Below are positions 1 through 55,912 of a stretch of 55,912 nucleotides of DNA, one piece after another (position 1 is the stretch's first letter; every line of letters starts with the position of its first letter). The stretch covers positions 1-55,912 of the forward strand of contig JAHEDY010000007.1 of assembly GCA_024640985.1 (NCBI GenBank). The letters are read 5' to 3'. Position numbers and translations under genes: made by a program. Under the pieces are notes generated by a model. That model was not told where the DNA came from. It searched no databases and saw only the letters and a list, made by a program, of their open reading frames with translations. The DNA comes from Gammaproteobacteria bacterium (GTDB taxonomy: Bacteria; Pseudomonadota; Gammaproteobacteria; Pseudomonadales; Litorivicinaceae).

Positions 1-1424
1 TTACCGAAAGGTCCAATTTGCGTATCAAAACCCTCTGGCAGTGCTTCGATAAACTCCAGTGCGTGCGCTTGTCGTGCCGCGTCCTGAACCTCTTCGTCGG
101 TGGCCTCAGGCCATCCAAACCGAATATTGTCGGCGATCGTAGCGTCAAATAGATTCACTTGTTGACCCACTAGGGACAACTGTCGACGACGCTTGGCCAG
201 TGGCCAATCCTTTAGTGATTCTTGATTGATCCGGATGTCTCCGTCTTGGGGCTCTAGAAATCCAGCGATCAACGCGATTAAGGAGGACTTTCCTGAACCT
301 GAGGGTCCAACGAGCGCCACGCTTTCACCAGGATTAACTTTGAAAGAGACGGAATCGAGCGCCAATTCTTCAGCATTGGGATAGCGAAATGTCACATCCT
401 TCACGTCGAGTGAGGCACGCTTGAGTGCCTCATAGTTCTTGGACTGTCCACGCTGGTTATCGAGCGTTTGATCGAAAATTTGGTAAATAGATTCAGCGGC
501 TGCCAGACCACGCTGAATGGTTGCATTGACCCCTGTGAGTCTCCGGACTGGATCAAAAATCATTCCCATGGCAGTGATGTAGGCGACAAATTCACCTGGA
601 CTTAAAAGATCGCGAGCACTCATCTGTGTACCAATGAGAATCACCAGGCCAATGGTGATAGCAGCTAAGATCTGAACCAAGGGAACATTCAGTGACTGAA
701 TCTTGATCACGCGCATTTGCTCATGACGCAGCCGCTTGTTGATCTGCTCAAAACGTGCCTGCTGATTGTCGTGTCCGCCAAAAATCTTAATGTCCTTGAC
801 GGCCAACAAAGATTCTTCGATGAGTCCGGTTAAACGGCCAGTCCACGTTTGTAGATCCTGATTTGAACGGCGCATTTTTACGCTCGCCTTTTTCACCACA
901 AAGGAAACGACAGGAGCTGCGATCAAAAGGGCCAGTGACATTTGCCAAGAGGTATAGATCAAAAAGGCCAATAAACCAATGATCATCAAGGTGTCTTTGA
1001 TGATGACCATCCATGCAGTGGAGACGGCCTCACCGACTTGGGCAACGTCATAGGTGATACGGGACAACAGCCGTCCACCTTCTTCAGCATCATGGTCGAC
1101 CATCGGAAGATCCAGTTGCACCGCAAAGACCTCTGAGCGGATATCGGCCACTGTTCGATTTGCAACATATTGGCTCGAGACAGAGGCGACGTATTCTGAA
1201 ATGCCTTTGAACACGAAGACAGCGACGATCAGAAGTGGAATCTGGATCAGTGCACTTGGATCTTTATCGATCAGAGATTCATCGATCAACGGTGCCATTA
1301 ACGCTGGCAGAAGGGGCTCCATGGCAGCAGTTGCAGCCATGGATAACATGGCAAGAGCGGCAATTTTCCAGTAGGGCAGAGCCTCTCTGATCAGACGACC
1401 ATAGGTCCGCATATCGCTTTTCAT
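1..1424 (-). CDS. msbA: Lipid A export ABC transporter MsbA (3' end cut by window edge)
   Basis: This is a half-size ABC exporter that flips lipid A-core across the inner membrane. About 474 codons are visible; the open frame runs off the left edge, so about 100 C-terminal residues, including the ABC signature and Walker B, are not seen. The N-terminal half reads as a six-helix transmembrane domain. The nucleotide-binding domain starts with a Walker A, GPSGSGKSS, followed by a Q-loop (SLVGQQVNLF). The ATG at 1424 overlaps the stop of the phosphatase-like gene as ATGA, so the two are probably translationally coupled. Proximity to lpxK on the other strand supports a lipid A role. Other lipid exporters of the same fold are possible, but MsbA fits best. 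Confidence 0.88.
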   Translation of the reverse strand, partial: MKSDMRTYGRLIREALPYWKIAALAMLSMAATAAMEPLLPALMAPLIDESLIDKDPSALIQIPLLIVAVFVFKGISEYVASVSSQYVANRTVADIRSEVFAVQLDLPMVDHDAEEGGRLLSRITYDVAQVGEAVSTAWMVIIKDTLMIIGLLAFLIYTSWQMSLALLIAAPVVSFVVKKASVKMRRSNQDLQTWTGRLTGLIEESLLAVKDIKIFGGHDNQQARFEQINKRLRHEQMRVIKIQSLNVPLVQILAAITIGLVILIGTQMSARDLLSPGEFVAYITAMGMIFDPVRRLTGVNATIQRGLAAAESIYQIFDQTLDNQRGQSKNYEALKRASLDVKDVTFRYPNAEELALDSVSFKVNPGESVALVGPSGSGKSSLIALIAGFLEPQDGDIRINQESLKDWPLAKRRRQLSLVGQQVNLFDATIADNIRFGWPEATDEEVQDAARQAHALEFIEALPEGFDTQIGPFG

Positions 1425-2137
1425 TCGCGCCTTAACACCCAATCCACCCAGAAATTCGCAAAACCACGTGGTTTAAATTCACGTTCCATGATGTCCCGAT
1501 CATATTCGGAATTCACCCATTCTAGAAATGTGGGTTCGGCTGCTGTTGGATGTTGATTCTTCCAGGCATCGCGGTAGCGAATGTAAGACTCGAAGAAATG
1601 GTCGAGGATTCCTGTTTTCGCGCTCCGAAAGTGACCATACGTCCAATGCAGTTGCTCTTTGGCGTCATCAATGGATTGGCCGAGGCGAAAGTGGCAATAG
1701 AGCACGGCAAAAAACCCGGCACGGTCAGCTCCAGATTTACAATGTGTGAGAGCAGGTGTTTCGAAATCATCGATTAAGGTTTTCAGATGGTTGATCTGAT
1801 CTGCGGTTGGAAGACCCCGCGAATGCACCCGGGTATTAATCAGTGTGATTCCAGCTTCCTCACAGGTTTTTGCTTCCAATTGATATCGACCTTGGGTTGG
1901 ATTGTAGCCCCGAAGATTAATGATGGTTTTCAGCCCTAGGTCTCGTTTGTAGCGGTGAATCCGTGCGACACTCGGCTGATTGCTCCGGTACAACGGTCCC
2001 GGCAGACAGAAACGATTGGAATACAGCGATCTCAGAAAACCGTGGTCAACCAGCCACAAATCAAGATTCGCTTTCATTGATTGCCACAGTGTAAGTGGTG
2101 TGGATGGTGGTGCTTTACCCCAGCCTTCAATTGACAC
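1421..2137 (-). CDS. Tyrosine/dual-specificity phosphatase-like protein upstream of msbA
   Basis: A protein of about 238 residues with a cysteine-phosphatase P-loop, HCKSGADRAG (C133, R139: the CX5R signature). It follows an N-terminal strand/helix pattern (TIINLRGYNP) typical of bacterial DSP-PTPase domains fused to or resembling NAD kinase-like phosphatases. A GTG start at 2137 was chosen because AAGGA lies six bases upstream. The next ATG (2077) has no ribosome-binding site, and the longer open frame to 2320 runs into lpxK. It overlaps msbA by ATGA. The substrate is unknown; its place between lpxK and msbA suggests an envelope role, but this is inference. Confidence 0.75.
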   Translation of the reverse strand: MSIEGWGKAPPSTPLTLWQSMKANLDLWLVDHGFLRSLYSNRFCLPGPLYRSNQPSVARIHRYKRDLGLKTIINLRGYNPTQGRYQLEAKTCEEAGITLINTRVHSRGLPTADQINHLKTLIDDFETPALTHCKSGADRAGFFAVLYCHFRLGQSIDDAKEQLHWTYGHFRSAKTGILDHFFESYIRYRDAWKNQHPTAAEPTFLEWVNSEYDRDIMEREFKPRGFANFWVDWVLRRE

Positions 2138-2217
2138 AGACGATCCTTTTGCTTTCAAGTAGCGCGGAGGATACTCAATTCGGGGATATTCTGCACAGGA
2201 ATAGAAGGAATTCGTGC

Positions 2218-3252
2218 ATGAAATTTGGCTTTGGTGGTTTGAAAGGTGCGAACGGATGGCCGGCACGATGGTCGAAGCCGGCGACGTCACTGAGTCGAGT
2301 ATTGGTGCCCTTATTCGCATTCTGGATGCGCCAAAAGCGGAAAAAAATTAGCAAAGCGCCTCGAGTGTCCCGGCAAATCCCGGTGATTTGTATTGGGAAT
2401 ATTGTGGTTGGGGGCTCTGGAAAGTCTCCACTGGTCGCCAGTCTTGCGTTGAGACTGAAGCAAGCAGGGTTTACCCCTGGAATCGTGAGTCGTGGGTTTG
2501 GTGGTCAAGCCAAGAATCTCCCGATCGAAGTTACAGCAGGCTGTCTCCCGACAGCAGTCGGCGATGAGCCACTTATGCTTCACAAGCGCACACGGTGCCC
2601 AGTGATTGTGTGTCGAGATCGGACTAAAGCCGTCGAACGGCTGCATTTCCATCATCAGGTGGATGTGGTGTTGTCGGATGACGGATTACAAAACACCCGT
2701 TTGTGGCGAGACTTTTCGGTTTGTGTGTTTAACAAAGATCAAGGTGTCGGTAACGGTCTTGAAATGCCGTTTGGGCCGTTACGAGAGCCGTTGAGTGTCG
2801 TTGATCAAATGGATGCGATCGTTGTTCGTGGCACTGACTATCCGAAGGAAATGTTGATTGAAATGGGGATTGAGACACAAACCCCTGTGTTCGGTTCAGT
2901 CGCTGAAATGGCTTATGTGTACCGCTCTGATCAACCGGACTCTCATTATGCGATCAGTGAGTTGGTTCACCATGGTGATTTTGATGCGATCGCAGGCATC
3001 GCCTCGCCGAGTCGCTTCTTTGAAGGATTGGAACAAGCGGGTCTATCGATTCGAGAGAATGCCTTTCCTGACCATCACGCGTTTACCGAAAACGAAGTCG
3101 CAGGATGGAGACAGATCATTACAACCGAGAAAGACGCGGTGAAATTGGTACACTTGGTTCAGGAGCCGTTTTGGGTGGTTGCATTGGATAGTCATCAACC
3201 AGAATTTGAAACGTGGTTAATCGATCGTTTAAAACAGTGGAGTAGGGTATGA
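2218..3252 (+). CDS. lpxK: Tetraacyldisaccharide 4'-kinase LpxK
   Basis: Phosphorylates the 4' position of the lipid A disaccharide precursor at the inner membrane. The 344-residue product has the family P-loop (NIVVGGSGKSP, about residues 61-71), the DDGLQ motif at 154-158 and a C-terminal TTEKDAVK motif. The ATG at 2218 is preceded by GAAGGA and begins MKFGF; the longer open frame upstream overlaps the divergent phosphatase gene and is unlikely. A weak -35-like TTGACA lies at 2131-2136, but no good -10 accompanies it. The stop overlaps the next gene by ATGA, beginning an lpxK-Trm112-kdsB-murB operon. Confidence 0.95.
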   Translation: MKFGFGGLKGANGWPARWSKPATSLSRVLVPLFAFWMRQKRKKISKAPRVSRQIPVICIGNIVVGGSGKSPLVASLALRLKQAGFTPGIVSRGFGGQAKNLPIEVTAGCLPTAVGDEPLMLHKRTRCPVIVCRDRTKAVERLHFHHQVDVVLSDDGLQNTRLWRDFSVCVFNKDQGVGNGLEMPFGPLREPLSVVDQMDAIVVRGTDYPKEMLIEMGIETQTPVFGSVAEMAYVYRSDQPDSHYAISELVHHGDFDAIAGIASPSRFFEGLEQAGLSIRENAFPDHHAFTENEVAGWRQIITTEKDAVKLVHLVQEPFWVVALDSHQPEFETWLIDRLKQWSRV

Positions 3253-3440
3253 GTTTGGCGCCTCAGTTAAAGGGTTTACTGGTATGTCCCTTGTGTAAGG
3301 GTGAAGTCGACATCCGTGAGGAAGCTCAGGAAATCTGGTGTCGCGCCGATGGACTCGCGTTTCCAATTCGTGATGATATCCCAGTGATGCTCGCTGATGA
3401 AGCGAGAACCTTGACCGCCGATGAGCGGACTGATCGTTAA
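3249..3440 (+). CDS. ycaR: Trm112/YcaR family small protein (UPF0434)
   Basis: A 63-residue protein with the family pattern LLVCPLCKGEV followed by an IWCRADGLAFPIRDDIPVML-type core. Trm112-like proteins in eukaryotes and archaea are zinc-binding activators of methyltransferases; the bacterial YcaR role is not settled. The start overlaps lpxK (ATGA) and the stop overlaps kdsB (TAATG), so it is clearly part of the lipid A/KDO operon. Its position between lpxK and kdsB is widely conserved in Gammaproteobacteria. Confidence 0.9.
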   Translation: MSLAPQLKGLLVCPLCKGEVDIREEAQEIWCRADGLAFPIRDDIPVMLADEARTLTADERTDR

Positions 3441-4180
3441 TGAGTTTTCTTGCGGTGATCCCCGCTCGCTTCGGATCGACGCGTCTTCCAGGTAAACCAC
3501 TTCTTGAAATCGCCGGACAACCTATGATTCAGCACGTCTATGCACGGGCCGCCTCATCACAGGCCAAGCGAGTTCTCGTCGCCACTGACGATCAGCGAAT
3601 CGCAGATGTGGTTCGAGGATTTGGCGGCGAATGTGTGATGACTGCATCAGACCATCCCACGGGGACTGATCGTTTAGCCGAAGTGGCTGATCTTCTTGGG
3701 TTATCTGCCGATGCGATTGTGGTCAATGTGCAAGGTGATGAGCCACTCTTGCCTGCTTCTGCGATCCATCAGGTCGCGAGCATGCTTGAGACGCATCCGG
3801 AGGCCTCGATTGCCACCCTCTGTGAGCCGATACAGGACGAGTCAGAGATTGATGATCCAAACCAGGTCAAGGTTGTGAGAAGCCAATCCGGTCGGGCATT
3901 ATACTTTTCAAGGGCTCGGATCCCAGGACACCCAACAGAAGCGTACGGGACACATTTTCGACACATTGGCCTTTATGCCTATCGTGCAGGCTTCCTTCGA
4001 GACTTTGCGACCTGGCGACCGACGCCGCTTGAGCAGTTTGAACGATTAGAGCAGCTGCGAGCATTAGAGCATGACCGCTTGATTCAGGTTGACGTGGCTT
4101 TCGAATCAATTCCTCCGGGCGTCGATACTGAGCAGGATTTGGCGCTCGTGCGTCAACAGCTGGAACAGTCCGGTGTTTAA
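3440..4180 (+). CDS. kdsB: 3-deoxy-manno-octulosonate cytidylyltransferase KdsB
   Basis: Activates KDO with CTP to CMP-KDO for addition to lipid A, in the cytoplasm. The 246-residue protein shows the N-terminal nucleotidyltransferase loop IPARFGSTRLPGKPL, the VVNVQGDEPLL motif that carries a catalytic Asp, and the family middle FSRARIPGHP. Its ATG shares one base with the preceding stop (TAATG). The 3' end overlaps the murB start by eight bases. Length is normal for the family. Confidence 0.96.
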   Translation: MSFLAVIPARFGSTRLPGKPLLEIAGQPMIQHVYARAASSQAKRVLVATDDQRIADVVRGFGGECVMTASDHPTGTDRLAEVADLLGLSADAIVVNVQGDEPLLPASAIHQVASMLETHPEASIATLCEPIQDESEIDDPNQVKVVRSQSGRALYFSRARIPGHPTEAYGTHFRHIGLYAYRAGFLRDFATWRPTPLEQFERLEQLRALEHDRLIQVDVAFESIPPGVDTEQDLALVRQQLEQSGV

Positions 4181-5174
4181 TCTGACTGGATTGACAACTC
4201 TGAAGTTGCCGTTTTATGCATCTTCAATCCTCAAATTGTCCTCAATTGAAAATGTGTGTGTGTCGATGCCAGACTTGGCATCAACACCTCGTTTGATTGT
4301 CGGCGGTGGGAGCAATTTAGTTGTCCTGGAGCCTGAGTTTGACGGGGTCGTCTTGCGTCCTGAAATTCAATGTTTCAAGCCCGTGCAAACAGGCGATGAT
4401 GTCTATCTGGAGGTGGGTGCCGGGCATTCCTGGCATCACACTGTGATGCAGACTCTCAATGAGGGTTGGTTTGGTCTTGAAAATCTGGCGTTGATTCCTG
4501 GTTGGATGGGAGCCGCCCCGGTACAGAATATCGGTGCTTACGGCGTTGAGCTGAAAGACCACTGCCTCAGGGTCAAGTTGTACGACTTCGAGGAACAGGC
4601 AGTCATTGAGCTTGCCGCATCCGAGCTTGCGTTTGGCTATCGACATTCGATTTTGAAAGAATCTCCTGATCGCTTTTTGGTCCTGACGGTGACCCTTAAA
4701 CTGTCCACTCGACCTCAACCTCGAGTGGAGTATGGAGCAATTATAGAGGAGCTAGAGCGTCAGGGTCTGAATCCATCGAGCCCCTTGGATGTCGCGAAAG
4801 CCGTGATGTCGATCCGGCAAGCGAAGTTGCCTGATCCAGATGAGACGCCAAACGTCGGTTCATTTTTCAAAAATCCTGTCGTTCGGACAGCAGTGGCGGA
4901 TCGCCTAAAAGCGCAATTCCCAGAGATGCCGACCTATCCAGATGGTGAGCAAACGAAAATCGCAGCCGGCTGGCTGATTGATCATTTAGGACTGAAAGGT
5001 CATCAAATTGGTGGCTTTTCGGTGCACAAACGCCAGGCTTTGGTCCTGACCAATGATGGGTCGGGGACGGCTGACGATCTCAGAGCGCTGGTGGCCTTGA
5101 TCCGGTCGTCGGTCAAAGCCACCTTTGGGCTGAGTTTGGCGGTTGAGCCGACAGAAGTCGGCCAACTCACCTAA
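4173..5174 (+). CDS. murB: UDP-N-acetylenolpyruvoylglucosamine reductase MurB
   Basis: FAD enzyme that reduces UDP-GlcNAc-enolpyruvate to UDP-MurNAc in peptidoglycan synthesis. The GTG start at 4173, inside the end of kdsB, gives a product beginning VFNLTGLTTLKL, matching the family's N terminus (short lead, then an NTF/NTL-like segment). Upstream in-frame TTG codons would extend into kdsB and add non-homologous residues. The FAD loop GGGSNLVVLE (about 44-53), R157 in GYRHS, S230 in GSFFKNP and E325 near the C terminus correspond to the catalytic residues of type I MurB. Length is 333 residues. Confidence 0.94.
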   Translation: MFNLTGLTTLKLPFYASSILKLSSIENVCVSMPDLASTPRLIVGGGSNLVVLEPEFDGVVLRPEIQCFKPVQTGDDVYLEVGAGHSWHHTVMQTLNEGWFGLENLALIPGWMGAAPVQNIGAYGVELKDHCLRVKLYDFEEQAVIELAASELAFGYRHSILKESPDRFLVLTVTLKLSTRPQPRVEYGAIIEELERQGLNPSSPLDVAKAVMSIRQAKLPDPDETPNVGSFFKNPVVRTAVADRLKAQFPEMPTYPDGEQTKIAAGWLIDHLGLKGHQIGGFSVHKRQALVLTNDGSGTADDLRALVALIRSSVKATFGLSLAVEPTEVGQLT

Positions 5175-5183
5175 GGCCCGGTA

Positions 5184-8100
5184 TTACTCAGCCTCAGTCG
5201 CATTGAGAGGTGACTCTGTCTGCGTTGGATCCGCCGCGACCGCTTTACGAGGACGTCCACGTCCGCGACGCTTCGCCTTTTCCGGTTCAGGGGAGTCGGC
5301 CTTGGCAGGTTCGGTCACATCTTCCATCAATTGTGCCTTGAGGTCAGAGACTGACAAGTCTGGACCGGACTCAGTGACTTCAGGAGCGCGACGACGTCCG
5401 CGACCACGACCACGTTTGGGTTGCTCAGGAGTCCCGGTTGGTGCTGGATTTGCTTTGTCGCTCTCTGGTTCAGCCGCTGCTTTTGGCGCAACATCTGTTT
5501 CAACCGGCGTTTGAGGAGCGCTGTCGACGATCACTTCAGTCGCCGGTTTTGAGACTGACTCGCTGACCGAAGCGTCAGGCTCTGCTTTCGCTTTCGGTTT
5601 GCGGCCTCGACGCGCCGGTTTTTTTGGTGCATCAGAGTCGACAGGCGCTGGGTCGGCGGCAACTTCTTTCGTCTCTGAGGATCCTGTCTCTGCGGCTACA
5701 TCGATCTCTGCGGCAGGCGCCTCAACGGCGGTGTCCGTTTTCCGAGGACGACCGCGGCCGCGACGTGCCGGTTTCGGTTGTTCATCGCTCGCTGTCTCAC
5801 TGGTGGACTCTGCAACAGGTGCAGCCACAACAGATTCAGGCGTTGATTCTAGAGTTGTGTCGCTGGTCTGCTCCGGAGTCACGTTGGGTGTGGCTTCAGT
5901 CGGCGTTGGTGTGTCAATCGCCTCAACTGCTTCATTGGTTTTGCGTGATCCACGACGACCTCGACGTGCCCGTTTCGGTTTGTCAGCATCAGCAATCATT
6001 CCTTCGTTGAGCACTGGTGCGTCTTCAATGGTGGTTTCGCCAGAGGTGGTTGCATGGTTCTCAAGCTTGGCCTCTTGGCTTGCGATCGCCTCTTCACCAC
6101 GCTGTTTGCGCTGTGCACGCTTTGGACGCGGGCTTAAATTTTCTTCGTGTGCCTTGAGTTCGGCTTCACGTTCTGGGGACACTTCGGGTGTTGTGACCGT
6201 TGTCGGCGTTGTCGTCTCAATCGCATCCGGTGTTTCGGTTCGATTTTTGTTACGGCGTCTACGACGACGACGGCCGCCTTGGGATCCATCAGCTGAACGC
6301 TCTGTTTCTTGTTGTTGCGGTCCACGGTTGTTTTGTGGCTGTTGGGTTAGATCACTCTCTGGACGTTCTTTGCGATCATTTCTTTCCTCTTTCTTCTGAG
6401 GACGACGACGGTTGTTCGGCTCTTGACGAGAGGATGATGCCGGTGCTTCGGGTTCACCAAATAAAAACCCGAGAACGCGATTGACCAGTGATTTCTGTTG
6501 CGGCTTTGGTTGTCTGCGGCGTGCACTTTCGGGGCGCTTCTTCCGACCAATGCTCTCGTCTGTTTTCGCCTCGACCGGTGTTGGTTCAGGCGCGCTTTCT
6601 GGAGCAGGTGTTTTTGGCTTGATATCAGTGACTAAGGCTTTTTCACGGACTTCAGCTTGGCGTGCACGGACTAGTTCGGGCTCTGGATCTGGTGTCGCTG
6701 TTTGAATGTCGATTGAAAGCTCAAGGCTAGCGACTTGTGGGTCGTCATCACGCAAGCGTTGCAAATCGTAATTTGGTGTTTCCATGTTCGGATTCGGGAT
6801 GACCAGCACTCGCACCTTGTGGCGTCGCTGGATCGATTCAAGTTGCTGACGTTTTTCATTCAGCAAGAACGTTCCAACTGGAACGGGGACTTGAACACGG
6901 ACTTCACCGGTCCGTTCTTTGACAGCTTCATCTTCGAGTAAACGAAGAATCTGCAATGCCAGTGATTGCACATCACGAATGCTGCCCTGGCCATGACAAC
7001 GCGGGCAAACCACACCGCTGGTCTCGCCGAGCGATGGTCGTAATCGTTGACGACTCATTTCCAACAGACCAAATCGCGAGATCCGGCCAATTTGAACACG
7101 GGCGCGATCTGGCTTTAGAGCATCCTTCAGCCGATTCTCAACCGCTTTCTGGTTTTTGTTGGCTGACATATCAATGAAATCGATGACAACAAGGCCACCC
7201 ATGTCGCGTAACCTAAGTTGGCGAGCAATTTCGTCGGCCGCTTCAAGGTTGGTGTGCAAGGCGGTTTCTTCAATATCACCGCCCTTGGTTGCTCGAGCCG
7301 AGTTGATATCGATCGAGACCAATGCTTCGGTTGGGTCAATGACAATTGCGCCGCCAGATGGGAGGCGAACTTCCCGTTGAAATGCAGATTCGATCTGGCC
7401 TTCAATTTGGAAGCGATTAAACATCGGTGTTTCGTCTTGGTAGAGCTTCACTTTGTTGCCAAAGGAAGGCATCACCTGCTGAATCAGATCTTTCACTTTG
7501 TCGAACACTTCTTCGCTGTCGACGAGGACTTCACCGATGTCTTGACGCAGATGGTCACGAATCGCGCGGACAATGACGTTGGATTCTTGATAGATCAAAA
7601 ATGGAGCGACACCAGACAGTGCTGCTTTACGAATGGCTTGCCAAGCGGTGTCTAAGTAATCAAGGTCCCATTGGAGTTCTTCGACGGTTCGACCGACACC
7701 TGCGGTACGAATGATCACGCCCGCGCCTTGAGTCATCGTTAGATTGGCGAGCTTATCGCGGAGTTCGGCTCGATCTTCCCCTTCAATACGGCGAGAGATT
7801 CCACCGGCATCTGGGTTATTGGGCATCAAGACCAAATAACGGCCAGCTAAAGAAATATAGGTGGTGAGAGCGGCGCCTTTGGTGCCTCGCTCTTCTTTCT
7901 CGACTTGAATGATCAGTTCCTGACCTTCTTTCAGCACCTTCTCGATTTTCGCGCGTTCGCCTTCGGCTGGTGCGTTGTAGAAGTATTCAGGTGAAATTTC
8001 TTTCAGGGGTAAAAAGCCGTGACGTTCGCTTCCGAAGTCGATAAACGCTGCTTCAAGACTAGGCTCGATCCGCGAAATCTTCGCACGATAGATATTGCCT

Positions 8101-8213
8101 TTTTTCTGTTCTCGGTCAGAGGATTCGATGTCGAGGTCGTAGAGTTTTTGACCGTCGACCATGGCAACACGGATTTCTTCCGCCTGCAGGGCATTAATTA
8201 ATATACGCTTCAT
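5184..8213 (-). CDS. rne: Ribonuclease E with long basic repeat-rich tail
   Basis: Essential endonuclease for mRNA decay and rRNA/tRNA processing. Of 1009 residues, about 1-500 form the conserved catalytic half: an S1 domain near 36-120, catalytic D302 and D345, and the zinc-link CPRC at 403-406. The C-terminal half is low-complexity and charged. A hydrophobic island at 575-587 ([13 protein letters not shown]) resembles the amphipathic membrane anchor of other RNase E proteins. Five arginine/glycine AT-hook-like modules lie near 749-758, 816-825, 867-876, 934-942 and 982-990, with a run of seven arginines near 648-654. No enolase- or helicase-binding motif could be assigned. The gene is convergent with murB, nine bases apart. 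Confidence 0.96.
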
Positions 8214-8495
8214 GTAGTGGCAACCTTAATGGTTTGATCGCCACGATCTCAGAGGGCTAGCTATACTAACCAAGGCTCAACCATTAATCCGTTGAGCGAC
8301 AAGACACATTGTAGGGGGCTCGACCGGTAAACCGGGAGCCCGAAATTTCTTTGTTACTGCAGGCTTTGCTGCCGACACATTGATATGTGTTTGTCCCAGC
8401 TTTGCTGGCCCGCCAAGATCGGGCGGGATTATTTCATCTCCGGAACTCCCGGAGGTCTCATTCGGCCTTAGGGAGTCTTGACTCAACCCAAAGCA
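8214..8495 (-). promoter_or_regulatory. Structured 5' leader of rne (candidate autoregulatory RNA)
   Basis: A leader of about 280 nt is predicted between the rne promoter and its ATG. Read on the minus strand it contains a series of hairpins, given here by + coordinates: 8409-8427 (6-bp stem), 8396-8408 (CCAGC/GCTGG with an AAA loop), 8375-8390 (6 bp), 8316-8341 (6-bp plus 4-bp GC-rich stem with a tetraloop), 8277-8295 (5 bp) and 8222-8234 (4 bp) next to the start codon. E. coli rne also has a long leader through which RNase E limits its own mRNA. The analogy is inference; no sequence match to that leader is claimed. This is the only stretch over 300 bases without a gene. Confidence 0.6.
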
Positions 8496-8508
8496 GTCTG
8501 GAGCATAA
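8478..8508 (+). promoter_or_regulatory. Possible promoter of rluC, overlapping the rne promoter
   Basis: TTGACT at 8478-8483 could serve as a -35 with GCATAA at 8503-8508 as a -10, at a long spacing of 19. The -10 overlaps that of the divergent rne promoter, so the two could interfere. Weak call. Confidence 0.25.
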
Positions 8509-8530
8509 CAGTGCATGTCGCTTGCGGCAA
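8502..8530 (-). promoter_or_regulatory. Predicted sigma-70 promoter of rne
   Basis: On the minus strand, -35 TTGCCG (8530-8525) and -10 TATGCT (8507-8502) are separated by exactly 17 bases. Transcription would begin near 8495, giving a leader of about 280 nt before the rne ATG at 8213. Confidence 0.55.
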
Positions 8531-8549
8531 TGCATCATGGAGAAAGTGA

Positions 8550-9497
8550 GTGGAAAAGAAAGTCCAATGGGTGACTGTGGATGAGTCAAAAGAAGGTCAA
8601 CGGCTGGATAATTTTTTATCAAATCAGCTGAAAGGTCTTCCTAAAGGTCGCATCTATAAAATGATTCGGACCGGTGAAGTACGCATTAATAAAGGTCGGT
8701 GCAAGCCCGATTCGCGGGTGTCTGCTGGCGATATTGTTCGGATTCCTCCGGTTGATCTCGCTCCAACAAAAGAAGCGATCGCACACCGTGGCATTCAGAT
8801 GAAATTATCCGATGCATTGCTGTATGAAGATGAAGATGTGTTGGTCTTGAACAAACCCTCAGGGTTGGCGGTGCATGGTGGATCAGGATTATCGACTGGT
8901 TTGATTGAACAATTGCGTCTGGCTCGACCGAATGAAAAATTTTTAGAATTGGTTCACCGGCTCGATCGAGAAACGAGTGGCTGCTTACTCGTGGCTCGTC
9001 GGCCGTCAGCGCTCAGGCGATTGCACCAACAACTGCGTGATCAGGATAAAGGACTGCAAAAACGTTACCTGGCTTTAGTTGCTGGAAAGTGGCCGCAGTA
9101 TTTAGTGGATGTCGAGGCGCCGCTTGAGAAGTTTGAGCGTGGTGGAGAGCGAATCGTCCAAGTGACCGAGCGAGGCAAGCCTTCGCACACCAGGATTCGG
9201 CCACTGGAAGTACTGGATGGGTGTACTCTAGTCGAGGCAGAACCTGTGACCGGACGCACCCATCAGATTCGCGTTCATGCCTCCTATTACAAGCATGCAG
9301 TATTAGGTGACACCAAATATCAGCACGATGACAGCCGAGATCAGTGGCGGCAGCGTGGCATCAACGGATTGTGTTTGCATAGTCGATCGATTGGATTTCA
9401 AGCCGCAACCGGCCACCAAGTGACAGTTGTTGCGCCGATCCCGAATCCAATGCATCGTTTTTTGGTCGACGCCGGCTGTGATCCGGACATTTATTAG
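8550..9497 (+). CDS. rluC: 23S rRNA pseudouridine synthase RluC
   Basis: RluA-family enzyme; RluC modifies U955, U2504 and U2580 (E. coli numbering) of 23S rRNA. The 315-residue product has an N-terminal S4 RNA-binding domain (about 12-70), then the catalytic motif HRLDRETSG with the nucleophilic Asp, and a GRTHQIRVH motif. The GTG at 8550 is chosen because GGAG lies seven bases upstream; no ATG fits the S4 N terminus. Its divergent position next to rne is the usual arrangement in gammaproteobacteria, which supports RluC over RluD. Confidence 0.92.
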   Translation: MEKKVQWVTVDESKEGQRLDNFLSNQLKGLPKGRIYKMIRTGEVRINKGRCKPDSRVSAGDIVRIPPVDLAPTKEAIAHRGIQMKLSDALLYEDEDVLVLNKPSGLAVHGGSGLSTGLIEQLRLARPNEKFLELVHRLDRETSGCLLVARRPSALRRLHQQLRDQDKGLQKRYLALVAGKWPQYLVDVEAPLEKFERGGERIVQVTERGKPSHTRIRPLEVLDGCTLVEAEPVTGRTHQIRVHASYYKHAVLGDTKYQHDDSRDQWRQRGINGLCLHSRSIGFQAATGHQVTVVAPIPNPMHRFLVDAGCDPDIY

Positions 9498-9514
9498 TGA
9501 GAGAGAGGTTTTGA

Positions 9515-10528
9515 ATGGCTGACAATCCTTGGACGGAGGGCGATAACCCCATGCAGGATCCTCAGAAAAGAGAGGAGAGCGATCGGTTATGGGCGGTTCT
9601 TGAGAAGACGCTGGCGCAATCGACGATCGAGCAGCGTCGCGCTCGACGTTGGGGTATTTTTTTCAAAACGATCACCTTTGGCTACATCATCGGCTTAAGT
9701 CTGTTTTTGATCAATCAAGCCAACCTGCCAGTGGATGGAATGCGTTCAGGGTCGCACACTGCGGTTGTTCCAATCGATGGTGTGATAGCGCCGAGTGAGC
9801 TTGCGAATGCGTTTGATATTCAGCAAAACTTAACGGCAGCATTTGAGGCGCCAGGGTCTAAGGGTGTGATGCTTGAGATCAACTCGCCTGGCGGGAGTCC
9901 TGTGCAGTCCGAGTATGTCTATCGAGCGATTTTGGATTTGAAGGCGCAGTATCCGGGCAAACCGGTGCATGCTGTGATTGGTGATATAGGAGCCAGTGGC
10001 GCCTATTACATTGCCGCTGCCGCCGATACCATTCATGCGGCTCCCGCATCGATTGTGGGTTCCATTGGCGTGGTTTCTTCGGGATTTGGATTTAACGGAC
10101 TGTTGGAGAAGCTTGGTGTGGACCGCCGGGTCATTACGGCTGGTGAAAATAAAGCCATGCTCGATCCGTTCCTGCCAGAATCGTTGGAAGACACTCAGCA
10201 TTTACAAGGCCTTCTGGATGCCACGCATCAGCAATTTATTGCTCGGGTTCGCGAGGGGCGCGGTGAGCGATTAACGCCAGGTGATGAAGACGTCTTTGAC
10301 GGCCGTGTCTGGAGTGGTGAGCAGGCGTTGGTTCTAGGTTTAGTGGACTCATTAGCAGGCCCACTGGAAGTCGCACGCGAATGGATTGGCGCCGAGGAGC
10401 GTATCTATTACACACAAGATGAGCCGCTGCTGAATCAATTCAGCCGTGAATTTGGGTTTGGTGTCGGGACGGCGCTGACATGGCTTGGTCGTCAGGGAAT
10501 ACTGAACCCCTGGTCTCTGAGCCACTGA
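9515..10528 (+). CDS. sppA: Signal peptide peptidase SppA (short, single-domain S49 protease)
   Basis: Membrane serine protease that degrades cleaved signal peptides. The 337-residue length matches the 36-kDa single-domain class rather than the 67-kDa tandem form of E. coli. One transmembrane helix lies at about 46-68. The Ser/Lys dyad is S161 (GASGAYY) and K213 (ENKAMLDPF), spaced as in other single-domain SppA proteins. The ATG at 9515 has an AGAGG site upstream. The 3' end overlaps that of the convergent maf-family gene by 37 bases. Confidence 0.92.
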   Translation: MADNPWTEGDNPMQDPQKREESDRLWAVLEKTLAQSTIEQRRARRWGIFFKTITFGYIIGLSLFLINQANLPVDGMRSGSHTAVVPIDGVIAPSELANAFDIQQNLTAAFEAPGSKGVMLEINSPGGSPVQSEYVYRAILDLKAQYPGKPVHAVIGDIGASGAYYIAAAADTIHAAPASIVGSIGVVSSGFGFNGLLEKLGVDRRVITAGENKAMLDPFLPESLEDTQHLQGLLDATHQQFIARVREGRGERLTPGDEDVFDGRVWSGEQALVLGLVDSLAGPLEVAREWIGAEERIYYTQDEPLLNQFSREFGFGVGTALTWLGRQGILNPWSLSH

Positions 10529-11070
10529 CAGAGCTGAATCAGGGGCAGGCCCTCGAGTGCGGTGGGGTCTTCACTTTTTACCGAACGAAACAGGCTGATT
10601 CCAAGACGTTCGACTTTGAAGCTGCCAGCGCAATCAAGAGGCTCATCAGCGTCGATGTAGCGCACAATTTCGGCGTGGCTGAGCGCTCGAATTGAAACGA
10701 CGACTTCTTCGGTGTGCAGAAGTAGGGGCGTATCGGGTGCGCAGAAGCCGACCGTTGTAAAAAAAGAAACATCCTTCCCTGATAGCCGATGCAGCATGTC
10801 AACTGCGCGATCTTTGCTTTGCGGTTTCCCAAGAATTTCACCGGTGCAATCGGCTGATTGGTCAGTGCTGATCACGCAAGCGGTTGGATAGTGCCTAGCG
10901 ATTGTCTGGGCTTTGGCGCTGGCTAGACGGATCGTGAGCGCCCGTGCTGACTCTGATTGCGTGGGTGTTTCGTCGACAAATGGTGCGTGAGCGAAAAACG
11001 GAAGACCCAGTCTTTTCAAGATGTTTTTCTTGTATGGGCTTTCACTGGCTAGGATTAGTTGTTGATTCAT
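10492..11070 (-). CDS. yceF: Maf-family nucleoside triphosphate pyrophosphatase (YceF-like)
   Basis: House-cleaning pyrophosphatase of the Maf family; the YceF subgroup hydrolyses 7-methyl-GTP. The 192-residue protein shows ASESPYKKNIL near the N terminus, VDETP, and STDQSADCTGEILGKP, which fit the YceF pattern better than the dTTP/UTP-specific YhdE pattern. The neighbourhood (sppA on one side, yceD-rpmF on the other) is the usual yceF location. It is convergent with sppA and their coding ends overlap. Confidence 0.88.
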   Translation of the reverse strand: MNQQLILASESPYKKNILKRLGLPFFAHAPFVDETPTQSESARALTIRLASAKAQTIARHYPTACVISTDQSADCTGEILGKPQSKDRAVDMLHRLSGKDVSFFTTVGFCAPDTPLLLHTEEVVVSIRALSHAEIVRYIDADEPLDCAGSFKVERLGISLFRSVKSEDPTALEGLPLIQLCQWLRDQGFSIP

Positions 11071-11094
11071 CGTTGTATTTCAGCGCTTTAGTCT

Positions 11095-11123
11095 TTGACA
11101 GCAGGTCGATGCATCACTAAAAT
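11095..11123 (+). promoter_or_regulatory. Near-consensus sigma-70 promoter of the yceD-rpmF-fab operon
   Basis: TTGACA at 11095-11100 and TAAAAT at 11118-11123 are separated by 17 bases, making this the best promoter match seen in the window. Transcription would start around 11130-11131, only two or three bases before the yceD ATG at 11133, so the message may be leaderless. Confidence 0.75.
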
Positions 11124-11132
11124 CCCCCGCCT

Positions 11133-11645
11133 ATGTTTTCAGACACCCTACCTGAGCACCTGAACGCGAATCGCTTCATCGATGCGAAGGAGGAGATATC
11201 TGGTCCTCTCGAGCCTCAACATTACAAGAGGTTCTCAGAGATGGCGACCTTATTGCCCGGCGGAAAGGCTAAGGTTCGCGGATCCAGGGATCCTTTTGGA
11301 CCAAGGGTGGTGTCTGGGGAGCTTCAATGTGAGGCGCACATGACTTGCCAGCGGTGTCTGCAGCCGGTCACTGTGAGGCTTGAGGGTTCAGTTCGCTGGG
11401 GGCTTGTTTTTTCGGAAACAGAAATGCAAAGCCTCGATAAGCAATTAGATCCGATCCTGATCGAAGAGGGGCAGCTCCTTTTGAGACAGGCGATTGAAGA
11501 TGAATTAGTTTTGTTGTTGCCGATCATGCCGATGCATGACTCGTGCGACAACGGATGGACACCGGATCCGGAACCCGGCGATGTTTCGGAAAAAGAGAGC
11601 CCGTTTGCGGTGCTCGCTTCGTTAAAGAATGAACAGGGATCCTGA
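11133..11645 (+). CDS. yceD: YceD/DUF177 family rRNA accumulation protein
   Basis: YceD proteins are needed for normal 23S rRNA accumulation and lie upstream of rpmF in most bacteria. The 170-residue product carries the family centre MTCQRCLQPV, an acidic middle region, and the C-terminal PFAVLASLK motif. The ATG at 11133 fits the family N terminus (LPEHLNANRFIDAKEEISG-type) but has no ribosome-binding site, and the predicted transcription start is almost at the ATG. It is the first gene of the fatty acid synthesis operon. Confidence 0.9.
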   Translation: MFSDTLPEHLNANRFIDAKEEISGPLEPQHYKRFSEMATLLPGGKAKVRGSRDPFGPRVVSGELQCEAHMTCQRCLQPVTVRLEGSVRWGLVFSETEMQSLDKQLDPILIEEGQLLLRQAIEDELVLLLPIMPMHDSCDNGWTPDPEPGDVSEKESPFAVLASLKNEQGS

Positions 11646-11657
11646 AGGGAGATCATC

Positions 11658-11858
11658 ATGGCCGTTCAACAGAACAAAAAATCACGTTCACGCCGCGGTA
11701 TGCGTCGTGCGCACGACGCACTATCGGGTCCGACCCTGACGACTGACGCGATGACTGGCGAAGTTCATCGTCGTCATCACATCAGCCCTGATGGGTTTTA
11801 TCGTGGGCGTCAAGTTGTGACGCCACGTCAAGAAGAAGTTGCAGAAGACGACGAATAG
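11658..11858 (+). CDS. rpmF: Ribosomal protein bL32
   Basis: A 66-residue large-subunit protein. It begins [20 protein letters not shown], the conserved L32 start, and keeps the C-terminal [14 protein letters not shown] segment. No CxxC zinc motifs are present, as in the zinc-free gammaproteobacterial form. It sits 12 bases after yceD, with GGGAG upstream of the ATG. fabD starts three bases after its stop; plsX and fabH, often placed here, are missing. Confidence 0.97.
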
Positions 11859-11861
11859 TCG

Positions 11862-12803
11862 ATGGCTTTTGCAGCCCTGTTTCCGGGACAGGGGTCTCAG
11901 GCAGTCGGCATGTTGGCCGACTTCGAGGACGACTGTCCGGAAATTCAAGCGACCTTCACGGAAGCTTCTGATGCGCTTGGTTACGATCTCTGGACCTTAT
12001 CTCAGGACGGTCCGGCCGAGCAATTGTCTCTGACTGAAATCACCCAGCCGCTTCTGCTCACAGCCGGAGTCGCCTTGTATCGTGCGTGGACGGCGGCCCG
12101 AGGAACTGACGCTTCCTTCATGGCCGGACACAGCTTGGGCGAGTACACCGCGTTAACGGCGGCCGGTAGTTTGCAATTGGCCGATGCCGTACGATTGGTT
12201 CGCTCCCGCGGCCAATTTATGCAGGAGGCTGTGCCAAAAGGTGTTGGTGCGATGGCGGCAGTGATCGGCTTGGATGATGCGACGATTGAATCCGTCTGTG
12301 CCGAGGTTGCATCAGAAACTGGACTCGTGATTGAACCGGTGAACTACAATGCCCCCGGGCAGTTAGTGATCGCAGGTCATGCGCAGGCGATTGACGCGTC
12401 GCTTCCTCGATTAAAAGAGGCGGGTGCCAAGCGTGCGCTGCCACTTCCCGTCAGCGCGCCGTTTCATTGTGCGTTGATGAAACCAGCCGCTGAACGTCTG
12501 CAAGAGGAGCTGAATGCGATTGTTGTGCAAACGCCCTCAATCCCAGTGATTCAGAATGTCAGTATCGCACCAGAGACCGATGTTCAAGTCATCCGAGAAC
12601 AACTCATTGCACAAACATTCTCGCCAGTTCGATGGACGCAAACAGTTCGCAAGTTCACGGATCTGGGAGTACAGGTCGCTGCGGAATTTGGTCCAGGTGC
12701 TGTCTTGTGCGGACTCGCAAAACGGATTCAGACAGATGCTCAACACTTTCCGTTAGGAACACATGAGCTCTTTAGCAAAGCATTACAGGAAATCAACGGA
12801 TGA
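11862..12803 (+). CDS. fabD: Malonyl-CoA:ACP transacylase FabD
   Basis: Transfers malonyl from CoA to ACP for fatty acid elongation. The 313-residue protein has the FPGQGSQ N-terminal motif, the nucleophile S91 in GHSLGEY, and a later catalytic His in the SAPFHCALM segment. The start is close behind the rpmF stop. The 3' end overlaps fabG by ATGA. Confidence 0.97.
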   Translation: MAFAALFPGQGSQAVGMLADFEDDCPEIQATFTEASDALGYDLWTLSQDGPAEQLSLTEITQPLLLTAGVALYRAWTAARGTDASFMAGHSLGEYTALTAAGSLQLADAVRLVRSRGQFMQEAVPKGVGAMAAVIGLDDATIESVCAEVASETGLVIEPVNYNAPGQLVIAGHAQAIDASLPRLKEAGAKRALPLPVSAPFHCALMKPAAERLQEELNAIVVQTPSIPVIQNVSIAPETDVQVIREQLIAQTFSPVRWTQTVRKFTDLGVQVAAEFGPGAVLCGLAKRIQTDAQHFPLGTHELFSKALQEING

Positions 12804-13522
12804 CGGTTGCATTAGTCACAGGCGCGAGCCGCGGAATTGGGCAGGCCATTTCAGAACGTCTTGTTAAACAAGGTTTTTACGTGATTGGGACAGCCACTTC
12901 TGAGGCAGGAGCTCAGGCGATCTCAGAGCGTTTGGGGTCCGCGGGCGAAGGTCGAGTGTTGAATGTGACAGACCCGGCGATGGTTAGCGATTTGGCGAAA
13001 TCATTGGCCGAGTCGGATCAAAGTCCATTGGTCTTAGTGAATAACGCGGGGATCACGAAAGATACGCTGATGTTGCGGATGAAGCCCGAGGATTGGCAAT
13101 CGGTCATTGACACCAATTTGACCTCGATCTTCACTGTCGTCTCGGCCTTCATTAAGCCGATGACTAAAGCGCGTACCGGACGAATCATCAATATCAGTTC
13201 TGTGGTTGGCTCGATGGGTAACGCAGGACAAGTCAATTACGCGGCCGCTAAAGCAGGCCTTGAAGGAATGACGCGTGCGATGGCACGAGAATTTGGAAGT
13301 CGGGCGATTACAGTCAATGCGGTCGCTCCCGGTTTTATTGAAACAGATATGACACATGTGCTTCCTGAAGCTCAGAAAGAAGCACTTTTGTCACAGGTTC
13401 CGCTGGGCCGTTTAGGTTCGGCAGAAGAGGTTGCTGGAACCGTCGCTTTCCTCGCTAGTGAAGAGGCAAGTTACGTCACCGGCACTACGTTACACGTCAA
13501 CGGCGGCATGTATATGGCCTAA
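12800..13522 (+). CDS. fabG: 3-oxoacyl-ACP reductase FabG
   Basis: NADPH-dependent short-chain dehydrogenase that reduces beta-ketoacyl-ACP. The 240-residue protein has the cofactor loop TGASRGIG (7-14), NNAG at 81-84, and the catalytic triad S134, Y147, K151. It ends with the family motif TGTTLHVNGGMYM. It overlaps fabD by four bases. A 9-bp inverted repeat begins three bases after its stop. Confidence 0.97.
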   Translation: MTVALVTGASRGIGQAISERLVKQGFYVIGTATSEAGAQAISERLGSAGEGRVLNVTDPAMVSDLAKSLAESDQSPLVLVNNAGITKDTLMLRMKPEDWQSVIDTNLTSIFTVVSAFIKPMTKARTGRIINISSVVGSMGNAGQVNYAAAKAGLEGMTRAMAREFGSRAITVNAVAPGFIETDMTHVLPEAQKEALLSQVPLGRLGSAEEVAGTVAFLASEEASYVTGTTLHVNGGMYMA

Positions 13523-13524
13523 GT

Positions 13525-13560
13525 CTGATGTTCTGGTGCTTGTAATATTTCGAACATCAG
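13525..13560 (+). repeat. 9-bp perfect inverted repeat between fabG and acpP
   Basis: CTGATGTTC (13525-13533) and GAACATCAG (13552-13560) are perfect inverse copies separated by 18 bases. The repeat lies immediately after fabG and 57 bases before acpP. It could be an RNA stem-loop that protects or separates the acpP message, or a protein-binding site for an acpP promoter. No T-run follows, so it is not a typical terminator. Confidence 0.5.
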
Positions 13561-13616
13561 TAATAATGACGCCACGTCGTACAGTGGCAGCAACATCATT
13601 AGGAGTATTCTGAACG

Positions 13617-13850
13617 ATGAGTAATATCGAAGAACGCGTCAAGAAAATTGTTTGTGAACAACTTGGCGTCAAGGAAGAAGAAGTCACCACCGAATCTTCG
13701 TTTGTTAATGACCTGGGTGCTGATTCACTGGACACAGTTGAATTGGTGATGGCTTTGGAAGAGGAATTCGAAACCGAAATTCCTGATGAAGAAGCTGAAA
13801 AGATCACCACAGTTCAGCAAGCAATTGCATACATCGAAGCAAATCTTTAA
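13617..13850 (+). CDS. acpP: Acyl carrier protein
   Basis: A 77-residue acidic carrier protein for acyl chains. The phosphopantetheine serine is S37 in GADSLD. The sequence is typical along its whole length, with a slightly basic N-terminal region ([13 protein letters not shown]). AGGAG lies 11 bases upstream of the ATG, longer than ideal. It is followed by a rho-independent terminator before fabF, which would set a high acpP to fabF ratio. Confidence 0.98.
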
Positions 13851-13880
13851 TCAGGATTTGTCATCGACGTATAACTAGCG

Positions 13881-13907
13881 AAAAGCCGCGTTCTGCGCGG
13901 CTTTTTT
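13881..13907 (+). terminator. Rho-independent terminator between acpP and fabF
   Basis: AAAAGCCGCG-TTCT-GCGCGGC followed by six T residues: a GC-rich stem with a short loop and a T-run, 30 bases after the acpP stop. It likely acts as a partial terminator, since fabF follows only 25 bases later without an obvious promoter. Confidence 0.8.
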
Positions 13908-13931
13908 GCGTCGAGCATTGAGAGAGAAACT

Positions 13932-15170
13932 ATGTCAAAGCGTCGTGTTGTAGTCACAGGCTTAGGAATGTTGAGTCCGTGTGGCGTCACCGTCGAAGAG
14001 TCATGGAAGGCGATTCTAAGTGGGCAGAGCGGGATTTCTGCGATTACTGAATTCGACACCTCGGATTATCCAACCAAATTTGCAGGGTTGGTTCCTGAAT
14101 TTGATTTAGAAACCTACATGTCGGTGAAAGATGCGCGCAAGATGGATCCGTTTATTCAATACGGAATGGTCAGCGCGATTCAGGCCGTTGAGCAATCAGG
14201 CTTAATGGACTCAACCTTTGATCCGACGCGCGTGGGTGTTTCAATCGGCTCAGGGATCGGTGGGTTAACACTCATTGAAAACACCACCCTGCTGTTGAAC
14301 GAACGCGGTCCACGGAAGGTCTCACCATTTTTTGTCCCCGGCTCGATCATCAATATGATCGCAGGCAACCTCGCCATTAAGTACGGCTTCCAAGGGCCTA
14401 ACATCGCGATCACCACTGCCTGCACCACGTCCACGCACTGCATCGGTTTTGGCGCGCGGATGATTGCCTATGGCGATGCGGATATTGTCATCGCCGGTGG
14501 GGCTGAGAAGGCATCGACCCCCTTGGGAATTGCTGGTTTCTCTGCAGCACGCGCACTATCGACTCGGAATGATGACCCACAAGCAGCCAGTCGTCCTTGG
14601 GATAAAGACAGAGATGGGTTCGTCTTAGCCGACGGTGCCGCGACCATGGTGCTTGAAGACTACGAGTCTGCAAAAGCGCGTGGCGCTAACATTCTTGCTG
14701 AACTTGTCGGATTTGGGATGAGTGACGATGCGCATCACATGACGGCTCCGTCTGAAGACGGACGCGGTGCTCGTGCTGCGATGGTCAATGCCCTGAAAGA
14801 TGCAGGGCTCGGAGCCGACGAGGTCAATTATGTGAATGCGCATGGCACGTCAACACCGTTGGGCGATGTCGCTGAATCTCAGGCAGTTGAAACCTTGATG
14901 GGAGCGCATGCGGCCAAAGTGGCTGTGAGTTCCACCAAGTCCATGACCGGCCATGCGCTAGGTGCAGCCGGTGCGCTTGAGGCGTGTTTCAGCGTACTGG
15001 CAATTCGTGATCAAGTGTTGCCTCCAACCATTAATCTCGACGAGGTTGATGACGGGTGTCGGTTGGATTATGTGCCGAATACTGCGCGTGAAGCCGTGAT
15101 CGATGTGGCGCTGTCCAACAGCTTTGGCTTTGGTGGCACCAACGGAACTTTGATCTTTAAGCGGGTGTGA
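13932..15170 (+). CDS. fabF: 3-oxoacyl-ACP synthase II FabF
   Basis: Condensing enzyme of fatty acid elongation. The 412-residue thiolase-fold protein has nucleophile C164 (TTACTTSTH), the [11 protein letters not shown] segment with the first catalytic His, and the [12 protein letters not shown] segment with the second. The C-terminal [10 protein letters not shown] motif is intact. It follows the acpP terminator and overlaps mltG by one base (TGATG). Confidence 0.97.
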
Positions 15171-16153
15171 TGCCTGCTTTGGTCCGACTTGGACTCGCTG
15201 GTCTGTTTGCGATCAGTTGTCTGGTGGTTATCAGCCGGCTTTGGCTGGAATCACTTCAAACTCACCCGGTGGCTCTGACCAAGCTGACGGTCCCCGCGGG
15301 CTCTGCGGCCAGTGACGTTTTGAAAGCAATTGATCCGACACTGTCTGCCCGCGAACGTGCGCTTGTGTTCTCACTGTATCCCCAATTCACTCATCTTCAG
15401 CAGGGAAACTATGCGTTTACTGCCGGCACGACTGTCTTGTCGGCATTGTCGAAGATCCATCGTGGTGAGGCGATTGTGGAACGGTTGACCATTCCTGAGG
15501 GGATTACAGCGGACGAATTGTTTGCCCGGGTGTCGGATCATCCTGCATTAGTTGGTGTGCTCACAGTGGAGAATGATCGGTGGCTGCCTCTTGGTCGTAA
15601 TTGGATCTCGCACGAAGGGGCGTTTCTGGCTGAGACCTATTTATGGCAACAAGAATTATCGAAAGATGCGCTGCTTGAAAAGGCGCACTTGAGTTTGCTC
15701 GACGCCTTGGAGGCAGCCTGGACTGCAGCCGATCCGATTGTTCATTCGATTTTGCAATCACCCTATGAATTGTTGATCCTGGCTTCGATTGTGGAAAAAG
15801 AAACAGCCTTGGCAGTTGAACGTCCGCGAATCGCTGGAGTCTTTCTGGAGCGGTTGAAGCGAAAGATGCGATTACAGACAGATCCAACGGTGATTTATGG
15901 TCTTGGCGAACGATTTGACGGTAATTTGACCCGTAAGCACCTGAGGGAAAAAACAGCCTATAACACCTACCGGATTGATGGTTTACCACCGACGCCCATC
16001 GCACTGGTCGGTCCGGATGCATTGGATGCGGTTGCCCATCCTGAAATGACCGGAGAGTTATATTTCGTTGCCGATGGACGCGGTGGGCACGTGTTTTCGC
16101 GTACTCTAGAGGCACATAATGCCAATGTTCGGAAATATCAGTTGAAGCAATGA
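15170..16153 (+). CDS. mltG: Endolytic peptidoglycan transglycosylase MltG
   Basis: Inner-membrane lytic transglycosylase that cuts nascent glycan strands. The 327-residue protein has one N-terminal transmembrane helix (about 5-25), a LysM-like region, and the YceG catalytic domain with the probable catalytic E209 in ASIVEKETA. An [13 protein letters not shown] segment typical of the family follows. The ATG overlapping the fabF stop (TGATG) is preferred to the GTG one codon earlier. The usual pabC gene before mltG is not present here. Confidence 0.93.
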
Positions 16154-16797
16154 CCCACCGGAAAGCACAGTTTATTACTCTTGAAGGCGTTGAAGGTGCT
16201 GGAAAAAGTACTCAGAAAGAGGCGTTATGCCGTCTACTTGAGGCGAACAACATCGCCTACATTGAAACTCGAGAGCCCGGTGGAACACCTTATGCTGAGT
16301 CGATTCGTGAGCTGTTGTTGAATCATTCAGATGAAGCTCCCTGTGCGAAAACAGAATTGTTACTGATGTTTGCCGCTCGATCGCAGCATTTGGAGCACAC
16401 GATTCTTCCTGCGCTCTTGAAGGGTCTTTGGGTGGTCTGTGACCGCTTTACCGATGCCACTTATGCGTATCAAGGGGGTGGACGTGAGCTTCCGATGGAC
16501 TGGATTAAAACATTGGAGACGTTGGTACAGGGTGACTATCGGCCGGATTTGACTTTGGTGTTTGATGTGCCTGTTGACATTGGACTCGCTCGTGCCGGAC
16601 GACGTGGCGCTTTGGACCGGATTGAGTCGGAAGATATTGCGTTCTTTGAGCGTGTTCGCACAACCTATCAACAGATTGCGGCCCGTGATACTGAGCGTGT
16701 TTTGATGCTTGAAGCAACAGCCGACGCAGATCATGTAACCCAGGCGATGTACCAAATGTTAAGCGCGCGTTGGGGATTGTCATGCCTCCCTGGCTAG
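16150..16797 (+). CDS. tmk: Thymidylate kinase
   Basis: Phosphorylates dTMP to dTDP. The 215-residue protein has P-loop GVEGAGKST (13-21), a [15 protein letters not shown] segment for substrate binding and a LID segment ([10 protein letters not shown]) rich in arginine, as in the E. coli type. It overlaps mltG by ATGA. Its 3' end overlaps holB by 16 bases. Confidence 0.96.
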
Positions 16798-17729
16798 CCT
16801 CATCTTGGCAATTGATTATCGAAGGATTGGACTCGAAAGCATCTCCTCATGCGTGGTGCATTGTGCATCCGCCCGGTGTGCCTGCGTCTGAATTAAGCGA
16901 TCACTTAGTTCGTGTGTTGTTGTGTCAGGATCCGGTGAATGAGGAGCCTTGCGGAGACTGTGTGTCTTGTCGGATGCGGGACACCCATCCTGATGTGCTC
17001 AGATTAGAACCTGAAGGCGCAGCGGGGATGATCAAGGTGGACGCCGTCCGTGATGCTATTGAAGTCGCGTATACCACGGCATCTATGGGTGGTCGTCGTG
17101 TTGTGTTAGTCAGGCCTGCCGATTGCTTGAATCAGGCATCGAGCAATGCACTTCTTAAGATTGTTGAAGAGCCGCCATCAGGGACTGTCTTTGTGTTTCA
17201 AACGGCATTGCCCGGTAAGCTCCTGCCGACGCTCGTTAGTCGTCTTCGAATGGTCAAAGTCCCGATGCCTTCTGCAGAGTTATTTGCGAAGACGGTGCAA
17301 TCGTTAGGCATCACGGCGCAACAGGTACAGCTGGCGAGTGCGTTATTGGCTGAGCCTTTAGCGCCTCAAACAGATCCTGATCGATTCGCATTAGCCAATG
17401 ATGTGTTTCAGGCGTTGGTCCGGATTCGTGGTGGAGCGGATGCTCAGATGGCGGTGAAGTCATTTTCTAAGGCTGATGCGCTGGTCGCCTCGACGGTGAT
17501 GGAACGGGTGTGTGAGCACCTGATTCGTGCGCACTACGACCGTGTTGACAATGCAGTGACCGATATCTTGAAGGCGCCTTATCCTGCTGTGCCCTTGTTA
17601 TTTCAGTTCAAAGAACGGATTGCCGAGGTGAAAAAGCAGGCACAGGCCGGCATTGCTGTGAATGCAGGTTTGGCTCTTGGTTCGCTATTTGCCGCCTGGG
17701 GGTTTATTTGGACAAGAGTCCAAGTCTGA
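16782..17729 (+). CDS. holB: DNA polymerase III delta' subunit HolB
   Basis: Clamp-loader subunit that stacks next to the gamma/tau subunits. The 315-residue protein has the zinc module C48, C57, C60, C63 with the same spacing as E. coli delta', and the [11 protein letters not shown] motif. The sensor/arginine-finger motif SRC reads SRL here, so Arg is kept but Cys is replaced. The ATG at 16782 (MPPWL) is chosen over the TTG at 16770, as it gives the usual short lead before the first helix. Confidence 0.92.
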
Positions 17730-17762
17730 ATTCTTTCGAGGTCAGTCGGCTAAGCTTTCGGC

Positions 17763-18137
17763 ATGGAGCTTTCGTTATGTATTCCCTCTGCTGAAGATCT
17801 TGCCAGATATGTGCTTGGCTTTGGCTTGCGACCTGCACTGTTTATTCCGGGTCAGTTTGATGCATCCATTGTCGGTGGTGTTCATCCCTTAGAGATTCGA
17901 GTGGACGGTATGTTGGTGATTCACACGCAGGTACGGATTTTCTTCATTGCGCCTGCTGGCGTGATCGAGCCTTTTGTCCCTGGAATTGGTGCATCGTTGG
18001 TGTTGGATCATGCTGAGTTCTTCGCCCAGATCAGACTCCACTGTGAGCGCAATCCTCAAATTGCTGGCACATCGCTGTTACAATGCTCACCGGAGGAAAT
18101 TCATGATCGATTCACATTGTCATCTCGACTGTATTGA
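17763..18137 (+). CDS. pilZ: Divergent PilZ-domain protein
   Basis: A 124-residue protein in the position of pilZ between holB and tatD. Two segments fit the PilZ pattern of type IV pilus biogenesis proteins: GLRPALFIPG near the start and IHTQVRIFFIAPAG followed by PGIGASLVL. The RxxxR motif needed for c-di-GMP binding is not visible, as is also the case for P. aeruginosa PilZ. No ribosome-binding site is seen before the ATG at 17763. The last 35 bases overlap tatD. The family call rests mostly on context and two weak motifs. Confidence 0.65.
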   Translation: MELSLCIPSAEDLARYVLGFGLRPALFIPGQFDASIVGGVHPLEIRVDGMLVIHTQVRIFFIAPAGVIEPFVPGIGASLVLDHAEFFAQIRLHCERNPQIAGTSLLQCSPEEIHDRFTLSSRLY

Positions 18138-18876
18138 TGTCTCTCAGCGCGAAGGCGGGATTCAGTCCGTTCTTGATTTAGCTCACAATCATGGCGTCGA
18201 TCGGATGCTGTGTATTTCGATCACGCTTGCCAATGATGCACCGCGACGCCTCGCGAAAGCCTACGATCCTGTGTGGGCGACTGTCGGTATTCATCCTTGT
18301 CATGCGCATGAGGAACCGGGCGTTACTGTCGAGACGTTGCTCGCGCTTGCGAAGGCAGACTCTGTGATTGCTTTTGGGGAAACAGGTCTTGATGGTTACC
18401 ACGATCCGGTCACGGATGTGCAGCGAGAAAGCTTTGTCGCGCATTTAGAAGCAGGTAAGCGCGCGGGTCTTCCCATTGTTGTTCATACTCGGGATGCACG
18501 CGACGAGACGATCGATTTGATCAAAGCGCATGGTTCGACCGAAGCAGCCGGCGTCTTGCACTGTTTTACAGAATCTTGGGAGATGGCGGAACGTGCGATT
18601 GATCTTGGTTACTACATTTCCATGTCTGGCATTGTGAGCTTTCCAAAGGCAACCAATGTGCATGAGGTCTGCCAAAAAATTCCAGATGATCGATTATTGA
18701 TTGAGACGGATGCTCCTTGGCTTGCGCCGGTTCCGTATCGGGGGAAACCTAACGAGCCGGCTTTTGTCAGTCATGTGGCTGAGGCAGTCGCGAAACTGCG
18801 AGGCACAACGCCTGAGGCCATTGCTGAACAGACGACAGAAAACTTTTACCGGTTGTTCCGGACTGCTCAGTTGTGA
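18103..18876 (+). CDS. tatD: TatD family metal-dependent hydrolase
   Basis: Amidohydrolase-fold metal enzyme with nuclease activity in characterised members. The product (257 residues) starts MIDSHCHLD with the HxH metal pair at residues 5 and 7, followed by FGETGLDGY, IVVHTRDA, GVLHCFTES and the ETDAPWLAP motif, so all metal ligands are present. The ATG at 18103 is supported by GGAGG six bases upstream; the longer frame to 17974 is discarded. It overlaps the TetR gene by GTGA. Confidence 0.94.
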   Translation: MIDSHCHLDCIDVSQREGGIQSVLDLAHNHGVDRMLCISITLANDAPRRLAKAYDPVWATVGIHPCHAHEEPGVTVETLLALAKADSVIAFGETGLDGYHDPVTDVQRESFVAHLEAGKRAGLPIVVHTRDARDETIDLIKAHGSTEAAGVLHCFTESWEMAERAIDLGYYISMSGIVSFPKATNVHEVCQKIPDDRLLIETDAPWLAPVPYRGKPNEPAFVSHVAEAVAKLRGTTPEAIAEQTTENFYRLFRTAQL

Positions 18877-19511
18877 GTCTGTCTGAAGCCGTTCGCATGG
18901 AACGCGAAAAACGCAAACAACAGGCGTTTATCCGTCGTGAGCAAGACATTTTATCCGTGTGCGAAAGTCTGATGGCGGACAAAGGAGTCCGCCAGGTGTC
19001 GATCGATACGATTGCCGCACGCACCGGTATCGGAAAAGGCACGATCTATAAGCACTTTGATAGCAAGCGCGATCTGTTGATTGCGATTGTTGAGCGGTAT
19101 TTTGCGATGTTGGTCGAGTTATTGAGCCGATCCAGTGATCCTGTGCGCGCCTTGACCGACTGGATCGAAGCCCAGTTATATGCCACCAAACGATCGCTTT
19201 TGATGCACGAGTTGCTGAAAACCTTAGCTGATGACCAGGCTGCCGTCGTTCGAATGCAGGAAGTTCAGCACCAGATGCGCAAGCGCCTCGCTCAAGTATT
19301 ATCTGGATCATCTAGCACCCGTGGTAAGCCCATGGAGCGTGCTTTGTGGCTCAATTCGGTGGTTCAAGGTGCGCTGGTTGAAATGGAATCACCTCTAAGA
19401 TCGGATAATTTTGATGAAGACGAGTGGGTGGAATCTGTCACGCGGATTGTGCCGGTATTACTGGCGCAGTCCAAACAATCGTCAACCAATGAGCGCCTGA
19501 CCTACCTTTAA
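18873..19511 (+). CDS. TetR-family transcriptional regulator
   Basis: A 212-residue protein with an N-terminal helix-turn-helix: VSIDTIAARTGIGKGTIYKH at roughly residues 45-65, a canonical TetR DNA-binding segment. The ligand domain is not identifiable by eye. GTG start overlaps the tatD stop (GTGA). A TetR gene at this place after tatD is also found in Pseudomonas. Its stop codon overlaps that of the convergent MOSC gene by four bases. Target genes are unknown. Confidence 0.9.
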   Translation: MSLSEAVRMEREKRKQQAFIRREQDILSVCESLMADKGVRQVSIDTIAARTGIGKGTIYKHFDSKRDLLIAIVERYFAMLVELLSRSSDPVRALTDWIEAQLYATKRSLLMHELLKTLADDQAAVVRMQEVQHQMRKRLAQVLSGSSSTRGKPMERALWLNSVVQGALVEMESPLRSDNFDEDEWVESVTRIVPVLLAQSKQSSTNERLTYL

Positions 19512-20236
19512 CTGATCAACCGGAGTGGGTCATTCACCGCGATCGACCCCTGGTTCAGAGATCTTAAGAACAATCCGCAAATATCCGTCTGAAGGTGCTG
19601 GTCCAGCCGACTTAAAAAGTCATTGGTACGCGTCCCGTTCCAGTCACATTCAGTGGCACGACAGCGCACGATAGGTTCAACCACTTCAAACTCTGCACTA
19701 CCAATAGCGATGGTTTGACCAACCCAGTTGAGTTCCTCAAATGCAGGAATTCCATCAATCAAGACATTGCCGCGATAACGCTCTGGATGATCCGCGGTTG
19801 CCGTTGCGGTTGCGATCGCAGTGACAGTGGCTTGGTTGATTAAAGACACATAGGCCTCAGCCTCGTCGGTGAAGCCGCTATCGAGTCTTTCAACGGTGAA
19901 CTCACCTAAGGATGGGTCGAGCATGGTGACCCAGCGGGTGAGCGCCTCTTGATCAATTGGATCTCGCGAGAGACTGAGGGTTTGATCGCGGTAACGTAGA
20001 TGGATGGTGTCGGCTTGCCACTGAATCTGGATGTCTGAACAGAGATTGGTATGCACAGATTGAAGGAAATATTTTTTGGGACGCCATCCCGTCTCTGATG
20101 GGGGAATGCGATCGCGGTATTGCAACGCGTACTGGCGATCACCGCCGATGGTCTGTCCTGGCATGATCGGTGTTTCGGTCAGTGACTCGCCAGCAAGTCC
20201 TTTGATTGGATATCGCCTAATCGCGAGGAGCTTCAT
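19508..20236 (-). CDS. MOSC domain-containing protein (YcbX-like)
   Basis: A product of about 242 residues with an N-terminal MOSC-N beta-barrel (RRYPIKGLAGESL) and a C-terminal MOSC domain containing RYRGNVLIDGIPAF and the conserved Cys in VRCRATECD. YcbX-type proteins reduce N-hydroxylated compounds using molybdenum cofactor. The ATG at 20236 gives the typical N terminus; a GTG at 20248 that overlaps the preceding stop (GTGA) is an alternative. It is directly downstream of the epimerase-like gene. Confidence 0.85.
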   Translation of the reverse strand: MKLLAIRRYPIKGLAGESLTETPIMPGQTIGGDRQYALQYRDRIPPSETGWRPKKYFLQSVHTNLCSDIQIQWQADTIHLRYRDQTLSLSRDPIDQEALTRWVTMLDPSLGEFTVERLDSGFTDEAEAYVSLINQATVTAIATATATADHPERYRGNVLIDGIPAFEELNWVGQTIAIGSAEFEVVEPIVRCRATECDWNGTRTNDFLSRLDQHLQTDICGLFLRSLNQGSIAVNDPLRLIS

Positions 20237-20244
20237 CAAGCCAT

Positions 20245-20652
20245 TCACTCTGGATGTTCGCAAAGCTCGAGCAACACGCCCTCGGTGTCTTTAGGGTGAA
20301 CAAAGGCGACCTTGGTTCCATGGGCCCCAGGGACCGGTGATTCATTGATCAGCGTGTAGCCTTGGTGTTTTAGTCGTTGGAGTTCGGCTTCAATATCAGT
20401 GACTGTAATCGCAAGCTGTTGGAGACCGCCTTTGCCTGCATTCTTCTCAATAAACTTAGCAATGGGGCTATCGGCTTCGGTGGCTGCAATCAATTCGATA
20501 CAAGATTCTCCGATCTGGAAAAATGCAGTTTCAACCTTTTGGGAATCCACGCGATCGCGGCCTTTGAGGGTAAAACCAAGGCCTTCATAGGTTTTAATGG
20601 CTGCCTCGATGTCAGTGACAGCAATCCCTACATGATCGATTTTATGCAACAT
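20245..20652 (-). CDS. Methylmalonyl-CoA epimerase-like VOC protein, metal ligand replaced
   Basis: A 135-residue VOC-fold protein whose closest pattern is methylmalonyl-CoA epimerase: IDHVGIAVTDIE at the start, DSPIAKFIEKN, and AHGTKVAFVHPKD with GVLLELCE at the end. H7 and E129 are in place as metal ligands. The strongly conserved GG-x-HH motif reads GGLQQ (Q78, Q79), so a metal-binding histidine is missing. The genes for MeaB, mutase and carboxylase lie just upstream on the same strand, which supports an epimerase role; it may use a different metal set or be altered in activity. Confidence 0.82.
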   Translation of the reverse strand: MLHKIDHVGIAVTDIEAAIKTYEGLGFTLKGRDRVDSQKVETAFFQIGESCIELIAATEADSPIAKFIEKNAGKGGLQQLAITVTDIEAELQRLKHQGYTLINESPVPGAHGTKVAFVHPKDTEGVLLELCEHPE

Positions 20653-20718
20653 ACCTATTGTTCTCCTGTGATGTGAGCGTATTCTTCAGTCAAGCATATA
20701 AGAAAAACGGAGGCTTAG

Positions 20719-21141
20719 ATGTTTCGGTCGATTTTAATTGATGATTTTATGACCAAAAATTTAGCCACGGCGACTCGAGAGATGGATCTGCTTGCGCTGG
20801 TGGATCTCTTATTGCGTCGTGGGATTTCTGGAACCCCTGTTGTGGACGAATCCGGCCATTTGATTGGAATGGTGTCGGAGCACGACTGTCTTAAAGCCAT
20901 TTTGGTCGGAACCTATCAAGGCGACGTTGGGGGCATCGTCGGCGATGTCATGACGACTCAAGTGGATACCATTCGGCTCGGGACCAGTATTGTAGAGGCA
21001 GCAAATCAAATGGTGTCCTCGGGTCGTCGTCGTTTGCCGGTCGTTGATCAGGAAAATCATTTGGTGGGACAGATCTCACGCACGGATCTTTTACGTGCGG
21101 TCCGTGCTTATGAAATTCCGGAAGAAGAACCGGCGCATTAA
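20719..21141 (+). CDS. CBS-domain pair protein
   Basis: A 140-residue stand-alone protein made of two CBS domains (about 8-62 and 75-130), with motifs GISGTPVVDESGHLIGMVSE and RRLPVVDQENHLVGQISRTD. CBS pairs bind adenine nucleotides or related ligands and regulate partner proteins. A good GGAGG site precedes the ATG. It is the only plus-strand gene inside the minus-strand propionate module, divergent from the epimerase-like gene and convergent with meaB, with overlapping stop codons. Partner unknown. Confidence 0.9.
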   Translation: MFRSILIDDFMTKNLATATREMDLLALVDLLLRRGISGTPVVDESGHLIGMVSEHDCLKAILVGTYQGDVGGIVGDVMTTQVDTIRLGTSIVEAANQMVSSGRRRLPVVDQENHLVGQISRTDLLRAVRAYEIPEEEPAH

Positions 21142-22127
21142 GATTTGAGCGCGTTTTCCAGAGGTTCAATGCAGGCCAGTGCGGCTTGAGGTGGCGCAAT
21201 CTCACCGGTTGCCACTCGTTGTTTTTGCGCCTGATAGAGCTCAGCCCAGGCAGCGTTAGTCTTTAGAAGCTCGGTGACACCGTCATTCAATAATCGTTCG
21301 AACCATTGACTGGCCTGTGCGGTTCGGCGAGCTGGAATGGCTTCGGATCCAGCTTCACAGTAGGCGACCATCCGTTCCCAAAGGGTATCGATGCCTCGCG
21401 GTTCGATTGAACTGACCGAGAGCACCTCGGGCGTCCAAAAGCCCTGATGATTCAAAAAACCCATGGCATTTTTGTAATGCACAACTGATTGGCTGGCGAG
21501 TCGTTCGGCGTCCCCGTCGGCTTTATTGACAACAATCAAATCGGCCAACTCCAAAATTCCTTTTTTGATCCCCTGTAGCTCATCACCGGCACCGGGTTGC
21601 ATCAGGACTAAAAAAAGATCGGTCATTGAGTGGACTTCATATTCGCTTTGTCCAACACCGACAGTTTCCACCAAGATGACATCAAAGCCCGCGGACTCAG
21701 CGACTAAGACGGCTTCTCGCGTTCGGTTGGCGACACCACCGAGCGAGCGGCCAGCCGGAGAGGGTCGGATAAACGCATGATCCTCACGCGAGAGCCGTTC
21801 CATGCGTGTTTTGTCACCCAAGATTGAACCGCCATGCAAGGGTGATGAGGGGTCAACGGCGAGAACACCAACACGCTTTCCAAGACCAATCAAAAACAGA
21901 CCAAAGGCTTCAATGAAGGTCGACTTGCCCACACCAGGAACGCCTGAAATACCGATTCTGAGACTTTTTCCACTGTGCGGAAGGCAACGCTCAAGAAGTG
22001 CAGCAGCCTGTTTTCGGTGTGTAGGGTGACTGGATTCGATCAGCGTAATGGCTTTGGCCAACGCGCGGCGCTGGCCTGTGCGGAGTGCTTGAAAGTCGAT
22101 CTCAGGCACCGGTATTCTCAATGGCAT
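21138..22127 (-). CDS. meaB: Methylmalonyl-CoA mutase-associated GTPase MeaB
   Basis: G-protein chaperone that protects B12-dependent methylmalonyl-CoA mutase and helps cofactor exchange. The product of about 329 residues has P-loop GVPGVGKST, the [11 protein letters not shown] motif, [10 protein letters not shown] and NKAD for guanine binding. The ATG at 22127 lies inside the end of the mutase gene (26-base overlap); a GTG at 22109 with an 8-base overlap is also possible. Direct linkage to the mutase confirms the role. Confidence 0.93.
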
Positions 22128-24237
22128 CGAGAACCGATTTGGCACAGGCTGGGATCTTGGTTCCGGGACCAAAAATCGCGGCAACACCTTGCTCGTAGAG
22201 CGCTTGATAATCCTTTCTTGGAATCACACCACCGGCGAAGACGACGATATCGTCAGCACCTTCTTTGGTGAGAGCCGCTTTGAGCTCTGGAATCAGTGTC
22301 AGGTGACCAGCTGCCAGTGAGCTCACACCGATTGCGTGAACATCATTCTCAATGGCTTGACGCGCGACTTCTTCAGGCGTTGAGAACATCGGGCTTAAAT
22401 CGACATCAAATCCCAAGTCTGCAAAGGCGGTTGCGACAACTTTAGCGCCACGGTCGTGACCATCTTGCCCCATTTTCGCCACTAAAATTCGTGGTCTGCG
22501 TCCTTGATTGGACTCAAACTCAGCAATTCGCGTAGTGAGTGCCTGCCAATCTGCATCATCCTTAAAATGGCTACCGTACACGCCTGAGACACTCCGGTGG
22601 GTTGCTTGGAATCGTTTAAATACAACCTCCATTGCATCAGAGATTTCACCAACTGTACACCGCGCGCGTGTGGCTTCGACAGCTAAGCCTAGAAGGTTAC
22701 CAGGACCTCCAGTGGCACAGTCAGTAATGGCTTTGAGGCAGGCGTCAGCGCGCGCTTGATCACGTGTCCCTTTGATCTGCTGTAAGCGTTCAATCTGTGC
22801 GTCTCGCACTTTCTCGTTGTCGATTGAGAGAACGTCGATGTCCTCTTCAGATCCTTCCGGCAGTGTGTATTTGTTGACGCCAACGATGACATCTTCACCG
22901 CGGTCAATTCGCGCCTGTTTGTTGGTGGCTGATTCCTCGATGCGGAGCTTTGGTAGGCCGGCTTCGATCGCCTTTGCCATGCCACCTTCTTTTTCCACCT
23001 CAGCGATCAATTCACGAGCGCGTTCGGCCAATTCATGGGTCAGCGACTCCATCAGGTAAGAACCACCCCAAGGATCGACCACCTGGCGGATGCCCGTTTC
23101 TTCTTGCAGAATCAGCTGGGTATTCCGTGCGATGCGGGCACTGAACTCAGTAGGCAGGGCAATCGCTTCATCAAACGAGTTGGTGTGCAAGGATTGAGTT
23201 CCGCCAAACACAGCGGCCATTGCCTCAATGGTCGTGCGAACGACATTGTTGTACGGATCTTGTTCGGTCAATGACCATCCTGAGGTCTGACAATGGGTTC
23301 GCAAAACGGTTGATCGTTCGGATTTTGGATTGAATTCGTTGACGATTTCGTTCCACAAGAGTCGCGCCGCTCGGAGCTTCGCGATTTCCATGTAGAAGTT
23401 CATTCCAATGCCAAAGAAAAAGGACAAACGGGGGGCAAACTGGTCGATATCGAGTCCTGCCGCCAAGGCAGTCCGAATGTATTCTTTGCCGTCGGCCAGC
23501 GTATAGGCCAATTCGAGGGCGGCATCGGCTCCGGCTTCCTGAATATGGTAGCCAGAGATGGAAATGGTGTTGAATTTCGGCATGTGTTCAGAACAGTAGC
23601 CGATGATGTCACCGATGATCCGCATCGAGGGTTCAGGCGGATAAATGTAGGTGTTACGCACCATAAACTCTTTCAGGATGTCGTTCTGGATCGTTCCTGA
23701 GAGTTGATCTTGGCTGACACCTTGTTCCTCGGCAGCGACGATATAACCCGCGAGGACTGGCAGGACTGCACCGTTCATGGTCATGGAGACCGAGACCTGG
23801 TCAAGCGGAATGCCATCAAACAGGATCTTCATATCTTCCACTGAATCGATCGCCACACCAGCCTTTCCAACATCACCTGAGACACGAGGATGATCGGAGT
23901 CATACCCGCGGTGGGTGGCTAAATCGAAGGCAACAGAAACGCCTTGGCCGCCGGCTGCTAGGGCTTTGCGATAGAACGCATTGGATTCTTCAGCGGTGGA
24001 GAATCCGGCATATTGACGGATGGTCCAGGGGCGACCGGCATACATCGTCGCCTTGGGGCCGCGCATGAAAGGTGCCATTCCAGGCAGAGTGGTCCGTTGA
24101 TCCAGATGTTGAACGTCCTCCTCAGTATAGAGAATTTTCAGTCCAATCCCTTCGGGTGTGAACCAAGTCATCTCATCCGGTGACAGTCCTTTGGATTCTT
24201 TGGAAACCAGTGCTTCCCATTGCTTTTTGTCTGTCAT
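22102..24237 (-). CDS. scpA: Methylmalonyl-CoA mutase (catalytic and B12 domains fused)
   Basis: Interconverts (R)-methylmalonyl-CoA and succinyl-CoA with adenosylcobalamin. At 711 residues it is the single-chain type: TIM-barrel N-terminal two-thirds (with [14 protein letters not shown] and the [13 protein letters not shown] region), then a Rossmann B12 domain with [11 protein letters not shown] (lower axial His), GVSSLAAGH and FAGGVIP. The ATG at 24237 (MTDKKQW) has GAGG six bases upstream and lies seven bases after the carboxylase alpha gene. No B12 riboswitch fits into the gap. Confidence 0.95.
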
Positions 24238-24244
24238 GCTGTCC

Positions 24245-27022
24245 TCACAACGTACTGAGCTGTTCGACGGTATAAGAAAGACGGGCTTGAGCAACCATGT
24301 CTTCGTCAATTTCTTCGGCCACTTCATCAGGCTCGATGCGATATAACGGCTGCCCTTTTTTCACAATGACCCCATCACTTTGTTCGATCAGCGCTTCAGT
24401 CACGGTCCCAGAAAATTCAGCATACACTTTATTGAACATCTTCATGACTTCGATAATGTAGAGAGGATCGCCGACGTCAAAGTGGGTTCCAACTTCCAAG
24501 AAGTGCGGTGCGCCCGGTGTTTCTTGGGTGTAGAACATCCCGCCTGACATCGCAACGATCTCGTTGGCGGAGGCCACTGGTGGCGGTACGAGGATTTTAC
24601 GTGCGTGTTCGGTCAGTTCTGGATCTTTGAATCGCTCAGGGATGACGACCGTGAGATCGGCTTCGACGGTGAGCTCATCAAAGCCCACCGCGAGCGCTGA
24701 TTGAGCAACTACCGCTAAGAGCTCAAGGCCTGCTTGGAAGCCTTGATGTGCGGCTTGAATGTCATTCCAAAGCCTTTGATCAATCCCATCGGGTGGGGAT
24801 TTCTGGTTTAAGACCTGTTGCCATTGATTCCAATCTTTCGGACCAAGTTTGTCGTTAAGATCCTGATAGAAACTTAATCCTTGCTCGAGAATGGTTTGAT
24901 CATGATCCCAGATCACTTCAAGGGCGGAAGCGCCCTCAACAAAGTCCATATTGAGGTAGTGATACAGTTCCGCTAACACTTGAAATGGATTCGATTGCCA
25001 GTTGAATCGACCTGCATTCATTGTCCAATCGGATCGAACCTTTGAAATCCATCCAATCAATCGGTGGGGATTGGTCATCAAACAGGTCAAAGGCCGGATA
25101 ATCAGCGTTTGCTTTCTGGCAAAGATCTCAGCAGATCCGGATTGATCTGCGAGGTACTGGAAGCCAGCATGCAAATCAATTTTTTGAGCCTGTTCAAAGA
25201 GTAATCCGGTCAAAGTGAGGTACGGTTGGATAAAGGCTGTGGTTGATTTGGCGTAGGGATTTTTGGCCAAGAACCAGTGAACCAGTCCGTAGTGAAATTC
25301 GAGATTGGTTTGCACATCCTGACCATCGATCGTCATTCTGCGCAGCACCTCAGCCATCCGCTCATAACTGACCACTCGATCATCGCCAACGGTTAACAGC
25401 AAGGCGACGTTTGAATCGTAAGCGCCTGCGAGGGTGTATTTCATGAAGGCGCCGGTATCTGGGTTTTTGACACAGATCCCTTGGTCATCACGAATTTCAC
25501 CGGCGATTGGTGAAGACCAGTGCTCGATGACACCTCCTGCGTGCGGCGCCAGTCCTGCGTTTGTGGCGTTCAGTCGCGCCTCAACGGAGGTGTTGACGCG
25601 TGGGACGCGAGTGGGTTTTGGAAGCTTGTGTTTGTGCCAGGCGATAATGGCCATGGCTTCAACCAATGAGTTCACGACGAAGGCTTCCGACGGATCGTTG
25701 GGATTTTCAAAGCGCAGCCCGTAGCAGAGTTCGCTAACGCGGTGTTCAACCTGAATGCGGGTATTCATCTCCATGAAAAAGTGTTGGTCGGCATCGACAA
25801 TACATTCAAAGGTCGATACCGAATCCAGTCCTACCGCTGAGCCGAAGCGTGTGGCTTCGTCTTCCATGCGCTCGAGGATGGCGAGATCCATTGTCAGGGC
25901 TCGTTGTTGCGCCGGATGTTGTTCCGAAGCATCAATCGCACATTGTAAGCTCTCCACCGTGGTTGAGACTTCCAGTAGTTTTTGTTCGTGCATTTGCAAC
26001 GAGCAGTCGCGTCCACCGAGCGTGAGACACCAGTCGCCATTACCGATGACTTGGATTTCTTGGTGACGTGTGGTTTCGATATTCAGCTCGATCAATACGT
26101 TTTTGTTGTCGCCACGACCAGTGGCTTTGACCTCGTTCAACACTTCACGCAAGAGCGCAGGCACTTTGGACGCTGCGTCTTTGACCTGCGTATTGTGCTC
26201 GCCGGGGTAGTCCTTTGGCGCCACCAGGATGCGTTGACCTTTTCCGCCACCGCCACCAATGGCTTTCAAGCGGATCCGATTCTTCGGTTGTTGGTCAAAC
26301 AATGTGGCAACTTCAATCTCGGCTTGTGCGGCGATCTCGTCGATGCTGATGACATCAACAAGCGCTTGATAGCTTGCTGCCAAAAGGGCTTCGGCTTGAT
26401 CGGCATCCGATGCGCCTTCAGGAATCTCCAGTTGGTGAGCTTTGGCGATGACATCAAGGCCACCTTCGCGGCTGGCTTTGGCAAGTAGCGTTCGGACTGT
26501 GAGATCGTCGACACCAGGGACCACTGAAACATCAGCGGCAAGCGCTGTGCGTTTGGCTTCGTCTTTCAGTCCGGCTTGGCGAACGGTACGAGAGCAAGGA
26601 CCAATAAAGGTTAATCCTGATTCCTCGATTGCGCGCACCAGACTCTCGTCTTCGGCCATGAAGCCGTAGCCTGCAAAGATCGAATTATGACCGTTGTCTT
26701 TTGCGATTTGGATGATTTGTTGGATCCGTTGATCGCGCTCCTCTTTGCTGGCGCCGGTATAATCTGGCACTCGGTGGATGCGGGTCGGATCCGAGATCAA
26801 ACGTAATTCGGGGGCCAGAGCATTTTGATAAATGATGGAATCTTTTTCTGACAACAGAATGCTGTATTTGGCGCCCATCTCGGTGAAGACATCCATGACC
26901 TCTTTACGGATAGGTCCTCGGCAAATGATCAAACAGTCAATGTCTTCACAAGAAAATTGCTGAATCCAGGACGCGTTCGACTGGGATAAGCGACGGTTTT
27001 GGTGAATATAATCGTGGCTCAT
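24245..27022 (-). CDS. Long-form acyl-CoA carboxylase alpha subunit (biotin carboxylase + BCCP)
   Basis: A 925-residue biotin enzyme, clearly longer than usual propionyl-CoA carboxylase alpha (about 650-700). Order: biotin carboxylase N-domain with GYGF; ATP-grasp with [18 protein letters not shown] and [10 protein letters not shown]; a region of about 250 residues without a recognised motif; C-terminal biotinyl domain with EVMKMF (biotin on about K861). Differences from the norm: the N-terminal NRGEIA motif reads CRGPIR, and about 50 extra residues precede the glycine loop. It starts in the pccB stop (TAATG). Substrate is most likely propionyl-CoA from context, but other acyl-CoAs cannot be excluded. 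Confidence 0.85.
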
Positions 27023-28689
27023 TAGTGAAACTCCCTCTGGATCGCAGTCATCGGTTTCGGCTGGTAGGCCTTGATGTAACGGATGAAATTTTCACCGAGA
27101 GTGTGTCGCAAATCCTGGGGCATCACGATTTGGCTGATCGAACCCAACGACAGAGCCTCTTTCGGGTTCATCAGCTCAGCTTCATAGCGCTGACTTAATT
27201 GCATTTCCTGTTCTTTGAGCCACTGTGTTGCTTCTGCATCACCTTTGGCTGCGCGGGTTTTCGCTTCAAGGCGCAGCGCCTTCAGTTCGTCTTTATAGAC
27301 AAATTCTTTACCCGCGGGACCCATGACTGCCAAGCGAGTGGTTGGTAGAGCGAAGACCATATCGGCGCCGAGTTTGTAGTTGTTGAATGCCGCATAAGCG
27401 CCACCAAACGCATTTCGGATAATTAACAGGAAGCGAGGAACGCGAAGATCGATGATGGCATCGAGCATGGCGCGGCCGGCCTGAACAATACCTCGACTTT
27501 CTTGATCGCGGCCAGGCAAGAAACCGGTCGTGTCTTCCATAAATAACATTGGGATGTTGTAGAGATTGCAGAACCGGATGAACCGGGCGTTTTTGAGTGC
27601 TGCATCAATATCAATTTGCCCTGAGGCAACTGCTGAATTGTTTGCACAGAAGCCGATGACGTGGCCTGCAATGCGCCCAAAGGCGCAGATCGTATTCCGG
27701 GCCCGATTTGGCTGGAACTCGTAGAAATCCCCGTGGTCACAAATTTGTTGAATCATGATGGTGACATCAAGCGGGGTATTAAAACCGCTTGGCGAATTGA
27801 ACGCGCGTTTCAAGAGAATATCTGCGTCCCAGGTCTTTCGTGAAATTGGGTCCGATGTCGGTTGAAACGGCGCCATGGTTTCATTGTTTGATGGCAGAAA
27901 GCGCAATAGTCGACGGACTTTGCGGATCGCTTGAACCTCATCATCGACCACGAAGTCGGTGACGCCAGTCTGGCTGTGCACACGAGGGCCTCCCAGTTCA
28001 TCGGGTGTCACCTCTTCGCCGAGCACACTTTTGATGACAGACGGGCCTGTCAAACCGAAGAAGGTGTCATTGGGTTGGATGACAAAAGAGCCTTGGCGCG
28101 GTAAATACGAACCTCCACCGGCGTTGAATCCAAACATGCACATGATGGACGGAACACGACCTGAAATCTCACGGAGCGCGCGGAAGGCTTCAGCATAGCC
28201 GTCGAGTCCCCCAACCCCAGCTGGGACATAGGCGCCCGCTGAGTCATTAAACCCAACGACTGGGACACCTAGCTTTCCGGCGGTTTCGAAGAGCTGTGCG
28301 AGTTTTGAACCGTTAGTTGCATCCATCGATCCCGCACGAACGGTAAAATCGTGTCCATAGATCGCAACGTCTCGGCCTCCGACTTTCGCCAGTGCGGTGA
28401 CGAGACCGGCACCGTCGAGGTTTGGTCCCCAGTTTTGAAAGAGAATCGTGGGTTCTTCATCCACCAATAACCGAATTCGTTCCCACACGGTCATCCGATT
28501 TTTTTGGTGCTGACGTTCGATCGCAGCAACAGGAGCACCTTGAGGGCGTTGCTGGAGTTCCCAGCCAGCTTTCAGTGCTTCTTCATAAATGCCCGGTTTG
28601 CGGGCAATTTCACCAGGGATCTCAAATCGCTTTTCCTCGGGTGCGTGGAAAGGATTGGTGAGATGGGCGCTTTTGGCTAATCCAACCAT
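27022..28689 (-). CDS. pccB: Acyl-CoA (propionyl-CoA) carboxylase beta subunit
   Basis: Carboxyltransferase of 555 residues that moves CO2 from biotin to an acyl-CoA. Two crotonase-fold halves are visible: the first with [14 protein letters not shown] and GGGSYLPRQ, the second with [12 protein letters not shown] and [12 protein letters not shown]. It is first in the minus-strand operon with the alpha subunit, mutase and MeaB, suggesting propionyl-CoA as substrate. AAGGA lies nine bases before the ATG. A perfect palindrome 58 bases upstream may control the operon. Confidence 0.9.
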
Positions 28690-28746
28690 GGGTGTAGGTC
28701 CTTATCTTTCTGTACGCGTATTCGGTCAATCGGCTATCATGATGCA

Positions 28747-28765
28747 TTGCACACAAGTTGTGCAA
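28747..28765. promoter_or_regulatory. Palindrome upstream of the carboxylase operon (operator candidate)
   Basis: TTGCACA (28747-28753) and TGTGCAA (28759-28765) are perfect inverse copies with a five-base spacer; inside them CACAA-G-TTGTG is a second symmetric element. It lies in the divergent promoter region, 58-76 bases before pccB. On the minus strand a -35 (TTGCAC) overlaps it, with CATGAT 18 bases on. This is the expected position of a repressor site. Confidence 0.5.
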
Positions 28766-28802
28766 AATGACTTTCGTAGAACAGTTCAGGGCGTTAACGT
28801 TT

Positions 28803-29084
28803 GTGATTCGGCATTTTGTCTTCTTTTCTGCGCATCCGGGACAATTGGATGTGGTGTATGAGGGATTAAAGATTTTAGAAAATATTCCTCACGCAGATCT
28901 TGTTGAGGTGCGGTTAAACGATAAGTTAGACCAGCTCTCCAATGAAGTGGATGTGGTGGTGTATGCGGAATTTGGCTCAGATGAGGCGCTGTTGCAATTC
29001 AAAGCCCACCCCTTGTATCAAGAATCCATTGAGCGGGTGCGACCGAATCGTGAACTCCGATTGGTGGCCGACACCCGTCCTTAA
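28803..29084 (+). CDS. Dabb-domain (stress-responsive alpha/beta barrel) small protein
   Basis: About 93 residues from a GTG at 28803, beginning VIRHFVFFSAHPGQ, which matches the family's opening (I-R-H-I-V-x-F). It ends with VVYAEFGSDEALLQFKAHP, the usual Dabb helix. An ATG at 28767 would add 12 residues not expected for the family. No strong ribosome-binding site is seen for either start. Dabb proteins are dimeric alpha/beta barrels of mostly unknown function. It is divergent from pccB and convergent with xthA. Confidence 0.75.
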   Translation: MIRHFVFFSAHPGQLDVVYEGLKILENIPHADLVEVRLNDKLDQLSNEVDVVVYAEFGSDEALLQFKAHPLYQESIERVRPNRELRLVADTRP

Positions 29085-29090
29085 TGCGTC

Positions 29091-29903
29091 TTACTCAAGG
29101 GTGATCCACACCGGGCAGTGATCGGAGGGTTTGTCCATTGCTCGCAAGGTGTAGTCAATACCACAGTCAGTCATCCGTTCCATCAGTGGTTTGGAGACCA
29201 GGATGTGATCAATCCGAAGACCACGTTTGGGGTCATCTTCAAACCCCCGTGATCGATAGTCAAACCAGCTATAGCGATCAGAGACCTCTGGGTGGACCGA
29301 ACGCCAACTGTCAACAAGACCCCATTGAATCAGCCGGTCGAACCACGCGCGCTCCTCGGGCAAGAATGATGTCTTTCCAGTCCGGAGCCAACGCTTTTTG
29401 GCGTCATCGGTGATACCGATGTCGTGATCCACAGGGGCGATATTGAAATCACCCATAATCACAACCTGATCTGTGGGTGCGTATTCGGTTTCAAGCGTCG
29501 TCAGCAAATCGCGGTAGAACGCTTCTTTGGCAGGAAACTTGATCGGGTGGTCTCGGGATTCACCTTGCGGAAAGTACCCATTAAATACCGTGATTTCGGT
29601 CCCGTCGCCCAAGGTGTAGACTCCGCGAATCATACGGCGCTGCGCATCTTCAGCATCAGAGGCATAGCCGCGAATAACCCTCAGCGGCTCGGGTTTTGAA
29701 GCCAAGGCAACCCCGTAGTGACCTTTTTGTCCATGCGTATCAAACCGATAGTTTAAGAATTCAAGGTCGTCATAAGGGAACTGCTCATCGGCCACTTTGA
29801 CTTCCTGAAGTCCGATGACATCAGGATTTAAGTGTTGTTTGAGGGCTTCGAGTTGATGGATTCGTGCGCGAATTCCATTGATATTGAAAGAAACGATTTT
29901 CAT
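29091..29903 (-). CDS. xthA: Exodeoxyribonuclease III
   Basis: Base-excision repair AP endonuclease/3'-5' exonuclease. From the ATG at 29903 the product is 270 residues, the usual XthA length, starting [14 protein letters not shown]. The metal-binding E34 is in GLQEVK, the GDFNIAP motif holds catalytic Asp/Asn, and SDHCPVW near the end holds the catalytic Asp-His. The longer open frame reaching 30197 overlaps the divergent sixA gene and is not supported. Confidence 0.95.
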
Positions 29904-29958
29904 AGGGTCTTTTCTGTCTGGGTTTGGCCGCATACTATCAGACCTCAAAGGAGGCTCA

Positions 29959-30426
29959 ATGAACATCATATTAATGCGGCATGGTGAAGCGGTTCCGTTT
30001 GCAGTCAACGACGGCGATCGTGAACTCACGCCAAAGGGCAAAAGCGAAGCCAGTCGCACTGGGACCCAATTAAAAAACGGGGGATGGATCCCTAAATCGG
30101 TGTTTTGCTCAACGCGGATTCGGGCGCAACAAACTGCTGCGCTAGTTCTTGAGTCGCTAGGATCTGACCTGGAACCAGAGATCATTGACGGAATCACGCC
30201 TGAGGATGATTGGTCAGCAGCGATGGCAGTGATTGAATCGCATGCCTCTGATGGGAGTTTATTTGTGTTTCATCAGCCCATTTTGACTGACATTGTGGGG
30301 TATCTGACCGAAGGGCGAGCAGACATTGATGTGCAGCCACGTGCGGTGCCTGCAACCGCTTATCTCCTTAACCTCTCTGCATTTTTGCCAGGTGCGGCAA
30401 CCTTAGTGGGGGCTTATCAGCCCTGA
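29959..30426 (+). CDS. sixA: Phosphohistidine phosphatase SixA
   Basis: A 155-residue histidine-phosphatase-superfamily protein that starts [14 protein letters not shown], with the catalytic R7-H8-G9. The second histidine lies in FVFHQP, where relatives show GHNP. SixA removes phosphate from histidine-containing phosphocarrier domains. A GGAGG site precedes the ATG. The stop overlaps the start of the hydrolase gene (TGATG), so the two are coupled. Confidence 0.88.
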
Positions 30427-31268
30427 TGACGGAATCGATTCGGTTTGATCTTCCTGGGCTGACGGTTCACGGGCTTTGTTTTGGTCCTGATGATGGAGTT
30501 CCGGTGCTTGCCCTGCATGGATGGCTCGACAACGCCGCGTCCTTTGAACGATTGGCCCCCAAATTGAACGGCTGTCGTGTCGTTGCGATCGATCAACGGG
30601 GCCATGGTTTGACCGATCATTTCGGTCGGCCTTATCACATTTGGGATGGTGTGCCTGATGTGATTGCGATGTTGGATGCACTTGGTTGGGAGCGTGCAAC
30701 GATTCTTGGGCACTCGATGGGTGCTGCAGTTGCAACGTTGGTGGCGAGCGCCTACCCCGATCGAATTGATGCGCTGTGGTTGCTCGAGGGGTTGGGTCCG
30801 TGGACTTACCCAGACGGCGAGGCGCCGGATTTACTCAGACAAGCGACTGATCGATTAAAGCGGATCGGCGATCGATCGAAGCCAGTGTATGCAACCCTTG
30901 ATCAAGCCATTGAGGCGCGGGTTCGAGGTGGCGTGGTGCCTTTGACCCGAGAGGCGGCAGAGCCCATTGTTCGTCGGGGTTTGGTGAGAAGCGAGGGCGG
31001 TTGGACCTGGTCCGCCGATCAATTTTTGACATTACCTCCATTATTTCGTCTGGATGAGAATCAAATCCAGGTGTTTATCAAACGCCTGGAAATGCCGATT
31101 TCCCTGGTCTTGGGTGATGTGGGCTTTTTTCAACAGCCACTCTTTTTACCCGAACGAATTTCACTTTGTCGGGACATAAGGGTGGAAACTTTTCCAGGTG
31201 GTCACCATCTCCACTTAGAAGGCGCCGAAGAGGCGATCGCACACTGGTTACTAGAGAGGCTTCCGTAG
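30426..31268 (+). CDS. Alpha/beta hydrolase
   Basis: A 280-residue alpha/beta-hydrolase: HGWLDNAASF forms the oxyanion region, DQRGHGLTD is the usual strand-4 motif, S97 is the nucleophile in GHSMGA, and a C-terminal His lies in FPGGHHLH. Domain order is that of general esterase/lipase-like hydrolases; the substrate cannot be told. It is translationally coupled to sixA upstream, with a DUF4892 gene two bases downstream. Confidence 0.85.
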   Translation: MTESIRFDLPGLTVHGLCFGPDDGVPVLALHGWLDNAASFERLAPKLNGCRVVAIDQRGHGLTDHFGRPYHIWDGVPDVIAMLDALGWERATILGHSMGAAVATLVASAYPDRIDALWLLEGLGPWTYPDGEAPDLLRQATDRLKRIGDRSKPVYATLDQAIEARVRGGVVPLTREAAEPIVRRGLVRSEGGWTWSADQFLTLPPLFRLDENQIQVFIKRLEMPISLVLGDVGFFQQPLFLPERISLCRDIRVETFPGGHHLHLEGAEEAIAHWLLERLP

Positions 31269-31270
31269 CA

Positions 31271-32149
31271 ATGAAGAGTTGGGTTTTGTTTGGTTCGATG
31301 ATGCTTTCGCAACTGTCATTGGCAGCTGATATTCCAGGATCATCGGATTTACCCGAAGTCGAAAGACCGCTCGGTTCGGAGATTGTGCGATACAGCGAAG
31401 GAGTGCAGTCGGCGATTCGTCTGCCCTTAGAGCGGGTCGAGCGGGTCAATAATCGTTTGGTGATTGATAAAGAGCTTGATATCGAGGGGCATGTGGTTGA
31501 TATCACCTACGAGCTCGGCGCTCGCGAAGAGTACGAAACCTTCATGGCGGCGTTGAAAACCAAGATGAGCGAGCAGGGCGCTGAGATTTTATTTTCGTGC
31601 GAAAGCAGAGGCTGTGGTGTTAGCGGATTGTGGGCCAACACGCTCTTTAAGGTGCGTGAACTCTATGGACCCAATGGCACACAGGTGTATTTTGTGGTGA
31701 AGCTGAAAGGCGAAGTTCCTCGGTATTTATCCGCTTATGGTATTGAGCGCGGCAACCGTCGCCAATACGTGCATATTCGACTGGTTGAACCGGATGTTGA
31801 TCAGTCTCAGTTCGTCGGTGCACAGCAGTTATTAACGGACGGTCGGATGATTCTTCCCGTGGAATTTGCCGGTAATCGGGTCAGTCCGGAAAGTCGTGAG
31901 GTGCTTCGCGAGATGGCAGTCCGCATGCAGTCTTTGGATGCCTCCGAATTAGCCATTGTCGCCTATCGACCGGTCACGCCAGGTGGGACCCTTACTGATG
32001 CCATGACTGAATCCAATGCCCGCGCAGTTCATGTTCAAGCGCTCCTCGAGGAGGCTGGCCTGATGATTGATCATGCTCACGGGTTGGGCCCTTTGGTTGC
32101 GCCTGGTGGTCTCTCACCCGACCGTGTGGAGATTGTGAAATTTCGTTAG
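31271..32149 (+). CDS. DUF4892 periplasmic protein
   Basis: A 292-residue exported protein of unknown function. A signal peptide covers about residues 1-19 (MKSWVLFGSMMLSQLSLA). The mature part has GSSDLPEVERP and EIVRYSEG, a pattern of DUF4892 proteins in Pseudomonas and relatives, and a Cys pair in FSCESRGCG that may form a disulfide. The C-terminal part (VEFAGNRVSPESREVLREMA) resembles the OmpA-like peptidoglycan-binding helix/strand pattern only loosely. The ATG at 31271 follows the hydrolase stop by two bases. Confidence 0.75.
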   Translation: MKSWVLFGSMMLSQLSLAADIPGSSDLPEVERPLGSEIVRYSEGVQSAIRLPLERVERVNNRLVIDKELDIEGHVVDITYELGAREEYETFMAALKTKMSEQGAEILFSCESRGCGVSGLWANTLFKVRELYGPNGTQVYFVVKLKGEVPRYLSAYGIERGNRRQYVHIRLVEPDVDQSQFVGAQQLLTDGRMILPVEFAGNRVSPESREVLREMAVRMQSLDASELAIVAYRPVTPGGTLTDAMTESNARAVHVQALLEEAGLMIDHAHGLGPLVAPGGLSPDRVEIVKFR

Positions 32150-32202
32150 GGCGATGCGTTTGCGACTAGCATTGCAGAAGACTTCACGGATAGACTCCAG
32201 TT

Positions 32203-32850
32203 ATGACAATTGAACACATGGATGATGTGATATCGAGCCAGGTCGCTCGTCAGGTCCTCGATTACTGGTTTACCGAATATGCCGCTGGTGATCTTGCCAA
32301 GAAGCAAGACAAGCGTTGGTTTATGGGTGGAGTTGAGGTGGACCAAGTGATTGGCCAGCGTTTTGGACATCGCGTGGAACTGGCGTTGGCGGGTGGTTTC
32401 AAGGATTGGGAAAGCGAGCCTGAGAGCCGGTTAGCTCTGATTATTCTGTTGGACCAATTTACTCGCAATCTTTTCAGAGGAACCGCGCGCGCCTTCGCTG
32501 GCGATTCGCGTGCGGTCAAATTGGCCAGGCGTGGACAAGTGTCAGGGATTTTTGATGAACTCCCCTTGATCCAGCAAGTGTTTGCCTTGATGCCTTTGGA
32601 GCATAGTGAATTATTGTCCGATCAGGCATTGTGTGTGCAGGGAATGACGCGTTTATTCGAGCTTGCGTCGATCGAGGACAAGCCCAGATTTCAGTCATTT
32701 GTCGATTACGCGTGTGAGCATAAAGCCATCGTTGAGCGTTTTGGCCGATTCCCGCATCGTAACCAGGTACTATGTCGGGTTTCGACTGAAAATGAGCGAC
32801 GATTTTTAACCCACGCCAAAACTTACGGACAAAGCAAGACCGCACTGTGA
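32203..32850 (+). CDS. DUF924 family protein
   Basis: A 215-residue all-helical protein matching the DUF924 pattern: VLDYWF near the start, then RLALIILLDQFTRNLFRGTARAF and a later RFGRFPHRN segment. The family function is unknown; the fold resembles tetratricopeptide-like helices. It overlaps aceK by four bases (GTGA), so expression may be linked to AceK. Confidence 0.88.
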   Translation: MTIEHMDDVISSQVARQVLDYWFTEYAAGDLAKKQDKRWFMGGVEVDQVIGQRFGHRVELALAGGFKDWESEPESRLALIILLDQFTRNLFRGTARAFAGDSRAVKLARRGQVSGIFDELPLIQQVFALMPLEHSELLSDQALCVQGMTRLFELASIEDKPRFQSFVDYACEHKAIVERFGRFPHRNQVLCRVSTENERRFLTHAKTYGQSKTAL

Positions 32851-34583
32851 AGATTTATTCACCCAGACAGGTGGCGCAAACGATCCTGGATGGATTTGCC
32901 GCGTACCGTCACCAATTCATCAACATCACTTTGGGCGCCCGGAGCCGGTTTGAAGAACAGGCATGGCGGGACGTGCAAAAAGCAGCGCAGGAACGCATCG
33001 ATCTATATGAGGATGCGGTTCAGGCTGTGCATCGGACGTTGTCTGAACGCGTCGGATATGAAAACCTCACCCATGAGATTTGGGTAGAAACGCGTCGAAA
33101 TTATGTGGTGTTGATTCAAGAGCGCACAGACCCTGAACTCTGTGAGACCTTTTTTAATTCCATTTATTGCGACATTTTCAAACATCAGAACATCAACGAT
33201 AACACCGCGTTCTTAAATTCTTGGTTCGGTGATCAGGGTGTCAATGCGACCGGTCAGGTCGATATTTTTATGCGATACACCTTTGCTGACACCTTATCTG
33301 AGGTGTGCGACCGCTTATTGACCGATTACGCCTTTAAAGTCGGCTGGGCAGATCCGGCAGTTGCTAAGCGACAGATGATGGCAGGCATTGAAGAGGCGGT
33401 TCCGGGGGAATTCTTCACCGATGAGTCGTCACGGCTTGAGTTATTAAAGCCCGTGTTTTATCGCAACAAAGGCGCATATTTGGTCGGACGATTGGTATCG
33501 AATCAAGGGTTGTATCCTATTGTGTTTGCACTGATGCACCGAAAAAACACGGGTGTGGAGTTGGATGCCGTGATTTCTGAGCCAGAAGACGTCAGTGTTG
33601 TGTTCAGCTTCACGCGTAGTTATTTCATGGTGGATGTGCCGATCCCGAGTGATTTTGTGCGGTTTTTACAGACCTTGATGCCCGTGAAGCAGAAACATGA
33701 ATTGTATTCAGCCATTGGCTTTTACAAACATGGAAAGACCGAGTTTGTGCGGTTATTTAACCGGCACTTGGTGGAATCGAACGACCTATTCATGATCGCT
33801 CCTGGAATTAAAGGGTTGGTCATGTCGGTGTTTACACTACCCTCTTTTGAGATTGTGTTTAAGCTCATTAAAGATAAATTTGGTCCGAGTAAGAATGTCA
33901 CGCGGCAAACGGTCCTCGATAAATATCATTTGGTCAAAGTTCATGATCGGGTGGGCCGAATGGCAGATACTCAAGAATTCTCGAATCTCTCACTACCCCT
34001 GGAACGGTTTGATTCAGCGTGTTTGAAGGAGTTACTGGAGCTCTGTGGGAACTCGGTCTCCATTGAAGGGGATCAAGTGGTGATCAAGCATTTGTATACC
34101 GAACGCCGAATGACGCCGCTGAACATCTACCTCGAAGCCTGCACGGATGAAGAACGGTTGGCAGCCCTCGATGAATATGGTCAGGCGATTAAGCAACTGG
34201 CTGCTGCCAATATTTTCCCCGGTGACATGCTACTGAAGAATTTCGGTGTCACTCGTCATGGTCGTGTGGTGTTTTATGACTACGATGAGATCTCCTACCT
34301 GACAGAAGTGAATTTCAGAAAGATTCCAGAGCCTCAGACTTATGAACAGGAAATGGCCTCTGAACCCTGGTACACCATTGCCGCCGAAGATGTGTTTCCG
34401 GAAGAGTTTGCGACTTTCTTGTTCCCGTCGGTACAGATTCGAAAAGAGTTTGCCAAGTTGCACGGAGATCTGTTTGAAGCCGACTACTGGAAGGGGCTGC
34501 AGGAGCGGATTCAAGAGGGTCAGATGATGGAGTTTTTCCCCTATAAAACGGGTACCCATGCACCGGGTTGGTCACTCGTCTGA
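32847..34583 (+). CDS. aceK: Isocitrate dehydrogenase kinase/phosphatase AceK
   Basis: Bifunctional enzyme that phosphorylates and dephosphorylates isocitrate dehydrogenase, switching carbon between the TCA cycle and the glyoxylate shunt. The 578-residue product is full length; recognisable parts include LYSAIGFYKHGKTEFVRLF (ATP-binding region), GLVMSVFTLPS and FGVTRHGRVVFYDYDEI near the catalytic centre. GTG start in a GTGA overlap. Its target icd is at 40788-42044 with the regulated serine. No aceA/aceB is visible here. Its end overlaps the convergent membrane gene by 12 bases. Confidence 0.95.
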   Translation: MKIYSPRQVAQTILDGFAAYRHQFINITLGARSRFEEQAWRDVQKAAQERIDLYEDAVQAVHRTLSERVGYENLTHEIWVETRRNYVVLIQERTDPELCETFFNSIYCDIFKHQNINDNTAFLNSWFGDQGVNATGQVDIFMRYTFADTLSEVCDRLLTDYAFKVGWADPAVAKRQMMAGIEEAVPGEFFTDESSRLELLKPVFYRNKGAYLVGRLVSNQGLYPIVFALMHRKNTGVELDAVISEPEDVSVVFSFTRSYFMVDVPIPSDFVRFLQTLMPVKQKHELYSAIGFYKHGKTEFVRLFNRHLVESNDLFMIAPGIKGLVMSVFTLPSFEIVFKLIKDKFGPSKNVTRQTVLDKYHLVKVHDRVGRMADTQEFSNLSLPLERFDSACLKELLELCGNSVSIEGDQVVIKHLYTERRMTPLNIYLEACTDEERLAALDEYGQAIKQLAAANIFPGDMLLKNFGVTRHGRVVFYDYDEISYLTEVNFRKIPEPQTYEQEMASEPWYTIAAEDVFPEEFATFLFPSVQIRKEFAKLHGDLFEADYWKGLQERIQEGQMMEFFPYKTGTHAPGWSLV

Positions 34584-35291
34584 GGTCTCTTTTTTTGGGC
34601 GATGATGGGCGTCGCCTGGATGCTTGTGATGGAGGTAAAACTCATCTCTGAAGGTTGCAACCCAATTGGGTTGATAAATCACCAATAAAGATAAGACAGT
34701 GCCTGTGATAAATCCTTCCGGGAAGGTTTGCATCAGTGCATAAGGGAAGTAGAAGTCCAGCAGATATTCAAGCGAGTAGAGGTCTGAGAGCCACAGCAGT
34801 GTGGTCACCACTGTTGCTGAGACGATGATGCCAATCGTGGCGCCAAAGAATCCACATCCCCACACATAGACAAAAAAGTTCGGCGGTAATAACCGCAATG
34901 AGAGTTTCCAGATCAGATAGGTTGTTCCGCCTGGAATGATGAGAATCGCGACTGCGGACGCAGGAATGTCGACGATATGACCGACACCGGAGAGGGCGTT
35001 GGCAATCATTCCCAAGACCCCGCCGATGAGCATATAAGGAAACCCAAACAGCAACGTCAGTAGTGCGGAGCCAAAAATATGGAAGGAGAGCCCAGGCTCA
35101 ATGCCTGCGTTTAATCGCCACAATAAGGCGAAGAAAATCAGGCTCGACGCCCATGCGCTGATATCACTGAAACTGCGCAATCGATTCACATCCAGAAGAA
35201 AGATCGAGCGGACGAGAAACGTCCAAAAGAGTATCTGAATCAGAATCCAAAACGGCATCGGCCAGCTTTGGGTCAGGCCTTGCAGAAGCAT
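34572..35291 (-). CDS. CbiM-like energy-coupling factor permease/integral membrane protein
   Basis: A 239-residue membrane protein with about six hydrophobic helices. The segment LWRLNAGIEPGLSFHIFGSA matches a gammaproteobacterial branch of CbiM/NikM-like ECF permeases. No ATPase or cobalt-transport partner genes lie nearby, so the transport role is uncertain. The tail is hydrophilic and histidine-rich (HHKHPGDAHH), which might bind metal. The 5' end overlaps the GNAT gene by 19 bases. Confidence 0.72.
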   Translation of the reverse strand: MLLQGLTQSWPMPFWILIQILFWTFLVRSIFLLDVNRLRSFSDISAWASSLIFFALLWRLNAGIEPGLSFHIFGSALLTLLFGFPYMLIGGVLGMIANALSGVGHIVDIPASAVAILIIPGGTTYLIWKLSLRLLPPNFFVYVWGCGFFGATIGIIVSATVVTTLLWLSDLYSLEYLLDFYFPYALMQTFPEGFITGTVLSLLVIYQPNWVATFRDEFYLHHKHPGDAHHRPKKETSDE

Positions 35292-35939
35292 GACATATGC
35301 TCTGGCGGTTCGAGGGGAAAACGGACTTCACCCTCAGGAATTTCGAGGATCAATGTATGAGCACCGTGTGTCGCGGCATAGCAACACAGTCGGGGAGTCA
35401 GCCAACTGGCTTCGTCATCAGACAATCTCAGGAGATTGATGCGCATTTCTCCTTCGGTACTGTGAGGCTCAATCGCAACCAACAGTGTCGGCGTGTCGAA
35501 CCGGAGTGATTCTGCATCCAACGGCATGAGTGTTTTACTGCTATCGCCCGTCAGTGTCATGGTGCGATGGGGAATCCCAGCATCGTCAAACACAGGACCT
35601 TCTGGTAAAAACCCGTGGTTGGCATAAAACCTCATGGCCGTGATCTGCGCGCCGAGCGCTGGCGTTTGTCCTGCATCCTGAATAATCCGGATCGCAGCGC
35701 GTAACAACTTACTCCCGATATTTTTGTGACGAACGCTTTGCAGTACCGCCATTCGTCCAATTTTTTGCCGATCCAGGATGCGTGCGCAACCGACCGCGGT
35801 GCCATCGCGCTCTGCGAGGAGGTGAATCGCATCGGCATCGGCAGGATCCCACTCGTCGGCAGGATCAATGCCCTGCTCCTCGATAAAGACTTGGGTGCGG
35901 ATGGATTGCAGTGCATCCTGGGCTTGAGCCCAAGTTACT

Positions 35940-35953
<14 letters not shown>
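35273..35953 (-). CDS. GNAT-family acetyltransferase with C-terminal extension; start codon unclear
   Basis: The GNAT domain begins at TVREVTWAQAQDALQSIR and includes FIEEQGIDPADEWD, IGRMAVLQSVRHKNIGSKLL (acetyl-CoA loop) and FYANHGFLPEG; about 90 further residues of unknown fold follow, with a Cys-rich end (HMSCFCKA). No ATG, GTG or TTG lies where the domain should start. ACG at 35953 is the expected place. The nearest canonical starts (36091, 36106, 36130) would overlap roxA by 150-190 bases. A C-to-T change would give ATG here and stay synonymous in roxA. Coordinates use the ACG; about 226 residues. Confidence 0.7.
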
Positions 35954-39054
<3,101 letters not shown>

Positions 39055-39062
<8 letters not shown>

Positions 39063-40140
39063 GAAGGGCTTCCTCAATCACGGCGCCGCCGAGACAAGCT
39101 TCACCGTCGTAGATCACGACCGATTGGCCGGGCGTGATGGCTCGTTCAGGTTGGTCAAATGTTATGTGAAGATCATCGCCAAGCATTTCAATTGCACAAG
39201 GCGCATCGGTTGCTCGGTAACGGACTTTTGCCGTGTAGCGTCCAGGAAGACTCGGCGGCTTGCCAATCCAGTTGATTTGGCGGGCTAACAGTCCTTTAGC
39301 GAAGAGTTTGGGGTGATCGGTGCCTTGAACCACAACAAGCGCATTCGTCTCGAGTTGTTTGTCAGCAACAAACCAAGGGGCGTCAGAATGGTGTTTAAGC
39401 CCACCGATGCCAAGACCCTGACGTTGCCCCAAGGTGTAAAACATCAGTCCCTGATGTTCTCCAATCACGTCGCCTTCGTCGGTGATGATGGGTCCTGGAG
39501 CGGGCTTGACGTAGGTTTTGAGAAAGTCGCTGAAGCGACGCTCACCGATAAAGCAGATCCCGGTGGAATCTTTTTTGCGAGCGGTGATAAACCCCTGAGC
39601 TTCGGCAATATCGCGCACTCTCGGTTTGAGCAAATCACCGACCGGGAACAGCGAGGATTTGACCTGCTCTTCGGTGAGAGCCCAAAGAAAATAGCTTTGA
39701 TCTTTATTTCGATCGAGACCTCGATGCAGTGGGTTTTCGCTGTCCACACGACGCACGTAGTGCCCGGTGGCAATGAAATCCGCGCCGAGCTCTCGGGCAT
39801 AATCAAGAAACGCGCGAAATTTGATTTCTCGGTTACATAGGATGTCCGGGTTTGGGGTTCTCCCTGCCTTGACTTCGGAGAGGAAATTTTCGAATACATC
39901 ATCCCAATATTCCGCGGCAAAATTGACCCGATGAAGGGGGATTTCCAGGGTGTTGGCGACCTGCTCAGCGTCCTTGAGATCTGCGATGGCGGTGCAGTAT
40001 TCCGTGCCATCGTCTTCATCCCAGTTTTTCATGAACATGCCGCTGACCGCATAGCCCTGTTCTTTGAGGAGATAGGCGGTGACTGAAGAATCAACGCCGC
40101 CTGACATGCCGACGATGACTTGAGTGTCTTTGTTTTGCAT
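39055..40140 (-). CDS. mnmA: tRNA-specific 2-thiouridylase MnmA
   Basis: Adds sulfur to position 2 of the wobble uridine in Glu, Gln and Lys tRNAs. The 361-residue protein has PP-loop GMSGGVDSS (11-19) and the two catalytic cysteines C102 (DILCNRE) and C196 (STGICFIG). The sulfur comes through TusBCD and TusE, whose genes are at 52839-54097. Its first 50 bases lie inside the 3' end of rluE. Confidence 0.97.
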
Positions 40141-40684
40141 GGGCGGATTCTACCCGAGTTGCATCCATCACTCGATACTCGCCAGGGGATAAATCACCCA
40201 AGGTGTAATCACCGACGGCGCTTCTCACCAACCGCAGGGTGGGAAATCCGGCCTCAGCGGTCATGCGACGTACTTGCCGATTACGGCCTTCATTGAGTGT
40301 CATTTCAATCCAACTGGTCGGAATGTGTTGACGAAAACGGACCGGTGGGTCGCGGGGTGGGACTTCGGGTGGATCGATGATCTGACAATGAATGGCTCGC
40401 GCTGGACCGTCCTTTAAGAGGACCCCATCGGTGAGTCTCTGGCAAGCGTCTTGGGTAATTGCGCCATCGACTTGCACCCAGTAGGTTTTCTGTTTTCCAT
40501 GTTTGGGGTTTGCGATTTGATCTTGGAGGCGCCCATCGTCAGTCAGGATCAACAGTCCCTCCGAATCTTTATCGAGACGTCCTGCGGCATAGATATCGGG
40601 AATGTCGAGGTAGTCTTTGAGAGTCACTTCACCGCCTGTGAATTGACACAGGACGCCGTAGGGTTTGTAAAAAAGAACGAGCAT
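40091..40684 (-). CDS. rluE: 23S rRNA pseudouridine synthase RluE
   Basis: RsuA-family enzyme without an S4 domain, 197 residues, starting [15 protein letters not shown]. The catalytic D38 lies in [13 protein letters not shown], and [12 protein letters not shown] is the family's RNA-binding motif. Missing S4 domain and length suggest RluE (U2457). The ATG at 40684 is chosen; the longer frame adds a non-homologous Cys-rich lead. Its C-terminal tail (rich in His and Arg) overlaps mnmA by 50 bases. Divergent from icd. Confidence 0.9.
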
Positions 40685-40716
40685 ACCTATCCCAAAGAAC
40701 AAGACAATTCCTGAAG

Positions 40717-40742
40717 TGGTCGGACCAAAACAGTGGTAATAT
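40717..40742 (+). promoter_or_regulatory. Extended -10 promoter and palindrome upstream of icd
   Basis: TGG followed by TAATAT (40734-40742) forms an extended -10 element without a good -35. Ten bases upstream, TGGTC-G-GACCA (40717-40727) is a perfect 11-base palindrome, in place to act as an operator. Tentative. Confidence 0.35.
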
Positions 40743-40787
40743 CCGCACCCGCAATACAAACGTGATACAGCACAACAGGAGAAAAGG

Positions 40788-42044
40788 ATGGGCTACCAAC
40801 ACATCCAAGTGCCGACGTCAGGCGAAAAAATCACTGTGAACCAGGATGGATCGCTCAACGTCCCTAATAACCCAATCATTCCATTTATTGAAGGCGATGG
40901 TATCGGAGTCGATATCACTCCGCCAATGATTGATGTTGTCAACGCTGCCGTTGAGAAGGCCTACGGCGGTTCCAAGTCAATTTCATGGATGGAAGTGTTT
41001 TGTGGCGAAAAATCTGTCGCCACCTATGGTGCAGATGAGTGGCTTCCTGAAGAAACACTCGATGCATTTAAAGAATATAAAGTGGGGATCAAAGGCCCTC
41101 TGACGACGCCAGTGGGTGGTGGTATTCGTTCGTTGAACGTTGCTCTTCGTCAGCAGTTGGATTTGTATCTCTGTTTGCGTCCAGTGCGTTATTTCACTGG
41201 CGTTCCAAGTCCAGTGAAAGAACCTGAAAAGACCAACATGGTGATTTTCCGCGAGAACTCGGAAGACATCTATGCAGGCGTCGAGTATCAGGCGGGAACA
41301 CCGGAAGCGGATAAGTTGATCGATATTCTGCGTAACGAGTTTGGTGTCACCAAGATTCGTTTCCCAGAGAACTGCGGAATTGGCATCAAGCCGGTGTCTG
41401 AAGAAGGGACGAAGCGCTTGGTTCGTAAGACCTTCCAGTACGCGATTGATAATGATTTACCGAGTGTGACCTTGGTCCACAAAGGGAACATCATGAAGTT
41501 CACTGAAGGTGCCTTTAAAGATTGGGGTTATGAACTGGCTCGGGAAGAGTTCGGTGCCACGCTATTGGATGGTGGTCCTTGGTGTGTGATTAAGAACCCA
41601 AGAACAGGCAATGACATTGTGGTCAAGGATGTGATCGCTGATGCCATGTTGCAACAGATTTTGCTGCGTCCTGCGGAATATAGTGCGATTGCGACCTTGA
41701 ATTTAAACGGTGATTACTTATCAGACGCGCTGGCTGCTCAGGTGGGTGGTATCGGGATTGCGCCGGGTGCAAACATCGGTGCTGAAGTCGCGATCTTTGA
41801 AGCAACACACGGCACAGCGCCAAAGTATGCTGGTCAGGATAAAGTGAACCCAGGTTCATTGATTCTGTCGGCAGAAATGATGCTGCGTCATTTGGGGTGG
41901 TTCGAGGCTGCCGATCTGATCATCGAAGGCATGGAAGGTGCGATCAAGTCGAAGAAAGTGACTTATGACTTTGAACGCCTGATGGGCGATGCGACGCTGG
42001 TCTCCTGTTCTGAATTTGGTCAAGAAATGATCAAGAACATGTAA
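40788..42044 (+). CDS. icd: NADP-dependent isocitrate dehydrogenase
   Basis: TCA-cycle enzyme of 418 residues, close to the E. coli dimeric type. The phosphorylation serine is S115 in [13 protein letters not shown], equivalent to S113 of E. coli Icd, so it can be a target of AceK encoded at 32847. [16 protein letters not shown] and [17 protein letters not shown] are conserved substrate and cofactor segments. A strong AGGAG site precedes the ATG, and a terminator follows. The cspD gene, usually between icd and clpS in Pseudomonas, is absent. Confidence 0.97.
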
Positions 42045-42060
42045 TCAGGATCAGCCTGAA

Positions 42061-42097
42061 AAAGACCCCGGCAGCCGAAGCTTCCGGGGTTTTTTTG
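42061..42097. terminator. Bidirectional rho-independent terminator after icd
   Basis: AAAGA CCCCGG (42066-42071), a 12-base loop, CCGGGG (42084-42089) and seven T residues on the plus strand. On the minus strand the same stem is followed by TCTTTTT, so it can also end transcription of the convergent DUF3291 gene. Confidence 0.85.
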
Positions 42098-42110
42098 TCT
42101 CTGATCGATG

Positions 42111-42572
42111 CTAAACCGGGAAAGTCTCGGTCACTAACCCTTCTCGTCGCGCCCAACTGTAATCAAAGGCTTCCGGAGTGGGTCCGTATTCCCAGAGCAT
42201 GTGGAGCCGGTCAATCGCTTCATCCCAGTCTGGATAGGGTGCGTTGTCGGCGAACCAGGCGACTGACAGTGGTTTTCCAACATGTGTAAACCAATGATCA
42301 CGAGCCATCATGATGGCGCGATGGGATTGGCTGAAAACAAAGCCATACAGCGCATCGAGACTCTGCCAGGCGGATAAATTGACAATGAAATCGGTGCCCA
42401 GACGATGGGCGATCGTCGGATCGTCTTCGTCGGTTTCGCGCCAGACAAATCCTGGAGATGCCTCAGCGAGCCGCTGGAGATGAGGGACTGCTTGAAAAAA
42501 CGAGTGCATCTCGGGCGCTTGTTTGGCGTATTTCATCTGCGCGACGTTGAATTGATAAATCATCGATGGCAT
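42111..42572 (-). CDS. DUF3291 domain-containing protein
   Basis: About 153 residues of a family with unknown function, related to monooxygenase-like alpha/beta barrels. The pattern is FNVAQMKYAKQAPEM, EASPGFVWRE, FIVNLSAWQSLDALYGFVF, then HRAIMMARDHWF and SVAWF. Start uncertain between ATG 42572 and ATG 42563; the ribosome-binding site is weak for both, and the open frame reaching 42683 would abut clpS. Convergent with icd across a shared terminator. Confidence 0.8.
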   Translation of the reverse strand: MPSMIYQFNVAQMKYAKQAPEMHSFFQAVPHLQRLAEASPGFVWRETDEDDPTIAHRLGTDFIVNLSAWQSLDALYGFVFSQSHRAIMMARDHWFTHVGKPLSVAWFADNAPYPDWDEAIDRLHMLWEYGPTPEAFDYSWARREGLVTETFPV

Positions 42573-42682
42573 GACCTGATTGTCGTGAAGGGGATTGGCA
42601 TCAAAATTTCCGATGGGTTTCTCTTTACTCAGACCGTTTTGTCCCCATAAAGTCACTGTGTAACAAAGGACGTTTCGATTCA

Positions 42683-43015
42683 ATGAGTGAACCTGACATC
42701 CCAGGCTTTGATCCAGACGAGGATTATGGCGTCGCCGTCGCGAAGCCTGAGCTGAAAAAGCCGCCGATGTATAAAGTCATTATGCTCAATGACGATTTTA
42801 CGCCAATGGAATTCGTGATTCATGTTTTGGAATTATTCTTTAATATGGATCAGGAGCAGGCGACGCAAATCATGCTGACTGTGCATACCAAAGGGGCTGC
42901 TGTCTGTGGGGTGTACCCGAAAGACATTGCAGAAACCAAAGCGGAGCATGTTGTCGAGTATGCCAAAGAAAATCAGCATCCTCTGATGTGTCAAGTCGAC
43001 ATCGCTGAGGATTGA
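42683..43015 (+). CDS. clpS: ClpS, N-degron adaptor of ClpAP
   Basis: Delivers proteins with N-terminal Leu, Phe, Trp or Tyr to ClpAP. The 110-residue product has the flexible lead and the core [21 protein letters not shown], with the LNDD residues that contact the N-degron amino group, and a [11 protein letters not shown] segment. AAGGA lies upstream of the ATG. clpA follows 13 bases later in the same operon. Confidence 0.97.
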
Positions 43016-43028
43016 TAAGGAGAACTGT

Positions 43029-45308
43029 ATGTTGAGTCGCGATCTTGAAGTCACCCTCAATAGTGCGTTTAAACGCGCCAGAGAGCTCCGTCATGAGTAC
43101 ATGACAGTCGAGCATCTGTTGCTGGGTCTATTGGACAATGCCTCAGCCGTGCAGGTTCTCAATGCCTGTGGATCTGATTTATCCAAACTGCGGGAAGAGC
43201 TTGAGCAGTTTGTCACGCAAACCACCCCAGCGCTGCCAGAAGAGTCAGAGCGTGATACGCAACCGACGCTGGGTTTCCAGCGGGTTTTACAGCGTGCGGT
43301 CTTTCATGTGCAGTCCTCAGGTAAACAAGAAGTCACCGGTGCCAACGTGCTGGTCGCGATTTTCTCAGAGCAAGAGTCGCAGGCTGTGTATTTCTTGAAA
43401 CAACAGGAAATCGCCCGGATTGATGTGGTCAACTACATCAGCCATGGGATTGCCAAGTCAGAAGACACAGGCGCTGATGGGGAATCTGATACCGATGCCC
43501 AAACCAATCAAAATTCTTCGAGCGAAGAGCGAACATCCAACTTGGATGGGTATTGCACTAACTTGAATAAAGAAGTGAAGAAAGGCCGGATTGATCCATT
43601 GATTGGTCGCGATGAAGAGCTGTCTCGTGTGATTCAGACCTTATCCCGTCGACGGAAGAACAATCCATTGCTCGTCGGCGAAGCGGGTGTCGGTAAGACC
43701 GCAATTGCCGAGGGGCTCGCCTACCGGATCGAGGAAGGCCAAGTGCCGGATGTGATCGCAGATGCTGTGGTCTACTCATTGGATTTGGGCTCATTACTTG
43801 CCGGAACCAAGTATCGGGGAGATTTTGAAAAACGCTTGAAGGCGTTGCTTGGCGAGCTCGAGAAAGAGAAACATTCGATCCTGTTTATCGACGAGATTCA
43901 TACCATCATCGGTGCCGGCGCAGCTTCTGGTGGCGTGATGGATGCATCGAATCTCTTGAAGCCTCTGCTGTCCTCTGGGCAGTTGAAGTGCATTGGTTCG
44001 ACCACCTTCCAGGAATTCCGAGGAATTTTTGAAAAAGATCGCGCGTTGGCGCGTCGCTTCCAAAAGGTCGATGTGCTTGAGCCGTCGGTCGAAGACACGA
44101 TCAAGATTTTAAATGGGCTGAAGTCACGGTTTGAAGAACACCACGAGCTCAGATATACGAAGGCTGCCTTGACCTCTGCGGTTGAATTATCCGCAAAATA
44201 TATGAGCGACCGCCATCTACCGGATAAAGCGATCGATATCATAGATGAAGCAGGTGCGATGCAGCGTTTGATGCCGCCTTCACGGCGGAAGAAAGTCATT
44301 GGAGTGCCTGAGATCGAAGCGGTTGTCGCGAATATTGCCCGGATTCCTCCGAAGCAGATTTCCAAGTCCGATTCTGAAGTGCTCGAGAATCTCGAGCGTG
44401 ATCTGAAGCTGACGGTTTTTGGTCAAAATGAGGCCATTGAGCGCATGAGTTCAGCCATCAAATTGTCGCGTGCCGGGTTGAAGCAGGAAGGTAAGCCGGT
44501 CGGCTGCTTCTTGTTTGCAGGGCCGACTGGGGTGGGTAAAACCGAAGTGAGTCGCCAATTAGCTCGCACGCTTGGGATCGAGTTGGTGCGGTTTGATATG
44601 TCGGAGTACATGGAGCGCCATACCGTCAGCCGGTTGATTGGTGCGCCGCCTGGCTATGTTGGATTTGATCAGGGTGGATTGCTGACGGAAGCAATTACAA
44701 AAAATCCTCATTGTGTGTTGTTGCTGGACGAAGTCGAAAAAGCGCATCCTGATGTATTCAATCTGCTGTTGCAGGTGATGGATCATGGAACCTTAACCGA
44801 CAATAACGGGCGAAAGGCTGATTTCCGCCATGTGGTGTTGATCATGACCACCAACGCCGGAGCTGAGAGCTTATCGAAGCGAAGTATTGGGTTTAATGAA
44901 CAGGATCAGACAACCGATGCGATGGAAGCGATCAAACGGCTGTTTACACCGGAATTCCGAAATCGCTTGGATTCGATCGTCCAGTTTGGCGCCTTGCCTG
45001 AGGATGTGATTGAGCAGGTCGTCCACAAGTTCATAGCTGAACTCCAGGCGCAATTGGATGACCGCAAGGTCTCGATTGAGTTGGATGAGTCTGCGATGCG
45101 CTGGCTCGCCAAGCGTGGCTACGATAAGACCATGGGTGCTCGACCGATGGCACGCTTGATTCAGGAGGCGATCAAACGCCCACTGGCTGATGCGATCTTG
45201 TTTGGCAACTTGGCAGGTGGCGGCAGTGTGCTTGTGACAGTTGATTCAAGTGACGAGCTTGCGTTCGAAATGACGCCTCGCGAAGTGAAGTCGAAAGAAA
45301 CAGCCTAA
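43029..45308 (+). CDS. clpA: ATP-dependent Clp protease ATPase subunit ClpA
   Basis: AAA+ unfoldase that feeds substrates to ClpP; 759 residues. Order: N-domain that binds ClpS (1-140), D1 with Walker A GEAGVGKTA, D2 with GPTGVGKTE, and the ClpP-docking loop with IGF (SIGFNEQ) instead of the IGL of E. coli. An AAGGAG site precedes the ATG. clpP itself is not in the window. It is convergent with infA, with a hairpin between them. Confidence 0.97.
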   Translation: MLSRDLEVTLNSAFKRARELRHEYMTVEHLLLGLLDNASAVQVLNACGSDLSKLREELEQFVTQTTPALPEESERDTQPTLGFQRVLQRAVFHVQSSGKQEVTGANVLVAIFSEQESQAVYFLKQQEIARIDVVNYISHGIAKSEDTGADGESDTDAQTNQNSSSEERTSNLDGYCTNLNKEVKKGRIDPLIGRDEELSRVIQTLSRRRKNNPLLVGEAGVGKTAIAEGLAYRIEEGQVPDVIADAVVYSLDLGSLLAGTKYRGDFEKRLKALLGELEKEKHSILFIDEIHTIIGAGAASGGVMDASNLLKPLLSSGQLKCIGSTTFQEFRGIFEKDRALARRFQKVDVLEPSVEDTIKILNGLKSRFEEHHELRYTKAALTSAVELSAKYMSDRHLPDKAIDIIDEAGAMQRLMPPSRRKKVIGVPEIEAVVANIARIPPKQISKSDSEVLENLERDLKLTVFGQNEAIERMSSAIKLSRAGLKQEGKPVGCFLFAGPTGVGKTEVSRQLARTLGIELVRFDMSEYMERHTVSRLIGAPPGYVGFDQGGLLTEAITKNPHCVLLLDEVEKAHPDVFNLLLQVMDHGTLTDNNGRKADFRHVVLIMTTNAGAESLSKRSIGFNEQDQTTDAMEAIKRLFTPEFRNRLDSIVQFGALPEDVIEQVVHKFIAELQAQLDDRKVSIELDESAMRWLAKRGYDKTMGARPMARLIQEAIKRPLADAILFGNLAGGGSVLVTVDSSDELAFEMTPREVKSKETA

Positions 45309-45316
45309 GGTTTGGT

Positions 45317-45337
45317 CATCCCGGTGACCCCGGGATG
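45317..45337. terminator. Hairpin between convergent clpA and infA
   Basis: CATCCCGG (45317-45324) and CCGGGATG (45330-45337) form a perfect 8-bp stem with a five-base loop in the 37-base gap. Neither strand shows a clear T-run after it, so it is either a weak bidirectional terminator or a message-end stabiliser. Confidence 0.45.
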
Positions 45338-45345
45338 GCAAAAGA

Positions 45346-45564
45346 TTAGCGTGCCCGGAACGTGATGCGGCCTTTGCTGAGGTCATACGGAGTGAGTTCG
45401 ACTGTCACACGGTCACCGGTCAGGATTCGGATATAGTGCTTGCGCATCTTTCCGGAAATATGGGCGGTCACCACATGACCGTTGTCGAGTTCGACACGGA
45501 ACATGGTGTTTGGCAACGTATCAACAATCGTGCCTTCCATTTCAATTGAATCTTCTTTTGCCAT
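45346..45564 (-). CDS. infA: Translation initiation factor IF-1
   Basis: A 72-residue S1-fold factor starting [15 protein letters not shown], with [17 protein letters not shown] and the end KGRITFRAR, as in nearly all bacteria. The ATG at 45564 has GGGAG upstream; the eight-residue upstream extension in frame is not part of IF-1. Its position between clpA and bpt is conserved in Pseudomonas and relatives. Confidence 0.98.
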
Positions 45565-45606
45565 TTGGCTCCCTTCGGGCGTGATCAAAGGCGCGATTAT
45601 GCCCGC

Positions 45607-46319
45607 TTACTCCGCGCGAATCCACCTACTGTTGATGAGCATCTCAATTGGGCGGTATTCGGTTTTGTAGGCCATTTTTTGAGAATCGCGAATCCAATAG
45701 CCTAAATACAGGTAGGTGAGCTCGAGTCCGCGGGCGATTTCAATCAGTTGTAGGATCATCAAACGACCGAGGCTGCGGGCGTCAAAGGCCGGATCAGGAT
45801 CGAAAAACGTATAAATGGCTGAGAGGCCGTTTCCGGGAATTTCATCAAATAGGGTGACTGCAATCAGTTGTTCACCGATTCGAGCTTCTAAAAAAAATGC
45901 ATGAGCATGATTGGAGGCAAGAAAGGATTCATATTGCGCCGGCGAGGGCGGGTACATATCGCCATCTGCGTGACGAACCTCGATGTAACGCCGATACAGT
46001 TCATAATGTTCTTCATCGAGAATTGGTGAACGTGCATTGAAAGTGACATCCCGATTCTGTTTGCGGGTTCTGATCTGGCGGCGTTTTGGTTGAAAGCTCG
46101 CAACCGGGACACGAACAGAAATGCACGCCGAGCATTGACTGCAATGTGGCCTGTAGATGTAGCGACCAGAACGACGAAATCCAGACTCTGCAAGTTTCAC
46201 CACTTGCTCAGCGCTTAACGGCGTATTGGGCTCGACGAACAGTGTTGTCGCTTCTTGTCCGTCGAGATAGCTGCACGGATGCGGTGCTGTCGCAAAAAAC
46301 TTCAGTGCTTCAAAGCCAC

Positions 46320-46323
<4 letters not shown>
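45607..46323 (-). CDS. bpt: Aspartate/glutamate leucyltransferase Bpt
   Basis: Attaches Leu to proteins with N-terminal Asp or Glu, making them ClpS substrates. The 238-residue protein is of the Ate1/Bpt family: HPCSYLDGQEATTLF near the start, the CSQCSACISVRVPV motif, SAIYTFFDPD and YLYLGYWIRDSQKMAYK near the end. It overlaps the aat stop by ATGA and sits next to aat, clpA and clpS. Confidence 0.93.
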
Positions 46324-47959
<1,636 letters not shown>

Positions 47960-47994
47960 TTAAAGGTCATGAGTCCATCCTCCAAGGAGTTCGG

Positions 47995-50538
47995 TTGAAC
48001 GAATCCACAGCACAGCTTTGGTATACGCGCTTAATCCGCGAAGTTACTTGGCTTTTCGGCGTTGCGTTGTCGATTTTTATTTTTTTAGCGCTGCTATCTT
48101 TTGATCTGGAAGATCCTGGCTGGTCCTACCAAGGCGCAGTGGGAGACGTCCACAATGCCATCGGTCCGGTCGGTGCATTTGTTTCTGATTGGCTGTTGTC
48201 TTGGTTTGGTTATGCTGCCTTCATTGTGGCGTGGCTGCCAATGGTGGTGGTGCGATGGGTGGTTCGTGGCACCCCAGATGGTCGAATCTGGATCGCCAGA
48301 GCTGTCGGATTGATGCTGTTGATTCCGGGTCTTTGCATTGTTCTCGGTCTGCATGTCGGCGCAGGCTCGGATTGGCTGCCGATTGGGACAACCGGTGGTG
48401 GGATTTTAGGCGGCGTATTGAATCAAGGCCTTGTTGGTGACTTTGGGTCAACGGGAACCGCATTGGGTGGGCTCTTATTGAGTTTGATTGGCTTGACCAT
48501 TGTCTTTTCCTTGTCTTGGCCAGATGTGCTGGCAGCAGTGGGATATGTGATGACTGAGGCTGGGCGCTCGATTTCAGGAATTCTGACAGGAAAAAGCCAG
48601 CCGTCCCAGTTAAGTATTGAGAGTCGTCGATCGTGGCTTGGTCGTCTCTTAGCACCAATGAATCGAGCCATGTTGCCAATGAGTGTGCGGAATACCTTGA
48701 CCAAGGTGGCACCTCGCCCTCCTGAAGCCGATGTGGCACAGATCGAAGCTGAGTTGTTGGGTCTGAAAGCCACTCGTGACATTTACCGGCCGGAGCCAGC
48801 GAAGGCGACGGTACCAAGTCATGAACCTGAAGTGGACAATGGGCCTCACCTGGATCTGTCTGCCTTGGATCAGATCGATGGTGGACGCCGTGATCCGGTG
48901 TTTGGTGCAGACGCTACCCCTGAATTGGTGGAACGAAACATCACCATCGAGCCTTTGAATGAGGCGCAGAGTCTGCTAGACGACGATGAGCCAACGACTG
49001 CAGGCGTCAAGCCAGTCATTAAGCGTCGCAAATCGTCTCAAGGTGCGATGTCCTTGCCCGATTTGTCATTGCTGGATCCGGCCGAACCACCGTCTGATAA
49101 GGGTTTTTCTCAAGACGAACTGACCGAAATGGGCGACTTATTGGTTCGCCGCTTGGGAGAATTTGGAGTCGAGGCCCAAATTGTCGCCATTAATCCCGGT
49201 CCGGTCGTGACGCGTTTTGAGATTGATCCGGCTCCTGGTGTGAAAGTCTCTCGGATTACCAATTTGGCCAAAGACTTGGCGCGCAGCTTGGCGGTGATTA
49301 GTGTTCGCGTGGTGGAAGTGATTCCCGGTAAAAGCACTGTGGGTATCGAGATCCCCAATCAACATCGTGAAATGGTGCGGTTATCACAGATTTTGGGGAG
49401 TGACGCCTACACGAAAGACCCATCGGTCTTATCGCTGGCACTCGGGCATGATATTTCAGGTCAGTCAGTGTGTGCGAACCTCGCAAAAATGCCGCATTTA
49501 CTGGTTGCAGGAACCACGGGTTCAGGGAAGTCGGTCGGCGTCAACGCGATGATTTTATCGATGTTGTATAAAGCCCGCCCGGATGATCTTCGTTTGATTT
49601 TGGTCGATCCAAAAATGCTAGAACTCTCCATTTATGAAGGGATCCCGCATTTATTAGCACCGGTGGTGACCGACATGAAGGATGCCGCCAACGCACTGCG
49701 TTGGTGTGTTGCTGAAATGGAGCGCCGTTACAAGCTCATGGCCGCTCTGGGGGTCCGGAATTTGGAGGGTTATAACCAAAAAGTCCGCGAGCATGACGAT
49801 CGGGGAGAGCCCATCGCCGATCCAATCTTTGTCCCATCCGGATTTGATCCCGATGAAAAGGCTCCGGACTTAAAGGCGATGCCTTTTATTGTGGTGGTGA
49901 TCGATGAATTTGCTGACATGATGATGATTGTCGGTAAAAAAGTGGATCAGTTGATTGCGCGTTTGGCCCAGAAGGCGCGTGCGGCTGGGATTCATTTGAT
50001 TTTAGCGACACAACGGCCATCAGTGGATGTGATTACCGGATTGATCAAAGCGAACGTTCCGAGCCGGATTAGTTTCCAAGTGAGCTCGAAAATCGATTCT
50101 CGAACAGTGCTTGATCAGGGTGGAGCCGAACAGTTATTGGGGCATGGTGATATGTTGTATTTACCAGCAGGCAAGCCTGTTCCTGTGCGAGTGCATGGTG
50201 CCTTTGTCGATGACCATGAAGTCCATAATGTGGTGAACTATTGGAAACTTCAGGGTCAACCCGCCTATGAAGAAGCGATTTTGAATGCGCAGTCTGGAGG
50301 TGATGGCGACTCACAAGGATCGCTCTTGGATGGCGATGATGAAGCTGATCCTCTCTACGATGAGGCGGTCGCTTTTGTGACTGAGACCCGTCGCGCATCC
50401 ATTTCAGCTGTACAGCGGAAGCTAAAAATTGGTTACAACCGAGCTGCTCGCATGATTGAAGCCATGGAAGCCGCGGGTGTGGTGAGTGAAATGGGCTCCA
50501 ATGGTTCCCGAGAAGTCTTGGCTCCGGGACCTCGATGA
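47995..50538 (+). CDS. ftsK: DNA translocase FtsK (compact form)
   Basis: Divisome protein that pumps DNA and activates XerCD at dif. The 847 residues comprise an N-terminal membrane domain with about four helices (20-200), a linker of only about 200 residues, the motor with Walker [10 protein letters not shown] and Walker [12 protein letters not shown], and a C-terminal gamma winged helix ([20 protein letters not shown]). It is much shorter than E. coli FtsK (1329) owing to the linker. Starts with TTG at 47995, supported by AAGGAG five to six bases upstream. Confidence 0.95.
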
Positions 50539-51158
50539 TGCGCTACTTCATGATGCTTTTGATCTTTTTTGGATCCGTCGCCGTTTCTGCATCACCGATT
50601 GAGGGTTTGTCGCGACTGCTGGAGCCTTACCGAACATTTTCAGCGGATTTTACGCAAATGACGCTGGATCAGAACAACACCCCGATCAGCCAAATGACCG
50701 GTCAATTGGCGATTGCGTCAGCCTCAGTTTTTTACTGGAAAACCGATCCGCCGTTCGCGCAGAGCGTGATTGCTGATGGTGAGGTACTTTGGGTGTTTGA
50801 TGAGGATTTATATCAAGTGCAGGTGCGTCCACTTGATGATGCTTTGGCGGCTTCTCCGGCTGCGATTTTAAGTGGTGATATCGAGATGCTTGCCTCGCGC
50901 TTTCAGGTGACAGAAGAGCGGTCGGGAACGATGGCGATCTACCAGCTCGAGCCACAAGCAACTGATGAGGTCACTCGAGCAGTCATTCTCCGGTTTGACG
51001 GCAGTCGTTTGATGGATCTGTCGATTGAAGATGCGTTGGGCAATCGCTCCCAAGTGACATTGACTGCTGTGTTTCGCGGGCAGCCGAACCCTGAATTGTT
51101 TGAGTTTACGCCACCCGATGGTGTTGATGTGATCTATGCCTTGGGTCAAAAGCGATGA
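50535..51158 (+). CDS. lolA: Outer-membrane lipoprotein carrier LolA
   Basis: Periplasmic chaperone that carries lipoproteins from LolCDE to LolB. The 207-residue precursor has a signal peptide of about 19 residues ending VSA, then [11 protein letters not shown] and FYWKTDPPF, typical of the open barrel that binds acyl chains. The end ([21 protein letters not shown]) is well conserved. It overlaps both ftsK and crcB by ATGA. Confidence 0.94.
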
Positions 51159-51532
51159 TCTGGTTGTCGATTGCCGCAGGCGGCGCTTTGGGTGCAGTTT
51201 CTCGTTATGGAGTGACCTTGGGGGTAGCTCGTTTAGGTGTGAGTGGATTTCCGTATGCGACGCTTTTAGTGAATGTGTTAGGGAGTTTTTGCATCGGTAT
51301 TGTTGTGGCCTGGTTGGGTGGTCGAGCAGGCATCAATCAGGCGTTGCGGCCAATGATTCAGGTTGGATTTTTAGGTGCGTTCACCACTTTTTCAGCCTTT
51401 AGTCTGGATGCATTACTTTTGATCGAACAAGGCCGGTTGGGACAGGCTGGCCTCTATATCCTGGTAAGCGTTCTGGTATGCTTGGCCGCCTGTTTTATTG
51501 GTTTGCTCGCTGGCCGTTCGCTCGGTTTTTAA
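51155..51532 (+). CDS. crcB: Fluoride channel CrcB/Fluc
   Basis: A 125-residue protein with four membrane helices that exports fluoride as an antiparallel dimer. It shows GGALGAVSRYGV at the start, the NVLGSF segment and GFLGAFTTFSAFS with the Phe/Thr residues of the fluoride path. It lies in an operon with lolA (ATGA overlap) and serS; there is no room for a fluoride riboswitch immediately upstream, so expression is probably constitutive. Confidence 0.95.
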   Translation: MIWLSIAAGGALGAVSRYGVTLGVARLGVSGFPYATLLVNVLGSFCIGIVVAWLGGRAGINQALRPMIQVGFLGAFTTFSAFSLDALLLIEQGRLGQAGLYILVSVLVCLAACFIGLLAGRSLGF

Positions 51533-52837
<1,305 letters not shown>

Positions 52838-52838
52838 T

Positions 52839-53150
52839 TTAGAGACACTTGGTTGGTTTAGGTAAGCCGGATACGCGAGCAAGTTGCTTGGCTGGGCTGA
52901 CTGGAAATAGCTTGTGTAGATAGATGCTGTTGCCTTTATCAGGGCCTGATTCGAGTTGAATCCACTTCACCAGCGGCCGCATCGCTGGCGCATGATCAAA
53001 TTCTTGGTAGTACCGACGAACCAATTCGATCAACTCCCAGTGATCTTGAGTGAGCTGAATGGATTCGAGAGCGGCGAGTTCGTGAGCGACAGATTGGTCC
53101 CAGTCGTCGAGAACGCTGAGATAGCCGTCGGAATCCAAGCTGAGCCCCAT
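52839..53150 (-). CDS. tusE: Sulfur relay protein TusE (DsrC family)
   Basis: Accepts persulfide sulfur from TusD and passes it to MnmA. The 103-residue product begins MGLSLDSDGYL and carries the DsrC core DHWELIELVRRYYQEF, with the active Cys as the penultimate residue (PKPTKCL). ATG 53150 lies directly behind the tusB stop. A second, dissimilatory role would require Cys pairs and dsrAB genes, which are not seen. Confidence 0.94.
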   Translation of the reverse strand: MGLSLDSDGYLSVLDDWDQSVAHELAALESIQLTQDHWELIELVRRYYQEFDHAPAMRPLVKWIQLESGPDKGNSIYLHKLFPVSPAKQLARVSGLPKPTKCL

Positions 53151-53151
53151 A

Positions 53152-53394
53152 TCAACTCCACGTCCGGCAGGGAGAGGCTTCGAGCGCATCAAGCCACTGA
53201 TCCATCGACAGCGTGGTGTAATTGCCCGACGGTACAAAGGCCGCGTCATCTTCGAAGATCGCGACAGGAGAGAATGTCGGTGGGATGCGATGTAACGCTT
53301 GAAGCGCTTTTCCGGCAAGTACGATCTGATCCTCTGCCTGGATCCATTCCAGTGCATCGACGAGTGCGTTTTCAGACGTGATCAAGTGAATCAT
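53152..53394 (-). CDS. tusB: Sulfur relay subunit TusB (DsrH family)
   Basis: An 80-residue subunit of the TusBCD hexamer, starting MIHLITSENALVDALEWI. Sequence is divergent, but LAGKALQALH and the FEDDAAFVPSGNY segment fit TusB. The ATG shares a base with the tusC stop (TGATG). Position between tusC and tusE is decisive for the call. Confidence 0.85.
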   Translation of the reverse strand: MIHLITSENALVDALEWIQAEDQIVLAGKALQALHRIPPTFSPVAIFEDDAAFVPSGNYTTLSMDQWLDALEASPCRTWS

Positions 53395-53744
53395 CAAGCC
53401 TCCAGAATGATGTCGGCAGAGGCTAGGCAATGGCTGATAGTGTCACGGCTTGCCAGGCATCCAGGAAACTGATCAGAAATACAGAGCCCGCGTCTCTCAC
53501 AGCTGGCTTGATCGACATAAATGGTCTCAATGTCGTAGAGCGGTAGACTTTTGAGCTTGCCACTCAAGGCGAGTGGGCTTGAGTCTGGCATCGCGGGGAG
53601 GCTAGCCCAGAGCACGCCTGCATCTTGTAATACGACCGCTACTGGACATTCAAACGTCGCGAGCACCAATGCCATATCAACCATTTCTCGGGTCCCAAGC
53701 GCCGCTGTCGGGCCTGATCGGATGACTAGGGTAACCCTTTTCAT
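53394..53744 (-). CDS. tusC: Sulfur relay subunit TusC (DsrF family)
   Basis: A 116-residue DsrE/F-fold protein: VTLVIRSGPTAALGTREMVDMALV at the start, VAVVLQDAGVL in the second strand, and SLPLYDIETIYVD. TusC is the structural subunit between TusB and TusD. It overlaps tusD by ATGA. Confidence 0.9.
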   Translation of the reverse strand: MKRVTLVIRSGPTAALGTREMVDMALVLATFECPVAVVLQDAGVLWASLPAMPDSSPLALSGKLKSLPLYDIETIYVDQASCERRGLCISDQFPGCLASRDTISHCLASADIILEA

Positions 53745-54097
53745 CGAAATTGAACCACGCGATCAGCAGTTTGGAGTTGTTCAGTCCACTCGCCAAGTCC
53801 ACCAAGCCGAATTCCGGTGACGAGATTGGATTCGGAGATGCCGCGTCGTTCAGCGGCGGTGATGCAGGCTACGATGTCACAATGCTCGAGGTTTGCAAGT
53901 TGTTCAATCTGGCGTGCTGGGTCGGTCTCACCTTGCGGAATATCCCGTTGCTCATTGGCAAACAGCACCCCGTCTTCGTATAGAAAACAAAAGACCGCGT
54001 GTCCTTTGGATAACGCGGTCTTGATCGTCTCGACGGCTCTTAGTGGCAGCGTTCCTTGATCAGGAGACACCGCCAGCAAGATGGCGAATTGCTTCAC
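53741..54097 (-). CDS. tusD: Sulfur relay subunit TusD (DsrE family)
   Basis: The sulfur-carrying subunit, 118 residues. The active Cys is C78 in VACITAAERRG, at the same position as in E. coli TusD. It receives sulfur from TusA (not in this window) and gives it to TusE. The GTG start overlaps the stop of the BI-1 family gene (GTGA). Confidence 0.92.
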   Translation of the reverse strand: MKQFAILLAVSPDQGTLPLRAVETIKTALSKGHAVFCFLYEDGVLFANEQRDIPQGETDPARQIEQLANLEHCDIVACITAAERRGISESNLVTGIRLGGLGEWTEQLQTADRVVQFR

Positions 54098-54768
54098 TCG
54101 TCGCCAGAAAAAACGCCTAGTAGCGCAAGCAGGTTGGTAAACAGCATGTAAATGTCGACGTAGAGTGCGACAGTTGCCATGACGTAGTTGGTTTCCCCAC
54201 CGTGGATGATTCGACTGGTGTCAAACAAGATGTACCCTGCAGCCAACAGCACCAACATCGCGCTGAGAGCTAAGCTCAGAGCCGGGACTTGGAAGAAGAT
54301 CAGTCCAATAGAAGCCAGGAGCGCAATGATCAATCCGGTGAACAAAAACCCGCCCATGAAGCTGAAGTCTTTCTTGGTCGTCAACACATAAGCCGACAAT
54401 GAGAGAAAGACAGCCGCAGTACCAAACAGCGCGTTACCAACGATTGATGCTCCGCCTGGAGATTGGAGGTAATAAGAGATCATCGGTCCAAGGCTCCAGC
54501 CCATGAACCCAGTAAACGCGAACACTAAAGGCAGGGCCCAAATGCTGTTTCGCATTGCTTGGAGAGCAAACAACAATCCGATCATCCCGCCTAATGACAG
54601 TAACCAGTGCATGGGTGGCGCTTGAGTAGAAACAGCTAGCGCGGTCATTCCAGCACTGAAAAATAATGTCATTGAGAGCAACATGTAGGTGTTGCGCAGT
54701 ACCTTGCTCGCTGACTCTGAAACTCCGTATCCAGCCGTCGCTGTGGCTTGGGTAATGCGATCACTCAT
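54094..54768 (-). CDS. yccA: Bax inhibitor-1/YccA family membrane protein
   Basis: A 224-residue protein with seven membrane helices, of the BI-1 family. YccA in E. coli binds and modulates the FtsH protease. Visible features: VLRNTYMLLSMTLFFSAGMTA-type first helix, GFMGWSLGPMISYYLQSPGG and LFDTSRIIHGGETNYV near the end. It heads the yccA-tusDCBE operon, an order also known in Pseudomonas. Confidence 0.92.
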   Translation of the reverse strand: MSDRITQATATAGYGVSESASKVLRNTYMLLSMTLFFSAGMTALAVSTQAPPMHWLLSLGGMIGLLFALQAMRNSIWALPLVFAFTGFMGWSLGPMISYYLQSPGGASIVGNALFGTAAVFLSLSAYVLTTKKDFSFMGGFLFTGLIIALLASIGLIFFQVPALSLALSAMLVLLAAGYILFDTSRIIHGGETNYVMATVALYVDIYMLFTNLLALLGVFSGDE

Positions 54769-54939
54769 CGAAAAACTCCTTTTTCAATTTTTCTGTCAGG
54801 CACCTGATGCACCCAACTTTCGTAGTATACAGGTTTATAGTAATGATTCTTGTTCATCTTGCAAGGCCCGCCAGAGCCTTTTATTTAGAGTCTTTCTGAA
54901 TCGGGTAACGAGAAATTGTATATCGAATGATTCAGCCTC

Positions 54940-54971
54940 GTTGTTTGTTGACGAAACAGAAATCAAACAAC
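54940..54971 (+). promoter_or_regulatory. Inverted repeat around a -35-like box in the yccA/YqhA divergent region
   Basis: GTTGTTTG (54940-54947) and CAAACAAC (54964-54971) are a perfect 8-bp inverted repeat with 16 bases between; TTGACG (54948-54953) lies inside as a possible -35. A -10 (CAGATT, 54971-54976) is weak. The rest of the 262-base gap between 54769 and 55030 shows only AT-rich sequence with no further clear element. Confidence 0.35.
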
Positions 54972-55030
54972 AGATTTTCATCGTCGTGCTGTCAGGAAAT
55001 CCTGCTAAGCTCTGCGCTCGGAGGATTGAT

Positions 55031-55597
55031 ATGAAAGGATACACGCAGATCGCATCTCTATTAGAAAAGGGGATTGCTGCTTTTTTATTGTTGTTCGGTG
55101 CCACCATGGTGATGCTGATGGCTGGACTCTTTTTCGTTTTGTTATCGCAAGTAGGGGTTTTGGTCAAATTGTCTGCTGCGGTTGCGTTGATTTTTGACTC
55201 AGCAGGCTCCCTTGAAGCGATCTTTATTTTGTTGTTGAAGTTGATTGACTTGGCTTTGATCGCAGTTTTGATCACGATTATCGCGTTGTCATCCTATCAG
55301 AGCTTCGTGGATGATATTGACCATTTGGACAGGATGGACACTGAGGCGTCGCGGGGGATTCAGAAACTCGGGATGATGCGTCCACAACAATTGAAAGGAA
55401 AGCTGATTTCGACGGTCGTGGGATTATCGTCCATTGCACTTTTAGGCACCGCGTTCCAGATCGCCGAGGCCTACAAGAATGGACTTGGGATGCAGAGTTT
55501 TCCGTTAGAGATAGGAATTACAGCTGGAATTCATGTGTTATTCCTAGCGACCAGCCTCACCATGGCGTTCATGGAGAGGGCGGACGCTAAGCGATAA
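55031..55597 (+). CDS. YqhA/UPF0114 family membrane protein
   Basis: A 188-residue protein with four predicted membrane helices (about 12-45, 62-90, 128-148, 160-180), matching the YqhA family pattern: FEKGIAAFLLLFG-like first helix, LKLIDLALIAVLITIIALSSYQ in the second, and GKLISTVVGLSSIALL in the third. Function unknown. GGAGG lies six bases before the ATG. The open frame upstream to 54689 has no support. Confidence 0.82.
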   Translation: MKGYTQIASLLEKGIAAFLLLFGATMVMLMAGLFFVLLSQVGVLVKLSAAVALIFDSAGSLEAIFILLLKLIDLALIAVLITIIALSSYQSFVDDIDHLDRMDTEASRGIQKLGMMRPQQLKGKLISTVVGLSSIALLGTAFQIAEAYKNGLGMQSFPLEIGITAGIHVLFLATSLTMAFMERADAKR

Positions 55598-55600
55598 GTG

Positions 55601-55912
55601 TTAAAGCGTTTCCACAAATGCGCCGATGTTAGCCATGTCATCCGTTGACAACGCGGCTGCTTGACCCCACATGAGTGCACTCTGCGCTCCGCGCGTTTCT
55701 CCGTTTTTGTACTGAGTCAACATGGAGACGATGGCATCTTTGGTTTGACCTTGGAGTTTCGGACCAACACCACCTTCACCGTTTAAACCATGACATGCTG
55801 CGCATGCGGTATAGGCTTTCTTGCCAAGATCGGCAGGGCTTGCAGTAGCTAACATTGCGGCTTCTGCTTCGCGACGCTTGGCATCTTCGATCTTGTAGGC
55901 TTCGTAGCATTC
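55601..55912 (-). CDS. c-type cytochrome (5' end cut by window edge)
   Basis: About 103 residues visible up to the stop, open at the right edge. A single haem-binding CAACH motif sits in YTACAACHGLNGEGGVGPKLQGQ, and the distal Met is probably in SALMWGQAAAL. The visible part before the haem domain is helical and charged (AYKIEDAKRREAEAA), so this may be the second domain of a larger protein or a short cytochrome c5-like protein; signal peptide not seen. Partner unknown. Confidence 0.8.
   Translation of the reverse strand, partial: ECYEAYKIEDAKRREAEAAMLATASPADLGKKAYTACAACHGLNGEGGVGPKLQGQTKDAIVSMLTQYKNGETRGAQSALMWGQAAALSTDDMANIGAFVETL

Follow-up and report, generated by a model that had tools for sequence, protein, structure and literature searches.

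A long biotin carboxylase subunit with a predicted helical domain in place of BT, probable partner of a propionyl-CoA carboxyltransferase in Litorivicinaceae and other bacteria

The DNA analyzed in this study is a stretch of 55,912 nucleotides, which we call the window. The open reading frame at 24245..27022 is located on the minus strand, is open throughout, and encodes 925 amino acids; the plus strand across 24245-27022 contains many stops. The product is a long alpha subunit that carries both biotin carboxylase (BC) and biotin carrier domains. The gene before it, at 27022..28689 on the minus strand, encodes a partner carboxyltransferase (CT), a pccB-like protein of 555 amino acids (Carboxyl_trans, 363.7 bits), and its stop codon TAA shares one base with the ATG of the alpha gene (TAATG). 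The gene after it, at 22102..24237 on the minus strand, encodes methylmalonyl-CoA mutase (NF006944, 1266.3 bits against a cutoff of 876). The mutase reading frame opens at 24327, and its likely ATG is at 24237, seven bases past the alpha stop, so that the alpha gene precedes the mutase gene, as had been noted earlier. The gene of MeaB, the GTPase of the mutase, lies at 21138..22187 (minus strand, start codon uncertain; NF006958, 425.9 bits, cutoff 329), and that of methylmalonyl-CoA epimerase at 20245..20652 (minus strand; TIGR03081, 144.1 bits, cutoff 114.95). The order on the minus strand is thus CT, alpha, mutase, MeaB and then epimerase. That is, since all five genes are on this strand, the genes for the conversion of propionyl-CoA to succinyl-CoA share one direction. 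A CBS-domain protein of 140 amino acids is encoded on the plus strand at 20719-21141, between the MeaB and epimerase genes.

The genome assembly of the window is 98.85% complete. It contains two biotin carboxylases, AccC and the long alpha, and three CT-family genes, namely the partner CT and two frames of 327 and 287 amino acids, which are of AccA/AccD size. From these numbers, the long alpha is the only candidate for a propionyl-CoA carboxylase in this genome.

The BC domain comprises residues 25-603 (25214..26950, minus strand), as delimited by superposition on E. coli BC and by the end point of hhalign. The pLDDT of the full-length model was 86.9, and residues 25-603 were superposed on E. 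coli BC (4hr7_F) by VIA-align with a Z of 38.3 and an rmsd of 3.8 over 417 residues. The domain, with its inserts, is about 579 residues long, compared with about 445 in E. coli. In the Pfam analysis, Biotin_carb_N and CPSase_L_D2 were above cutoff, and Biotin_carb_C reached 32.3 bits, just below its 32.4. Against the NCBIfam equivalogs for AccC, PC and urea carboxylase, the best score of alpha was 184.6 bits and those of three relatives were 169.4-181.7 bits, compared with a cutoff of 965.

The ATP-grasp core motif (23 residues) is present in alpha. As to the active site, 14 of the 16 positions checked are kept in the alignment, namely those equivalent to AccC K116, K159, E201, H209, Q233, K238, E276, E288, N290, R292, Q294, V295, E296 and R338; AccC K202 is replaced by Leu and H236 by Glu. 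We presume that these AccC residues have the catalytic roles usually ascribed to them. At residues 34-39 (26906..26923, minus strand), CRGPIR stands where NRGEIA is expected, and most ordinary biotin carboxylases compared have NRGEIA at this position. Among the best 80 of the 501 relatives described below, CRGPIR was found in 80 and EVMKMFN, the motif around the biotinyl lysine, in 79, which indicates that these unusual motifs are not due to chance. The one exception for EVMKMFN is presumably L016, whose alpha gene is cut at the contig end. The most distant relative examined, L100 (47-48% identity), has GRGPVR instead of CRGPIR.

The main insert of the BC domain, at about residues 196-247 (26282..26437, minus strand), forms two helices in the model and precedes the glycine-rich loop GGGGGKG at residues 256-262 (26237..26257, minus strand). 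From VPG to the lysine of the glycine loop there are 82 residues, compared with 25 in E. coli AccC; the approximately 57 extra residues align mostly to 196-247. Further inserts consist of 16 residues before DNKNVLIE, 20 after QKLLE, 15 near NPNDPSEAF and 9 near NPDTGAF, and one more, of about 12 residues, lies beside an 11-residue motif. The mean identity to distant homologues was 33% in the 196-247 insert and 92% in residues 248-266; taken together, the inserts and the linker described below showed 33-44%, compared with 55-92% in the rest of BC and the carrier. The preliminary description of this DNA had recorded the ATP-grasp core, EVMKMF near K861, CRGPIR in place of NRGEIA and about 50 extra residues before the glycine-rich loop, and our alignments agree with it on all of these features.

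Several positions of the presumed BC dimer surface are changed in alpha: R16 to Glu, R19 to Asp, F363 to Gly and E408 to Arg; E23 and R366 are kept. The E. coli biotin carboxylase mutants R16E, E23R and F363A have PDB entries, judging from the titles. In two-subunit pyruvate carboxylase, R19E and E23R, in the numbering of that enzyme, are described as dimer-interface mutants (PMC5059739), and we have taken these positions as equivalent to those compared here. According to the part of that paper available to us, the R19E and E23R mutants still assembled into a holoenzyme whose activity was near that of the wild type (PMC5059739). Therefore, the dimer-surface changes alone do not show a loss of the dimer.

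The biotin carrier domain, residues 819-897 (24332..24568, minus strand), has AccB-like spacing. The lysine that would be biotinylated is K861 in EVMKMF (24440..24442, minus strand), which is invariant in 55 aligned sequences. Biotin_lipoyl matched alpha with 37.9 bits (cutoff 22.1), and the carrier models that best fit residues 819-897 were of the AccB type, PRK07051 with 56.5 bits and TIGR00531 with 50.8 bits, both under cutoff. The stretch from FY to VG has the same length as that of E. coli AccB and exceeds that of ordinary alphas, by 7 residues in the case of L132, an ordinary alpha whose CT has the MCC-like motif GGANLP; we take the longer stretch to be the 'thumb' of AccB. Most ordinary alphas compared have EAMKM where the long alpha has EVMKMFN.

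Between BC and the carrier lies a linker domain, at about residues 604-815 (24578..25213, minus strand), for which we found no family or fold match. The full-length model has helices from about 604 to 815, and residues 585-818, modelled alone with 55 sequences, gave 11 helices and two four-residue strands with a pLDDT of 91.7. In Pfam, the linker of the window had no match, no family was matched by more than one of the 55 linkers, and the BT families matched none of the 55 at an E of 1. The stray matches of single linkers (11 families, one of the 55 linkers each, including botulinum HA-17 at an E of 0.0027) were set aside as chance. The profile of the linker had a sole match among the PDB sequences, at an E of 0.68, and the best NCBIfam stretches on alpha end by 601 or begin at 817 or later. 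Against the PDB folds, the best Foldseek E was 0.82 and the best VIA-align Z was 3.4 (rmsd 5.4, 123 residues). We take these values to mean that the search gave no fold match, which falls short of proving a new fold.

To these results we add the search for BT. Neither PCC_BT nor BT_MCC_alpha was found in the window alpha by Pfam. The hhalign alignment to ordinary alphas follows BC up to residue 601 and then ends, and profile-profile comparison of the linker alone gave probabilities of 0.7% and 0.3%. Two PCC-type alphas served as controls, and PCC_BT was matched in both, with 107 and 112 bits (cutoff 23.5); in their loci the PCC-type beta gene is just upstream and the mutase gene is next. Among ten other alphas, three had no match to BT_MCC_alpha; the remaining seven matched it at an E of 0.01 or better, and in four of these the score was above the cutoff. 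From the absence of a Pfam BT, the low hhalign probabilities, the predicted helices and the positive PCC-type controls, we conclude that BT is absent from the long alpha and that a predicted all-helical domain stands in its place. The central region, in which the preliminary description had recognized no motif, was thus not aligned to the BT of PCC or MCC by Pfam, by hhalign or in the helical model. The BT of GCC is described as a long helix in an eight-stranded barrel that mediates the alpha-beta contact; that of PCC is similar, and that of P. aeruginosa MCC has one strand fewer (PMC4673880, PMC10148081, available portions). A survey of biotin carboxylases, as far as its available text goes, notes that in its XCC group BC and BCCP are separated by a region without a known function, which resembles BT only slightly and for which a helix is predicted (PMC3199775).

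Relatives of the long gene were collected by a scan of 84,980 species genomes, which gave 501 stretches with a relative, maybe including ordinary BCs; the best 80 were kept. In these 80, the match covers at least 831 of the 925 residues with 54.7-96.2% identity, and the 78 genes with a stop within the contig encode 918-981 amino acids, with start codons chosen by script. The records include Litoricola/Litorivicinus, Parahaliea, Haliea, Seongchinamella, Simiduia, Dasania, gamma proteobacterium HdN1 and Geomonas.

The long gene is patchy overall and near-universal within some groups. In the family of the window, Litorivicinaceae, it was found in 21 of 25 genomes; 23 had any match at 1e-10, two of these at the AccC level only. 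When the genomes of this family at least 90% complete and with at most 5% contamination were counted, the gene was present in 12 of 12. It was also found in 79 of 81 genomes of the Parahaliea family (L020) and in 132 of 146 genomes of the Geomonas class (L082), and in 10 of 198 in the Geomonas phylum. In even draws, the only genome with the gene was the source genome itself, both in the window's class (1/114, E 1e-50) and in its phylum (1/398, E 1e-30). Few candidates were scored per genome, as few as 2 in the window's phylum, 4 in the Geomonas phylum and 6 in the Geomonas class, and these genome counts may therefore be low.

The BC of alpha is at most 32.2% identical to each of 31 other biotin carboxylases (446 columns), whereas E. 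coli AccC shares 40-71% identity with the remaining 30 of the set. In a maximum-likelihood tree of 52 BCs, 21 long ones were divided from the 31 others with an ultrafast bootstrap of 100 (FastTree support 1.0), and the dividing branch was about 2.5 substitutions per site. These supports were read from unrooted trees and split tables, from which eukaryotic ACC was left out. PCC-type alphas were included in the comparison (L175, L176, L177), and the long alphas did not group with them. The preliminary description had suggested a separate carboxylase class and proposed phylogeny as a check; the distinct clade, with insertions common to its aligned members, supports this. Subunit contacts or regulation peculiar to the class, which it also put forward, are conjectural. 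Homologues that match alpha in length and carry its changes are numerous, but they belong to the long class and are not PCC alphas.

The gene neighbourhood was compared among the best 80 relatives. In all 80, alpha is preceded on the same strand by a CT gene at a distance of no more than 300 bp. Among the 69 relatives with at least 2.5 kb of downstream room, a mutase follows alpha on the same strand in 58, and MeaB is encoded at some position of the locus in 54. Homologues of the epimerase were found in 64 of the 80 loci; nine others have a homologue of the YiiD_C thioesterase, three of which were checked by Pfam. The 11 relatives without a downstream mutase are these nine thioesterase loci, L058 and L046. 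In L058, mutase and MeaB are upstream, and in L046 neither was seen with the queries used. Seven further stretches of the Geomonas phylum have CT beside the long gene (7/7) and, in four of the seven, a mutase within the stretch; in Geomonas L168 and genome L169 the CT gene is followed by those of long BC, mutase and epimerase, in this order. CT adjoins alpha even in L099 and L100, the most distant genes examined. Their open frames of 1705 and 1499 amino acids might suggest a BC-CT fusion, which was rejected, as the CT genes are in another frame; we ascribe the long frames to the few stops in GC-rich DNA. A mutase-family match was present in all 10 genomes checked among those with the long gene, but also in 8 of 14 controls, which makes this a weak test; the best such match of genome G145 had only 401.5 bits, in a frame of 1111 amino acids.

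Just after the alpha gene, YiiD_C stands in place of epimerase and mutase in L017, L022, L027, L029, L030, L039, L040, L044 and L051. The thioesterase gene could be a sign that this HdN1-like group uses a different acyl-CoA substrate. In L058, a cyclic-nucleotide-binding domain protein is encoded after the alpha gene (8919-9425).

In the PDB, the sequences that best match the CT are those of PCC beta subunits, first 1vrg, then 1x0u, the PccB entries 3ibb and 3iav, and others. We take 1vrg to be from T. maritima and the PccB entries 3ibb and 3iav to be from S. coelicolor. A tree was built from 34 CTs. Those that belong to long genes, 17 in number with four duplicate copies among them, formed one clade with a support of 1.0, beside the PCC/MmdA-type CTs L138 and L139. 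The motif NDSAGA[YF][VI]PAG in the N-terminal half, where L138 and L139 have DSGGARIQEG, was found in all 75 CTs longer than 500 amino acids, and a second motif of 12 residues in 65 of them. Ala433 of the CT corresponds to position 422 of S. coelicolor PccB, which differs between 3ibb and 3iav. Among 78 CTs examined, Ala was at this position in all 76 that have the surrounding motif; of the two others, L007 is a fragment and L080 had no pattern match. We presume that this position selects the substrate and that Asp is the wild-type residue of PccB there. Since the CTs have Ala and not this Asp, acetyl- or butyryl-CoA may be substrates as well. In the window CT, two motifs of 11 residues each and Ala433 have diverged from PCC-type CTs, as alpha did.

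We compared the long alpha with known carboxylases. The PCC alphas of Shinella, Mesorhizobium and human likewise have a BC-linker-BCCP chain with CT on a second chain and the same catalytic core. PCC-type loci also share the gene order CT-alpha-mutase with the long-alpha loci: the order is beta-alpha-mutase in Shinella, and Mesorhizobium differs only in that a GNAT gene separates beta from alpha. In contrast to PCC alpha, to which it is 31.0-31.7% identical over BC, the long alpha has no BT, about six inserts, CRGPIR, an AccB-like carrier with EVMKMFN, and a CT with different motifs. It resembles AccC and AccB in its BC fold and carrier spacing; unlike them it is one chain with a helical linker, it is 29.4% identical to E. 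coli AccC, its presumed dimer-interface residues are changed, and its partner CT is nearest to PCC/MmdA-type CTs. LCC-type single-chain and actinobacterial multidomain carboxylases also have a large chain with BC and BCCP, but here the CT is a separate ORF (27022-28689) and the long BC is elsewhere in the tree (examples L112, L119, L137).

The acyl-CoA carboxylase pairs GSU3299-GSU3300 and Gmet_3248-3249 of Geobacter have CT first and BC second, as in the long class, and probably belong to it. For GSU3300 this is deduced from the gene order and from the 132 long genes in the Geomonas class. We take GSU3302 to be the mutase. In the available part of PMC13274346, GSU3299, GSU3300 and GSU3302 are in a ten-gene set that scored higher on propionate, and the pair is given as the acyl-CoA carboxylase of the methylmalonyl-CoA route on the basis of annotation, homology and transcriptomics. 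PMC2825233 (in part) names GSU3299 a 'carboxyl transferase domain protein' and lists it with the most highly conserved proteins of Geobacter, and the available part of PMC2700814 makes no mention of Gmet_3248 or Gmet_3249. The proposal for G. bemidjiensis differs, naming the transcarboxylase-like Gbem_0335, 51% identical to a 12S subunit (PMC2996986, in part); thus, the long gene does not underlie every Geobacter pathway proposal. In the open-licence literature, judged from titles and the openings of abstracts, we found no description of the long class or its architecture, and no enzyme assay of a member. As far as this literature shows, the function was partly anticipated in print, and the class and architecture were not.

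Taken together, these results make it probable that the long alpha and its CT form a two-subunit propionyl-CoA carboxylase of a separate class, in which the predicted helical domain replaces BT. The BC fold with its catalytic residues, the biotinyl domain on the same chain and the separate CT are the features of a two-subunit acyl-CoA carboxylase, and the neighbourhood of the propionyl-CoA to succinyl-CoA pathway is that of a PCC alpha. If the known mechanism applies, as the conserved active site suggests, BC would carboxylate the biotin on K861 with ATP and bicarbonate, and the carrier domain would then swing to the CT. Alpha and the adjacent CT would in this way convert propionyl-CoA to methylmalonyl-CoA for the neighbouring epimerase, mutase and MeaB. 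The domain of about 210 residues, predicted to be all helical, would sit where other alphas have the helix-in-barrel of BT. We put the chance at slightly better than even that this predicted domain docks and spaces alpha on the co-diverged CT.

The helical domain could instead be a regulatory or sensor module, with the alpha-beta contact elsewhere, for example at the BC inserts, a reading compatible with carboxylase function. The inserts and linker change faster than the rest, as surface or contact regions would, and the presumed dimer-interface residues at R16, R19 and F363 are changed. However, the segment after BC is the main alpha-beta contact in PCC, MCC, GCC and two-subunit PC (PMC4673880, PMC10148081, PMC5059739, available portions), and we regard the sensor reading as rather unlikely.

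Another possibility concerns the substrate. The enzyme might act on other or a broader range of substrates, such as acetyl-CoA or longer acyl-CoA, with propionyl-CoA as one of several. The Ala at the presumed specificity position in 76 of the 78 CTs and the thioesterase neighbour in the HdN1-like group (9 of the best 80 relatives) are consistent with this. Yet mutase, epimerase and MeaB adjoin in most members with room, and the organism of the window has AccC and genes of AccA/AccD size for malonyl-CoA, so that we think this improbable.

Finally, the view that the protein is an ordinary PCC/MCC alpha with a BT diverged past recognition, for which one may cite the same operon position and overall domain order and the ten ordinary alphas, of which three also lack a BT match in Pfam and three more are below its cutoff, was rejected as very improbable on profile, profile-profile and predicted secondary structure grounds, because the confident linker model is helical with only two strands of at least three residues, hhalign of the linker finds nothing, the linker has about 210 residues compared with 126 in the PCC_BT profile, and the BC falls outside all 31 ordinary BCs compared.

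Returning to the two-subunit propionyl-CoA carboxylase, we hold a wider reading of it to be evenly balanced. That is, the long genes would constitute a separate class, near-universal in the Parahaliea family and the Geomonas class. Its alpha would dock through a helical domain of a new kind, the dimer surface of BC would be rearranged and the CT would have co-evolved, so that the holoenzyme would differ in architecture and stoichiometry from the alpha6beta6 of PCC and MCC. The architecture of biotin carboxylases depends on how BC is tethered to CT, and the two-subunit examples in the papers cited use the helix-in-barrel; a helical domain in a widespread class would, if true, be a second solution for tethering. 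The long gene would also provide a propionyl-CoA carboxylase call where bacterial pathway maps lack one. The Geobacter pair, if functional, would fill the KEGG gaps for G. sulfurreducens, and the oxidation of propionate by Geobacter is of importance for anaerobic digestion and for systems that produce current (PMC13274346, in part).

Two further observations were made on the long genes themselves. The assemblies of G829 and G719 have the gene split into two adjacent parts, with internal stops in G719, which may be an assembly error. Genomes G145, G840, G857 and G924 each contain two full-length copies of the long gene.
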